Assembly (NCBI GenBank): GCA_964017195.1
Contig: OZ024894.1
Coordinates: forward strand, 36,758,923 to 36,822,922
Origin: Siderastrea radians
Lineage: Eukaryota > Cnidaria > Anthozoa > Scleractinia > Rhizangiidae
DNA: 64,000 bases
Direction of reading: 5' to 3'
The translations under genes and the position numbers were made by a program. The notes beneath the pieces are model-generated. The model was given only the letters and a program-made list of their open reading frames with translations, did no database searches and was not told the DNA's origin. Shown here piece after piece: positions 1-64,000 of the stretch (its first letter is position 1; every line of letters begins with the position of its first letter).

Positions 1-480
1 TAAGAAAATGCGGTAGTACTAGCTACATAAATTGAAAAGGAACAGCCTTTACGGAAACAAAATAAATCCTATAGACGTTTAGCAGCCTGCAAAATCTGTT
101 TTGTTTTGCGTGCAAAATCTGTCACGCAATGCCCAAGAGTAAGTTATCGCGACTGTGACGTGTTATATGGTGAATTGAATTATTATTATTCGGGATGCCC
201 ACCCCCAGAATTTCACTTCTAGACGTCACATCGGCTTGTCGCCCCGTTATAATGCAAATCTCGCATGAGTTACAACAACTTCAATAATTGAATTGAAATA
301 TTCAAAATCAAATCTTTGTCGATCTAAAGGACACCAATGCTATTTTTATTTTATTTTGTCATTTTGTCTTCAGGTGATCCACAAAGGTCTTCGGAAAAAT
401 CCGGAAATCTTCGCTAATCTTCGGAGGTCCTCGGGTCAGTCCATGCGTGAGCGGTCTGACCACTGACCACTATTTTTGGT
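1..480. other. No gene seen
   Basis: AT-rich sequence with no open frame, splice-bounded exon or repeat boundary that I could support. If the VWDE-like gene continues to the left, its next exon is not recognisable here. Confidence 0.5.
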
Positions 481-494
481 GTTCAAGAGTGTTC

Positions 495-657
495 CTGGCT
501 GTATTGAGGGTATTCCGGGGCATTATGGGATATCCCGGGCTATTATGGGATGTTCCAGGGGTGTTCCCGGATTGTTCCGGGCTGTTCCAGGGGTGTTCCG
601 GGGATGCTCCGGGGTGTTCCGGGGGTGTTCCGGGGTGTTCCGGGACTGTTCCGGGTT
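495..657. repeat. GC-rich minisatellite, unit about 11-12 bp
   Basis: Imperfect tandem repeats of a GGTGTTCCGGG-type unit, with variants such as GGGCTGTTCCAGG. The array opens long frames on both strands (447-839 plus, 470-667 minus) that encode only Gly/Pro/Cys/Ser-rich repeats, so these frames are not treated as genes. Confidence 0.8.
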
Positions 658-805
658 TTACAGACACCCATTGTAACCTAATGGTTTTTCCTTTTTTCGA
701 TGAACGAAATGGATTCTTCGAAAGTTCACACGTAACATCAGAAATCTTCTACATGGCGCACTCGGAAGAAGTGCTAATCAATTACTTCAGGGATGTCATC
801 CATTA

Positions 806-1030
806 TCAAGGATCTTTACCTCTACAAGAAAATGGTTGAGCCGTCGCGTGGACTGAATAGTGTCGGACGATTTTATGAATGGCTTCTTTTGGTCCTTTTG
901 GCACTCTCATGTTCAGTGGAATATCTGACGACCCCAATGCAGCATTGAAAAGGTTAACGATTTCGTTCCTTGCATTAGAAGGCAAAGGTTTCCCAGGATC
1001 GTAAAAGCCCCCAAGTGAATTTCTTGCCAC
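806..1030 (-). pseudogene. Paired-domain-like fragment
   Basis: The translated minus frame (about 74 residues) follows the shape of the first half of a Pax paired domain: a GGFYDPGKPLPS start (Pax: GGVFVNGRPLP), then a helix-turn-helix-like block ending IHKIVRHYSVHATAQPF (Pax: VSKILGRYYETGSIKP). A possible acceptor (…CTCCAAG) precedes it near 1033. There is no downstream homeodomain and no partner exon. Cnidarian genomes contain many orphan paired-like domains, some in mobile elements, so this is either one exon of such a gene or a decayed copy. The similarity is read by eye and is moderate. Confidence 0.42.
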
Positions 1031-2353
1031 TTGGAGTTAGGAAACCTAAACTTTCCTGTGCAAACCTGTGTACACCGCAACACACCGCGGCGAAAACCGT
1101 TACAGGCATAAAATTGTGGCGGTTGTTGTTTACATTTTCTGCGGGTTTCCGCTTAAGTTACGAAACCTCCAGCCAAAGAATAAGTTGCCTTGTTAAAATT
1201 AGAGACTCCTTTAGATTTTCTTTCTAAGGATTACTATTGTCGATTTTCTCTTTACGGGTTATTTTTGTCGGCTCACATGTTCTCGCCATTTTTTGCGCCG
1301 GGCTTGAAAACAATAAAACTATCACGCGTGACATACCGAAAAATCAGTGAGCTAAAAAAGCTAACTTTTCAGTTCCAGTTCGGAAAGTTTGAATTACTAT
1401 TACGATGTTACAAAAAAATTTCGAATAACTAAATTAGTGTTCGAATATAGAATCCAAGTTTCGAAGAATCGCTAAATTTTTCGAAGAATGAAATCGAAGA
1501 ATGAACGAATCGATGAATATTTGAAGTTGAGCGTTCATGCGTGAAGCGCGTTGACTGTAATATAGCTAAAAATTAGCTGGTATTCCCAAACAATGTGTTC
1601 ATGTCAAAGGCAGCGCATTCATAGTTGCTGTATTTTGTGAAGTGAAGTGTTCTGGGAAAGGAGCTAGCCGACAAAAGAGGAAATTTTGCTTATTACAGTA
1701 ACCGATGATAACTAGTTTAAAATACAGATCATTTCTTTAACTATTCGACTAAACGGTAGTTCTGCTTACTGATTATCGAGCTGCTTTGTTCAGCCAGAGT
1801 AGCCTATTCAGTCAGAAGACTTCTGATGATATGTGACTTTGGTAATCTTATATATATTACGTGAAACGGATTAACTGTTCTCCACTCATCACGGAAAAAC
1901 GGCGAAGTTACAAAAAGCCACAACCACACCATTTCTGTACTTTTCTGGCAAGGATGTGCGCAATTTGGTTTTAATTCAAAAAGATCCACTTTGGAGAATT
2001 TGCACAAACAGTCGCACGTTGACGTTCCTCTCTGGAAGCTAACACTCCGCCTTGTCTGTTGATGTGTGAGTTTTGTAAATTCGTCTCGGTTTTCATGCGT
2101 GACAAATTAAGCACTTATTCAAAGATGTGCCAGCTTTCAAAACATCGCCTCCTTTAATAGCTAAACAATGAATTAAAACAGACAGAATAGTCATCGCAGA
2201 AGAACGGCGAAGTTATGATAAATGATTTCGAGAACAACAACGTGTTGCTAAGGCGTGAATTTTTCACGGGTACCAGCTAGTAAGTTTTATAACGACGGTT
2301 GCGACAAATTGAATTCAATTTTATACTTTACTTGACTGATTCATTTTACTTAC
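1031..2353. other. No gene seen; downstream intron of VWDE-like gene
   Basis: No recognisable domain in any frame. The minus frame at 1804-2007 shows no family motifs. In the minus direction this follows the GTAAGT donor at 2353, so it should be intron 3 of the VWDE-like gene. Confidence 0.45.
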
Positions 2354-2640
2354 CCATTGACCAATCTTGTACAAATTTCCAGCCAGTTTGGAAGTAAGAA
2401 CTCTGCCAGCAGGACAAGCATTGGTATTTGTTCCTCCGACCGGGAAACCGTCGCATTTAGTCTCAGTTTGCAATAAAGTTCCTTCTGCAAACCACTCAAT
2501 CCTGTAAGTTACATTTTTCCACTTTTCAATGCCATTACGAATGGGTACTTTGCAGATTAATGTCACACTAGGGTCCTTGCTTTCCGTGTAAGTAATGCTT
2601 GGAAAGTCAAAGTTATCACTCGAAAACTCTGCAGGCGGGT
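2354..2640 (-). CDS. Exon 3 of VWDE-like gene
   Basis: Encodes DPPAEFSSDNFDF through VTLICKVPIRNG, VTYRIEWFAEG, CDGFPVGGTN and LYKIGQW, 287 bp with a split-codon start and phase 0 end at GTAAGT. This looks like the Ig-like or beta-sandwich linker between the D8C and VWD domains of VWDE relatives. It lies 8.6 kb from exon 2 because of the insertions in the intron. Confidence 0.65.
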
Positions 2641-4639
2641 CTAATCGAATATAATGGTAAGAAGTAATATCAGTCAGATGATGATGCCATTAGCTACAAA
2701 AAGTAAAAAGAGTCACGGATTGCAGCTGACATGATTGAGCCCAAAAGAAACTGATGAATTTATGTTTTAAATAAAGGGTAAACGGCATAGTCACGCTATT
2801 TTAGTTCACTTTAAAAATAAAAAAATATGTCCTCACATCAATGAACGCCCACAATTAATGGCCTAATTTTGCTACCAAAGACTATTTTACTATTTTTATT
2901 TGGTGGAAGGAAGTCAAGAAACTCAGCGGCATGTCATCAGCCGTGAGGGACTCGGGCGAGTTAATGAGATCATTACAGCACATAAATTCGGAGTCTTCGT
3001 GTGCCTCAGATTTGTCCAATCTGATCAATAACACCTTTCTCTCCCCGATGCAAGACTTCACGCCGCTATCGGCTGACTCGTTTCAGTTGTCGCAGGATTC
3101 ATCCTCGCCTCCTTTCGTTGTCACCGAACACAGCGTCTACCTCAAGCTGACATCGCTTAACCCTAGAAAAGCGTCTGGTCCGGATGGTATCCCAGCATGG
3201 CTGCTAAAGGAAAATGCTGATCTTCTCTCGGGTACGGTCACAGATATCATCAACAGCTCTTACGCTGAATGTCGTTTACCGCCATCTTGGAAGTCTGCCG
3301 ACACTGTGCCCATTCCGAAACAGAAACCAATCAAGGATGTAAATAAGCACTTACGTCCCATCTCTTTGACGCCCGTTCTATCCAAGCTAGCGGAGGATTT
3401 TGTCGTTTCCGAACACTTGCGTCCATCTATTCTGAAGAAAATTGGAGACAACCAATTCGGGGCTATCCCAGAATCCTCAACTACGCATGCGTTAATCAGC
3501 ATGGTGCATTCCTGGATGAAACATACGGATGGAACTGGATCTACGGTCAGGGTCGTTCTGTTCGATTACCGAAAGGCTTTCGACCTGATAGATCATACGC
3601 TTCTCGTTAGAAAGCTGCTGGCCCTTGACATGCCTGTTGGTGTATCCTGTTGGATCATCGATTTTCTCACAGACCGTACGCAAAGAGTCAAACTGGGAAA
3701 CGACTGTGTGTCTGAATGGAGAAAGGTGCCGGCTGGAGTTCCCCAAGGCACCAAGCTCGGGCCATGGTTGTTTATTCTCATGATCGACGACATCGATACA
3801 AGCAATGCGGAACTCTGGAAGTATGTCGACGACACAACCATCGCAGAGTGTGTGGACAAGAACAAAAACAGCACTATTCAATCTGACGTGGAGGAACTGA
3901 TTGCTAAGTCTAACTGTAACAAGTTCCAACTAAATGAGGCAAAGTGCAAGGAGTTACGAATATCTTTTGCTAGATCCACTGTGGACTTTGCTCCTATTGT
4001 CATTAATGGCAAAGCAATCGAATTAGTACCCACTGTTAAGCTGCTAGGTCTAAATATATCTTGTGACCTTAGGTGGAATTGTCATGTTGAGGAAATTAGT
4101 AAGAAAGTTTCGAGTCGACTGTATTTTCTTAAACAACTGAAAAGGGCTAATGTTCCCCAAAAAGATCTATTGACCTTTTACGTAACGTGCATCCGCCCTG
4201 TGACGGAATATGCGTGCCCGGTATTTCATAATGCGCTGCCCGCTTACCTATCTGCGGAGCTAGAACAACTGCAAAACGCGCGATGCGTATCATTTTTCCA
4301 TTTACATCGTACCGCGACGCACTACAGCAAGCACGCTTAGAAACGCTTTCTGCGCGCAGAGAATTAATCACATCTAAATTATTCGAATCTATTAGCAGTA
4401 ATGAAAACCACAGATTATATAAGCTTTTACCCTCGCGAAATAAATGTCATTTTAACTTGAGACATAAAAGAAATTTTAATATTCCCATGGCCAAGACTAA
4501 GAGACTCATGAACACTTTTATATATAGTAATTGTAATTAGACGATATTATAGTTTTTATTCTTATACTTAATAGATTTTATTCTTTCTTGTAAAAATTAA
4601 TATAATTCAGCCTCTGGCTGCAATTTTAATTTTAATAAA

Positions 4640-4735
<96 letters not shown>

Positions 4736-7700
4736 TTTACTCCACTGAAACTATTTTCTGACGCCTGTTCCTACGGATGGCACGGATGGAAATGGATTGC
4801 AATTTGAAAAAATTAGGCTAAACTTTTCAAATTCTTTCAGCGTGTTGACATTAAATCGATAGTTAATGGTCATGGTTTGTTTTCTCTTAATGAAATTAAG
4901 TTAATATGTTCCTTTAAATGGTCAAACACAATGTTGGGCAGGGATAAAGTTAACTACCGATAATTTAAGCACAGTTTTGACCAGAAATCTGCGGAATCCT
5001 GGTGACCATGCTCCTTTAATAAATGCCGTTGTATTTTGCGTTTTGGAACCAATCTGTACCTTCGCTTTGATCATGTTTGTGACCTTGTATTTTCATTATC
5101 ACCGGCTCGTGATCACAAGTGTAAGAATCAGTGACCCGGAGGTCAACAGCTCTCGTTTACACCGAAATACACAACTTTCACAGTGGTAAATGAAACACGC
5201 AGTTGGAAGAAAACTTATAGCATTTTTGCAATATGATTAATTAATCTGATTAATGTTCCTGACTGATGGAAAGAGGTAAGAACTGTTTGCAAAGTGACGA
5301 AGACAACTGAAATATTAATTCCTGCACTTAGAATGGAATGAGAGGTAATTAAGAGCCAGTGTCTGTAAATATCGAAAACCCGGCGCCAGTTGTGAAATTT
5401 TCGATTTCTTCATATTTTGCCTAAATAAACCCTTTAGTGAGTTATTTTCGAAAATACAATTAAAAGTTCCTAAAGCGCTTTAGTTTTTTCAAAATCGAGG
5501 AAAGTCTGAAAATCGCCATTTTGGCTTCCCGCCGCCATCAAAAAAAGGGTAAAATGGTGCATTTCCTTTTCGCTCGTACAGCTAAACGCGGAAATGTTTA
5601 CCGATGTACTTTCAACAAATCATAACACCATTTCTGCTCTTTCCAAAACTGTAGTTTATTTGGGAAAAGCTTTTAAATTTTATATCTTTCTAGCTGTTTT
5701 ATCTACCCCGCTCTAAGCGCTTCAGCGGATCAGCAAATTTTAGCTAATTTGTAAACCATAGAAAGCCCACTGGTACATTGAATTTCAAGCCGAAACTACG
5801 ATGATCGTTAAGCTTATACTTCATATTATGCTATGTGAAAATGTCTTCCGCGGCCCGACAAAAGTGTCCCGTTGAGAGACGGAAACGATGAGTCAATTTT
5901 GGCAACGCGACCAATTTGTACTGCAAACAAACGTCACTATAAATAAACCCAACATCAATCAAAAATCAGCTCAGAAAACCTTCTACAGTTCAATATCAGA
6001 CATCATACACATTGTAACTTAAAATACTTTTTATTTTGATGAAAAAACATCCTACCTTTGGGTATTCGTCGTAAAATAGATGCTAAAAGAAGAAACTTTG
6101 ATTCTAGCTTTCGTTATCCGACACCGAATAAATTACATCTCAACCACAGGTCGAAAAGTCAATGCAATCATCTGTTCGTCACACAAGGGTCGTATTTGAG
6201 TATTTCCCTCCTTGTACTGCAAAATAACATGTTTTATAGCAAGGAAATAAACTTATTATCTTGAAAAGTTCACATTCGTGGTACTTAAAGCGTTCTTAAA
6301 AACAAACATCTGTTTCCACTCGCTTACATTTGCGTGACAAGAATTCCCTTGCTGTTAAAGCGGCAAACTGTATCCAAAAGATAAAATGCAGTTTTCAATA
6401 GATTAAAACAGGTCATCGTAGGGAATATGTTGCAGAATTTACGTTGGATAGTTACTGGCAGCGAGGAGGACTTAAAGTCCTAAAACTAAAACAGTGACAG
6501 ACTAGTGAAAGCCAGTCATTTGAAATTAATTTCCAGCCAGTCTGTCCAACTGAAATACCCTTATTCTGAGAAAACACAACAAAGTCTAACATGGTTAAAC
6601 TTACCAAGGTGGTTGAAGGATGATCAACTTGACTGTTAGTATTCTGGTAAAATAAAAGGAAAGTGTTTCTTGCCTAGGTAGTACTAAAAGTTTTAAGACG
6701 GCCATGTCAAAGAGCCTGTCGTGACAAAATTTGCTTTAGCGTGATTGGGGATTGGGGCGAACGCCAGGGAGTGGGTGGGGTTAAGGGGAAGATAGGGCTT
6801 TCGGAGAGAAAAATATGCAGGTGTTACACTAAAGGCTACATTACTGAAATGATACGAATAAAGAAAGTTACAATGCACATTGATATTTTTGTCTGTATTC
6901 CCGTTGTTATTTTTAGAATAACGTTAATCGACAATGATCCCTTAACCAGTGATATAAACAAAATTTGTATTTTAAAAAATCTATTTGTATACATATACTC
7001 TGCCAGACTAATTGTTTTACTGTAACCTGAATCGAAAGTAAGAAATAATGTGTATAAAGTCATTTCTCTTTCGTAAAACCCTTCCTGTTGCGGTAATATT
7101 TGTTTTTCGGCCCACGGCACGAGCTTTACAAATCAATCTTGCAGTGTTATTGTGTGGTCTTTTTTAAATTTACTCCACAGAGCAACTACAACAATCTACT
7201 AATTCTTAAAGAAGAGAAATGTAGGGTACATTCCTCCGCACTGGCGGGGTTGGTGCTTGAAGTTCCAAGGCAACCCCACAGTTAGCTTTTATATTTCCTT
7301 GCTTTTAACTAAGGCACACAGATCGTACTGATCGACAACAATAGTGTGGGTGATATGAGGGAAGGTGTCTCTGGCTGTAGAGTAGTTAACTTGCTCTTCT
7401 ACCGCGAGCACATCTTGCTCCGTCACCTGCACTTCTTGCTGACAACCTTTCGCTGCCAAACGAGAGAAGAAGGATGAAATTTGCTGGGCGGATAGAATTT
7501 GCGTTACGGCAAGCAGCTTGTCACCATTTGGACCGCGAGCTCGAAGCATTTCTTTGGCGCAACATCCGCGTCTACTTTCTTCCCGGAGCCAGTTAAGACT
7601 TCTGCGCGTCCCTAAATCTTTCAGCCTCAGGCCCAGTCGTCCTTGTAGCCTTGGTCGTTGTCGGCTGACACGTACGAGGCTGGGACTTGTAGCGAAGGCA

Positions 7701-10700
7701 CAAGGCCTGTACCTTCCTCAAGGTGAGAGGCGTACTCCTGTTTTGCAAGGTCTAAGATGCAATACTTTTCAGGGGACAGCTCGCAGGCTTCCAAAGAAAG
7801 TTGCCGTTGGAACACACGTACACAGCCCTCTTGTGGACAAGAGAACAAATCTCCAGTACTGGGCAAAGCAGGAGTCTTACGAACTTGACGGAACATCGGT
7901 TGTTTCAGTGCTGGATTGCCTAGGCTGCCTGACCATGGATATCGTTTTAAAATGACCGTTTGAAAACGGAGCGGAGAACCAACTTTAGTTTACATCTGAG
8001 ATAAAATAACAACTTTGGATTAAATTACTATACCAATGGTAAAGAATAAGTAATTTAAATAACAGAGTGCGAAAAATTGAAATGTCATTGGAGTGCCATC
8101 CAAGGCCCCTTCCCTTTTACACCCTAGGGTAAAACGTTGCTTGACTTTGAATTTATAAAGACGTTTCTGTATGAAATTTCATCTCAAAATTCGTTTTCTT
8201 GTAAATAAAACAGTTATAGAGCCCTTTAATACCAACATACTACCTTTCTAAAATCATAAAATAACAAACGTAAAGCGACTGACCTGTATTTTTGTCCACC
8301 ACAAAACGCTTTCCTGAAACAATGCCATACGCTCGCCATACCACATTTAGCTCCCCATCGCCAAACTCGAAATTGTGCAATTGATTATTCCAAGGAATAA
8401 TAAATTCAAAGTCAGGCAATGTTTTACCTACTATTTACCTAAAAGCCAAGTTTGACATCGGTCAAGGCACCGGGAAGAAACTAGACCCCGATGTTATTGC
8501 CAAAGGCATGCGTCGAGCTCGAGGGCCCAAATGGTGAGAGGTTGTTTGCCCAGCAAATTTCATCCTTCTTCTCTCGTTTGGCAGCGAAAGCGTGTCAACA
8601 AAAGGTGCAGGTGACGGAGCAAGATGTGCTTGCCGTAGAAGAGCAAGTGGACTTCTCTACAGCCAGAGACACCGTGCTTTCCTCCCCTCATATCACCCAC
8701 CCTATTGTTGTCGATCAATACGCTCTGTGTGCCTTAGTTTAAAGCAGGAAATCAAGAGAAAATAGGGGAGAAGAGAGGGACACTGTCAGTCTAGGCTTTG
8801 GGATTTGTCAAGTTCGGTAAAGTTATTTTTAGATGGCAATTTTGGAACGGAAGTCTGTTTTCCGGACGTCTGCATAAAGGCAACCTCGATATGGCGTTTG
8901 AAGATCCATTCAAAATTTTGCTTGTAATGGCCGACCAAGTGGTGTTACGTTTTGTCGATGAAAACGACTTCGAAAAACAAGGGAAATGGTATTTATGCCG
9001 ACGTTTCAGGAAACAGACCGGTTGAAAAGCCAGTATATATTAAATAACTTTTGTAGAATTGACATATCCCAACCAACGCCCTCAGTGTCCCTCTCTGTTT
9101 CCTTATTTTCTCTTGAGGAAATATAAAAGTTAAAGGTGGGGTTGCCTTGGAACTTCAAGCACCAACCCTGCCAGTGCGGAGGAATGTACCCTACATTTCT
9201 CTTCTTTAAGAATTAGTAGATTGTTGTAGTTGCTCTGTGGAGTAAATTTAAAAAGACCACATAATAACACTGCAAGATTGATTTGTAAAGCTCGTGCCGT
9301 GGGCCGAAAAACAAATATTACCGCAACAGGAAGGGTTTTACGAAAGAGAAATGACTTTATACACATTATTTCTTACTTTCGATTCAGGTTACAGTAAAAC
9401 AGTTAGTCTGGCAGAGTATATGTATACAAATAGATTTTTTAAAATATGAATTTTGTTTATATCACTGGTTAAGGGATCATTGTCGATTAACGTTATTCTA
9501 AAAATAACAACGGGAATACAGACAAAAATATCAATGTGCATTGTAACTTTCTTTATTCGTATCATTTCAGTAATGTAGCCTTTAGTGTAACACCTGCACA
9601 TTTTTCTCTCCGAAAGCCCTATCTTCCCCTTACCCCCACCCACTCCCCGGCGTTCGCCCCAATCCCCAATCACGCTAAAGCAAATTTTGTCACGACAGGC
9701 TCTTTGACATGGCCGTCTTAAAACTTTTAGTACTACCTAGGCAAGAAACACATTCCTATTATTTTACCAGAATACTAACAGTCAAGTTGATCATCCTTCA
9801 ACCACCTTGGTAAGTTTAACCATGTTAGACTTTGTTGTGTTTTCTCAGAATAAGGGTATTTCAGTTGGACAGACTGGCTGGAAATTAATTTCAAATGACT
9901 GGCTTTCACTAGTCTGTCACTGTTTTAGTTTTAGGACTTTAAGTCCTCCTCGCTGCCAGTAACTATCCAACGTAAATTCTGCAACATATTCCCTACGATG
10001 ACCTGTTTTAATCTATTGAAAACTGCATTTTATCTTTTGGATACAGTTTGCCGCTTTAACAGCAAGGGAATTCTTGTCACGCAAATGTAAGCGAGTGGAA
10101 ACAGATGTTTGTTTTTAAGAACGCTTAAAGTACCACGAATGTTAACTTTTCAAGATAATAAGTTAATTTCCTTGCTATAAAACATGTTATTTTGCAGTAC
10201 AAGGAGGGAAATACTCAAATACGACCCTTGTGTGACGAACAGATGATTGCATTGACTTTTCGACCTGTGGTTGAGATGTAATTTATTCGGTGTTGGATAA
10301 CGAAAGCTAGAATCAAAGCTTCTTCTTTTAGCATCTATTTTACGACGAATACCCAAAGGTAGGATGTTTTTTCATCAAAATAAAAAGTATTTTAAGTTAC
10401 AATGTGTATGATGTCTGATATTGAACTGTAGAAGGTTTTCTGAGCTGATTTTTGATTGATGTTGGGTTTATTTATAGTGACGTTTGTTTGCAGTACAAAT
10501 TGGTCGCGTTGCCAAAATTGACTCATCGTTTCCGTCTCTCAACGGGACACTTTTGTCGGGCCGCGGAAGACATTTTCACATAGCATAATATGAAGTATAA
10601 GCTTAACGACCATTGTAGTTTCGGCTTGAAATTCAATGTACCAGTGGGCTTTCTATGGTTTACAAATTAGCTAAAATTTGCTTATCCGCTGAAGCGCTTA

Positions 10701-11890
10701 GAGCGGGATAGATTAAACAGCTAGAAAGATATAAAATTTAAAGCTTTTCCCAAATAAACCACAGTTTTGGAAAGAGCAGGAATTGTGTTATGATTTGTTT
10801 AAAGTACATCGGTAAACATTACCGCGTTTAGCTGTACGAGCGAAAATAAAATACACCATTTTACCCTTTTTTTGATGGCGGCGGGAAGCCAAAATGGCGA
10901 TTTTCAGACTTTCCTCGATTTTGAAAAAACTAAAGCGCTTTAGGAACTTTTAATTGTATTTTCGAAAATAACTCACTAAAGGGTTTATTTAGGCAAAATA
11001 TGAAGAAATCGAAAATTTCACAACTGGCGCCGGGTTTTCGATATTTACAGACACTGGCTCTTAAGACTTAATCATTGCGACGCTAAACTGCGTATATTTA
11101 TCACCATGCGTAAAGGGTCAACTGGTTCAATTTCTTATATTGAGTCGGCTGTCTAGCTCCTTTCAAACAATAAAATGAAAAACAAAAAACAAAACAAAAC
11201 AAAACAAAAACTGATGCGAAAATGGTAGTTATACAAAGGTAACATCATTTGATAAAAAAGGGTTAAACGTGATATCTGTAACCAACCGTAACAGTGTGGG
11301 GGTTCTCCTTCTTGTCCATAAGGGCATGGCTCATCGAAACCTGCAAAACATAATTTTTAACTAAACGTCAACATTTCCTAACAGAGATGCTAGCGGCAAA
11401 TGGTCATTAACATTTTCTTACCAGCACAATAGGCCACTGCGCAGAAACCGAGGGGCCGAAGGTAGTACACAAAATAATTTCCACAATTCGTAATGTTTAT
11501 ATTGAATGATCGAAAACAACCCGCGTTTAGGCCAAAACTGTTGATGCATGCTTTGCAAGCAACATTTCCTTCTGCCTTGGTAGGATGGCGATCGTTCAAC
11601 CAAATCGGACTGTGAGTACCACAGCGGTATTCTGGCACTACTCCTTCAGGAATTTTTGTGCCATTAAAGCTTGTAAATCGATACCAGCCAGAACTGATAC
11701 TCCGATCGCACAACGGTGTTTCGCCCGGTTGCCAGACACTCTTCTTGCTGCGCCGAGGCTCATTAATTTCTTCGTAATTATGGCAACAGTTATTGCAAGC
11801 CGGCGTCTGGCAAACAATTGAATTCACCCAAAACAGAAGTAACAAAGATTTCAACAGAAGAAATCGTCTGAAACTCATTTTTGTTTCCAT
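2354..11890 (-). CDS. VWDE-like secreted protein, N-terminal exons (gene continues off left edge)
   Basis: Three minus-strand exons join in phase: 11422-11890 (start ATG at 11890), 11287-11340 and 2354-2640; 270 codons in total without a stop. The protein begins with a signal peptide (hydrophobic LLLKSLLLLFWVNSIVC near residues 9-27), then a Cys-rich D8C domain (about 30-156), then a segment with VTYRIEWFAEG and KIGQW. D8C is the uromodulin/GP2/VWDE domain, and in VWDE it lies at the N-terminus. Donors are GTAAGA, GTTGGT and GTAAGT; acceptors are TTTTGCAG and CGATTAG. Intron 2 (2641-11286) is 8.6 kb and contains a LINE and a long inverted-repeat element. The von Willebrand D and EGF parts expected of the family are outside the window. 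The intact frame contrasts with the broken NIDO gene upstream. Another D8C-containing matrix protein is the main alternative. Confidence 0.72.
2902..4540 (+). pseudogene. LINE reverse transcriptase, 5' truncated and frameshifted
   Basis: Reverse transcriptase core motifs are visible in order: RKASGPDGIPAWLL, LRPISLTPVLSKLAE, FDYRKAFDLIDH, VPAGVPQGTKLGPWLF and the catalytic YVDDTT, then the thumb region LLGLNISCDLRWNCHV. The frame from 2931 runs to 4340 but loses the correct frame near 4283-4290; the C-terminus (MRIIFPFTSYRDAL…) continues in another frame to 4540. That makes one frameshift in an otherwise open frame, so a fairly young but dead copy. The endonuclease domain and first ORF are absent. 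Confidence 0.85.
4641..4735. repeat. CTAT tetranucleotide microsatellite (LINE tail)
   Basis: About 23 uninterrupted CTAT units directly follow the 3' end of the LINE, so this is best read as its expanded tail. Confidence 0.95.
4739..5348. other. Intronic sequence, no gene seen
   Basis: No coding signal. It separates the LINE tail from the left TTAA of the inverted-repeat element. Confidence 0.5.
5349..7592 (+). repeat. Left arm of long inverted repeat
   Basis: About 2.24 kb, matched by the reverse complement of 8447-11064 apart from small differences and the insertion at 8753-9115. Small frames in this arm (6058-6264, 6741-7025, 7100-7285) have mirror copies in the other arm; none shows a recognisable domain. 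Confidence 0.8.
7289..7930 (-). pseudogene. C2H2 / QQISSFFSRLA family C-terminal fragment (left copy)
   Basis: Two minus frames, 7627-7896 and 7289-7549, form one broken reading: LFSCPQEGCVRVFQ (the Cys half and hydrophobic core of a C2H2 finger, histidines lost), then ASHLEEGTGLVPSL, then RARGPNGDKLLAV, QQISSFFSRLAAK, and a VVDQYDLCALV terminus. This matches, from memory, a multicopy family of uncharacterised cnidarian proteins that end with a zinc finger and a QIxSFFSRLA block. At least one frameshift lies between the two frames. The part distal to 7593 is outside the inverted repeat. Confidence 0.6.
8284..8427 (-). CDS. Exon-like block of unknown family in the palindrome centre
   Basis: Open on the minus strand between a TAG acceptor (8428-8429) and an ACAG|GTCAGT donor at 8284/8283. 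It encodes TLPDFEFIIPWNNQLHNFEF, then GDGELNVVWRAYGIVSGKRF and VVDKNTG. It reads like real protein and is bounded by splice signals, but I do not recognise it. It lies in the unique centre of the inverted-repeat element and in intron 2 of the VWDE-like gene. It could be part of the element's own gene or a captured exon. Confidence 0.35.
8437..8742 (+). pseudogene. C2H2 / QQISSFFSRLA family C-terminal fragment (right copy)
   Basis: The plus strand reads KAKFDIGQGTGKKLDPDVIA then KGMRRARGP in one frame to about 8530. After a one-base shift it reads EGPNGERLFAQQISSFFSRL through VTEQDVLAVEEQVDFS to a VVDQYALCALV terminus at 8742. It is the mirror partner of the 7289-7549 fragment and preserves the GTGKKLDPD block better. 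The frameshift makes it a remnant. Confidence 0.6.
8447..11064 (-). repeat. Right arm of long inverted repeat
   Basis: About 2.62 kb. It differs from the left arm chiefly by the MITE-like insertion. The near-identity of the arms implies recent formation or ongoing arm-to-arm conversion. Confidence 0.8.
8753..9115. mobile_element. MITE-like element, 363 bp, ~32 bp TIR, 7 bp TSD
   Basis: Starts CAAGAGAAAATA…GGGACACT and ends with the inverted equivalent, TIRs of about 32 bp with a few mismatches. It is flanked by AGGAAAT at 8746-8752 and 9116-9122. The left palindrome arm has the uninterrupted site with a single ATTTCCT (7293-7299), a natural empty site proving insertion after the arms existed. 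It contains a 75-codon frame (8798-9025) with no recognised domain. The superfamily is undetermined; a 7 bp duplication is unusual. Confidence 0.82.
11065..11286. other. Intronic sequence with short AAAAC repeats
   Basis: Contains an AAAAC-type short tandem repeat near 11177-11210 and otherwise nothing beyond the donor of exon 2. Confidence 0.5.
11287..11340 (-). CDS. Exon 2 of VWDE-like gene (54 bp)
   Basis: Short exon between a TTTTGCAG acceptor and a GTTGGT donor, encoding GFDEPCPYGQEGEPPHCY. Entry and exit phases (1 and 1) match exon 1 and exon 3, where the split codon becomes Asp. Too short to be found by ORF length; supported by phase, cysteine content and splice sites. Confidence 0.6.
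11422..11890 (-). CDS. Exon 1 of VWDE-like gene: signal peptide and D8C domain
   Basis: Encodes 156 residues plus one base. After the signal peptide come CCHNYEEINEP, CDRSISSGWYRF, YRCGTHSPIWL and CGNYFVYYL, the hallmarks of the D8C domain with its regularly spaced cysteines. The exon ends AYCA-G before GTAAGAAAATG. An A/T-rich TTATAT stretch lies about 45-50 bp upstream of the ATG (near 11937) and could be a TATA-like element, but this is weak. The signal peptide makes it a true first coding exon and separates it from the NIDO gene further upstream. Confidence 0.8.
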
Positions 11891-13856
11891 CGAAGTAGTT
11901 TGTTCAACTAGTGTCTTACAAATGGTGTCTAGAAGATATAAGGAAGGACTGACAAGTCGGAACGCACTTTCTGAGATGCGATTGGGTAAGTGACATTGAC
12001 GTCACAAAAAGGGTTCACGACTTACTTTCGACTTCCTGTTTCAATAACAAGGAAATCAAGGAAACAAGGAAAACAAGGAAATCAATTTGGAAAGAAAGCC
12101 GTTATAAAACAATTAAAGAAATAATCGAAAAGAAAAGGAAAAGACAGAATGCTGCCTAACTTAATCAAGAAAATCGACCCATTGAGTTAACGTACGTTAC
12201 GCATGAGAAGGAACTGAAGCAACCAAAAAGTTTCTGAGAGAGTTTCTGAAACTTTCTGAAACTTTCTGAAAGTTTCTGAGTACTTATTATCAGCTCATCA
12301 TTGCTTCAATTTCAACTTTACATACACGACAACTCTATGATAGAAAGTGTTCTTCCAGTCGCCCTAAAGCATTTACACGACCTATTAATAGCTTTATGTT
12401 CATTGCAATAAACATTGCTTTGTCAACTGAAGGAAACAAATTGCGTTTCCGGAAGTTTACATTCAAGTTTTTGTAAACTTTCCGTCGACTTATTGCGAAT
12501 AAGGCAAGACTTTGAAATTTTTCTTATATTTCATGATCTTAGGTTTAAATGTGCTTGTATGCTAAGAGTAAGGTTGTTGACATGCTCCATAGGAACATTT
12601 TCCACCGTTATGATTACCTTCAGGGTTTGTCATTAAAATTATTGGCAACCTAGCTGTCGTAAAATGAAAACAGCATACCCTAGTTTTGTGGGCTTGAAAG
12701 ACTAGTACATTGTTGTTTTACATGTAAACCTATCTTCAGCGGTACGTAACCCTCCCACACCCAAGCTTCCGCTGCTTATCTACGTCGACACGACACAGAA
12801 AACATGACCTCGTTTGGTAAAAATTTATTGCACGTTTTACAGGCCGCTGCGTGACTTTTGGTTCACATAGTAAGGTGCTTGTATTTAAGTTTAAGACAAA
12901 CTGTCCTCAACCGTGGTTAAGTTAAATCGCACTAAGCGTCCAAGTAAATAAGACCTATTGGAAAACATGTCTTCCAGCCTCATTTTCCGTCATTAGAGTT
13001 CTCCGCATTTGTAGGTTCACTTATTGTAGAGTAAAACTTCAAATGTTTGATGACCATTTTCTTTTCTTTCGTTTCTTTCTTTTTTCTTTTTCGTAACATG
13101 CGTACGCTTAGGTGCAGCGAACAGTAAAGCTGTTGGAAATTAACCTGACTCAACAAGCAGTTCCAGTATGGAATTAAATTAAATTTCTAAATTTATCTTG
13201 ATCGAATGCTTCAGAGAATGTGTCAATGTCTGTTATTCAAAGTCGAAGTACCAACTTCCTTATTCGCGAGTCGTCTCACACATGCGCTCTTAGGACAGCG
13301 CTTTAAAGGGGTCAAATATGTTTTTCTTTAGAGTGGAATTGGACACGGTTGGCAACTTTCGAACAGATTTACAAACGTGACTAGATGCTTCTAAGACAAC
13401 TTAATTTCTTAGTTCTGAAAACAGATCTGGTTTTAGAAGTGTAAAACGGGTCACAAACGTACAAGCAATCAAGGGACTACCTAATCGTTAAAAAAATATC
13501 TGTCTTTAATCACGTACTGAAAGAGAATTCGTAAAAGTTTTGCGATAAAGTTTAAGGTGTATAATCATGCATTCTAACTTCACATGTCCAGTCTTACATT
13601 TTATTTATGAGCTGACTTATTGTATCGTACTCTAAAAATTCAGGTGCCTCTTCGTCATTAAACACAAATCACAAATCGCAAAAATGTATTTCAATAGTAA
13701 CTTCAAAACACTCTAGATTTCTTATTAAGGATCATGCAAACACATCGTTCGACACATTAAGAAACAGCCCTCTTCAAGCAAACTTGAGGGTTAGATTAAG
13801 CACCTAAGCTTAGCAACTATCATTGTAGATTCCCTGGAACTAGAAATGCCACCTAC
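11891..13856. other. No gene seen; between VWDE-like and NIDO genes
   Basis: Upstream region of the VWDE-like first exon on the minus strand. It holds a short GAAACTTTCT tandem repeat at about 12232-12280. I see no exon with a recognisable domain; the frame at 12415-12636 is unremarkable. Confidence 0.45.
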
Positions 13857-14131
13857 CCTAATAAAGGCAACAACTTCTTGTGTAACCCGGACGACAGGAA
13901 CACTGCACATCCACTTCAGCTCCTTGGTTTAAACAGTGTGTTTGACAGTCTCGTGTTTTGCGCAAAGCTGTCATATTACAGGGCGCCGAAAACCACATTG
14001 ATCTCTTGTTATTACATATCGATTGCTTGTTTGGAACTCTCCGCATTTCGAACACGAACTCCAGGCGGACCAAGTGGAATATACGCAGTCAACTGCTGCA
14101 GTGCCTTGACAACAACGGAAAACTGATTTTA
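13857..14131 (-). pseudogene. TSP1-type repeat exon, frameshifted
   Basis: From an AAAATCAG acceptor it reads CCQGTAAVDCVYSTWSAWSS then CSKCGEFQTSNRY to CGFRRP, where the frame breaks; CNMTALRKTRDCQTHC and VQCSCRPG continue in the next frame, with probably a further shift before the GTAGGT donor at 13856. The WSxWSxC core identifies a thrombospondin type 1 repeat followed by a Cys-rich stretch. Confidence 0.55.
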
Positions 14132-15021
14132 TATCTGTTACATTTTAGCAAAAGCGTACAACTAAGGATAAAAGTATTATTTAACATTTTAGGAACTCGG
14201 TATCCCAACTGATATAATGTGTTAACGTAAGTATGAACAGGAAATTGATGTAACATTGCTTTCTAATCTTGAAATAGGAGAAAAAAAATGAAAGCTCAAG
14301 TTTAGTCAATTAAATGGCAATTTTGATTTATGGACATCCTGTGCCGAAAACAAATCTAATTACTGCAATCTAGTACTTCCATCCTTGTAGCCCTTCACTT
14401 TACTGAACCCTAAACCACTTCTTCTTCTCCTTCTTTTTCTTTTTCAACGTAGTTGTGCATTTTTTTTTGTTATCGAGAAGTTTGGTCAAACTTTCCAATT
14501 AGAAACACACGTTTTTCATTGTTTATTAGTAATACTTCAGATTAAGAAGGTTCACTTTCATAGCCTTACTTAGCAATACCTCTCTGTAAGTTTCAATGCC
14601 GAACAGTCTGAACTTTGAAATGCCTGAAAGTATTATTTTTATTGATGTCAACCAAGGAAGGATAAAGAAGGATACAAAATTACTAACTGAAATTGCACCA
14701 AATTGAGTTGAAAGAAAACTTTTTGGAGAGCTCATATTTCTTTGATGTTACTTTTTTAGGAACTTAGGAATCTTAGGAACAACTATAAGGTCAAATTTGT
14801 TGCTGCTAACATCACTCTCTAACATTACTAATGCAATAGGTATTTTCAGTCAAAATTAATTGCAAACAGTGATACAAATTGAAAACTAAAATACAGTCAC
14901 TTCTTTCTTTGGTAACCAGGCACCACGTAAAATGTGTAATTGGCAACTGATTTACGAGGGTGCTTTTGTAACATACTGCGTTGCTTAAACATTTTCTGAA
15001 GCAGCAAACAGAGACTCTTAC
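14132..15021. other. Intron of NIDO/TSP1 gene, no other feature seen
   Basis: A/T-rich with pyrimidine runs; no additional exon identified. Confidence 0.4.
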
Positions 15022-15154
15022 CATTCGTATCAAGACGGTATATCCAGCGGCCGGGCCTCGCCACATTCGACTGGTTAGGTAAGTCAAGAATCTCATGGGT
15101 AACAGATCCTGGAATTTCAAAATATTGCCGTCCGTCACCAGCATTGGCACCTGT
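15022..15154 (-). CDS. NIDO gene exon 4
   Basis: From a TTTTGCTGACAG acceptor it reads TGANAGDGRQYFEIPGSVTH through PGRWIYRLDTN to the donor GTAAGAGT. This is the last strand of NIDO. Intact. Confidence 0.7.
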
Positions 15155-15291
15155 CTGTCAGCAAAAGAAGGCTATTGTGAGTGTTCTGCGTAAGATTTGG
15201 TGCAGAAGGTGGTAGGTGAAGGGTAAAGAGTGAGGAGCTAAGAAGGGCCCTCGTGGAGGACCTCGCATGCCACGAGGCACGTTTGACCTAC

Positions 15292-15425
15292 CTGTGCAGG
15301 GGTGCCTCCGAGTCCGGAGCTGTTGCCTCCACTTGCAGTGCCAGTAGTCCAAATGAGTTTTTATAATTAAAGACCGCAAAAGAGTTTCGTGCGTTCGTTA
15401 TTAAAACCACTTGAAATGTGTTGTT
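15292..15425 (-). pseudogene. NIDO gene exon 3, frameshifted
   Basis: From a TTGTCTAG acceptor it reads NNTFQVVLITNARNSFAVFN, then after a one-base change IWTTGTASGGNSSGLGGTPA, ending CAG|GTAGGT. Both halves match NIDO signatures; only the frame is interrupted. Confidence 0.65.
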
Positions 15426-15529
15426 CTAGACAACAAAATAAATATTAAATCGTTAATTGCAACACTTGTTATTTTGGTAACACTTGTTATTTGGAACATT
15501 CCTCATTCATAAATAATATTCATTCCGTG

Positions 15530-15821
15530 CTGTTTCTGTAATCCCCTTGAGCACCATAAAAAGCCACTTCGAACCACGTTGCAATAAATAACCACGTTGC
15601 ACTGCAGTTTTGCATATCGCAGATGTGGCTGTAACGTCAATTGTTGCCTGTTGGAGGAGGTTTTGATCCAAAGTCTCTCGGTAAAATATGTCCCCTGCCA
15701 CAAGAGTATTGACATCAGCCCAAAATGGTGCCACAAGTGGGCGATTATCACCAATGGGGAACTCAGCCGGGGTGTACCGTCCTTCTTCTTCCAAGGAAGA
15801 AAGAACGCCATTGATTTTGAC
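15530..15821 (-). pseudogene. NIDO gene exon 2, frameshifted
   Basis: Starts after a TAAATTCAG acceptor and reads to IDVTATSA in one frame; the NIDO core ATWLFIATWFEVAFYGAQGD then continues in another frame. Past the core I find no plausible GT donor before a stop. The left boundary is therefore approximate. Confidence 0.65.
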
Positions 15822-16608
15822 CTGAATTTAAAAAATTAAGTACAAGTAACAATTATTCATCTAAGATGAGGTGAATAGTGGTGGCCTTGTTTAGCTCTCA
15901 GCTTCGCAGCTCGGTTAATATTTACCAGCTGTTCACAGACACTGAGGTGAATGATTTTTTCAGCAGCCGATTCCATCAGAGTGCTCTTAAAGCTCTATTC
16001 GCTAAGGTGGCATATGCTAAAGATTAATAAAACTTACTTTTTCATTATAAGGGCATTGCGCATGCCATGTAGGAAGGTAATCTAATAATGTCAAAACGTT
16101 ATCTAGTGATATAAAATTAAGGGCTCTCTGAGATCGAGAATTTTAAGGTCGTATGTGTTACATCACGAGCTTTCAAGACAACATGTTTACAATAAAATCG
16201 GAGTCTAAATGGAACGCCTTACTAAAATGTATATAAAAAAACCTAAGGCACCACAAATATCAATGAAGTTCTAAGTATTGCAAAACTGCAAAACTAAACT
16301 ATTAACAATAAACGTTTTACACTGAATAACAAAACATTTTTTAATCATAGCCTTCCTATAAAACTCTATTTTAGATACGTAAACTTGCCATGATTTCGCT
16401 CACTTAACAAAATTGTTTAAATCAAGTTATCGTCTGTAAGGCTAGAACAAGATGTCATACGACTCTCAAAATCAACCCTCATTGTCTTCAACTGGAATTA
16501 TTAATAATTATTTGTTAACATAATCAATTCTAGATTCGTGGTTGCTATTTTTGAGCAGAACTTCTATAGCTGTGTGTTTAGTGCTAGCTTAAGAAAAGTT
16601 GTACTTAC
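15822..16608. other. Intron 1 of NIDO gene, no other feature seen
   Basis: Lies between the GTAAGT donor of exon 1 and the acceptor of exon 2 on the minus strand; no coding signal. Confidence 0.45.
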
Positions 16609-16815
16609 AAACAACGAAGTGTAATTTTGGCCAAAGAGCGGAAACGGAATCGATATCGACACATTACCGGAAATGTCATCGTCACCTCGGGGAACGACTT
16701 GGTCTCCTTCACTCTCCCCGAAAGGATAGAAATTCGGGAGTATGAGAGCCTCCAAAACAACAACTTCAGCCCAGGCGAGGAACAGAAGCGATATTACAAA
16801 TCCACCAAACCCCAT
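16609..16815 (-). CDS. NIDO gene exon 1: signal peptide and domain start
   Basis: ATG at 16815, MGFGGFVISLLFLAW, hydrophobic leader, then LPNFYPFGESEGDQVVPRGD and ending YTSLF before GTAAGTAC. It ends in phase 0, and exon 2 starts VKINGVLSSLEEEG, a natural NIDO continuation. Confidence 0.75.
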
Positions 16816-17109
16816 TTTGTGTAAATCTTCCGGGACACATTATTATTATTATTATTACATTATGCGGAGTGATCCACGTAAGTCACGCCTGAGCGTCTCA
16901 GCCTGTCAGTCAAAGTACCAAACAAAGGGAATAATCTCGGCCGTTTAAAAATAAAGGATAATATAAACAATAAGTAAAATAAATGAAAAAAAAAAATAAA
17001 GAAACCCGACATTGAAGTCTCAACAGGCCACCCAAGAACGCAAAACGAGACAATAAGGACTTAATTAAGTTTCACAAGAGACTTTTTAAGGAAGTGTTAG
17101 GGCTTGTAT
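16816..17109. other. Region upstream of NIDO gene
   Basis: Would hold the promoter for the minus-strand NIDO gene. Contains a short ATT repeat (16839-16855); no clear core promoter element seen. Confidence 0.35.
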
Positions 17110-18149
17110 ATAGACCACTCAGTCCGAATTACACTACATTTTTTTTGGGGGGGGGGGGTACTGTACTGTAGTTCGAAATTTCGTTGAGCTCATAGATTTG
17201 ACACTTTTACTTCTGAATCCATGTTAGTTTCTATACTTGTTAAAAATCTTTCAGTCTGCACTTTAAATATTAGTTCCTGAGTTCAAAAATTGGCCTTGGC
17301 ACCAAAATTCTTTGATGTTGCCACAACAACATGGCACTACTAAATCAATCAATACAGAGACTCTTCAACATCCTCCGAAAGACCTACTCACATGAAACGT
17401 TAAGAGGTTTACAGATATCTGTTCTTTAAATGAAGTGGCTTTTTGTTTCTTATTTTTTTAAATTTTAATTGCACAATGCCGTTGTAAGATTACATTTTCT
17501 AAATATTATACTAAACACTAACAATGTTGAGTCTGAGATACCCATCTGCGCTTATCGAGGAGTCTCCCTATCATATTAAATCAGTGGTATAATATTTGAT
17601 GGAACAAACGGCGTTACTCCGACACAACCTTTTCTTTGCTTTTGGCTCGACTCACAACTTTCCTCGAGGCCTAACCAGCCAGAGGACTAGGACAACTTAG
17701 GCTCTTACATCGAATAAATCTACAGAAAAATATTATGATTCAACTATTCAACTATTTAACTCAACGGTTCATTTTTAATTACTAAGCCAGCTGGGCATGG
17801 TGGGAAAAATAACACATCAAACGTCGGCCTGGTCTTTCTTTGAAATAAGCTTTTCTCCTTTTTATTTAAATCATTATTTAGTCCGCATGTTACCGGTCTC
17901 CGCGCTTGTTTTGTATTCAAAGATTCAACAGACTTCGACCTTCAGCCCACAGTTAAGTTAAGATAAGTTATTTCCTGTTTTGGTCACTGGAAATAGTGCT
18001 ATACCAGCACTTTCGTCACTCACGTCACATGCTTGCGTTGTTTCTGTCTCCGATGCTGTTATTTAATTAAAGGCAGCCCCCACGCTCTGTCGAATCACTA
18101 TTTTAAGACGTATTGCATTTGGCACATGAAATGTGTAGGAATAATAATA

Positions 18150-18290
18150 AAATTAAAAAAGACTATTTACAAGGCTAAAAAACGTTTAAAAAAAGGAAAA
18201 CCAAACGTTTGATTTTTCTTTTTGTAAAACGTTCTTAGCCTTGTAAATAGTCTTTTTTAAATCATAAGCGATTATTATGGATAATAATAA
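18150..18290. mobile_element. Hairpin MITE inside a duplication unit
   Basis: GACTATTTACAAGGCTAA at about 18158 is repeated inverted at about 18237, forming a ~100 bp stem. Other copies of the unit (21236, 22541) lack it, and ATAATAATAAAATT flanks it on both sides, so it is an insertion in this copy only. Confidence 0.65.
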
Positions 18291-19733
18291 AATTGATGCT
18301 GCAATCTGCCCATTTAGAGGAAAAATACTATTGATAATTATGATTTAGCTATTATTACGCCAATCCTCAACGTATAGCTGTTTTCTAGACAAGAAAGTAG
18401 TTTCATGTAATATACGTAAACTATTTTTTGTTTGTCTGATTACTGTGGGTTTCTGTTCAACCTCATTACAGGGTGCAACGTTGGCTTAGCTAAAAGCACC
18501 ACACTGCGCTAATCGTCGATTGTTATTGTTCAAATTGTAATTACATATTAAGCAATATTCATGTGGAATCGTTGTACATGGTAGCAAATTAAGCGGAAGT
18601 TCCATGTTGTTCGAAGGTGTTGACCCTATTATCCTTTTTCAATTGGGGTAGTCATGTGGCCAGTACTGCTCACACATTTGGTGTCGACAAGGTAAACTTT
18701 TTGATCGTCGGCACCCAAATTCCTTGTGACTATCCGTCATAAATAACAAATCCCTCCAAGGCATCCAAGGCTGCCTTTGTTTCAAGATACAAAAGACACG
18801 GTTAGGTGGTAGAACCACGTGCTCTTCTTTGAATTGACCTCCTGTCAGCACTATCGATGTTTTCACTCATGAACTAGAGAATAGAGACAGAACTATGAAA
18901 TTAGCACAGTGAAGGCATGACGCGTGTAATAAAAAAATGGTATTTTTTAGTTTCGCAATTGTAGTGGAAACGTCTTTTCGAAATTGCATGTTACTTGAAG
19001 TTGTTGATTCAATTTTTCTGTTATAACTGGGTAGTCATGTGGTCATTGTGGTCAATGAGATAACAATGACTCAATTTTAAAGATTGAAAAGAACACTTTC
19101 TAAAGAAGTGGCATTGGCTTGCGTGCAGGCTACTCAGTCCAATTTACACGAACTTCTTTGGGATACTGTATGCTCGTATTTCGAGTACGTTAGATTTCAT
19201 AGAAATGGCATTTCACTTCTGAATCCACGTTAATTTCTATATTTGTTAAAAAAATCTAAAAGTCTGCACTTTTTAATGATTTGTTCCTGAGTTAAAAAAA
19301 ATGGCTATAATTAGCGAAATTTATCCGGTGTTGCCATAATAACTTAGCTTGGCCTAAGTTAACTAAGTTGAACTAGCTTAGCGAAATTAATAAATAAAAG
19401 AAGCATAAACTGTTTTACTTATTTGACGATAACAGCGTGTCATTGTTCCTTGCTTGACAATTGAACATACACTCCAAATTGTATTTAAAAAAAATATGAA
19501 AGCCACATACAGCTTGTTCTTATCGGCAATTGTGTAACAATAACACAGAAAGACTTTTTTGGGAAAATCAATGGAACATATAAATGTTACCGTCGAGGAG
19601 GAAGGAAGTTTTTTCAGGAGTACACTGTCATCTTGTTCGTAGAGCCAGCTGGGCATAATGGGAACAATTACACAACGGGGAAAACAGCAGAAAATTTTTC
19701 AACTTTTGCTTTGAATTTCTCCAAGAATTATGA

Positions 19734-19900
19734 ATGGTTTGAGAAGCCATATCAAAAACTCGAAAGAGTGTTTCATCAGGTATCCAAACACCTCGAAGTC
19801 GGTCAAAAAAAACTCGGCTGCGCCTCGTTTTTTCAACCCACTTCTCGTGGTTTGGATATCTTGATGAAACACTCTTTCTCGTGTTTGATATACTACATCT
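19734..19900. mobile_element. Hairpin (fold-back) MITE
   Basis: ATCAAAAACTCGAAAGAGTG … CACTCTTTCTCGTGTTTGAT forms a stem of about 65 bp around a CTCGGCTGCGCCTCG centre. It lies in the second copy of the 1.9 kb duplication and is absent from the first, so it inserted after duplication. Confidence 0.65.
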
Positions 19901-22900
19901 CAAACATCGCTCGGGTATTTCTCTGGAATAGGCTTTTTTTAAAGTTTTATTTTGATCATTATGTTTAGTCGGCATGTTACCTGCCTCCTGACTTGTTTTG
20001 TATTCAAAGTTACGACAGACTTCGACCCTCAACCCACATATACATTGGAAATAGTGCTATACCAGCACTTTCGTCGCTCATGCCACGTACTTGCGTTGTC
20101 CGGTCTCCGATGATGTTATTTAATTAAAAGCGACCGTTAGGCTCTTTCGAATTACTATTTTAAGAAGTATCGCATCTGGCACATGAAATGCATTGAAATA
20201 ACAAAATTGATGCTGCAATCTGCCCTTTAGAGAAAAAAAATGCTATTGATAATCATGATTTAGCTATTATTTCACCAGTCCTCAACATATAGTTGTTTTT
20301 TAAAAAGGAAATTTTAAAGTAATTTCATGTAATATACGATTATACTCGTTCCCACGAAATCTATTTTTGTTTCTCCTTTTCAACCTCATTATGTGGTGTA
20401 ACCTTGGCTAAGCTAATCATAGATTATTACTGTTTCAAGTACAATTAGATATCAATAAAAGCAAAATTAATGGAGACCCGTTGTGCATGGTAAGCAAATT
20501 AAGCGGAAACAAGTTTAAGAAGCTCCATGTTGTTCGAAGGTGTTGACTCTGTTATCCTTTTTCAATTGGGGTAGTCATGTGGCCAGTACTGCTCACACAT
20601 TTTGTGTCGACAAGGTAAACTTTCTGAACCTCGGCGCCCAATTTCCTTGTGTCTGTCTGTCATAAATAACAAATTCATCCAAGGCTGGCTTTGTTTCACG
20701 ATACAAAAGACAAAAATAGGGGGTAGAACCACACGTTTTCCTTTGACCTCCTGTCAGCGCTATCGACGTTTTTCAGTCATGAACGGAGAGATGGTTATGA
20801 GGTTAGTGCACTGAAGGCATGACGCGTATATTAAAGAAAAATGATATTTTTAGTCTCGCACTATAGCGGAAGCGGCTTTTCGAAATTGCATGCTCCTTGA
20901 GGTTGTTGATTCAAGTGGCAATTATTCTGTTCCAACTGGGTAGTCATGTCGTTTATGATGCATTTTGGGTAGATTAAGCATTTTTTTTAACTTTAGTAAT
21001 TATATTCCTTATTTCTACTCGCCATAAATACAACTTTCATGGAAGACTGTCTTTATTTTGCAATACAAAAGGACAGGTCTAGATTGGGCGGTGCAAATAT
21101 TGCTATACCAGCACTTTCGTCACACACGTCACATGCTTGCGTTGTCCTGTCTCCGATGCTGTTAGTTGATTAAGGCGACCGCCAAGCTGTGTCGCATTTC
21201 TATTTTAACACGAATTGCATTCGGCACATGGAATGTGTAGGAATAATAATAAAATTGATGCTGCAATCAGCCCATTTAGAGAAAAAATGCTATCGAAAAT
21301 CATGATTTTGCTATTATTTCACCAATCCTTAACATATAGCTGTTTTCTAGAAAAAAAAGTAGTTTCATGTAATATACGATTATACTCCCTTGTTCCCACG
21401 AAATTTACTTTTGTTTCTCCTTTTCAACCTCATTATGTGGTGTAACCTTGGCTAAGCTTCAAGCTAATCAGCTATTGTTATTGTTCAAAGTGCAATTAGA
21501 TATCAATAAAAGCAAAATTAATGGAGACCCGTTGTACATGGTAAGCAAATTAAGCGGAAACAAGTTTAAGAAGCTCCATGTTGTTCGAAGGTGTTGACTC
21601 TACTATCCTTTTTCAATTGGGGTAGTCATGTGGCCAGTACTGCCCACACATTTGGTGTCGACAGAGTAAGCTTTTTTCAAAGTCGGCGGCAATTTCCTTG
21701 TGACGATCCGTCATAAATAACAAATTCATCCAAGGCTGGCTTTGTTCCACGATGCAAAAGACAAGAATAGGGGGTAGAACCACACGTTTTCCTTTGACCT
21801 CCTGTCAGCGCTAACGACGTTTTTCAGTCATAAACAGAGACATGATTATGAAATTAGTACCTTGAAGGGATGACGCGTATCTTAAAAAAATGATATTTTT
21901 AGTCTCGCAACTATAGCGTAAACGTCTCTTTGAAATTACATGCTACTTGAAGTTGTTGATTAATTTAATTATCCTGTTCTACATGGGTAGTCGTGTGGTT
22001 GACGATGTATTTGGGGGACTTCGATTAAGCATTTTTTAACGTTATTATTTATATTCCTTATTGCTACTCGCCATAAATAGCATTTTCATATCCTATTCTA
22101 ACTGGATAGTCATGTGGTCAGTGTAGCTGGTGCTCTTGCTGATGTATGATATTTTCATTCTCGCAACTATAGCGGAAGCGGCTTTTCGAAATTACATGCT
22201 ACTTGAGGTTGTTGATTCAAGTAGCAATTATTCTGTTCCACCTGGGTAGTCATGTCGTTTATGATGCATTTGGGGTAGATTAAGCATTTTTTTAACTTTA
22301 ACAATTATATTACTTATCTCTACTCGCCATAAATACAACTTTCATGGAAGACTGTCTTTGTTTTGCAATACAAAAGGACAGGTCTAGATTGGGCGGTGTC
22401 AATAGTGTTATGCCAGCATTTTCGTCACACACGTCACATACTTGCGTTGTCCTGTCTGCGATGCTGTTAGTTGATTAAGGCGACCGCCACGCTGTGTTGC
22501 ATTTCTATTTTAACACGAATTGCATTTGGCACATGGAATGTGTAGGAATAATAATAAAATTGATGCTGCAATCAGCCCATTTAGAGAAAAAATGCTATCG
22601 AAAATCATGATTTTGCTATTATTTCACCAATCATCAACATGTAGCTGTTTTCTAGAAAAAAAAGTAGTTTCATTTAATATACGTATATACTTCCTTGTTC
22701 CCACGAAATTTATTTTGTTTCTCCTTTTCAATCTCATTATTTGGTGTAACCTTGGCTAAGCTACAAGCTAATCACCGATTGTTATTGTTCAAAGTGCAAT
22801 TAGACATCAATAAAAGCAAAATTAATGGAGACCCGTTGTGCGTGGTGAGCAAATTAAGCGAAAACAAGTTTAAGAAGCTCCATGTTGTTCGAAGGTGTTG

Positions 22901-25900
22901 ACTCTATTTATTTATCCTTTTTCAATTGGGGTAGTCATGTGGCCAGTACTGCTCACACATTTGGTGTCGACAAAGTAAACTTTCTGAACGTTGGTGCCCA
23001 ATTTCCTTGTGACTGTCTGTCATAAATAACAAATTCATCCAAGGCTGCCTTTATTTCACAATACAAAAGACAAGAATAGGAGTAGAACCACACGTTTTCC
23101 TTTGACCTCCTGTCAGCGCTTTTGACGTTTTTCAGTCATGAGCAGAGACATGATTAGTGCATTGAAGGGATGACGCGTATGTTAAAAAAAATGATATTTT
23201 TAGTCTCGCAGCTATAGCGTAAACGTCTTTTTGAAATTGCATGCTACTTGAAGTTGTTGACTTAATTATCCTGTTCTAAATGGGTAGTCGCGTGGTTGAC
23301 GATGTATTTGGGGGACTTCGATTAAGCATTTGTTAACGTTATCATTTATATTCCTTATTACCACTCGCCATAAAAAGCATTTTCATATCCTGGTCTAACT
23401 GGATAGTCATGTGGAAGCGGCTATTCGAAAATTTGCATGCTACTTGAAGCTGTTGATTCAAGTAGCAATTATCCTGTTCCAACCGGGTAGTCATGTCTTT
23501 TTTGATACATTTCGGGTCGATCAAGCTATTTTTTAATCTTTAGCAATTATATTACTTATCTCTACTCGCCATAAACAGCACTTTCATGGTCCAAGACTGT
23601 CTTTGTTTGCAATACAAAAGGACAGGTCTAGATTGGGCGGTGAAACCACAACGTACTCTACTTTTGGAACACAGTAGTAATTATGGAATTGGTATAAACA
23701 GGGCAAGATGTGGAAATAATTTTTTTTTAATAATTAGTTTCTTTATTTTAAAGGAAACGAAAATAAATACGTGTACTATATATTTGCTTTTAATTTTTCT
23801 CAAATACAAGATGCTCGAAATTGTAGCACGCAAAGCATGTATGTATTTTGTAGCAACCGTATGATGAGGAAATTTGCACTATATAAGGGAGCTTGTTGTT
23901 GCAAACCGCAAGTGGTGGAAGAATTTGGTCACCTTGTCTGTTATAAAGAAATGTCCTCTCAAAACGGAAGACAAATATCTCAGTAAAATGTTGCTTGAAC
24001 TTGCAGTTTAGGGCAAACAGAAGGAGGATCGAAATTTGTTTTTTGATTTTCTTCAAGACAGAGACGAGTGGAACGCGCGCGAGTTTTTGTCTGGTGGTTT
24101 TTCCCGGCAGATTGTAAACAGAGTGTGACATTTTATGCGTGAAGCGTGACCATTTGCTTACCGTTCACACCTCCCCGACAAAGTAGTTTTTGTCATGTCC
24201 ACGCCATTGTGCGAATTGTCCAGTGAGAAGAGAACAGCGAGCTGAGATTAGCGTATTTCCATATATTTGTGTGCAGAGGTCGGCGGTCGAATACCGACAT
24301 TTGATTTCTTATACAAGAAGCTCAAAATATTGCCGTTTATGGTGACAAATGTTGGGAAAGATGGAACTTTTCCGTCGTATAGTTGTTTTTCGACTATGAA
24401 TTCATTCAGGTTTGAGGAAATGTTGAGTTGAAATGGCGCATTTCAAGAAATATAGCTCATTTAGTGAAAAGAGGTATGCTTTTGTGCGGGTGAAATGGCA
24501 GATCAGTGTGCAACCTTTGCATAATATTATAATACTTATTGGGAGTAAAAATTAAAAAGACGCTTATTCTCGCTCGGAGAGCGAATTTTTGCCCTAGGTA
24601 GCAAGTACGCAAGATATAAATAAAGAAACACCGTTTGTTTCATAAAATTTTGTTAATTTTCAGTCACAACTCAAGCTTTGGCTTCCTGTGGTTAAATTAT
24701 GTCTCAAACGTCGGCCTGGTCTTTCTCTGGAATAAGCTTTTTTAAATAGATTTTTTAATCATTATTTTTGAGGTCAGCATGTTACCTGCCTCCCCACTTG
24801 TTTTGTATTCAAAGTTACAACAGACCTCGAGCCTCAGCTCGCAATTACATTGATGGGTAATTTCTTTTTTTGGTCACTGCAAATATTGCTATACCAGAAC
24901 TTTCATCACACAGGTCACAAGCTTGCGTTGTCCTGTCTCTGATGCTGTTAGTTGACCGCCACGCTGTGTCGCATTTCTATTTTAACACGAATTGCATTTG
25001 TCACATGGAATGTGTAGGAATAATTACCAAAGTGATGGTGCAATCTGCCCATTTAGAGAAAAAATGCTATTGAAAAACATGATTTAGCTATTATTTCACC
25101 AATCCTCAACATATAGCTATTTAGTAGAGAAAAAAAATAGTTTCATGTAATATACGATTATACTTCCTTGTTCCCACTAAATCTATTTCTGTTTCTCCTT
25201 TTCAACCTCATTATGTGGTGTAACCTTGGCTATTAAAGCTACAAGCTAATCATAGATTGTTATTGTTTAAAGTACAATTAGATATCAATATAAAAGCAAA
25301 ATTAATGGAGACCTGTTATGCATGGTAAGCAAATTAAGCGGAAACAAGTTTAAGAAGCTCCATGTTGTTCGAAGGTGTTGACTCTATTATCCTTTTTCAG
25401 TTGGGATAGTCATGTGGAACGTACTGCTCACACATTAATTTTGGTGTCGACAAAGTAAACGTTTTGAACCTCGGCGCCCAATTTCCTTGTGACTGTCCGT
25501 CAAAAATAACAAATTCATCCAAGGCTGCCTTTGTTTCACGATACAAAAGACAAGAATAGGAGGTAGAACCACACGTTTTCCTTTGACCTCCTGTCAGCGC
25601 TGTCGACATTTTTCAATCATGAACAGAGTGATGGTTATGAAATTAGTACCTTGAAGGCATGACGCGTATGTTTTAAAAGAAAAATTATACTTTTTGGTCT
25701 CGTAACTATAGCGTAAACGTATTTTCGAAATTGCATGCTACTTGAAGTTCTTGATTTAATTATCCTGTTCTAAATGGGTAGTCATGTGGTCAGTACAGCT
25801 GTTGCAGTTGCTGATGCATGGTTGATATTCACTTTAGTCTCGCAACTGTAGCGGAAGAGGCTGTAAGAAATTGCATGCTACTTGAGGTTGTTGATTCAAG

Positions 25901-26328
25901 TAGCAATTATCCTGTTCCAACTGGGTAGTCATGTCGTTTATGATGCATTTGGAGTAGACAAATTTTTTTTTTAACTTTAGCAATTATTTACTTATTTCTT
26001 CTCGCCATAAATAGCATTTTCATTTAAGACTGTCTTTGTTTTGTTATACAAAAGGACATGTCTAGATTGGGCGGTGAAACCACAACGCTCTCCTTTAACC
26101 TCTTGTGAGCGCTATTGACGTTGTTCAATCGCGAACACACTGTTAATTATATAATTGGTATTACATTTTTTTTAAATAATTATTTCCGCAATTTTCAGTT
26201 TTCTATTCTTACTATCAATTACTTTTGGGCCTTTTTATTCGCCTTAAACAGTTCCATTTAATTCCCTTTTCCGATACAATGTCTTACGTAATAGTGGGGA
26301 ACTTAAGTTGCCATGACAACACTCGTTA

Positions 26329-27866
26329 GGGACAGACCATTAGAAAAGTGATGGGGGGGAGGGGGGTGGAGAAAAAAAACCCAAAAAATTCATGCCAGGG
26401 AAAATGTCCGAAAAAAAAATTCATGCAAGGGAAATTCACAAGATGGGTCTCATTTTGACATGAAACCATAATTCGTTCTGCCAAAGTGCTCAAGTAGTGT
26501 CTCCAGTGTTTAAAAAATTGGAAATTTTCTGGGGCTCTGCCAGGATGCTACAAAATATTGTTTTCATAATTAATATTTCTTTTGTCGGGAGGGGGATACC
26601 TTCGCCTGGAACAAATTTTTGGTTGTTTTTTTATAGTCATAGTCATACAGTTGAACCCCGTTATTTTGAACCGTCAGGGGAAACAAAAAAAGTTTGAAAT
26701 AGCGGGAGCTCAAAATAATCGATAGTAAATGAGTGAAGGGCAAATCCAAGCCGAAGGGAAATTGGTTTAAGTTTGAAATAACGGGAAATTCAAAATAATT
26801 GAGTTCGAATAAGCGTAGTCTATTAAACTGTAAATTATTAACATACGACAAGCTCAGGAGCTGAAGCTTGTCATTTCCTACCTAATAAATATAACGAAAA
26901 TTAAACCTCACGAAGAAATAATTTAGCATAATCTACCTTTTTAGTAATTTCCTTGTGTTCGGATTAACTTGGAATAAATCAGTCAGTTGTTAGTCTTGCC
27001 GAATCCTGCTGAACCTTTCTGTGTCTTCTGTTTCGCTTTCCGTCTGCTTGTTTCTCATTGGGTTCGTCCGGTTGGGGCCTGGGATTTCGTTCATGTGTCT
27101 CTTGTTGACTGTCGACTTCTTAGTCGATTGCTCGATCTTGTGTCATCATGTCCGTTGTTCCTGTGCTGCTTTCGCCCGTTCTCCTTTATGGCATTCATTC
27201 GGTCGTGCTGCAGAGGCGTTTGATTGGTCGTTACTATGGAAACAAGGCTCCTTCCATCTGACTGTATGTACCCCTTTCTAATTTTCTTAAATAATAAAAT
27301 CCGACATATTAAAACTAAACAGAGATTAGTATCTCTAAGGTTTTAATATTACAGATAGCATACCACAGTGAAGGACCTTTGTCCTTCACTTTTCAAAATT
27401 TAAAAAGAGGTGTATGTACTGTATATTTTATAAATTAATCTTTCTGGACACCACTGTTTGTATCAAATCATTTCATGTGAATACGTCTTTAATAAAAAAT
27501 CCATACATGTATATCAATAATATTACACAATTTTTCACTATAAATCACTATTTACTTTTGAAGCCTCCTTCAATAAATTAAATTTCAAAGCGAACATTAT
27601 TAAAAAGTGTTTTGTAATAAAATAAACTTAAAAATGTAAAGTAACGTAACAGTACAAGCTATGTATTTAGTAAAACAAAGTTGCATTGTTTTTAATTAAT
27701 TCAATAGCAAATTGTGCATAAGGAAAACATTTTCTCAAAAAAAAAAATCATGCATAGGGCTGTAGCCAAAAAAAAATTCTTGCACAGGAAATGGGCCAAA
27801 AAAAAAATCTGACAGGCTAAAAATCCCCCACCCCCACCCCCCATCACTTTTCCAATGGTCCGTCCC
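26329..27866. mobile_element. Harbinger-like element, 1.54 kb, TTA target duplication
   Basis: Termini are GGGACAGACCATTAGAAAAG on the left and its near-complement on the right (GGTCCGTCCC end), with G-rich TIRs extending about 30 bp. It is flanked by TTA at 26326-26328 and 27867-27869. A TTA/TAA 3 bp duplication with GG…CC termini is characteristic of PIF/Harbinger. No transposase or Myb-like gene is readable, so it is probably non-autonomous. Confidence 0.75.
26648..26830. mobile_element. pogo/Tigger-like MITE nested in the Harbinger-like element
   Basis: CAGTTGAACCCCGTTATTTT at the left end and an imperfect inverse at the right (…TTAAACTG), flanked by TA on both sides. CAGTTGAACC-type ends with TA duplication are typical of pogo/Tigger. 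It contains internal repeats of TTTGAAATA(A/G)CGGGA. 183 bp, no coding capacity. Confidence 0.6.
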
Positions 27867-27869
27867 TTA

Positions 27870-29081
27870 GTGGTAGTTAAATGATGATTTTTCAAGCTGA
27901 CTGATACATGGATCTTTCACTACCAGGGCCTTAGAAGGCGTTGTATGTAATTTGTGTGGGGACGAAGGTCATATTTCGCGATTATAATGTTAATGTGAGA
28001 AAATAAAGAATAAACATTATATATTATTATTTTTGTGTCAATCGTTTGATTTAATCCCTTTCACTTCAAAAGTGACTTAAATTTGATTGAAGAAAATTCC
28101 CTTTAGCACAATAGAAACCATTACCATTTATTTGAAGGGTCATACGTTTCAATTTCATCTCTAGACTCAGGCTTTTACTTGAACATCGCTTTACATACGT
28201 AATCATCCTTATCTTGAGAGGGTCATCCTTAAAAATCTTAGTTTTATTTACTCGCATAATAAGACGAAGGTTTCAATCGGTTAACCCTGTGCATTCTAAC
28301 GGCCAAAATTTCAATCCGTAATTTGAAAAGGTAGTTTAATTTTTACCGTCAACCGACAAAAAAATATGTTTTGATAAGCTGCTCCTCTTCTGCTTTCAAA
28401 GAATGTTGAAACAAGTCAGCCATTAAGCACTTTAAGAAAATCAAGCAAGAGCAAGTTGCTGTCGACGGCTATCGCATAACTTTGGTTTCTATATAGTGCT
28501 AAATCATTTTGACATGATTCAAGAAAAATGTTAACCTAACTAGCAGAGCATTGACATCAGAGAAGTAGCTAGGAGCGCTAAATTTCTCATTCCAATGCAA
28601 TTTGAACACTTCCACATCATCCACACCCCCTTTCTTGTCCTTTCAGGTTGATAAGGTAAGTGCCAAAACACACGTCGTAAAAAACGGTCAGTCGTTGGTG
28701 AGACTGTTACACAGGTTGCTGGCATACAGCTGCGTACAAACAAATTTGCTACGTGAGCGAAAAGCCCAGCGATAGGTAGTATTTGCTCCAGAAAAGGGAA
28801 AAATCGTCGATTAATTCTCTTATTTAGGTCACCAATTCGAGTTGAACATTTAGGACACGTAAGAATTGGGTAAATTCCCACACTTTGGACGCCAATGTAA
28901 ATTGCCCTTTTTTTTTTCTCATTGGTAAACAGAAACAATCGACGTCTGGTCAATGTTACCATCCACACTTAATGACGTTTATTTGGCGTGTAACTGCAGT
29001 TTTCAATAGTCTCATCTGTTCGTAAAATCCTTTCGTGCGCCAAAGGCTCCTTCGAAGATGTAAACATTCTAAAAATATTTA
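27870..29081. other. Mostly unexplained; one unrecognised 142-codon frame (28540-28968, minus)
   Basis: The minus frame 28540-28968 includes ILTCPKCSTRIGDL, a lone Cys pair, with a possibly coding alternative frame near its end (VDDVEVFKLHWNEKF). No family recognised. I list it as a possible gene fragment rather than a gene. Confidence 0.25.
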
Positions 29082-30878
29082 CCACCATTTTCACTACTAC
29101 GCGACTTTTCTTTTCAAAACACCTTTGAGCACTTTGCAATACGCTTCCGTCAATCATACCTAATATGGGAAGTGTCCGATGTTACCGCCGTTGAATTGAG
29201 CTCGTAGGAATAAAGATGACCCCAACTTATCCCGTAAATTTGCGCTGGCGAGTCATATATTGACTAGTAAGAGGCTTTAGAGTCGTTGATGTTGCGAGAA
29301 TACTTCACGTTTGGCAGACATTTGTAAAGAAAATTCGACATTTCTTAAGAATTAAATACCCGCTCGGTGGATTACCCTATGCGGCGGATGGTAAGCTTGC
29401 GTTCAATTTCATGAATAAGCTATACCGAAGTGTGAAGTAATGATTCTTGCTTTTCCGACCCGAAAATAGCAAACGACATCTTATTCGCCAGGAGTATAAT
29501 CTGCCAATATCCCGAAGTGTCCAAGGACGAAATTCAGGAGCGGATAGAGTATGGAAAGGGAAAACGAATCGTGATCAGCGTGCCTTCGATCAACCCATTC
29601 GTGAAGAAAATGGACTTGACAAGTAAAAGGTACGTATGTCTTGTTGGATTATTTTTGCAAGAAACACTGCTAGTTTTAATCACCTATCACTTGAGGAATG
29701 GAATGAAAAACAAAGCATAAGCGCTTACAACGTTTATTGTTCTACGTTTCGAAAATGTAAACATGTAACGCTGTGACATGATAGCAAGGAAAATCGTTAT
29801 TTATAAAAGCGGGAAAGGGGAATCAGGGAAAATATTTAAGCATAGTTTCATGCTTTACTTCTTCGTTATAGCTCACTGTGATTACCAAAGAACGTGATAA
29901 GCGAAACAGGGCGATGCATCGTCGACTTTTCGTCGTATGTCATCGCTAAACTTCACCGAGAACAGTTGCTATTTATAGATGAATCAGAACTTCTCAAACT
30001 CATCTATAAATAGCAACTGTTCTCGGTGAAATTCAGCGATCCTACGACGATACATCGTTCTGTTTCCCTCATCACGCTCTTTGGCAATCGTATTGAGCTA
30101 TAACGAGGAAGTAAACTTGAAAGTAAGCTTAAATATTTTCCTCGATTCCCGGTTCCCGCTTGTAGAAATAACGATTCCCCTTCCTATCATGTCACAGCGT
30201 TCAAATATATGTTTACATTCTCGAACGTTCAACAACAAACGTTACAAAACGCATCATAAGCTGATGCTTTGTTCTTCATTTCACTCCTCAAGTGATAGGT
30301 GATTAGAACTAGCAGTGTTCATAACAAAAAACAAAAAAAGGCAACAAGACATACGTACCTTTACTTGTTAAGCCCATTTTCTTCACGAATGGGTTGATCG
30401 AAGGCACGCTGATCATGATTCTATCCGCTCCTGAATTTTCGTCCTCGGACACCAGATTATACTCCTGGCGAATAACATGTCGTTTGCTATTTTCAGGTCA
30501 GAAAAACAAGAATCATTACTTCACACTTCGGTTTAGCTTATTCACGAAATTGAACGCAAGCTTACCATCCGCCGCATAGGGTAATCCACCGAGCGGGTAT
30601 TTAATTCTTAAGAAATTTCGAATTTTCTTTACAAATGTCTTCCAAACGTGAAGTATTCTCGCAACATCAACGACTCTAAAGCCTCTTACTAGTCAATATA
30701 TGACTCACCAGCGCAAATTTACGGGATAATTTGGGGTCATCTTTATTCCTACGAGCTCGATTCAATTGCGGTAACATCAGACACTTCCCATATAAGGTAT
30801 GATTGACGGAAGCGTATTGCAAAGTGCTCAAAGGTGTTTTGAAAAGAAAAGTCGCGTAGTAATGAAAATGGTGGTAAG
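29082..30878. mobile_element. Fold-back element copy 1, about 0.9 kb arms
   Basis: The left arm (to 29982) and right arm (from 30000) are near-perfect inverted copies around a 17 bp loop. The outer ends read TTACCACCATTTTC…ACTACGCGACTTTTC and the inverse. The same ends bound 44942-45657, which defines a repeat family. No coding domain is visible and I cannot define a target duplication. Confidence 0.82.
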
Positions 30879-32136
30879 GGATTTTGTGACCTGTTTGAAA
30901 TATTAGAAAAAAAAAATCTTTGTCTTTGGCTGCATTAGGCCAAGACGAGAATGGATTGCAATTTATACACTGGAAAATTAAGATAAGGGAACTTCGGCTT
31001 CCCCTAACTGTTGTGGTAGCATTTTATGTATGAGAGAGGATATGTGAAGCTACAAGTAAATATTGCACACTGTACACATCTGTGTCCTGGTTCCTTAGTT
31101 GATGAAGGAGGTATTTGGGTTGAAACGTCTTTAAGAGCTAACGACGACGGCCCTTCTTCCTGGGTAAGAAGGGCGTTTTAACGAGACAACTGTGTGCGAA
31201 GGGCACAACACCTGTCAAAGAAACTGTTATCGCGCTGTGAGAGGAACCGGTTGGCGCTACTGCACTCATGTTACTTGAAGTGGCTAAGTCATGCATGACG
31301 AAAATTCAACAAAATAAGGCAAAGAAATTTATGAAACAAATTCATAAAGAAAATTTGCAATCCTGCAGGAGCTGGGAGAATATTTATTTATCGAACCTTG
31401 CACACCGATAATTATCATAATAACGTAATCCTATTCAGAACGGGGCGGGGGAGGGGAGGGGGATATGCCCGCATGGACGTTGGACGGTAATTGCAGATAG
31501 ACGCGACCAAACTGAGTGGCCTTTCCTAAAATTTATCTTGGAACAATCTGGTATAAATGTTCTTGATCATCAACTTTGACGTTGCCATGTCAACCATTTT
31601 TTGACAGGCAGTTTTTCTCAAAATTTTGGATCTTCCCATTTTATGGAAAATTTTACTTTCTTGAGGTAACTACGTTTTTACATTATTTAAGTGTTCTTGT
31701 ATTAAGTTTGATTACTCTTTGATGCTTTTCGGAAGTTGTGAAAAAAAAAAGACATCCGACATAGCGGAACCAAGATGGCCGGCATTTGAGAAGTTGACGA
31801 AATTCCAAAGTGATGTAAGGTCACTGGCTGATTTTGTGGACCTCAAAGGGTGTACTATCTGCCCTCAAAGTTTCGTTGTCATAGCTTTAACATTTTCGGT
31901 GTTAAGGAGGGACGGGCTACATCCTGTTCCAGAAGGGCCAAAAAATCCCGGCCTGAATAGTGTTAACGAAACTGTTCTAATTATCATTTCATGTATTTTT
32001 CACTTAAATCATGATGCCGTCGTTCTGATTCCGTAAGTAATGCAAAGTTAATTGAAGTTAACTATCATAAAATAAGTCAGTTTTCTAGCACACCAGAGAA
32101 CAATAGTTACTGGTCACTTAACTATTTCATTAATAC
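30879..32136. other. No gene clearly supported
   Basis: Contains G-rich and short inverted segments (31145-31170) and an unrecognised 105-codon frame at 31719-32036. Since this follows the CUB exon in the minus direction, it would be intron of that gene. Confidence 0.35.
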
Positions 32137-32476
32137 TTTGTGCCTGGTATGTGATATGAAATCCCTCGTACACATTGTCACCGTCGGCCTGGAATGTAAT
32201 CCTTACTAATGCTGCGGTGGTGATGTCGGTAGGCAGTATATTGCCACAAACTTTGGTAAGTATTGGCGAATCTTCCGAGTTTTCTTTGCTCACCGCCAGC
32301 CAGTCGTATGAACAGCCTTCTCTTCTCCTGAATAAACTTGTGGGAAGTCAGAGTAATGTTGTAGGCGGGACCAAGATCGATGACCCACACACACTTCAAA
32401 TTGACTGGATAATTATGAGGATGATTTGGGCACTTTATTGTTCCCGTTACACTCACAAAATTTACGTTGCAAATAC
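32137..32476 (-). pseudogene. CUB domain exon, frameshifted
   Basis: Between a TATATAG acceptor at 32477 and a GTATTA donor near 32136, the minus strand reads ICNVNFVSVTGTIKCPNHPH, NYPVNLKCVWVIDLGPAYNI then TLTSHKFIQ. After a one-base shift it reads CSYDWLAVSKENS, KVCGNILPT, VRITFQADGDNVYEGFHITY. These are the four cysteines and YP/W motifs of a complete CUB domain. One frameshift in the middle makes it a broken exon or an assembly error. It could belong to the same extracellular gene cluster as the NIDO and VWDE-like genes. Confidence 0.7.
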
Positions 32477-32552
32477 CTATATATATATATATATATATAT
32501 ATATAGATATATATAGATATAGATATATATGTGTGTGTGTGTGTGTATATAT
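32477..32552. repeat. TA and TG microsatellite
   Basis: TA-type repeats followed by a TG run (32530-32546), directly abutting the CUB exon acceptor and the start of the 1.39 kb tandem duplication. Confidence 0.95.
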
Positions 32553-35332
32553 ATTTATTAAAAACTGGACTAGGTATATTGGATTTCTACCATTCTGATT
32601 GGCTAAACGGAGCCAGGCTATCAGCTCATATACCTGCTGTGACCAAATACGGACAATGAACACTCAACAACAAAATGAACAAAGTGAGCTGGAAGTTTTT
32701 TCCTCGCCAGCAACCCGGCGAGAAAAATAGACAAGAAAAATCACTTGGCAGCGAATTGAATTAAGCAGAAATTCCAACAGCGTCACTAACAGCGTCGTCT
32801 AACACAAGTCAAAATTGTTTGAATAAACTGCGCAGAAGAAAAATTAGAAATTTAAGCATTGAGCGTTGTGTTTACAATTAATTTCTTTCATCGATCGTCA
32901 TGTCGATCTTTAAAATTGAACAAACGGTAGGTTTTATCAGGAAGCCTTTCCATATCAAAATATCAAGACAAGACAAAATAAAACACAGTGAAATGGGGCA
33001 GAAGCATTTAATAACAACTGTCACACATTCATGACGATTCGGTGCAAAAATCATGAACCAGTCTAAACAAGTACTAAACAAACTACAGCTGCAAACTACC
33101 AAGAAGGCCGGAGGAAGGGCGAAAATTTTTTTCGGCCTTAACACGCAAAATTGACACGGGTTTACCTGCACTCGTTGTAGCTCTGTGTTCCAACAGGTCC
33201 AAATGCTCAGATAGAAATCGGATGCCATGTAAACGGAGTTGAATCGTTTTTCCAGTTGTTTGAATGTTGTTTTTACCATTCCGTCTGCAACCTCTAAACC
33301 GAGAACAACTGCATTTTGTGCTTTGCATTAAACAAACTATGATGGTGAATTCTAATGTTCCTCGCTACAGTAATCTTGCTTCTGAGCTGCATAGAAATTA
33401 CTTCAAGTTCAAATTGGTTCTGTCTTCATTTCGATCAAACACGCACATGATGGCTCCATTGTGCGAACAGATTACAAACTTGTTCTGTTTCAACTCCAGC
33501 AGCTAATAAAGTGAAATTATACAGCTTCAATCCGCTTTGAACGATGATTACAACAATGTTTTGGGAAAAATCAAACATGTACCATATTTCATAGCCAATA
33601 ATTAAAAGATTTTTTTCCCAAACTTGTGCCACTTCGTTCACTATCGAGCAGTTTTCATTGATTCATTCAGCTTTGCAATGAAACGCAGCAACAATTCGCA
33701 AGGTTTTGGCGCCTTTTTCGTTCAGTCATGTGATCGATTCTTGCTCCCTTTTTATCCCTTTTCTCATTTTTCTCTTTCTTTCTTGATTTTTTTTTAACAA
33801 AAATAGTAGTTAAGTTTTTAATAAAACAATTATTCTACTCGGGCTTGCTGGATATCAAATGATTATAACCAACTCGGCGCTAGGCGCCTCGTTGGTTATC
33901 TATCATTTCATATCCAGCGCACCCTCGTAGAATAATTGTTAATTATTAAAAACTGGACAAGGTATATTGAATTTCTACCATTCTGATTGGCTGAACGGAG
34001 CCAGGCTATCAGCTCATATACCTGTTGTGACCAAATATGGACAATGAACACTCAACAACAAAATGAACAAAGTGAGCTGGAAATTTTTTCCTCGCCAGCA
34101 ACCCGGCGAGAAAAATAGACAAGAAAAATCACTTGGCAGCGCATTTGAATTAAGCAGAAATTCCAACAACGTCACTAACAGCGTCGTCTAACACAAGTCA
34201 AAATTGTTTGAAGAAACTGTGCAGAAAAAGAAATTAGAAATTTGAGCATTGAGCGTTGTGTTTACAATTAATTTCTTTCATCGATCGTCACGTCGATCAT
34301 TAAAATTGAACAAACGGTAGGTTTTATCAGGAAGCCTTTCCACTTCAAAATATCAAGACAAGACAAAATAAAACAGTGAAATGGAGCAGAGGCATTTAAT
34401 AACAACTGTCACACATTCATGACGATTCGGTGCGAAAATCATGAAGCAGTCTAAACAAGTACTAAACAAACTACAGCTGCAAACTACCAAGAAGGCCGGA
34501 GGAAGGGCGAAAATTTTTTTCGGCCTTAACACGCAAAATTGACACGGGTTTACCTGCACTCGTTGTAGCTCTGTGTTCCAACAGGTCCAAATGCTCAGAT
34601 AGAAATCGGATGCCATGTAAACGGAGTTGAATCGTTTTTCCAGTTGTTTGAATGTTGTTTTTACCATTCCGTCCGCAACCTCCAAACCGAGAACAACTGC
34701 ATTTTGTGCTTTGCATTGAACAAGCTATGATGGTGAATTCTAATGTTCCTCGCTACAGTAATCTTGCTTCTGAGCTGCACAGAAATCACTTCTTCAAGTT
34801 CAAATTGGTTCTGTCTTCATTTCGATCAAACACGCACATGATGGCTCCGTTGTGCGAACAGATTACAAACTTGTTCTGTTTCAACTCCAGCAGCTAATAT
34901 GGTGAAATTGTACAGCTTCAATCCGCTTTGAACGATGATTACAACAGTGTTTCGGGAAAAATCAAACATGTACCATATTTCAGAGCCAATAATTAGAAGA
35001 TTTTTTTCCCAAACTTGTGCCACTTCATTCAGTTTCGAGCAGTTTTCATTGATTCATTCAGCTTTGCAATGAAACGCTGCAACGCTTCGCAAGGTTTTGG
35101 CGCCTTTTTCGTTCAGTCATGTGATCGATTCTTGCTCCCCAGTTTTTATCCCTTTTCTCATTTTTCTCTTTCTTTCTTGATTTTTTTAAACAAAAATAGT
35201 AGTTAAGTTTTTAATAAAACAATTATTCTACTCGGGCTTGCTGGATATCAAATGATTATAACCAACTCGGCGCTAGGCGCCTCGTTGGTTATCTATCATT
35301 TCATATCCAGCGCGCCCTCGTAGAATAATTGT
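32553..35332. repeat. Tandem duplication, two 1.39 kb units
   Basis: Unit A (32553-33941) and unit B (33943-35332) both start ATTATTAAAAACTGGAC and end in a hairpin (…CGGCGCTAGGCGCC…GTAGAATAATTGTT). They differ by scattered substitutions and a few 1-3 bp indels. In both, the minus strand carries an exon-like block ending TELQRVQ or HRATTSAG before CAG|GTAAAC (33165-33310 and 34553-34700), which I do not recognise. Confidence 0.88.
33826..33941. repeat. Terminal hairpin of unit A
   Basis: AACAATTATTCTAC…GGATAT…AACCAA pairs with its inverse around CGGCGCTAGGCGCC, a stem of roughly 50 bp. Repeated at 35214-35333 in unit B. Confidence 0.75.
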
Positions 35333-35333
35333 T
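35214..35333. repeat. Terminal hairpin of unit B
   Basis: Same hairpin as at 33826-33941 with one or two changes; marks the end of the duplicated unit. Confidence 0.75.
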
Positions 35334-35379
35334 AGATATACCAGTAGATGGACAACGCAATGAGGACACATGGATTTTA

Positions 35380-36675
35380 ATACAAATCTGTTTCGTAGAC
35401 CACAGGAAGCCCAAATTGGCAGTATGGGTACTAGAATATTTCATTGACAGTCTAAATATAATAAACGAACAAGTTGAAATGAAAACACAAATAAAGAAAC
35501 TTGTAAATAAAACATTGCTTACGTTTTATTTGTCGTTGTTTGATGTGTCTTGAATGTCCTGGGAGCTATTTACACAAGTTTTAAATTTCGCTGATTAGTA
35601 CCGTATGTTGTCCTTTAATACTTATATAGCGAAGCAAGGCTGGCGAGTGAGAAACGAAGAGACTTTTCAACGGAGCTCGACAAAAGCACTCAAAATACTC
35701 CCACCTCCACAAAATCCGAACCAGTACAGTCCTGCTTGCATTACTTTCCTAAAGTTTTCTCTTCAGAGTCAAAAGTTCACAATAAGTAGGCAAAAATCTC
35801 GCCGTTTTCGCCACAAAAGCGGCCTTTTGTCTTTCGTCTTATCCGCTCGCCGATCGCTGCCGACACGGGTACGCGCCATCGTAACAAAATTGCTACCGAC
35901 CCCGGGTATGCTTCGTTAATTTGACCCAGCAAAAACTGCTCCCGTGTGGGGGCCTAGAAAGGTTAGAGTTAGCTCCTAGTAGAACTGTTACGTAGCAACC
36001 TTCAAGCCGGCAAAAATTGTTTATCGCCGAGTTCGCGCCAACTCTGTAACCTTGTCCTGTTTCACGTGCTTCGTCCATGCGCGAGGTTAAATTCTAAACT
36101 CTCTATGCCCCCACACGGGAGCAGTTTTCGCTGGGTCAAATAAACGAAGCCTACCCGGGGTCGGTAGCAATTTTGTTACGATGGCGCGTACCCGTGTCGG
36201 CAGCGATCGGCGAGCGGATAAGACGAAAGACAAAAGGCCGCTTTTGTGGCGAAAACGGCGAGATTTTTGCCCACTTATTGTGAACTTTTGACTCCGAAGA
36301 GAAAACTTTCGGAAAGTATTGCAAGCGGGACTGTACTGGTTCGGATTTTGTGGAGGTGGGAGTATTTTGAGTGCTTTTGTCGAGCTCCGTTGAAAAGTCT
36401 CTTGGTTTCTTACCCGCCAGCCTTGCTTCGCTATATAAAGGACAGAACATACGGTACTAATCAGCGAAATTTAAAATTTGTGTAAATAGCTCCCAGGACA
36501 GTCAATACACATCAAGCAACAACAAATAAAACGTAAGTAATGTTTTATTTACACGTTTCTTTATTTGTGTTTTCATTTCAACTTGTTCGTTTTTTAAGCT
36601 TTAGCTTATATTTAGACTGTCAATGAAATCTCCTAGTACACATACTGCCAATTTGGGCTGCCTGTGCGTAGACCA
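35380..36675. mobile_element. Long inverted repeat, ~575 bp arms, ~150 bp spacer
   Basis: The left arm (35380-35955) and right arm (36107-36675) match inverted: CCCACACGGGAGCAG at the inner ends, ATGGCGCGTACCCGTGTCGG, the AATAAAACGTAAG blocks and GCCAAATTGGGC-type blocks outward. It contains no recognisable coding domain. Immediately follows the tandem duplication. Confidence 0.8.
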
Positions 36676-37329
36676 ACACGGAGTTGATCCACTCATCAGT
36701 TAATCTCCATATACACTGAAGTATCGTTAAGGTTTACATCAGCAATATGTTCGCGTGACAAGAGACCGTTTTTTTAAAAAGCCGCAAATTTAAATTTTAA
36801 GCGCGCGCGTAAGGAACCGTTGAAATCTAAAAATTATACTTGCGCGCGCGTAAATGTCCGCTCGATGTCTGACTAATTATTGTACTTAAGAATGTATTTT
36901 CGCCGGTGTCTGCAGGTCGATATGAGCTCATTGCGCTTGTTTAAGGTTGCCAAGTGTGGTTTAAATATTATAAAAAACTTCTCTGAAATGCATAAATTGC
37001 ACCGCTTGGTGAGAGTGGTGTATGCTCTTGCTTTTGCGAGGATTTTCCACGTGATTTGAGCGTGATTATCAAAAGTAGATGGTGTTTTGCATGAGTTAAA
37101 GGAAACATTTTTCAAGGGTGCCAGTACTTTTGGGCTCTTGGATTATTTTCAGAAGTTTAGTGAGTATGTTATCAAACGTTATGTACTAGTTATAACTCCG
37201 CCTTTTGTAGATTAGCTTTTTTGCTGAATAAATACATATTTTTCTTTAAGATAGATTACTTGTCTGCTCATTATGGGTGCACGATTGCTGTTGACGTACC
37301 AAAAAAAGTGAAGCAAATTTCAGAAGTGT
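36676..37329. other. No gene seen
   Basis: Contains alternating purine/pyrimidine GCGCGCGC stretches near 36801-36850; no coding signal. Confidence 0.4.
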
Positions 37330-37475
37330 ACTTAAGGTCATGAATTCGATTCTCTTTGGGGTCTCAGATGTTTTTCCTTGTCCCATGCTCGCGATGCATA
37401 AAGTACCACATCTTCTCTTAGGATTAAATAATCACGAATATAATAAAAAAAATCAGAAAAATAAATAAATACATA

Positions 37476-37530
<55 letters not shown>
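37330..37530 (+). mobile_element. SINE-like remnant with AAT tail
   Basis: GAATTCGATTCTC resembles a degraded tRNA box B, followed by GGGGTCTCAGATG and ending in an AAT trinucleotide run (37477-37527), the usual layout of a tRNA-derived SINE with a simple tail. The 5' tRNA part is missing. Confidence 0.4.
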
Positions 37531-37532
<2 letters not shown>

Positions 37533-37981
37533 CACTCTAACCAAAAGGACAAACGATTAAGTATACACCACCACCCCATCCCCTTCCAAAAAGAAAAAAA
37601 CAAAACAAGAACAGATTAAAACAAATAAACAAACAAGCAAACTAACGCCAATACCCTTGATGGGATTTACTCTTGGCGCTTAGCCATAGCGGTGCTGGCC
37701 AACTTCCAAAACTAAATTGGCCTTAACTTTATAACCCCACTAGCCCAATATCACGTACTGGATACAATTTAGACTAAGAATTACGTCTAATCAATAAAAA
37801 TGGACTTGAAACAAAGTATACTCTTCGGGGCCGGTAAGATGTCGGGATATCGAGAAACGGACCCTTAAAGGGACACTATCACGGGATTTTTACGTTTTGG
37901 GGTTAAAAAATTGCTGAAATTCCAATTAAGTGCTTTTCACGTACACAGAATACTCCTAGAACGTCAAGAGAAGGAAATCAA

Positions 37982-38104
37982 ATGATTTTTCTTAAGGAAG
38001 AACAAGCCATTGTTGGGTCCCTCAGAGAATACTATCAAGAAATAAAGGAGACAGAACGAAGAAAACAGAATCTAGAAAACCTATTTGATGGTGCCGAAGC
38101 ATAA
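37982..38104 (+). pseudogene. P2X7-type mobile gene family, short N-terminal-region fragment
   Basis: A 40-codon frame, MIFLKEEQAIVGSLREYYQE then IKETERRKQNLENLFDGAEA stop. It resembles the charged block read at 62651-62925 (LRQYCQEIEEAERRKQ), which precedes the P2X7 ballast domain in a multicopy coral family as I remember it. The adjacent ballast fragment is on the other strand, so the locus is rearranged. Confidence 0.4.
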
Positions 38105-38335
38105 TTTTATAATTATCCGTATTCCAGTTGTGCACAAATGAGGGATGTTATAATCTTTACTGCAGTTATAAATCAAAACTGGGCAATATATCGGAAGTAA
38201 ACAGTGCAGAAATTTCGAGTGTTTGCTTAGACGCTGGTGATGCAACAGGAATGTTTCAAAGAGTCCACAGGAAAGCAGCGAATTTCTCACTTCCCTTCCG
38301 AGCTAATCTGACAACACTTTCTTCCGTCTATTGCA

Positions 38336-38570
38336 TCATATTTTACTGCATCTGATCGTAGCGACCATCTGTTTTAGGCGGACAACACTGAATCCCGAGT
38401 GCATTGTTTCACATCCTGTTGTTGTGTCAAGTTCGCGGCTTCGCGGGAGACAACGGCGCTGAGAGATTCGACACATTTCTGAATTTCTTTGCAGCAAAGA
38501 TAATCTACAGCGTTTTGATGGTTTAAGGGACAGTTACCACATGTACACGTGTAAGAGAATGAAGTATAAC
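38336..38570 (-). pseudogene. P2X7 ballast-type Cys-rich domain fragment
   Basis: After a TTATGCAG acceptor the minus strand reads YTSFSYTCTCGNCPLNHQNA then VDYLCCKEIQKC and DVKQC, followed by a frame change and SGFSVVRL. The CTCGNC … CCKEI … C spacing is that of the zinc-binding C-terminal ballast domain of P2X7 receptors, spread in cnidarians as part of repetitive genes. Frame broken; no ion-channel part present. Confidence 0.55.
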
Positions 38571-39003
38571 CTGCATAACAGGCGTTTCTTTTGTCCGAGC
38601 ACGATTATAATATTTACACCGGGCGATGAGAAATTGTGGCATTTCTTACTACGTCTCGAGCCCTTCGGTACCATAAAACGCGTTTTTCCAAACTGACTAT
38701 TTTCCGTCATAAAGCCCAATTTCGCACGGAATAAAACGCGATTTCCGCCAGAAATGTACAATACTCGACTGCAAACAAACCATTAGTTCGAGTAATACGC
38801 TGTTAACACGACGAAGTCGCATTTTTTAACTGTTGTTGTAATTAACCACGTTTACTCTGAACACAATTTTATAGTAAAAATCTACAGTTCAAATTGAGCG
38901 AAATGGATGACGACAAAAAATGACCTGTAAAATTGCAGCGTAGCAAAGGTATTCTCATCCAAAGGCCTAACAGCTGCAGATAAACCCTAGAAGAGTAACT
39001 CTA
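38571..39003. other. No gene seen
   Basis: Contains AAAACGCGTTTTTCCAAACT near 38677, similar to sequence around 62660, where it also adjoins a P2X7-family fragment; probably 5' sequence of the same repeat family. Confidence 0.35.
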
Positions 39004-42000
39004 GATCTAAAGCAAATGAATGATGCAGAAATTCTGCATCTTCGCCGAATGGCTTGAAGACGTTGGATGCAGAAATTCTGCACAACCTTTTTTCCGCTTT
39101 ACAACATAGAGGGCAAAATTACTGAATGCTGATTGGTTGAGACAGAGGGCATTTTTTCTTAATTTTCTGTCCAACGAGGGCAAAATTACTGACTCCTGAT
39201 TGGCCAAGCGCCAAAAATACTCTCATTTGATTGGCTGGGCGCGAGAGCGCGCCATTTGCATTTTGTAAGCGTCTTGAAACGAAAAGCAGAGTTTGAATTG
39301 GATTTTGAGTTGTTCAACACAAGAATATCGTTTCAGAGTTTAAATTTAACCGAGTTGGTTGGCAAGAATGGTATGGAAATCGGGTGATAGCTCGAAGAGA
39401 AATCCCAGAAGGTGAACCTGAATGTTTTAAGGGAAACAGCAAATGGTTATTTGTTTTAAAACTACCGAAAACCTTGGTTAATTCAGCGAGCGAGAGGTCG
39501 CTTCGCAACTCAGGTAACTTAAATAAATTTAAGTCTTAAATAGTTTGAGTTTTGAGTGTGAGTTTGTCAATGAACTAGAACTGTATTTATCTCAAAAGGT
39601 GAACATATCCATAAAAGACAGTTATTTTTTTGTTCTGGAGGCTGAGCAGCAGTTAAATAAACTGCTTGTGTGGAGAATTGTTTATTCTGAGGGCCAACTG
39701 CGGATTGTGTTTTGATGTGCATGAAAAGTTTTCAGAAAATTTTGCCCTCTGTGTTATAAATAAGTAATCGCATTGAGTCCTCGTAGAATTAAGGAAAAAT
39801 TTTCACTTGTATTTTCAAAGTTTTCACAAATAGTCGCGTAATTTTGTGAAAATTTTGCGATTACATATACTAATTCACTACTATATCTACAACAAATGAA
39901 TGATGCAGAAAGTCTGCATCTCAAATCGGTGGCTTGAAAAACGTGGATGCAGAAATTCTGCACGACCTTATTTTCCGCTTACAGTAATTCACTACTATAT
40001 CTACAACAAATGAATGATGCAGAAATTCTGCATCTCAAATCGCATCGCCCAGAATGCTATTGTCTTTTGCGACATGTACTTACAGCGCCCGATTTCAGGA
40101 CGCGCGGCATAATAATTTGCATGTTCAGAACTAGTCGGCTGTGATTGGTCAGCAGACTAGAGCTTTGGGAATACCTCGCGTCTCTTCGCGTTTCCACTGC
40201 TGTCAATCAAACGGTTGGAAGTGTGAAGCAAATTTCAAGGTGCGATAAAGTGAACAATTGGGCTCTAATTAGGCCGCGCTCTCTATTCAAACCTTTTGAA
40301 TAGAGAGACTCGTCAAAGAGTTCGTGAGCAAATTCATATCTGACTTTATGGACTGTCTAAACCTTATCTGAAATAGTTTATGCAAACCAAGCGGTTTTAA
40401 AGCGGTTAAGACGAGCGCGAAGCATTACTTGCCCGCCACGAGAGAAGCGCCAAAAGTTATTTCTCGCGCTTTGCAGGAATTGTATTCGCAAAAAAAAAAT
40501 TGGGCTGTCCGTATGTATGTTGACTAGCGAGCTTGAAGCGCGAAAGTATAGCCACGCGCGACTTAAAAGGGTGATAAAAAAAATTTGACTCGCGCCTTGC
40601 AAAAATAAATTTGGCCTGTTTGCCTACAGGCCTGTTTGTGTCTAGCGAGCTTCATCGCGCATCGCGAATTACTTCAGAGCGAAGAATTAGCCACGCGCGA
40701 CTAGACCGGTGCGCGTCATTTTATGTAGCGGATCGCCGTTATTGTATATAACGGTCGCTCCCTTAGTACAGCTAAAGTAAAGTCCTCAGGACTTCAGTTT
40801 ACCAAAATAGTCTTATCAAAGCAGGAAGACACAGAGAAAAGTGAAATAAACAAGCTTTGCTTGCTTTATCGTGTGATCATAAATAAACAAGCGCCCGGCT
40901 TAAAACTGGAATTCTGGTGTTATCAGTTTGTCACACTTTACTGACTCACACCGCAATACAATGCTTAATTACCATGGCTTGCGCTGTATTGTTTATGGAC
41001 GTGGAGTTATGAATTCATTAGAACACTCGCGGGAAGTTTAAAAGCGGTCAAATCAACTCCCGTGGGGGGCTCTGTGTGACGTATTTGCATGTAAGTTCAG
41101 TTTTGCGGGAGTTGGTCTCAGAAAAGCTGAAATCGATAATACTTCTAACAGTCAGATTTGCACGAAAACTCGGCAAGTGATTCTTTAAATGTCAAGCATA
41201 AATAACCATATGAACGCTAACTTGCTTACGTCTTATTTGCTGAGATTTTCAATCTAAAAGTGTCGGTCCCATACAGACGGAGCGAGAAAATAGCCACATT
41301 TGAGGTCGAAATCGATAATGCTTCCCAAACAGCTACACACCTAAAACGAGTCGCATTTGCTTTATTAACATCCCTTCTACAAACGCCATATGAATACTAA
41401 CTAGTAAACTTAACCGTTTTCCCATAAAATAAGAACTTCCGAGTGGTACTGACCGGTTTTGCCCAACTTTCTTTGTTATTTTGTGTACTTTCGCTAATGA
41501 GCTTTCAAATGTTCGCGCGAGAAAGGCGTAAAAGTCCCGGATGTATCGCGGCATTCTGGGCGATGGGTGGTTTGAAAAATGTAGATGCACGCGGAAATTC
41601 TGCACGACCTTATTTTCCGCTTAATTTACTACTATATCTACAACAAATGAATGATGCAGAAATTCTGCATCTCAAATCAGTGGCTTGAAAATTGTGAATG
41701 CCGAAATTCTGCATGACCCTTTTCCCGCTTACTTCAGTACAATATCTACAACAAATGAATGATGCAGAAATTCTGCTCCTCAAATCGGTGGTTTGAAAAA
41801 TGGGGATGCACGCAGAAATTCTGCACGACCTTATTTTCCGCTTAATTCACTAATATATCTACAACAAATGAATGATGCCGAAATTCTGCATCTCAAATCG
41901 GTGGCTTGAAAAATTTGGATTCAGAAATTCTGTACAACCTTTTCTTCCCGCTTACAGCTGTAATTTACTACTATACCGACAACAAACAAATGATGCAGAA

Positions 42001-42100
42001 CTTCTGCATCTCAACTAATATACTCATAACTGTAGGTGGGTTGAAAATTTTAATTTTGATCCAAAAATTCTGCACAATCTTATCTTCCACTTAATTTGCT
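39004..42100. repeat. Palindrome-rich satellite, dispersed and tandem, unit about 112 bp
   Basis: Units contain GATGCAGAAATTCTGCATC, a 9+1+9 palindrome, plus a second half-conserved copy (GATGCAGAAATTCTGCACGA). Copies occur at 39022, 39067, 39904, 39947, 40014 and as a near-tandem run from 41580 to 42080 with spacing of about 111-120 bp. The intervening 40.05-41.55 kb has no gene I can support, only GC-rich segments and weak frames. Confidence 0.8.
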
Positions 42101-42525
42101 ATTGTACATGTATCCTTGATAATGTGACTTGAAATGGATGCAAAATATTTGGGCACCTACACTGTAGGTAGACAAGTTACTTGGGCAGAAACATGCAAAA
42201 ATGCTGCCTTTTGTACATGTAGAAACATGGTGAAAATATGATTTGGGCTACAGGAAGAAGTCAAAACAATGAAAATTTACATGTACATGACTTGAATAGT
42301 TTATTAATTTTGAAGTAATTTCTGGAAACATTTTACACCCCTGCCTTCGTAAAATGCAATAATTATATGAGCCCTGATGAGCTAGGTGTATATTTATACA
42401 GCAGTAATGATTTTTGAAATAAAATGAAAGAAATCTGCTAAGTTCAGCAAATAGGTGACTTACACCCTGTAGGGAAGTAGGCCTCACTGCATACATTTCA
42501 TGGCTGTGACAGACAAATTCCCTTA

Positions 42526-43448
42526 GGGAAGGTACGTTTTTTCTTGGGGGGGGAGGGCTGGGGAATTTGGGGATTTTTTTCCCAAAAAGTGTTGGCCCTC
42601 CCTTGCGTTTTAATGAAAACACTCCTGACCCCCCACCTTTAGGTGACTGACAAAAGTGCGACCCTCCCCTCACTACTACATGGTATGTTCCATGCTGTAG
42701 AAACCTCAGAACGTTTCACTTGTGAACGCAAAGTGTTTGAATATGAATATATCTCGATATTGAATGTGTGCACGCTGAAACAAAGAAAATGCGAACAATC
42801 AGTGTGGGATATTTACGTTTTATAGCTGAAGTTTGAATATGGAAGTATTTGAGTATTATAAAAGTTTTGAACATAAAATATCTAAGGGAAAATACACGCG
42901 CTTCTTTCTCCGACTAGCCGGCATTGCTGTTGGTTATTTTAACAGAAAGGTTTATTTGTTTAGCATGCTAAATCTGCCTCTCAAAAACAAATACTTTCCT
43001 ACATTTCCGACAGGGTAGAGCGCATTGTTGAATCTACTAGTAACTCTTCAGAACTAAACGACTCAGGAGATCAGGCAGCAGATAGCCAACAGCAAGAAGC
43101 TGAAGAAACGATACCTGAGTCAAGTACTTCTCGATACGGACGCAAAAGGACACGAGTCCTCCGAGAAAAACTATGTGCCATGGCATAATATACATGTACA
43201 AGTGCAACCTAGTACCTATAGTAAAACAACAAATTAAATCAAAGTAGGTGAAAAGAAAAACTTAATCTGTAAGAAAAATGGAAAGCATCATCACAAAAAT
43301 TCTCATTAAAAAATTCCGGAAAAGATGTGTGACCCTCCCTTGAATAACTCACATGAGGTATGGCCCTCCCCTTTTGGTGCTTACTTTCACTGATGACCCT
43401 CCCCTCTGAGGCCCCAGCCTCCCCCCCCAAGAAAAAACGTACCTTCCC
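42526..43448. mobile_element. Harbinger-like element, 923 bp, TTA target duplication
   Basis: Ends GGGAAGGTACGTTTTTTC on the left and the inverse on the right, TIRs over 30 bp and G-rich, flanked by TTA at 42523-42525 and 43449-43451. Ends, G-rich subtermini and target site resemble the 26329 element, but the sequence differs, so this is a different family. Confidence 0.75.
43013..43188 (+). CDS. C-terminal exon-like block inside the Harbinger-like element
   Basis: After a TTTCCGACAG acceptor the plus strand reads VERIVESTSNSSELNDSGDQ then ADSQQQEAEETIPESSTSRY, GRKRTRVLREKLCAMA and a stop at 43186-43188. Acidic and Ser-rich followed by a basic tail, likely the last exon of an element gene. 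Function unknown. Confidence 0.4.
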
Positions 43449-43451
43449 TTA

Positions 43452-44762
43452 TCAGATCTAACTGTTTCACCATGGTCTGGCTCAAATCATGAAGTAAAAG
43501 CAAATCCTTTTACTGATTTATTTGTATTTCTTAGAATACACTGACGTAGTTTATGTATACCTCGCCACTGATCAAACCAAAAGAGACTGCTCACACACAC
43601 CAGGAAGCACTGCATTAAGCCTCAGTAACATTTTTGGCCCAAAATGTACAGTTTCAGGAGCCCAATAGTTTACACTGTGACAAGAAAAAAGACAGACAAT
43701 TAATGTATCATAACGAGGAGGTGGAGGAGAGGGCCAACCTTGGCCATTTTGATACTTACAGGCTGTAATGCATTTTTGCTTACAGTAGTTAGCTATTTCA
43801 TGTGTTGTGAATTGGTAACGCCTTTAAGCAATTTAACTTGTCATCAAAGCACAAGATAACCAGGGCACGAATAGTGCTTAATACATCTACCAATGTACCT
43901 AAATTTTCCTCACTGGTAACTTTATCCTGAGTCAAAACATTACAGCTGTATGTAGGGGATTGTTTGCCAGTGTATTTTTTTTCGGTTTATTGTTGTTATT
44001 TTTTGCCAAATGCTTTGAAACTGCTCAAGCTGCTTTTTTTTAATATTGTCAATATAGATATCATAAGCAATGAGCATATCCTCTTCTGTAACACATACAG
44101 CGCCCTTGTATGACAACAATATGTGATGCAGTTGCACTGTATACTAGGAATATTACCCTTGGGTAATTTACAATGTATCAGTGAGTAACTGCAACCAGGA
44201 AGTGAATCAAAACCCAAAGTAAACCAATCCAAAGCATTTCCTCAAGGATGTCACAGGGGAAACGGGCTAGTGTAATGTGCGGATCAATTCAGAACTTTCA
44301 CATTCATCCCTCCTGACTCTTGAGCATTAATTTGAACGTTTGATGCTCAGGGCGTGTATTAAATTCCTGCCACATCCTCACCCATTCCCAAAAATGTGTT
44401 CAAATACCCCTCCCAAAGAACTATTTTTTTAGCGGGAATTAAGATATTTTGCATATTATTCTCAGGGACTGTGAGTGAAAATGTTGCTCACCTCTTCTGA
44501 ATGTTCTAGACATCAGAGTTGTATCTCCCAAAACAAAAGGAGTAAGTCATGTGTTTCTTCACTTTTTATGTGATGAGGCCTTTCAAACCTGACCACCACT
44601 ATAAACTGTAGCATGCTAATCAGTAAATAAATATATAAAAACCATGAATAAACAATTATTGACTGAGGTTTTTGTGATCATATGTGGAATAATCAAGGTC
44701 TTGGTAAGAGTTATCAGCCAAGGCCAAAACAGGATACCACAATAACTAAATCTAATAACTGA
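43452..44762. other. No gene seen
   Basis: AT-rich with T runs. Frames at 43940-44232 on the minus strand show no domain. Confidence 0.4.
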
Positions 44763-44918
44763 ATGGGTGCATGAAATAAAGTCCCAAGTGACTTCTGATT
44801 AACTGGTAAATTCTCCTTTCAACCCTTTCCTTGTGTCTATTTGTAAAACTAATCAAAGGGAGAATTTGACATAAGATTAGAAGTCACTTACATGTAGGGC
44901 CTTATTCCATGCACCCCT
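44763..44918. mobile_element. Hairpin MITE, about 155 bp
   Basis: GGGTGCATGAAATAAAG…AGTGACTTCT…AATTCTCC pairs with its inverse ending CATGCACCC. No internal coding sequence; no clear target duplication. Confidence 0.65.
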
Positions 44919-44941
44919 TCAATGTTTTAATATACACTGTT

Positions 44942-45657
44942 TTACCACCATTTTCACTACTACGCGACTTTTCTTTTCAAAACACCTCTGAGCACTTTGC
45001 AATACGCTTCCGTCAATCATACCTTATATGGAAAGTGCGTGATGTTACCGAAATTGAATTGAGCTCGAAGGAACTAAAGATAGCGCCAAATTATCCCGTA
45101 AATTTGCACTGGCGAGTCATATATTGACTAGTAAGAGGCTTTAGAGTCGTTGATGTTGCAAGAATACTTCACGTTTGGTAGATATTTGTAAATAAATTTC
45201 GACATTTCTTCAGAATTAAATACCCGCTCGGTGGATTATCCTATGCGGTGGATGGTAAGCTTGCGTTTATTCTCGTGAATAAGTTAAACCGAAGTGTGAA
45301 GTAAAAATTCTAGCTTTTCTGGCCTGAAAATAGCATACGACATGTTATTCACCACGAGTATAAATCTGGCAATATCCTGAAGTGTACGAGGACGAAATTC
45401 AGGAGTGGATAGAGTATGCAACGGGAAAACGAATCATGGTCGGCGTGCGATCAACCGATTCGTGAAGAAAATGGGTTTTACAAGAAGAAAGGTATAATTA
45501 CGGGATAATTTGGCGCCATCCTTATTCCTTCGAGCTCAATTCAATTGCGGTAACATCACACACTTCCCATATGAGGTATGATTGACGGAAGCGTATTGCA
45601 AAGTGCTCAGAGGTGTTTTGGAAAGAAAAGTCGCGTAGTAGCGAAAATGGTGGTAAA
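44942..45657. mobile_element. Fold-back element copy 2 (deleted)
   Basis: Same termini as 29082-30878 (TTACCACCATTTTCACTACT and inverse), with the left arm mostly present and the right arm reduced to roughly 150 bp. It proves the first copy is a mobile family and not a unique palindrome. Confidence 0.78.
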
Positions 45658-46257
45658 CATCCTTTTAAGGTGATTACCTTCAATTGCATTGCGCATCCTT
45701 TCTGCGCATCACTTTTTGCGTGATTAGTGCACGCACCTTCGGAACTTGGTAGGTTTTCTATAAAAGCTGAGCAATTCAGAGAAATAACCGGTCGTTTTCT
45801 CCAAACGAGCTCGGTGACCCCCATTTTTTAATACATAAATTCAAACGGCACACGGTCGAGTACAATATATCGCGATTTTAAGAAAAGTTAAAAATTCTGC
45901 TTTGAGATATTTTTATTTAAATGCCGAAAAGAACACGTCTTTAGGTACAGCAGGGTATGTATGCATGCGGCAAATACTTTAATTTTTTTTCATATCCTTA
46001 ATTCTTGTTCACCTAAAATAGTATGCAATGCAAGATAAATGTCTATTTTGTTGAGGTGAGTATGTCAGTACAAGCAATGACTTTTTAAAGCGATTATAGT
46101 TCTCATTTCTGGTTACTAGGGTTTCTCAGGAAAGCCTTGGGGGTCGTATAGTTGCTATCAATGGCTACCCATGTTGTGCCAATACAACTCGGAGAACCCT
46201 ATTTTTTTAATTGTATCTTTGAAATGTTCTAAAGATAATTGCCAATTGGACCAAGTC
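45658..46257. other. No gene seen
   Basis: Flank of the 11.3 kb transposon. No coding signal apart from spurious frames running out of the fold-back element. Confidence 0.45.
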
Positions 46258-46262
46258 TTAGA

Positions 46263-46293
46263 CAGTCCGGGATCGTTATCAATTTTGATAACC
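46263..46293 (+). repeat. Left TIR of the 11.3 kb transposon
   Basis: 31 bp identical to the inverse of 57544-57574. The inner part, GTTATCAATTTTGATAAC, is itself an 8+2+8 palindrome, a likely protein-binding site. Confidence 0.92.
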
Positions 46294-46308
46294 GTGTGAC
46301 GTCACATT

Positions 46309-46526
46309 ATGGCGGCCATTTCGGAAATCAGTGATTTTCGTACTCGGTCCCCTTTATTCGTTATTTGTTCGGTAATACTCGGACTATCTACCCATAGCTC
46401 TATTCGAGAAAGCCGAGGAAGGAATGAACTCCACGTGTGCCAAAGATGGCGGATGAATGTGAACGATGAAGAAGCAAATTTCACTCGCAAAGTGAAAGAA
46501 CACTTAAAATTCTGCGTCCGCATCAG
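46309..46526 (+). other. Probable 5' untranslated exon of the large transposon gene
   Basis: Open stretch ending GCATCAG before GTATGTTTTTCC, a good donor, while a pyrimidine-rich TTGTATTCCTAG acceptor lies at about 46906, 20 bp before the ATG at 46926. Joining the two puts a stop before that ATG, so the exon would be non-coding (with short upstream frames). It begins right inside the left TIR, suggesting the promoter is subterminal. Confidence 0.4.
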
Positions 46527-46925
46527 GTATGTTTTTCCACTTTGTCGTTAAATTTGAGTTGGTTAAAGAATTTTGTGGCGTCCTCAAAAATTATATCGTA
46601 ATCTTTAACCTTATTTCTTTCGATTTATCGTTTGTTTATCGTTGTGCACGATCTATTAAAAAAGTGCACTGGGGTATTTTGATTTGCAGTCCGATTGCAT
46701 CACTAACCGCCATTTTGTGTTCCTGTTGACTGAGTCACTTGATCCTTCGTGTCTAAGATGCTTAGTGTTAGATTTTTGTGGTAGTCACCTCGTAATGTTA
46801 TCGATGGAAATCACCTCGTAATGTTACGCAGCCTTTGAATTTCTTTGACAAATTTAGAAGCTTAAAGCTTTAGCTCACAGCTTCTTTAACTGATTGTATT
46901 CCTAGGTAAATGAGATGCCAATGAG

Positions 46926-48028
46926 ATGGCAGATGCACATAGAAAAAAATTATTAAACCTGTGTCGATTCTGTGCCAAGACTATTTCTAAAAGTGCAAGA
47001 CCCAAAGAGAAATTCAAGGATGACTTTGACCGGTATGGCGTTAATATTGAGGAAGACAATGGTGTGATTCATCCACCGAATGTTTGTCAGGGCTGTGTGA
47101 GGAACTTTTATCGCTCGAGAGATACAGCTTCAAGTTCTTCCATTAGTAGAGTCCCATTTACTTGTGAGCCCCACAAGGAAGACAGTGCATGTCTATGCAG
47201 TGGTTCAAGAACTAAAGCTGGACGACCAAGCAAGAAGAGAAAGCTACATGTGGTGGTCAGTGGGAGTGACACAGAAAGTGGGGATGATCAGACTGAAGAT
47301 GAATCAGAGAAAGAGTCATGCAACATTTTCCGCAGCGTTTTGGAGAACATACACCTTCTCGATAAAGAACTGGCAAGGGTGTTATGTCAGAGTATTTGCT
47401 CTCAGTTCGGTTTAGTCTTTATTGACCCTGCAGATTTGTTCACTTCGGTCAGATCTATTGATAGACAAATGGTTTTGCGTTTGGTTGAAACTATATTTGC
47501 CCTTGAGAGGGAGGAACTGAAAGCTCACAATTGTAACCTTAGTTACAAAAACATTGGGGAATTGCTGAAGTTAAATCCAGAAACTTGGCTTGCATCCAGA
47601 AACGTGCTCCTTAAAAGTGCAGTTGACGGTTTGAGTGACAGCCGAACAAAGCTTGTAAAAAAGGTTATGGCGGTTGACCACATGCATAGTCTAGTGAAGG
47701 CAAACTTCATAAGTCCCATCATGTTTGGATCAAACCTTGTAATGTACTCAATTGCTGGCAGCAAAATGTCAGTTGATATTTATGGGAAGCTGCATCCAGG
47801 GGGTCAGTACAAGGTTATGAAATCGTGGCTCAATGGGTTATCAATGGAAATCCCTGCTTTGCCAAAGAATGACATTTTAACTGCCATCGATAACGACCAG
47901 GTTCTGTTAAAAAAGTGGACGGTGCGCAAAGATAATCGCACTCAGATCAGCATCTTGACCAGTGTATGTTGTGCTGAGGTTGGAACCAAGGATGCAGTTT
48001 TGCAACAAGATGAAAAGCTTGCACCAAG
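46926..48028 (+). CDS. Large transposon gene, exon 1
   Basis: 367 codons plus two bases; donor AG|GTAATG. Carries the RAG1-N-like zinc region and the LSYKNIGELLKLNPETWLAS helix-rich part, ending CCAEVGTKDAVLQQDEKLAP. The start is the first ATG after a splice acceptor and precedes the conserved zinc region by 12 residues. Confidence 0.85.
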
Positions 48029-51000
48029 GTAATGCATATAACTCTGACTAATAATGTTGACTGTTTCTTGTTCAGTAAATGACTCTCTCAATACTGTAAT
48101 TTTCAAGCCTGACCACGCCACCCCATGTCCCCCATCCTCCCATGTTACTGTTTTGTGATTTTTGTTTCAGTCCATGTTCTAAAAAGATGTGAAATTTTGA
48201 AGGGTTTTTTAGCCCATTTTCTGAAGCTAAGGGACAGCAAATGCTGCCTGTTTTCCACAAAAAAAAAATTCATTGAAGAATGAAAGACTAGTCATTGTTC
48301 TTCTGTCACTTGCTTGAATGTTGTAAAATCATTGTATACTTGTGAAAGATACACTTGCTAAAGAAAGATTTAGTTTCAGACTATAGTTTTTTGTGGCTTG
48401 TAGTTGGACATTAACAGTAAATACATTTACATGGATGAGTGTTGTTTGTCACTGACTTAGAGCAGTTTCCATTTAGTGTCCAAGGGAATTCACATTTGAT
48501 TTACAAAAACTTTTGCCACTCTTGCGGCCAATTAGAAGAATAAACCTTGCATGCCTTTTCCCGCACTTCCAAGCCCTGACTACATTTATTTGCTTTGAAT
48601 TCTTATTGGTTTGTTGCATTGTTTGCATCCGTTGTGATAGTCCAGGTTGGATAGTTTGGTTTTGGTTTTATGACACTTGACACTCAAGCACGTGCACACA
48701 AACATGTTGCATGCGTGCATACATACTTTAGTTGAAATTGCACTAATCTAATTTTGTCGTAAACAGCAAATGGCCCAACAGACTGGCAGAGGCCAAGATT
48801 GACACATTGAAGAAACAGCAGCTTGTTGAGGATTGCTCTGCCACCGCTGATGATGTCATGCTCCTACGTAAAGAGGTAAATGAGGAAGACTAGCTGGTAA
48901 TTTGAGACAATTACAGGTGTACAGAACTCTTCACAACCTGGGCTTATAACTTCTGAATACTACAACAAATAAAAATTAAAATACATTTATATTAATTGAA
49001 AACACTCCAGTATTTTAAAAAAGATATAACTTGGTGTAAACTATCAATGCTTTTTTAGCCCTGAAATAAACAGTTGGCCCAATGAAACAAAACCTCTCAG
49101 TACAAAGTGGCATGTTTTAGGGTTTTGCTGGTTTAGCTTTTTGTTTGCACCCTGTAGTTTGGTGGATGTCTAAGGAAAAACAATCTATCTGGTTGTATTA
49201 ATTATTAAATATTAACTAAAAAAATAAACAAATAAAGAAGATTTTTAGTGGGTTTTCATCCACTGTTTCCAAGTTGAGTTGGATTTTAGCAATGTTGGTT
49301 TTTGTGGAGGGAGGAAAACTGGATTACCCAGCGAAAAATGCTTGGAGGAGGGACGCGAACCAACAACTAACTCAACCCACATATGGCATCATCTCTGGAG
49401 TTTGAACCCGTTCCAAATTAGAGGGAGCCGAGCGCTCTTACCGATATATATATATACAGATTAACAAATTGAATTCCTCATATATATATTTTTTTACCTA
49501 GAACAAGAAGATGATCCATGATATCCTCCACAAAGTTGTGAAAGAGCAAACAACTGCAGATGGAAGTTGGACAGATGACATACACCTAAGGGTGGCAGAC
49601 ATGCGGTCAAAAGAGGGGATGCGTGTGTGTCCAGTGTGCAACACCAGCATGCCAAAGACAAAACGGAAGTGCATTAATCAAGACTGTCGTGTCAGTCTAA
49701 AAAGTGCTGAACAAGAAGCCAGTGGTACTGATATCCTTGGGACTGCACTGATTGCCCCTGTCCGCTCGTTTCAGCACAGAGTGCATGAGACCTCACTTGG
49801 TTTTCAAGTTCAAGAGAATAAAGCATTTGTCTTCAACAAGGAGGAAGTCTGGGAAACACATGATGAATGAACTGATGTCCCAAGTAGGCATCCTGCATCT
49901 CCAATCAAAGTGGAAACATATGACCCTGTGTTCGTGGACCCCAATTCCTTTGACTCAGTAAAAGAAGTCCTGCGACAAGTTGGTCATGCATCCTCTGTTA
50001 GCCGGTACCACCCAAATGTGCCAGATGCAAGAAAATGGCTCAGTGTAACCATGGATGGCTCTCCCTACTTGGTCAGCAGAAAGGTAATCGACACAGTCTA
50101 CTTGTGTTGTGATTGTGAAGCAGAAGTTTTAAAGGCAGACCAAGATGACCACTGTTTCAATGTACATCGTGGCCGCAGGGTTAAGTTTGTTAAAGAGTTT
50201 GACTGGGTGCTACTGCGTATTGGCAAACTTCACCTTGAAATGAACATGGCCAGGACATTCACCAACCATAACTGGGGTGTGTTCATGTCCGAGCTGACCA
50301 AAGAGTTGGGATTCACTTCTGAAGCAGCACAGAAATATGTAAAGAAATGCTCTGACCATCACAAAACGATGTCCATCCTGAAAGTGGCCCATATTGGATT
50401 CTGGTACGAACTACTTGTACCTTACGTACGTAGTCGCCTTACTTCAGGAGCTCCCATTTCGGTGAACGACTTCCTGTATGACTGGGTTGTACAAGTGGGC
50501 TGGAAGTATCCCAACTACAGGTACATCTTCAACACTACCTGGTCATACCTGATGGGCATCCAATTACTTCACATCGGAGTGAGAAGAAACAATGCTGAGT
50601 ACATCAGGGCAGGGCATATGGCCTTTGCACCACTGTTTCACAGGAACTGTGCTTCTAAATATGCATTGATTGATTTGCATGATAGGTAAGTGTAAAGGTT
50701 GTTGTATTGTTTGGTCCATAATGAGCATTTTTAGAAAATATCCATACACCCCATGGAAGGTTTTTGATTTGTACCCCCTCCCCTAAGCAGTGTGTCCAAA
50801 GGATTTTTTTCTGACAACCATTCATTTATATTGCAGTTTACATAAATAATTTAATTTTTAGTTTGACTTGGCAGAAGTTCCGGTTTGTCCACAGAAAATG
50901 ATTAAAAAAATCAATTCATGGGGGGGTACATGGGGGTACATGGAAGGGAGTTCTGTATGCCTTAGAGGGGTTACACAAGGATTCATGAGGTCACAAGGAT

Positions 51001-52922
51001 TTTGCTGTTTAAGGTTAATTCTTAGCTGAGATTATTACTTAGTGCCTTTACCCACACTCAAAATGATCCTGTAAAACTATGAGGAAGATATTGAATAACT
51101 TTTTTTTTCAGGGATAGCTTACCATAATACATGTATTTTTGGTAATACTATTATTGAAGACAGGATCAAAACTTGAAATTGGCCCAATTTGCATTTCAAT
51201 CCTTGCCATCTGCGAGTAATGAATTTGGTTCAATTCATGTTCTTCAAAGAATATTGTGCATCTTCATTGATCTGTTATAGTTATAGTATGTCTGAAGTGT
51301 ATCAAAAGGGTAGGGAAGTTTAAGGACTTTTTGTTTTGTTTTACAGCGTGGACCGTGCGTCATTTCCCCCAGAGCTTGCCAAGTTTGTGACTAACACAGA
51401 GTCAATTAGCACCTCTGGTAATCCTAGCAAGGGAGAATGCATGGATGCAAACCTCGAGGAGAAAAATAAGGAGTCCAAAGTGTGGCAACATGGTGGGATG
51501 ACTGCCCTTGACTGGTTGAGAATCTTTCGCAATCTTGGAAAACTAACCAGTGTAAGTCTCAGTGCAATGTTATAGTTCTGTAATGAGGTATGGATATTGA
51601 AATCCTGTGCAGCTTTTCAAGAGTTGAATGTAGCTTTTAACTGCCTGCTTGGGGTATTACCCTACTCAAATTCTCTACTGTTTGAGGGGCTTTGATTCCT
51701 GTGTTTGACATGTGGGTTTCTCTTAGGACACCTCCATGTGAAAACATCACCATCACTAGCAATTAACAGTTAATCTTGTATACTATATGTATATCTTTTC
51801 TAAACAAGTACTTTCCTGATCATTCCTCCAGGTAAGAGATTGGCTTTTATCCCTAGTTGGGATGCGTGATCCGAAGGAAGATGCTGCTATTTCACGAAGG
51901 AAGTATGATTTTAAGGAAGAAGTACTGGCATGGAGAATCAAGCTTCGAAGAGAGGGGTAAGCTGTTGTCACCTTACTCAATGTACAAGAGGCCTTGCTTT
52001 CTTTATAAAGTATGGGAAGTTTGTTTGTTTATTTTCCATGTATTTATTTGTTTGTTTATTTATTATATATTTAATTACTCATTCGCTTGGGCTTTTAACT
52101 TTTAAAATGTAAAACACAAGTTTTGTCAATTGTGGCTCTAACTTTTAAGTTTGTGGATGAAATACTTAAATGTGGCCATTCAAATGAAAGGTCTTGAGCA
52201 GTGCATATCTTTCTGTGGTGTTATTAACAAAATGGTTCTGTAAACTTGTAAACTTTTAAGTCTGTTAATGAAATCCTAAAGTGTGACCACTCATCTGAAA
52301 GCTATTTAGTAATGCTCTCCAATGGTGCTCTTATCAATATTTGTAATTAATTTTTTACAAAAGTAAATTTGAGATTTTCTTCCTTTGTTCTGAACTTGAA
52401 TTTTGTTTTCAAAGTACAATGTAGTCTCCTTATTTTATCCTTATTTTATTTTATTGTTGGTTCAATTACAGGTATTTAGTAGGCAACCAGGATCAACATG
52501 TATCCCTCAGTGGTGCTGTTCTCGACACAGGCCTTTTGAAGATGGACGAGTCACTTAAGGAGAATAGGAGGCAACTGTTACTTCAGCACTTTGTGGAGGG
52601 GAAGTCAAGATCAGACATACCCATAACTACTGTATACACCACAGAGGAAGAGAGGATCCAGGGAGAAAACATCAACAACGCTTCAAAGGCAGAGATCCTC
52701 CAGAGAGCAGAAGAGAAAATCAATCTGCTCTCTGACGAAGAGGCAAAAGGTGCACTCCACAGTAAACTGTATGAGTTGAAGAGGAAGCAGTCTGTATTAA
52801 AAAAAGAAATCCTTATCGCTTTCTTCCATGAAGTTTGCGAAGAACTGAAGCAGAATGTAGACACTGAGGAATTCTTAGTTTTTAATAATCAGGATGAGGA
52901 TAAAGACTGTACAGAGCAATGA
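46926..52922 (+). CDS. Large zinc-domain protein of the transposon, candidate transposase (one in-frame TGA)
   Basis: Six exons join in phase: 46926-48028, 48767-48875, 49502-50685, 51347-51551, 51832-51956 and 52472-52922, giving 1058 codons. The N-terminus (about 13-100) has CRFCAKTISKS, IHPPNVCQGCVRNFYRS and EPHKEDSACLC, the Cys/His layout of the RAG1 N-terminal zinc dimerisation region. An acidic linker (DTESGDDQTEDESE) follows. Mid-protein there are FDNDQ-like IDNDQVLLKKW, a zinc ribbon CPVCNTS…CINQDC, LSVTMDGSPYLV, LCCDCEAEV…HCFNVH and GKLHLEMNM; D in TMDG and E in LEMN are candidate catalytic acids, my inference only. The last exon is charged, coiled-coil-like. Codon 527 is TGA (49868-49870), with clear homologous-looking sequence on both sides. 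From memory similar proteins are multicopy in corals, without a named function. Confidence 0.8.
48767..48875 (+). CDS. Large transposon gene, exon 2
   Basis: After GTAAACAG; reads SKWPNRLAEAKIDTLKKQQL then CSATADDVMLLRKE; donor GTAAAT. Phases 2 and 0 agree with exons 1 and 3. Confidence 0.75.
49255..49445 (-). mobile_element. SINE-like remnant with conserved GAGGAAAAC-type core
   Basis: GGAGGGAGGAAAACTGGATT…CAGCGAAAAATGC… followed by AACCAACAACTAACTCAACC resembles the conserved central domain found in many invertebrate SINEs (Nin-type, as I remember it). It lies in intron 2 of the large transposon gene, next to a TA repeat. Confidence 0.38.
49502..50685 (+). CDS. Large transposon gene, exon 3, with in-frame TGA
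   Basis: After TTTTTACCTAG; 394 codons. The frame is continuous across TGA at 49868-49870 (…VWETHDE stop TDVPSRHP…VETYDPVF), so a single nonsense change interrupts it. Carries the zinc ribbon, TMDG, CCDC…HCFNVH and LHLEMNM blocks; donor AG|GTAAGTG. Confidence 0.8.
51347..51551 (+). CDS. Large transposon gene, exon 4
   Basis: After TTTTACAG; SVDRASFPPELAKFVTNTES … LEEKNKESKVW … LDWLRIFRNLGKLTS; donor GTAAGT. Confidence 0.75.
51832..51956 (+). CDS. Large transposon gene, exon 5
   Basis: After TTCCTCCAG; VRDWLLSLVGMRDPKEDAAI … RIKLRREG; donor GG|GTAAGC. Confidence 0.72.
52472..52922 (+). CDS. Large transposon gene, exon 6 (C-terminus)
   Basis: After CAATTACAG; YLVGNQDQHVSLSGAVLDTG then a Lys/Glu-rich, coiled-coil-like tail ending NNQDEDKDCTEQ and TGA at 52920-52922. 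Confidence 0.8.
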
Positions 52923-54489
52923 AAAATTGTGTGTAAATATTATTGATTTTATCTATTTTATTAGTGTACATTGAACTCTAGTCATGATCATGGCCCAGAC
53001 CTTGATAATCCAGACATTTTTCCAGTCCCAATTTTTTAAATTTATGCTGAAACCTTTTCCAGCTGGAAAATTTGCGTGACCCGGGGACTCTTTAACTGAC
53101 TTGCATTGCATCTAAGAAAAATAATTAATCAAGGTCCATCGGTATGTAAACAGACTTAAACAAAATACAAAAAAAATATGTAAACAGAGTTGAACTTACC
53201 ACATGAAATAGGTGCATTTTATTTCTTACTGAAACTTTTATTTCTTACTGAAACTGGGTGTCTTTGGAAACTAGGCTGTTTTGATTGTAGACAATCAGTG
53301 TGGAGTTCAATCAAGATGGTATTTTATTTGGTTCTTGAAAGGTGCAATAAGTGTCTGATCAAAGTGGGAAATACATGTACCGGTAGAAACAGAAATCTAA
53401 ATGTGCATACATGTACTTCCTATATGACTTATGTGGGTGTGTTTGGCCTAATAGGCCTGGTAACATGCCATTTTGGTCTCAGCATAGGTGTATTTTTCTG
53501 TGTAATCTGTAAATGGATAATTAGTTTTGCCATGTTGGCATGAACTGTGGGGTTTAATGGTTAGGAAAAATAGCAAATTTAGGCCAGAAATTGGGTAAAG
53601 GTTTCAAGATGTGGGCCTTACTATTCAAACGAAACAAATTAGGTGCTTGTCTCTTTTACATCCCAATTGAAACTATGTAAACCTCTCCTAAAACAAGCTA
53701 CGGTATTTCAGGTGATAGGTACCAATAATTTGAAACAAGTGGAAATATTTCTGTTTGTCACTAAGGAGAAATACCATTTTGTGTTTTCATTTTCATTTGC
53801 GGTATGGGCAATAAAGGGACAATAAAGGGACACTTGAGTAAACGTTATCTTGAATATGTTTGTCTCAAAATGCAAATTCTCTTTACTGGTCTCTGTAAAT
53901 TTTTATTGGACAGATGTGAAGATGTAAAGTGTCCACTCAGAACTGAGAAAGTATTACATCAATAAATAATGATGTTTCGGAGTGTACTTGACAAAAACTA
54001 ACTTTGGTTTATTTAGAACCGTTGTCTAACTCCAACAATACTGAAGTCTTGTTCCAGGAAATAAACATACCCCCTCCCCCCGAAAGATTATTGAAAATTA
54101 CATGTATGAAGGGAAGATGAGGGATAGGGGTTTGGTGTCTCCTAGGCCAAACCTTTTTTAAAACGAAGTATGAAGCTACCCTGAGATTCCAAAGGGTTAG
54201 GACTAAAACAAACAGACCTTCACGAGCGCGAGAAGCGCGCTAAAACTTGTGACATTATTAAGAAGAATGAAACGCAAAAAACAGAAAAACGAATGGAGAG
54301 GAAAGGAGCGTTTCCATTTTCTCCACCCACGTTTTTATTTTCGTTTTTGCAACTTCTCACGCCACAAGCTTTCGCGAGCTTCTTGTGGAAGACTGGCTAC
54401 GAGAGGCCGAGGTATGGAAATTTTCTGAAACACACAATAGCTAATAAGGAGCTCGTACACGTTCGATAAAAAAAGTACAGTGTCATTCA
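52923..54489. other. Inter-gene spacer inside the transposon
   Basis: 3' region of the large gene (plus) converging with that of the MADS-box gene (minus). Frames at 53190-53543 and 53643-53825 lack domain or composition support. No further gene seen. Confidence 0.45.
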
Positions 54490-55289
54490 TTACTGTAAGT
54501 TGTTAAGCACGCTCTCGTCCGAAACAAAGGTTATTTCCGTTTGCTCACTCGTAGTAGGGGGAATTTCATTAAACTGAAGCCTTGCTCTTGGTCTTCTCCG
54601 CAAAACCTCCCGGACTGGGCTGGGAACGTTGGCTAACACTGATGTATTTGTCTGCCCTGGTGGTGTCCTTCGGCGGGTATTTGGAATATGGCCAAGCACG
54701 TTTGCAAGAGTGGGGGACATGTCAATCATTTCCCCTGGTGTCGCTGCCATGGGATCCACTGACGGTCCATTTTCTTCCGCACTGGCACTTTGTCCCTCTG
54801 TTTCTTCGGGAGATGGCGAAAGTAGTTCTTGTCCCACGGTAGTCTTTAGGATGCCATTTTCGTAGTCTGCCTTGAGACCCGGAGATCCCCACACGATGCG
54901 ATGTTGCTTCGTGGGTTGCACGATGAGAAAGACCTCCGCCTTGGTCATAACATGCAGCTTGAAAGCGTTTTTAAATAACGTTGCCTTGCGTCGCGATAAC
55001 GTAACCTTCCTCTGAGATGCGTTTTCTATGTATTCAATCTTTTCTCTCCCCCTAGTGTTCCTAGTTGTTCCACTTGCAACTTTGTCACTGGAAAGTAATC
55101 ACCACACGTATCACCGGAAAAGCATTAAGAACAACAATACTCGAACCAAAAGCAGCAAGCACGTACGGCAGTAGATCATTTCAGGTTATAAACAACTTGA
55201 TCAGAAACGTACCTTGTGTCATCTTGGAGCCCACTTTCAAGACAAATCACTTCAATCTCAGCAGTACTCTGGCCCACATTCTCTTCCAT
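54490..55289 (-). CDS. MADS-box (SRF/MEF2-type) transcription-factor-like protein in the transposon
   Basis: Two minus-strand exons, 55213-55289 (ATG at 55289) and 54490-55087, joined in phase 2 by GTACGT and TTTCCAG, give 224 residues. Residues 38-90 form a MADS domain: RGREKIEYIENASQRKVTLS, RRKATLFKNAFKLHV and AEVFLIV, matching the RGR-KI-FI-N-R-TFSKRK-KKA-EL-TL-VLLLV pattern of SRF and MEF2, about two residues shorter near KI. The rest is Ser/Pro-rich and acidic (LLSPSPEETEGQS; ARLQFNEIPPTTS), activation-domain-like, with no MEF2 or SAM motif. MADS proteins dimerise on A/T-rich palindromes. It is transcribed divergently from the 55556 gene, ATGs 266 bp apart. Intact frame. Confidence 0.85.
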
Positions 55290-55555
55290 GGTCAAAGGTT
55301 TTGGTCAACGAACAAAGAGGAATTCACAGAGTAATTTTTGGAGCAGTGCGCGCGAAATCGCAGCGGGTGAGTTTGCATGCTTGTCATGATTGGACATCGA
55401 CCAAACTTTGACAGTTTCTATTGTGTTTAGAGGCGATATTTTTTCGGCGGTTTGCCGCGAAACGTGAGTTTCATTCACTGTGCACCAGTCGTATACCGGT
55501 TTTGAAGTTCTATATTTGAGGTATTTCCATTCACTGAAGGAACATCCTGGACGAG
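55290..55555. promoter_or_regulatory. Shared divergent promoter region of the MADS-box and small genes
   Basis: 266 bp between two opposite start codons, with GC-rich islands (GCGCGCGAAATCGCAGCGGG, GGCGGTTTGCCGCGAAACG) in otherwise AT-rich DNA. No TATA box stands out. A bidirectional promoter is inferred from geometry only. Confidence 0.5.
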
Positions 55556-57081
55556 ATGAGTAAAAGAGGTAATACATATTTCCATAACCCATACGCTTAC
55601 AGCAATATGAAGCTATACAATTGTAGGTGAAGGTTTATTACAGTGGCTAGCCGGTTTGTATATTGACACATATTCATTCCTGATTCATTCTTTAGGCAAT
55701 CCAAGCGAGCAACAATCAACTTTAAGAATTACTTGTGGACAAATCAAAGGGTAAGGAAAATTGCTTTAGATATAAAATCACATGAAGCTGCCAAGTTTAT
55801 TGCCTTAAGTGGTAGTTGTTTGAGGTCAAATCGAAGTTAGGCAATGAGATCGCGTAACCACGTGCGCTTCCATCATTTTGGTTATTACTTTTTCTCTTAT
55901 ACAGTTACCATGAGTTTAAAATCAAGGGTCCAGAAGGAACTCCATTTCACGTATATCCTGAAAATGGGAACGCAGACCCCTTCGCTTTAATGTGCGTCTT
56001 ACCGGATTTATCAGATTTACCCGAATCACTCCTGGACGTGCCGCTTGTTTCGAGGAGTGAGAAAAAGACATACACGTTGAGAGAAGTCGCTGGTCGGCAG
56101 TTAGGCCGGGTCCAGTATTTCCTCAATAGGGAGCTGAAGCACCTTCTCGACTGCGGGAAAATATACCGCATTGAAGGGTAAGTTGTTTATATTTTTAAAT
56201 CCAGGAACCAATTTCGAGAACAATAAATAGTGACCCAGAAGCAATCAGTCCGGAAATGCCAAGACTTCGTAGTTCATGTGTTTCACCGATGATGAAGTTT
56301 AATAGCGATAAAAATTTGTCAGTGAGTGTGCTTTTTACGCATTTAATACTTAATCCACATGCGATATCAGGCTACTGATCAAAATAAATTGTCTCGTAAA
56401 ATACGAGGCCAGCACTTCCAGTGACAGAACGTTTCCCATGTACGCATACAAGTAAACTGAAGTGTAACACAAACAAAAGCAATTTTCCTGTACTTTTTGT
56501 ACCTAGAAACATAACAGGTCAGCCTACAACTACCAAACGAACACCAGTGCACCAGAAATGGAAGCGAAATGTCCAACAGGGAGGAGGAGCGTTTATTCCT
56601 TGTGAGTGGAAAGTACGTTGTAAGGGAGAATGCCTAGAGGAGGTAGAGAACAGGCTGAAATTGGCCCTCGCAGAAATGGGAAACGAGGGATCGGGCATGT
56701 CTATCGAGGTATATCTTCTATATCTTCTATAGTTCTATAGAGAAATTTTTGGTTCTAAATCAACTTCGCACATGCAAACATGAACAATGACAGTCACAAT
56801 AGGAGGAGGTGCGGGATTGCGGAAAATTAATTCAGAGTTTAAAAGAACGAGGCATATAACAAATGTGCTGTTTTGTTGTTCTTTTGCTATTCAATGAGAT
56901 GCAAATGATGTGAAGCGTTTTTCTGCAATCCCGCACGTTTGTCACGCGTTTGTGAAAAAAATATAAGCTGTATTGTCGTTTGTCACGCATTTATGGTCAT
57001 GTATTTATGGTGATTATTTCGTTTTTATTACAGATTTCTGAGCGCTCACCTTCCCTGGCAAAGAAGAAGAAGCAAAAGTGA
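55556..57081 (+). CDS. Unrecognised 196 aa transposon protein (five exons)
   Basis: Exons 55556-55568, 55696-55750, 55905-56177, 56507-56708 and 57034-57081 join in phase with good splice sites (RG|GTAATA, GG|GTAAGG, GG|GTAAGT, GAG|GTATAT; acceptors TTCTTTAG, TTATACAG, GTACCTAG, TATTACAG). The protein runs MSKRGNPSEQQSTLRITCGQ, then YHEFKIKGPEGTPFHVYPEN, a helical YTLREVAGRQLGRVQYFLNR segment followed by ELKHLLDCGKIYRIEG (winged-helix-like: helices then a short strand), and a basic KKKKQK tail suggesting nuclear location. A poly(A) signal AATAAA lies near 57111. I do not recognise the family. Intact frame and shared promoter with the MADS gene suggest a role in the element. Confidence 0.7.
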
Positions 57082-57543
57082 CAACAAAATGTAGACAAAT
57101 TAAATGAGTGAATAAACGCTGTGTTAATAAAATAACCGATTTGTACCTTCACTTGTCATTTCACTCAGAACAGTCGTTGCTTGAGATTACTTTAATGTCG
57201 TATCACGGCTGCAAGCAGAGTCTCTTTCAATCTTCCTCCGATATTTCTAGATCGGAGACTCTACTCGCGGAAACCGAGCTGGGTCGATAAAGTATTCGAA
57301 ATTCATGTCACAGCTTTTGGAAATAACTTCTGGACAATAATAATATTCTCAAATACTTTTCTTTCCATATTTCTGTAATACAAACATGAAATTCACTCGA
57401 AGAAAGCGCAGTCTAACTGCTTCTTCCTTTCCGAAATCGTCTCGCGTTTGTCCGCCATATTGACTTTATTGTTGATGCTTCGCAAATAGCGTCACGTGCA
57501 CAAAACTCTGAGCAGTGATTGGCCAATGGTTTGTTTTGGACTG
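57082..57543. other. Right subterminal region of the transposon
   Basis: 3' flank of the small gene; contains CCGCCATATTGAC near 57450 which, inverted, echoes the ATGGCGGCCATTT near the left end, and a GCCAAT box. No gene. Confidence 0.4.
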
Positions 57544-57574
57544 GGTTATCAAAATTGATAACGATCCCGGACTG
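57544..57574 (-). repeat. Right TIR of the 11.3 kb transposon
   Basis: Exact inverse of the left TIR, followed by TTAGA. Identity ends one base inside and at the target duplication outside. Confidence 0.92.
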
Positions 57575-57579
57575 TTAGA

Positions 57580-59979
57580 AAATTTTAAATATTCCTTCTA
57601 TTTCGATGGAATCACCTTAACTGATGAGCAATGTTTTTTTTTTTTTTTTGCTGGGTGTAAAGTTGGCACTCCCTACCCATGAACTGGATATTTGTTTAAA
57701 AGCCTAGCTCTTTCCATAAGGCACAGGGAAAGGGAGGGGGGAAGGGGTATTCCAAGAGAGCTCTTCAATTAGCTTGTACGTTTTGTTTTTCCAATGTACA
57801 CTCAAGGTCATGTGATGTTAACGTTCTCAATCTAGCAATCTACAGACTAGGACAATTGCTCTTTGTCTTTTCATAAACCATGAGTACATATACGTATGCC
57901 TGTGAAGAAGACGAAATTAGAAAGAAACAGTTCTTGAGTAATATAACATGACCTACATTGGGAAAAAACAAACAAACATACCAGCTATAAACGTCCGTCT
58001 TATAATTAATATTGAACAGAGTAAATCTTCATTTCAACAGACTGAAAGCAGACTCTTACCTTTCATTTACCATATCAGCATGTGAACAGGCCAAACTCCT
58101 GAGCCTGAGCTATAAAACCCCACTGGACTGAGAAAGAAGTCGATGTCTGCAACTAATGTAGAAAACGTTCGTGGAACGAACTCGTCTTAAGTTTGTAGTT
58201 GAATAAGACTAGCCTAAGTTGAATATTCGCTGAGTATTGAATTGATTCGAGCAGTGTCTTTGTTGAAATCTTTCTCCTCAGGATTACTACCGTTGAAAAT
58301 ACGAATTTGGAAGAATTTCCTTTCGCGATTACCACCCAGGCCGCCGAAATGGTGAATAACGAATTTCAAGGGGACACCTCGTTCCCAGGTTGCTCTCAGG
58401 TTTACAAGAAACGTGATTGGACGTTTTGAATGATTAACCATTTTGTCCTCTCGTTTAATTTGTCAAGAACATTTTGTTTTACATCGTTTTTCTTTTCTCT
58501 TGACGTACATGACCGCAACTAGACTTACCATAAAGGTCACTGCGTAAATCTGAGGGGTGCTTCTTTATGGATGCCATGATTTGAATTCTTCTAAGCAGCA
58601 GAAATCGTGACAGCAGCTCTGACTGGCCTAGTGGAGTGTTATGATCAAATCTAAATGGTAGGTGTTTTAGTGTTTGATTCTAACTGCAGTATATTATACG
58701 GCGGCATATTATAAACAGTTCAGCGGCGGTGTTTGCGTCTTCTCTGTTTGAATTCACAAAGATCCCAGCGTTTTGTAACATACTGAACTTTTGAAAGTGC
58801 TTTTGAATAGACTTTTTCCGCTAACAAACTAATTCAAACAGCCACATTACCTACCTGAAATAAAATTATGGTTGTACACTGTATGTGGAAATTTGCACAA
58901 TTGGCTGCTGACACTGTCAATGAATGCTAAAGATACGCTGTATGTGTATGTCTACAGTGTTTCCGTTATACATATCAGCCCTGTCAAAGTGAGCCAGCAG
59001 TCGGCAATTTTGCGGCTTACAGTGGAATATTTCCTGCACATTATATCACAGAAAAGTAACCCTGTGCTGCCTGCTACTCCAGTCACAGCCTACCTACATC
59101 TCCATAACAGTTTGACTGGGCTGACACATACAGCCAGTGCTGTTTGAATGGGTTGTTTGACAGAAGTCTATTTCCAAGTGAATTTTGTATTTGACATAGC
59201 AGTGAAAATAGGGAGCTTGCACAATGACAGCATCAAAAAAATAGCTTTAATGAGCAAAAGGACAACTCTGCATGTACATCACACTTTTATGGACATTTCC
59301 TTGCTATCCTCTGCATAATTACAACTAACATGAAATTACCTAATTTGACATTTTATGGAGGACTTGAATTCACAAGCAATTTAAATGCCACCCTACAATT
59401 CAACTCCAGGAAAATACACCTACACTTGACAAGTGTAGCAAGTTAGAATCATTGCGATGATGTTTAAAAGATCACAAAAACTCTTTATAACCAGTAACAT
59501 CTCCAGTGCTGCTGTTGTAGTAGTTGTGTAAACTCCCTAATAATGGCAAAGATGCACTGGCTATCAAATTGCCATGGAGGTGTGGTGTACATGTAAGATT
59601 TTTGTTTTCTTTATTTTATCATGAATGAAATAAAACAGTCTATTGTTATGTTTTTCTGTTTTAACTTCATATCAAGATACAATAAATAATTGAGATATTT
59701 AAATTTCAAGTACTGAATATAAAGACTACATTTTGAAAATGCATTAATAATGTCCCTCTTATATTGTTAACCTAAAACAGGTTAGTGAGGCATGCAAGAT
59801 TACAATGTATACCAGTCTCTCTGCACCTCTGATGTGATGACAGATTTTACCAGACCAATATACACCAGCACATATTTTAAGTATAAATAATATATTTAAA
59901 AACCCTCAGAACTTTTATTTAATTACATTTACATACTTCTCAGTTTACATATACAAAACTCACAGTGTATTATACTGAT
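57580..59979. other. No gene supported
   Basis: Contains a T run at 57633-57649 and an unrecognised minus frame (58214-58441). The frame at 58872-59147 has no domain. Confidence 0.4.
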
Positions 59980-60077
59980 CTGGGGCCAGTTGCATAAAAC
60001 CTAATGTCTTTAGGCATTAAAATAAAGAGTTTGACTGGGCCTAACGTCAGACATTAGCTGTTTCATCTGATTTTAAA

Positions 60078-60798
60078 GGTCAGCACACACAAGGGGACTA
60101 GTTCCTGTGACTAGTCCCGTGGACCAAGTCCCTTCGTGTGACCTACCCATTTTAGGCAAAAAATGTAGTCGCAGGGACCAAAATTTGGTCCCTGTGACTA
60201 GTCCCACGAATTCAAACTGGTTTGAATTACTAGTCCCACAAACTATGCTTGGTCCCTTTGTGTGAACTGTTCATGGGACAAGTCCCTCTGACCGAATGAA
60301 AATATTTCATCGGATTTTTTTTTCCAGTTGGCCTGGAGAATAACTTTTTTGTCTGTATTGGGAGTCTTGTTTGAACAGTCACCTTTTTACTTCTGTATCA
60401 GCAATTTTGGACACTAGAGAAAAACTTTATCGAAATTGCAAATGACAAACACACATAGACTTATGGATGAGCATTGTGCATTTTTTTTAATGTTCTGTGG
60501 TTAATTTACTAAATTCGATTTTAGTGTTGAGGACCACTCCATTTTTTGTCTTCACGTTTCGGCAAATTTCCGTAATTTAAGCGCCCTAAATTTTGCTATT
60601 TTGCTGCTAACGGTCCCCACATGTAAACCCTTCAATGGACTTGTCCCCGCAACTAGTCCCATCGTGTAAACGTTATGGGGGACAAGTCGATGTAAATTTT
60701 TACCACACATGATTTAAATTTATAAATTAGTACAATATTAGGCAATTGTCTTGTAAAGCACCATTGGACAGCAATGGAAATGGCGCTATATAAAGAAA

Positions 60799-60841
<43 letters not shown>

Positions 60842-60880
60842 AAGTCCCTGCGACTAGTCCCTTCGTGTGTGTCGACCTTA
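60078..60880. mobile_element. Inner element with GACTAGTCCC-rich TIRs, probable TTAA target
   Basis: AGGTCAGCACACACAAGGGG at the left and the near-inverse at the right (CCCTTCGTGTGTGTCGACC), each next to TTAA. The subterminal parts are filled with GGGACTAGTC-type short inverted repeats. No coding sequence. It sits inside the outer element, so it arrived second. Confidence 0.62.
60740..60840 (+). mobile_element. SINE-like 3' end with ATT tail
   Basis: GGCGCTATATAAAGAAATTG directly followed by an ATT trinucleotide run (60803-60840), a layout common to 3' ends of invertebrate SINEs or LINE-mobilised repeats. Confidence 0.4.
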
Positions 60881-60905
60881 AGTTTTATGCAACTGGCCCC
60901 TGTAT

Positions 60906-61579
60906 GTTACACTGTACATGTATCTTGGACTTTGAACTTAAATGGATATTCAGAGAGTAGGACATGTTTCACAAATCTTGTCAGTAAGATTAATACTATT
61001 GCAGTTTCACCTTGTTTCATGATGGGGCTAGTTGCACAGATTTTGGCTACATTTGTATTTCTCAAGTATGGTTTGGGGTACCATCAAAAATATTGTTCTA
61101 ACCACACTTTGATATTTTCCTTAGAGTGGTTTACATTAACTTTTTCTATTGTTATTATTATTGCAAAAGGTAGGGTGCATAATTTTTTTGCACCTCTTTT
61201 CAGCCTGTATAACATGTTGTTACTAAGTTAGACTGTTTTATATCCATGTAAGCAGGTACAGTCTTGTTTGCATGTTCTATTGTTTCCAAACTCCATGGAT
61301 GTTGCCACTTATTTACATGTTACATGTTATGTAGAATACATATGTAGTTTCAATCAAAGACAAAAAATTGGTTTTATCAACTGCCTGTCATTTTGATAAT
61401 TAAAAGTAAATTATACTGTAGGTGACATTTTGAGCACTATCCCTTTTATTCATATTATTCACGGGCACACATCAACCTCATTCCCAGGCTCTCTCTTTCC
61501 CACCCTGGGAACAAGGTTGGGGCACAGTTTCTTGCAACTTACATGTACATGTCGCTGAGTTCAGTGAATCTAAGTATTT
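60906..61579. other. No gene seen
   Basis: AT-rich; the 120-codon frame 60869-61231 runs out of the element terminus and has no domain. Confidence 0.4.
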
Positions 61580-62485
61580 TAAGCCATCAAACAAGATAAA
61601 GAATTTCTACATCCTATTGGTATTCACTGCTTAATAAGTATAGTTTTTGCTGAGTGGTATTCATTTTATCAAGCGCAGTATTTCTGCATCTGAGTTCAGT
61701 GCAGTGAATTTGTATAGTTTTTTGCTGTTTTTTGTTCATTTTGGCAGGCGCAGAATTTCTGCGTCTTAGCTCAGTGCAGTGAATTTGAGTGTATTTTAAA
61801 GCCACTCAACAAGATGCAGAATTTCTGCATCCCATTGGTATTCACTGCTTAGTAAGTATAGTTTTTGCTGATTTTGATTCATTTTACGAAATGCAGAATT
61901 TCTGCATCTCAGCTCAGTGCAGTGGATTTGAGTGTTTTGTTTAGCCACTGGGCAAGATGCAGAATGTCTGCATCCTATTGGCATTCACTGCTTATTAAGT
62001 GTAGTTTTTGCTAATTTTTATTCATTTTATCAAATCCAGAATTTCTGCTTCTCAGCTCAGTGCAGTGAATTTAAGGGTATTATTTAGGCACAGAACAAGA
62101 TGCAGAATTTCTGCATCCCATTGGTATTCAGTGCTTAGTAAGTATAGTTTTTGCTGATTTTGATTCATTTTACCAAATGCAGAATTTCGGCATCTCAGCT
62201 CAGTACAGTGGATTTGAGTGTTTTGTTTACAATACAATACAATACAATACAATACAATACAATACAATACAATACAATACAATACAATACAATACACTTT
62301 AACCACTGGGCAAGATGCAGAATTTCTGCATCCTATTGGTATTCACTGCTTATTAAGTCTAGTTTTTGCTTATTTTAATTTTTTTCATCAAATGCAGAAT
62401 TTCTGCTTTTCAGCTCAGTGCAGTGAATTTAAGGGTATTATTTAGCCACTGAACAAGTTGCAGAATTTCTCAATTCTATTGGTAT
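61580..62485. repeat. Palindrome-rich satellite, unit about 143 bp
   Basis: Tandem units anchored by GATGCAGAATTTCTGCATC at about 61814, 61955, 62099 and 62317, each with a second copy (AATGCAGAATTTCTGCATCT) and the AGCTCAGTGCAGTGAATTT block. The spacing is 141-144 bp except where an AATAC array expands one unit. The core palindrome is the same as in the 39-42 kb satellite except for its central base. Confidence 0.85.
62229..62297. repeat. AATAC pentanucleotide microsatellite
   Basis: About 13 units inside one satellite unit. It produces the repetitive YCIVL-type frames on the minus strand, which are not genes. Confidence 0.95.
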
Positions 62486-62650
62486 GAGCAGAACTGCAAG
62501 GCACACTTTATACTGAATGGAAAATTGTGCTGGTCAAATATAATCATTCTTTACTGAACCAGTTTGGTTGTTGTTGAGAATATAAGATTTACAATGAATA
62601 CATTAGCGGCTTCGAGGAATATCCCCATTCTCAACGGAAAAATAGTAAGT

Positions 62651-62925
62651 TTGGAAAAACGCATTTTAGTTTGGAACGCGTTTTCTGTTTTCTTCGTTCT
62701 GCCTCCTCTATCTCTTGACAGTATTGTCTAAGTCAATTTTCATCGGCAAGTGGCTTGTCTTTGTAAGGATTTTCTGGTTCTGAATAGCTTCTCTCTCGAT
62801 CCCAAAATTCGGTTTCGCTTTCAACTTCAGGAGTTGGCGATTCGCATTCGATGCACTCTGAAAGCTCCAAATCATTGCGCAGATTACTTGTAACATCAGC
62901 AGTTTCACATAATTTGACCTTAACT
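62651..62925 (-). pseudogene. P2X7-type mobile gene family, N-terminal fragment
   Basis: The minus strand reads VKLCETADVTSNLRNDLELS, ECIECESPTPEVESETEFWD, then PYKDKPLADEN, an in-frame TGA, and LRQYCQEIEEAERRKQ. The acidic, Ser/Pro-rich start and the charged QEIEEAERRKQ block match the 37982 fragment and precede the CTCGNC ballast domain in full-length members. No ballast domain follows here. Confidence 0.45.
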
Positions 62926-63419
62926 TAGAGGTTGGTTTGTTTTGGTATCGACTCCGTTCCTGGTATGACACCACATCGTGACTATGCCCAGGTCTCCCTT
63001 TGCGCGGTTTTTGACATGACCGGAATTAGAATTTAGATTCGTTCAGGCAAATAAAAAAAAGTCTGGCATATACACTTTAAAGGCCCACCTTTACCCAAAC
63101 GGCCTGGCGACCGTTTATTGTTTTCAAACGGCTTTATTGTTCTTCTCGCGATCTGATTGGTTGCCAGAATATTCATGCGAGCGAGAAAATCGTCACGCAT
63201 ATTCAAAACAAATCGGAACAGCCATATCGTAGCGATTTATTTTAGCTTATTTTGCGAAATTGCACCCATCTACGACCTCAATCTACAAGTCTTTTGGCTT
63301 CCATGAAAGGCATTTACTCCCCAAAACGTTGGAATGATCTGTAGTTCGCTATTTAAACAAACTAAAACAAGAATGAAAATAGAATGATGTGTGGAGAGGG
63401 GAACTCAGAAAAAAATTCT

Positions 63420-63495
63420 GAGTTTCAGATGGGATTTGAACCCACGACGTTCCGTACACTAGTCGGATGCTCTAACCACTGAGCTACAAGAACTC
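63420..63495 (-). tRNA. tRNA-like SINE head (Thr-AGT-like anticodon), probably not a functional tRNA
   Basis: 76 bp cloverleaf on the minus strand: box A TAGCTCAGTGG, anticodon loop CTAGTGT (AGT), T arm GGGTTCAAATCCC. The acceptor stem has a C-A mismatch, the anticodon stem an A-A mismatch, and the sequence continues into a non-tRNA tail (GAATTTTTTTCTGAG), so a tRNA-derived SINE is the better reading. Confidence 0.6.
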
Positions 63496-64000
63496 TAGTG
63501 GTGAGCGATGGTCAAACAAAAACAAGATTAAAACAAGAATATCGAAGTAAATGTTTGAGTCCTCTGCATAGTCGCTTGCATTTGCTAACCCTTAGAAATG
63601 CAAACAATGTAGTTTGCAAATTGCAATCTTATTGTCTTATAAGGTATGGTAACAGTGATTTTGAAGGTCTTTCCAAGTCGTTATAGAGGTTGGTCTGAAG
63701 GGAAATAAACAGCATATACTACTTGATAACAACTCACTGATTATCGCTCGCAAAATAGCTCTCGTCCGGTGACTCCCGCATTACAATTTTAACCTTTGAA
63801 AGTCAGCCATACGTGTGTACTAATCTTTGATCAAATCTCCGTTTCTTTGCTTCATAACACAAGCTCCTGATTACTGACAATATTTCCCTTAGGGATAACC
63901 TTGCAGCATCTTCAACTGCGAGGTATCATTTGGCAGGAAACATATTGGACAAAGTGAGAGCGAAAAGAATACGTTTGGCCTGCACAGTCACAAAATAATT
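63496..64000. other. No gene seen
   Basis: Contains AAAACAAGATTAAAACAAGA, partly repeated on the other side of the SINE head (AAACTAAAACAAGAATGAAA at 63359), perhaps part of its flanking repeat. No coding domain. Confidence 0.4.

Follow-up and report, generated by a model that had tools for sequence, protein, structure and literature searches.

A recently active DNA transposon, apparently of an undescribed superfamily, with a RAG1-N-like zinc domain and a MADS-box gene in the coral Siderastrea radians

Results

The window, a 64-kb stretch of Siderastrea radians DNA, holds an element of 11,312 bp (46263-57574) that carries three spliced genes, as the preliminary description had claimed: gene A with six exons, gene B with two and gene C with five. 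Its left arm (46263..46293, forward strand) and right arm (57544..57574, reverse strand) are complementary at 31/31 positions and form perfect inverted termini that start with CAG. The target-site duplication TTAGA lies directly outside them on the left (46258..46262) and on the right (57575..57579). The repeat finder reports 32 bp per arm, the surplus pair sitting in the flanking TTAGA. Searching the 805-Mb host genome with the terminal 31-mer returned 69 exact occurrences; the control, the identical pattern read backwards, gave 0 matches. Within the window, a search allowing up to 8 substitutions in 31 found the terminus nowhere but at the two arms.

Numerous short deletion copies carry identical ends, and certain copies share 99.8-99.9% identity. 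Exact 5-bp duplications were found at 13 of the 15 short copies having both ends read (4/5 and 9/10 in two sets, the first of which started from 8 loci, 3 being excluded as holding one end only). By base composition, the chance of at least 13/15 is ~2e-36. Duplications of this length also flank the window element and a second full-length element, here called C5 (duplication GCTAC), which has inverted ends and all three genes. Gene A of C5 is 52% identical to that of the window, and the ends of C5 are related but different (CAGTCCGGGA plus the dyad described below). A reading in which the termini arose by coincidence and the three genes are ordinary single-copy host genes is refuted by the termini counts, the duplications and this second element, and host SRF and MEF2 are present separately; we give this reading practically no credence. 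The window element is a complete, recently active cut-and-paste DNA transposon, and its completeness had been recognized from the start. Coral MITEs, for which the accessible part of one report gives TTAA duplications (PMC2872659), are not a match.

The order of gene A forward, gene B reverse and gene C forward is kept in two further lineages, and each of the three genes evolves under constraint. Termini of the form CAGTCCGG are found in the window and C5 elements and in two further left ends. The copies C1:25763k and C1:25927k are ~99% alike and were counted as one lineage; their ends were looked for and not found. We considered and rejected the possibility that the MADS gene and gene C are chance cargo, since other lineages keep them in the same order and orientation, and the earlier view of them as cargo was incomplete.

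Within the terminal repeat lies a dyad (46275..46292) that we propose as a dimer-binding box. It matches at 8/9 arm positions, and its centre, TCAATTTTGA, is 21.5 bp from the end. Six ends from four lineages were examined, and in every one the best dyad, alone or tied, has its centre 20.5-21.5 bp from the terminus. In shuffling tests P was ~0.001 at the two ends of the window element and 0.02 at those of C5; the remaining two lineages gave 0.16 and 0.07. The CArG consensus CCW6GG has 0 occurrences in the window element or the C5 element, and the dyad is therefore CArG-like in a loose sense only. The left end alone has a TGACGTCA palindrome (46297..46304), which we take to be of CRE/ATF type. 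GACGTCA occurs close to the TGACGTCA position in 4/4 left ends and was not found in the first 45 bp of either of the two right ends examined.

Gene A is read on the forward strand in six coding exons that are consistent with splicing: exon 1 (46926..48028), whose counterpart is open in the C5 element, exon 2 (48767..48875), exon 3 (49502..50685), exon 4 (51347..51551), exon 5 (51832..51956) and exon 6 with the stop codon (52472..52922). Exon 3 holds the sole in-frame stop, a TGA at 49868..49870; judging from this sequence, the window copy is probably inactive. Gene A loci are multiple in the genome, and several are decayed. Next to the left end lies a short ORF (46309-46526), which as read here is not joined to the gene A frame and was treated as leader.

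The N-terminal part of gene A contains a RAG1-N-like (RAG1_imp_bd/Chapa-type) zinc domain with the pattern CRxC...HPxxxCxxC (46962..47114, forward strand). Its Pfam match is below the cut-off of 23.3 bits both in the window copy (E 0.021, 14.9 bits) and in the C5 copy (E 9.8e-5, 22.5 bits), and four homologues of the same clade (P0001-P0004) lie above the cut-off, which bears out the RAG1-N-like zinc protein of the preliminary description. The same region of P0001 also weakly matches zf-AD.

No catalytic core had been visible in the first reading. This is overturned by a DUF6589-related RNase H-like core that spans exons 1-4, including exon 3, downstream of the RAG1-N-like domain in the same protein. 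Among 24 gene A homologues, the match to DUF6589 (Pfam PF20231) reaches a best E of 4.6e-8 and is at E ≤0.001 in 13. A Lytechinus protein (P0005) scores 27.4 bits, above the curated cut-off of 27, whereas window gene A scores 14.9. Pfam gives no function for DUF6589, and the literature searched makes no mention of the family. NCBIfam offered nothing useful. When the gene A alignment was searched by sequence against solved structures, it returned weak zinc-finger and ribosomal protein matches only (best E 0.21).

The best fold matches of a modelled gene A homologue are the transposases of the P element, of the hAT element Hermes and of the IS256-type ISCth4, Foldseek alone not being significant for this model; none of the three has recognized sequence similarity to gene A proteins. 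The first proposed catalytic Asp (IDNDQ, 47889..47891, forward strand) is placed by the model and is Asp in 19/20 members covering the site, and the second (DGxP, 50054..50056, forward strand) is found in 24/24 members. The proposed catalytic Glu (DxxLExxNK, 51456..51458, forward strand), which follows a helical insertion, is assigned by analogy with P/Hermes architecture; 21 members cover this site, and 19 have Glu there. We infer that the gene A protein is the transposase.

If gene A were instead a captured or domesticated host gene, another, unseen enzyme would mobilize the element. The transposase role of gene A is a predicted one, and passenger genes are described in other superfamilies, such as the TET/JBP genes of fungi, in the available portion of PMC12730594. 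Against this, no other gene of the element has a homologue modelled with an RNase H-like transposase fold. Two divergent elements both have gene A enclosed by inverted ends, its loci are multiple with several decayed, and the small genes B and C belong to different kinds. We consider such a capture very improbable.

Another reading is a divergent Transib/RAG/Chapaev (CMCT) member with an unrecognized RAG1-type core. The RAG1-N-like (Chapa) zinc domain, above the Pfam cut-off in P0001-P0004, recalls the RAG1/Transib/Chapaev group, and the 5-bp duplication is seen also in Transib and RAG. The catalytic core appears to differ, and the termini are different. Window and C5 termini are CAGTCCGG, not CAC-type as in Transib and RAG, and the window element duplicates 5 bp, whereas Chapaev duplicates 4 bp. 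As noted at the outset, the sequence shows no resemblance to a RAG1/Transib core, with no such Pfam hit in the window pieces at E ≤1. We judge this reading improbable.

A far-out hAT lineage (hAT5-like, with 5-bp duplications) or P lineage, which would make the element an addition to a superfamily already known, would fit the fold matches to P and Hermes, and many hATs also have CAG at their ends. Gene A has a GxxH motif just after a core strand, with Gly and His invariant in 24/24 members, at a position analogous to the C/DxxH that hAT, P, MuDR and Dada have between the second D and E according to the accessible parts of PMC3706591 and PMC10045372; the C/D itself is absent. The duplication is not 8 bp, although hAT families with 5-bp duplications exist, as stated in the available text of PMC12730594. 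There is also no sequence match to any solved transposase. Domain models for hAT and P are included in Pfam, yet neither domain was found in the scanned proteins at the thresholds used. The Pfam hAT dimerization domain gave no match in the window pieces (E ≤1), in 7 homologues (E ≤0.1) or in 24 (E ≤0.001), and no THAP or hAT C-terminal domain was found in gene A proteins at these thresholds. On balance we regard a hAT or P lineage as unlikely.

Gene B has two exons on the reverse strand, exon 1 (55214..55289) and exon 2 (54490..55087), and encodes the MADS-box protein that had been reported, which is of SRF type (Pfam SRF-TF, E 4.8e-11). Its best solved relatives are MCM1 and SRF. That gene B derives from host SRF or MEF2 as a copy was considered and rejected, both genes being present separately; the host SRF locus that was read has an intron within the MADS box, and gene B is without it. 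Gene C has five exons on the forward strand: an uncertain exon 1 (55556..55568), in an open frame with three alternative donors, exon 2 (55696..55750), exon 3 (55905..56177), exon 4 (56507..56708) and exon 5 with the stop codon (57034..57081). A weak HIRAN match runs from the 3' part of exon 3 into the start of exon 4 (E 0.036), and the Pfam scores of 14.3 and 13.2 are below the cut-off of 24.7; gene C is perhaps HIRAN-like. A Montipora protein (P0026) has 51% identity across 83% of gene C, and the model of a gene C homologue is poor (pLDDT 50).

Discussion

As a whole, the data are best explained by a DNA transposon that moves by cut-and-paste, belongs to a superfamily apparently not yet described and has gene A as its transposase, a reading to which we assign a probability of roughly 0.86. 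No description of such a superfamily was found in the literature searched; it would apparently work in a hAT- or P-like manner, and it is apparently not Transib/RAG. The zinc domains of gene A, both the RAG1-N-like N-terminus and other zinc fingers, would bind DNA or partner proteins. The proposed RNase H-like DDE core, in which a helical insertion would separate the second Asp from the Glu in the manner of P and hAT transposases, would cut at CAGTCCGG...CCGGACTG, and the 3' ends would be joined to the target at positions staggered by 5 bp. We hypothesize that the gene B MADS protein binds the terminal dyad; more speculatively, a dimer bound ~21 bp inside each end might help to put the end complex together or to regulate it. 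Gene C, if HIRAN-like, might act on DNA ends or in repair, which is equally speculative.

DUF6589, a Pfam family of unknown function, thereby gains a likely role, that of a transposase as judged from the modelled fold. It is unusual for a transposon lineage to conserve a MADS-box gene next to its transposase, and this suggests that the element encodes a regulator of its own that binds the ends. The origin of the N-terminal half of RAG1 also becomes testable in recently active elements. A bolder proposal, which we offer tentatively and with more doubt than belief, is a new animal superfamily with CAGTCCGG ends, a central dyad and 5-bp duplications, in which a RAG1 N-terminal module sits on a hAT/P-like core, a dyad-binding MADS protein belongs to the transposition machinery, and N-RAG-TP of Aplysia is a member with an unrecognized core. 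If true, unrelated transposases would have exchanged the RAG1 N-terminal region as a module, and these elements would be a possible donor or sister source of the RAG1 N-terminus.

This RAG1 domain had been regarded as limited to a few transposons. The Chapa domain was stated in 2015 to be present in no other known transposable elements, in the portion of PMC4411706 available. By contrast, a RAG1-N/Chapa-type domain is combined here with another kind of transposase core, apparently a new association as far as found in the literature. N-RAG-TP is likewise a transposon with RAG1-N-like sequence, of which it is made up entirely according to the accessible text of PMC8355894. The preliminary description had offered an undescribed superfamily or an expanded N-RAG-like lineage. 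The former is now probable; for the latter, only the common RAG1-N-like domain suggests a link.

Dada, Zisupton/KDZ and Academ are likewise eukaryotic cut-and-paste superfamilies. Their duplications of 6-7, 7-8, and 3-4 or 9-10 bp, respectively, differ from the 5 bp seen here (from the available parts of PMC3706591, PMC12730594 and PMC10045372). Fungal TET/JBP transposons also carry an extra gene, with an order conserved in some families; as far as the accessible part of PMC12730594 goes, that cargo codes for a DNA dioxygenase and moves from one superfamily to another, whereas the MADS gene of the coral element is kept within one lineage.

Ends and Copies of the Transposon

With a probability of about 0.97, we regard the 11,312-bp element at 46263-57574 of the window as a transposon. 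Its termini, CAGTCCGGGATCGTTATCAATTTTGATAACC, are complementary at 31 of 31 positions and TTAGA flanks it on each side; the preliminary description, which had proposed a complete transposon with perfect 31-bp ends between two TTAGA copies, was correct in detail. The host genome comprises 804,772,777 bases in 439 contigs, the window being C8:36758923-36822922. When the 31-bp terminus was searched across it, 69 exact matches were obtained (29 forward and 40 reverse) vs. none for the control pattern read backwards. Just upstream of the element, at 45000-45598, two 74-nt arms that are 95% complementary form a distinct inverted repeat, inside which is a further pair of 27-nt arms; this is possibly another short transposon.

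A DNA search, in which 39 of 5990 initial candidates received a score, recovered at least 39 left-end matches at 85–92% identity, many of them with a matching right end. The five short copies measured are 1964–1976 bp long and retain 527 bp on the left (about 91% identity) and about 570–620 bp on the right (76–87%). Almost all coding sequence is gone from the short copies; one was translated, and its longest frame has 110 residues. The 5-bp duplication, first seen around the window element, was exact in 13 of 15 short copies with both ends readable (4 of 5 from eight search-cut loci, three one-ended loci being dropped, and 9 of 10 from further loci) and at both full-length elements; the exceptions are L003 and the copy at C2:15583k. 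From base composition, a chance 5-bp match is expected at about 0.0013 per site. Among the 15 duplications of the 13 short copies and two full elements there is a weak preference for T at position 2 (10/15) and A at position 4 (8/15). The element family is mobile in recent time, because two pairs of copies are nearly identical (L002/L003, 99.9%; L004/L005, 99.8%) and L004 and L005 lie between different duplications.

A Second Full-Length Element and Further Lineages

Exon 3 of gene A, the proposed transposase gene, gave 22 host-genome matches in about 13 places, several with stops. Ten of these places were scanned for inverted ends that contain all four bases, differ at no more than 3 of 16 positions and are accompanied by an exact 5-bp repeat. 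One locus yielded a 0-mismatch pair, seven yielded only 3-mismatch pairs, which are chance-like, and two of the 10 had no qualifying pair; the scan also recovered the window element at 0 mismatches, plus two 3-mismatch pairs. The 0-mismatch pair bounds a 9820-bp element at C5:14880317-14890136 (the C5 element), with ends CAGTCCGGGACATATCCA(T/A)TTCTGGATATA and duplication GCTAC. CAGTCCGG starts the 5′ side of two more gene A copies, C1:25151371 and C2:38811680, whose far ends were not found.

In the C5 element, genes A, B (reverse) and C follow the order of the window element. Gene A was modelled there as an open frame of 1027 codons, and the last three splice junctions of the model correspond to those of the window gene, the first junction lying outside the comparison (the small second exon is absent from the C5 model). 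The A-B-C order is repeated at C1:25760-25768k, and also at C1:25152-25174k, where B and C lie outside the stretch read around gene A. Gene B matches 11 further places that share a frame of 166–180 residues (31–33%); we read one of them, L071 (C5:20559850-20560480), as a C5-type deletion product that fuses part of gene C to gene B. Closely related to the window's lineage are also gene B relatives at one place (C3:41108595-41109298, 62–69%) and gene C relatives with stops at three places (C2:32906923-33005644, 52–53%).

Genes A, B and C

The 1058 codons of gene A, one of which is an in-frame TGA (49868-49870), are spread over six coding exons joined at GT-AG splice sites. In Pfam searches of window pieces, the RAG1-N-like zinc domain RAG1_imp_bd (E 0.021) and DUF6589 (E 0.011) each fell below cut-off. 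Across homologues, RAG1_imp_bd exceeded its 23.3-bit cut-off in Acropora (24.8), Branchiostoma (44.2 and 41.9) and Nematostella (24.1), and reached 22.5 bits in the C5 element, slightly under it. DUF6589 was matched at E ≤0.001 in 13 of 24 aligned gene A members, and over cut-off in the Lytechinus homologue. Because the N-terminal zinc region also matches zf-AD, weakly and below cut-off (homologue P0001, E 0.00097; C5 element, E 0.17), a broader kinship among zinc domains is kept as a possibility.

Close relatives of the encoded proteins come from corals, Acropora muricata for gene A (55% over 41% of it) and Montipora capricornis for gene C, which makes a stony coral the likely host. Gene A relatives were found in cnidarians, lancelets, sea urchins, a sea cucumber, a hemichordate and bivalves. 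In a gene A tree of 27 rows, the window, C5, C1 (one exon only), Acropora, Nematostella, two Branchiostoma and one Ptychodera sequences form a single clade (100/100), which contains all four homologues above the RAG1_imp_bd cut-off. At E 0.1 this domain had no match in P0006, P0007, P0009, P0014 and P0019, homologues outside the clade with N-terminal sequence present. The simplest reading of these sequences is that the RAG1-N-like domain was gained once within a wider DUF6589-type transposase family, a reading limited by the rows that lack an N-terminus (e.g., P0005, P0008, P0010). We are confident that the gene A protein is the element's transposase, and the element very probably has its own DDE-type enzyme.

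Gene B is, by sequence, SRF-type: it matches SRF-TF in Pfam (E 4.8e-11) and, in PDB, MCM1 (3.4e-6) and SRF (about 1e-5) ahead of MEF2 (0.0057). In the host genome, SRF-TF had seven matches. The single match on C3 is MEF2 by sequence reading; C6 has four, in two places, the one read being SRF with an intron interrupting the MADS box; the other two are gene B of the window element and that of the C5 element. The two C6 places (C6:12016908-12035252, two matches each) are about 18 kb apart and reflect either tandem duplication or an artefact of the assembly. Gene C matches HIRAN weakly in both elements (window, E 0.036; C5, E 0.078), and its Montipora homologue showed no HIRAN match at E 1. Between the two elements synonymous differences are saturated and non-synonymous ones are not (pN/pS 0.318/0.787 for A, 0.395/0.784 for B and 0.382/0.923 for C exon 3), and all three genes appear to be maintained by selection.

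End Anatomy and a Probable Mechanism

Six ends were compared: left and right of the window and C5 elements, which are non-independent within an element, and the left ends of two more lineages. In every one, the dyad that scores best, or ties for best, has its centre 20.5–21.5 bp from the end. Its letters vary between lineages, with arm matches of 8, 8, 7, 7, 6 and 6 of 9 and shuffle P from 0.001 to 0.16. By a post hoc idea, a MADS protein acting as a dimer and a dyad that keeps its position while its letters diverge would suit co-evolution of a protein with its site. (T/C)GACGTCA occurs about 34–43 bp in at 4/4 left ends and is absent within 45 bp of both right ends examined. The palindrome TGACGTCA (46297-46304), shared by the left ends of four lineages and missing from the right ends examined, could be part of the gene A promoter. 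Also present are ATGGCGGCC near the left end (46309-46317) and CCGCCATATTG near the right end (57452-57462), which we take to be YY1-like and which may be initiators or repressor sites.

In the mechanism we propose, gene A transcription would start near the left end, and its protein would bind both element ends, cut at CAGTCC, integrate the element with a 5-bp stagger and mobilise short copies in trans; gene B may bind the end dyad and gene C may act on the ends. What is observed directly in this picture is limited to the ends, duplications and copies, together with the conserved set of genes.

Comparison with Known Systems

The portion of the literature searched, outside which lie most subscription papers and Repbase Reports, holds no apparent description of this element, and "undescribed" is used here in the sense of absent from it; nor was DUF6589 mentioned there. 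PMC8355894 describes N-RAG-TP as composed wholly of RAG1-N-like sequence. PMC12730594 counts 24 Repbase superfamilies and notes that hAT5 has 5-bp duplications. No family testable here combines a RAG1-N-like domain with a DUF6589/P-hAT-like core, a MADS gene and 5-bp duplications, and on balance we lean toward the element representing an unnamed superfamily.
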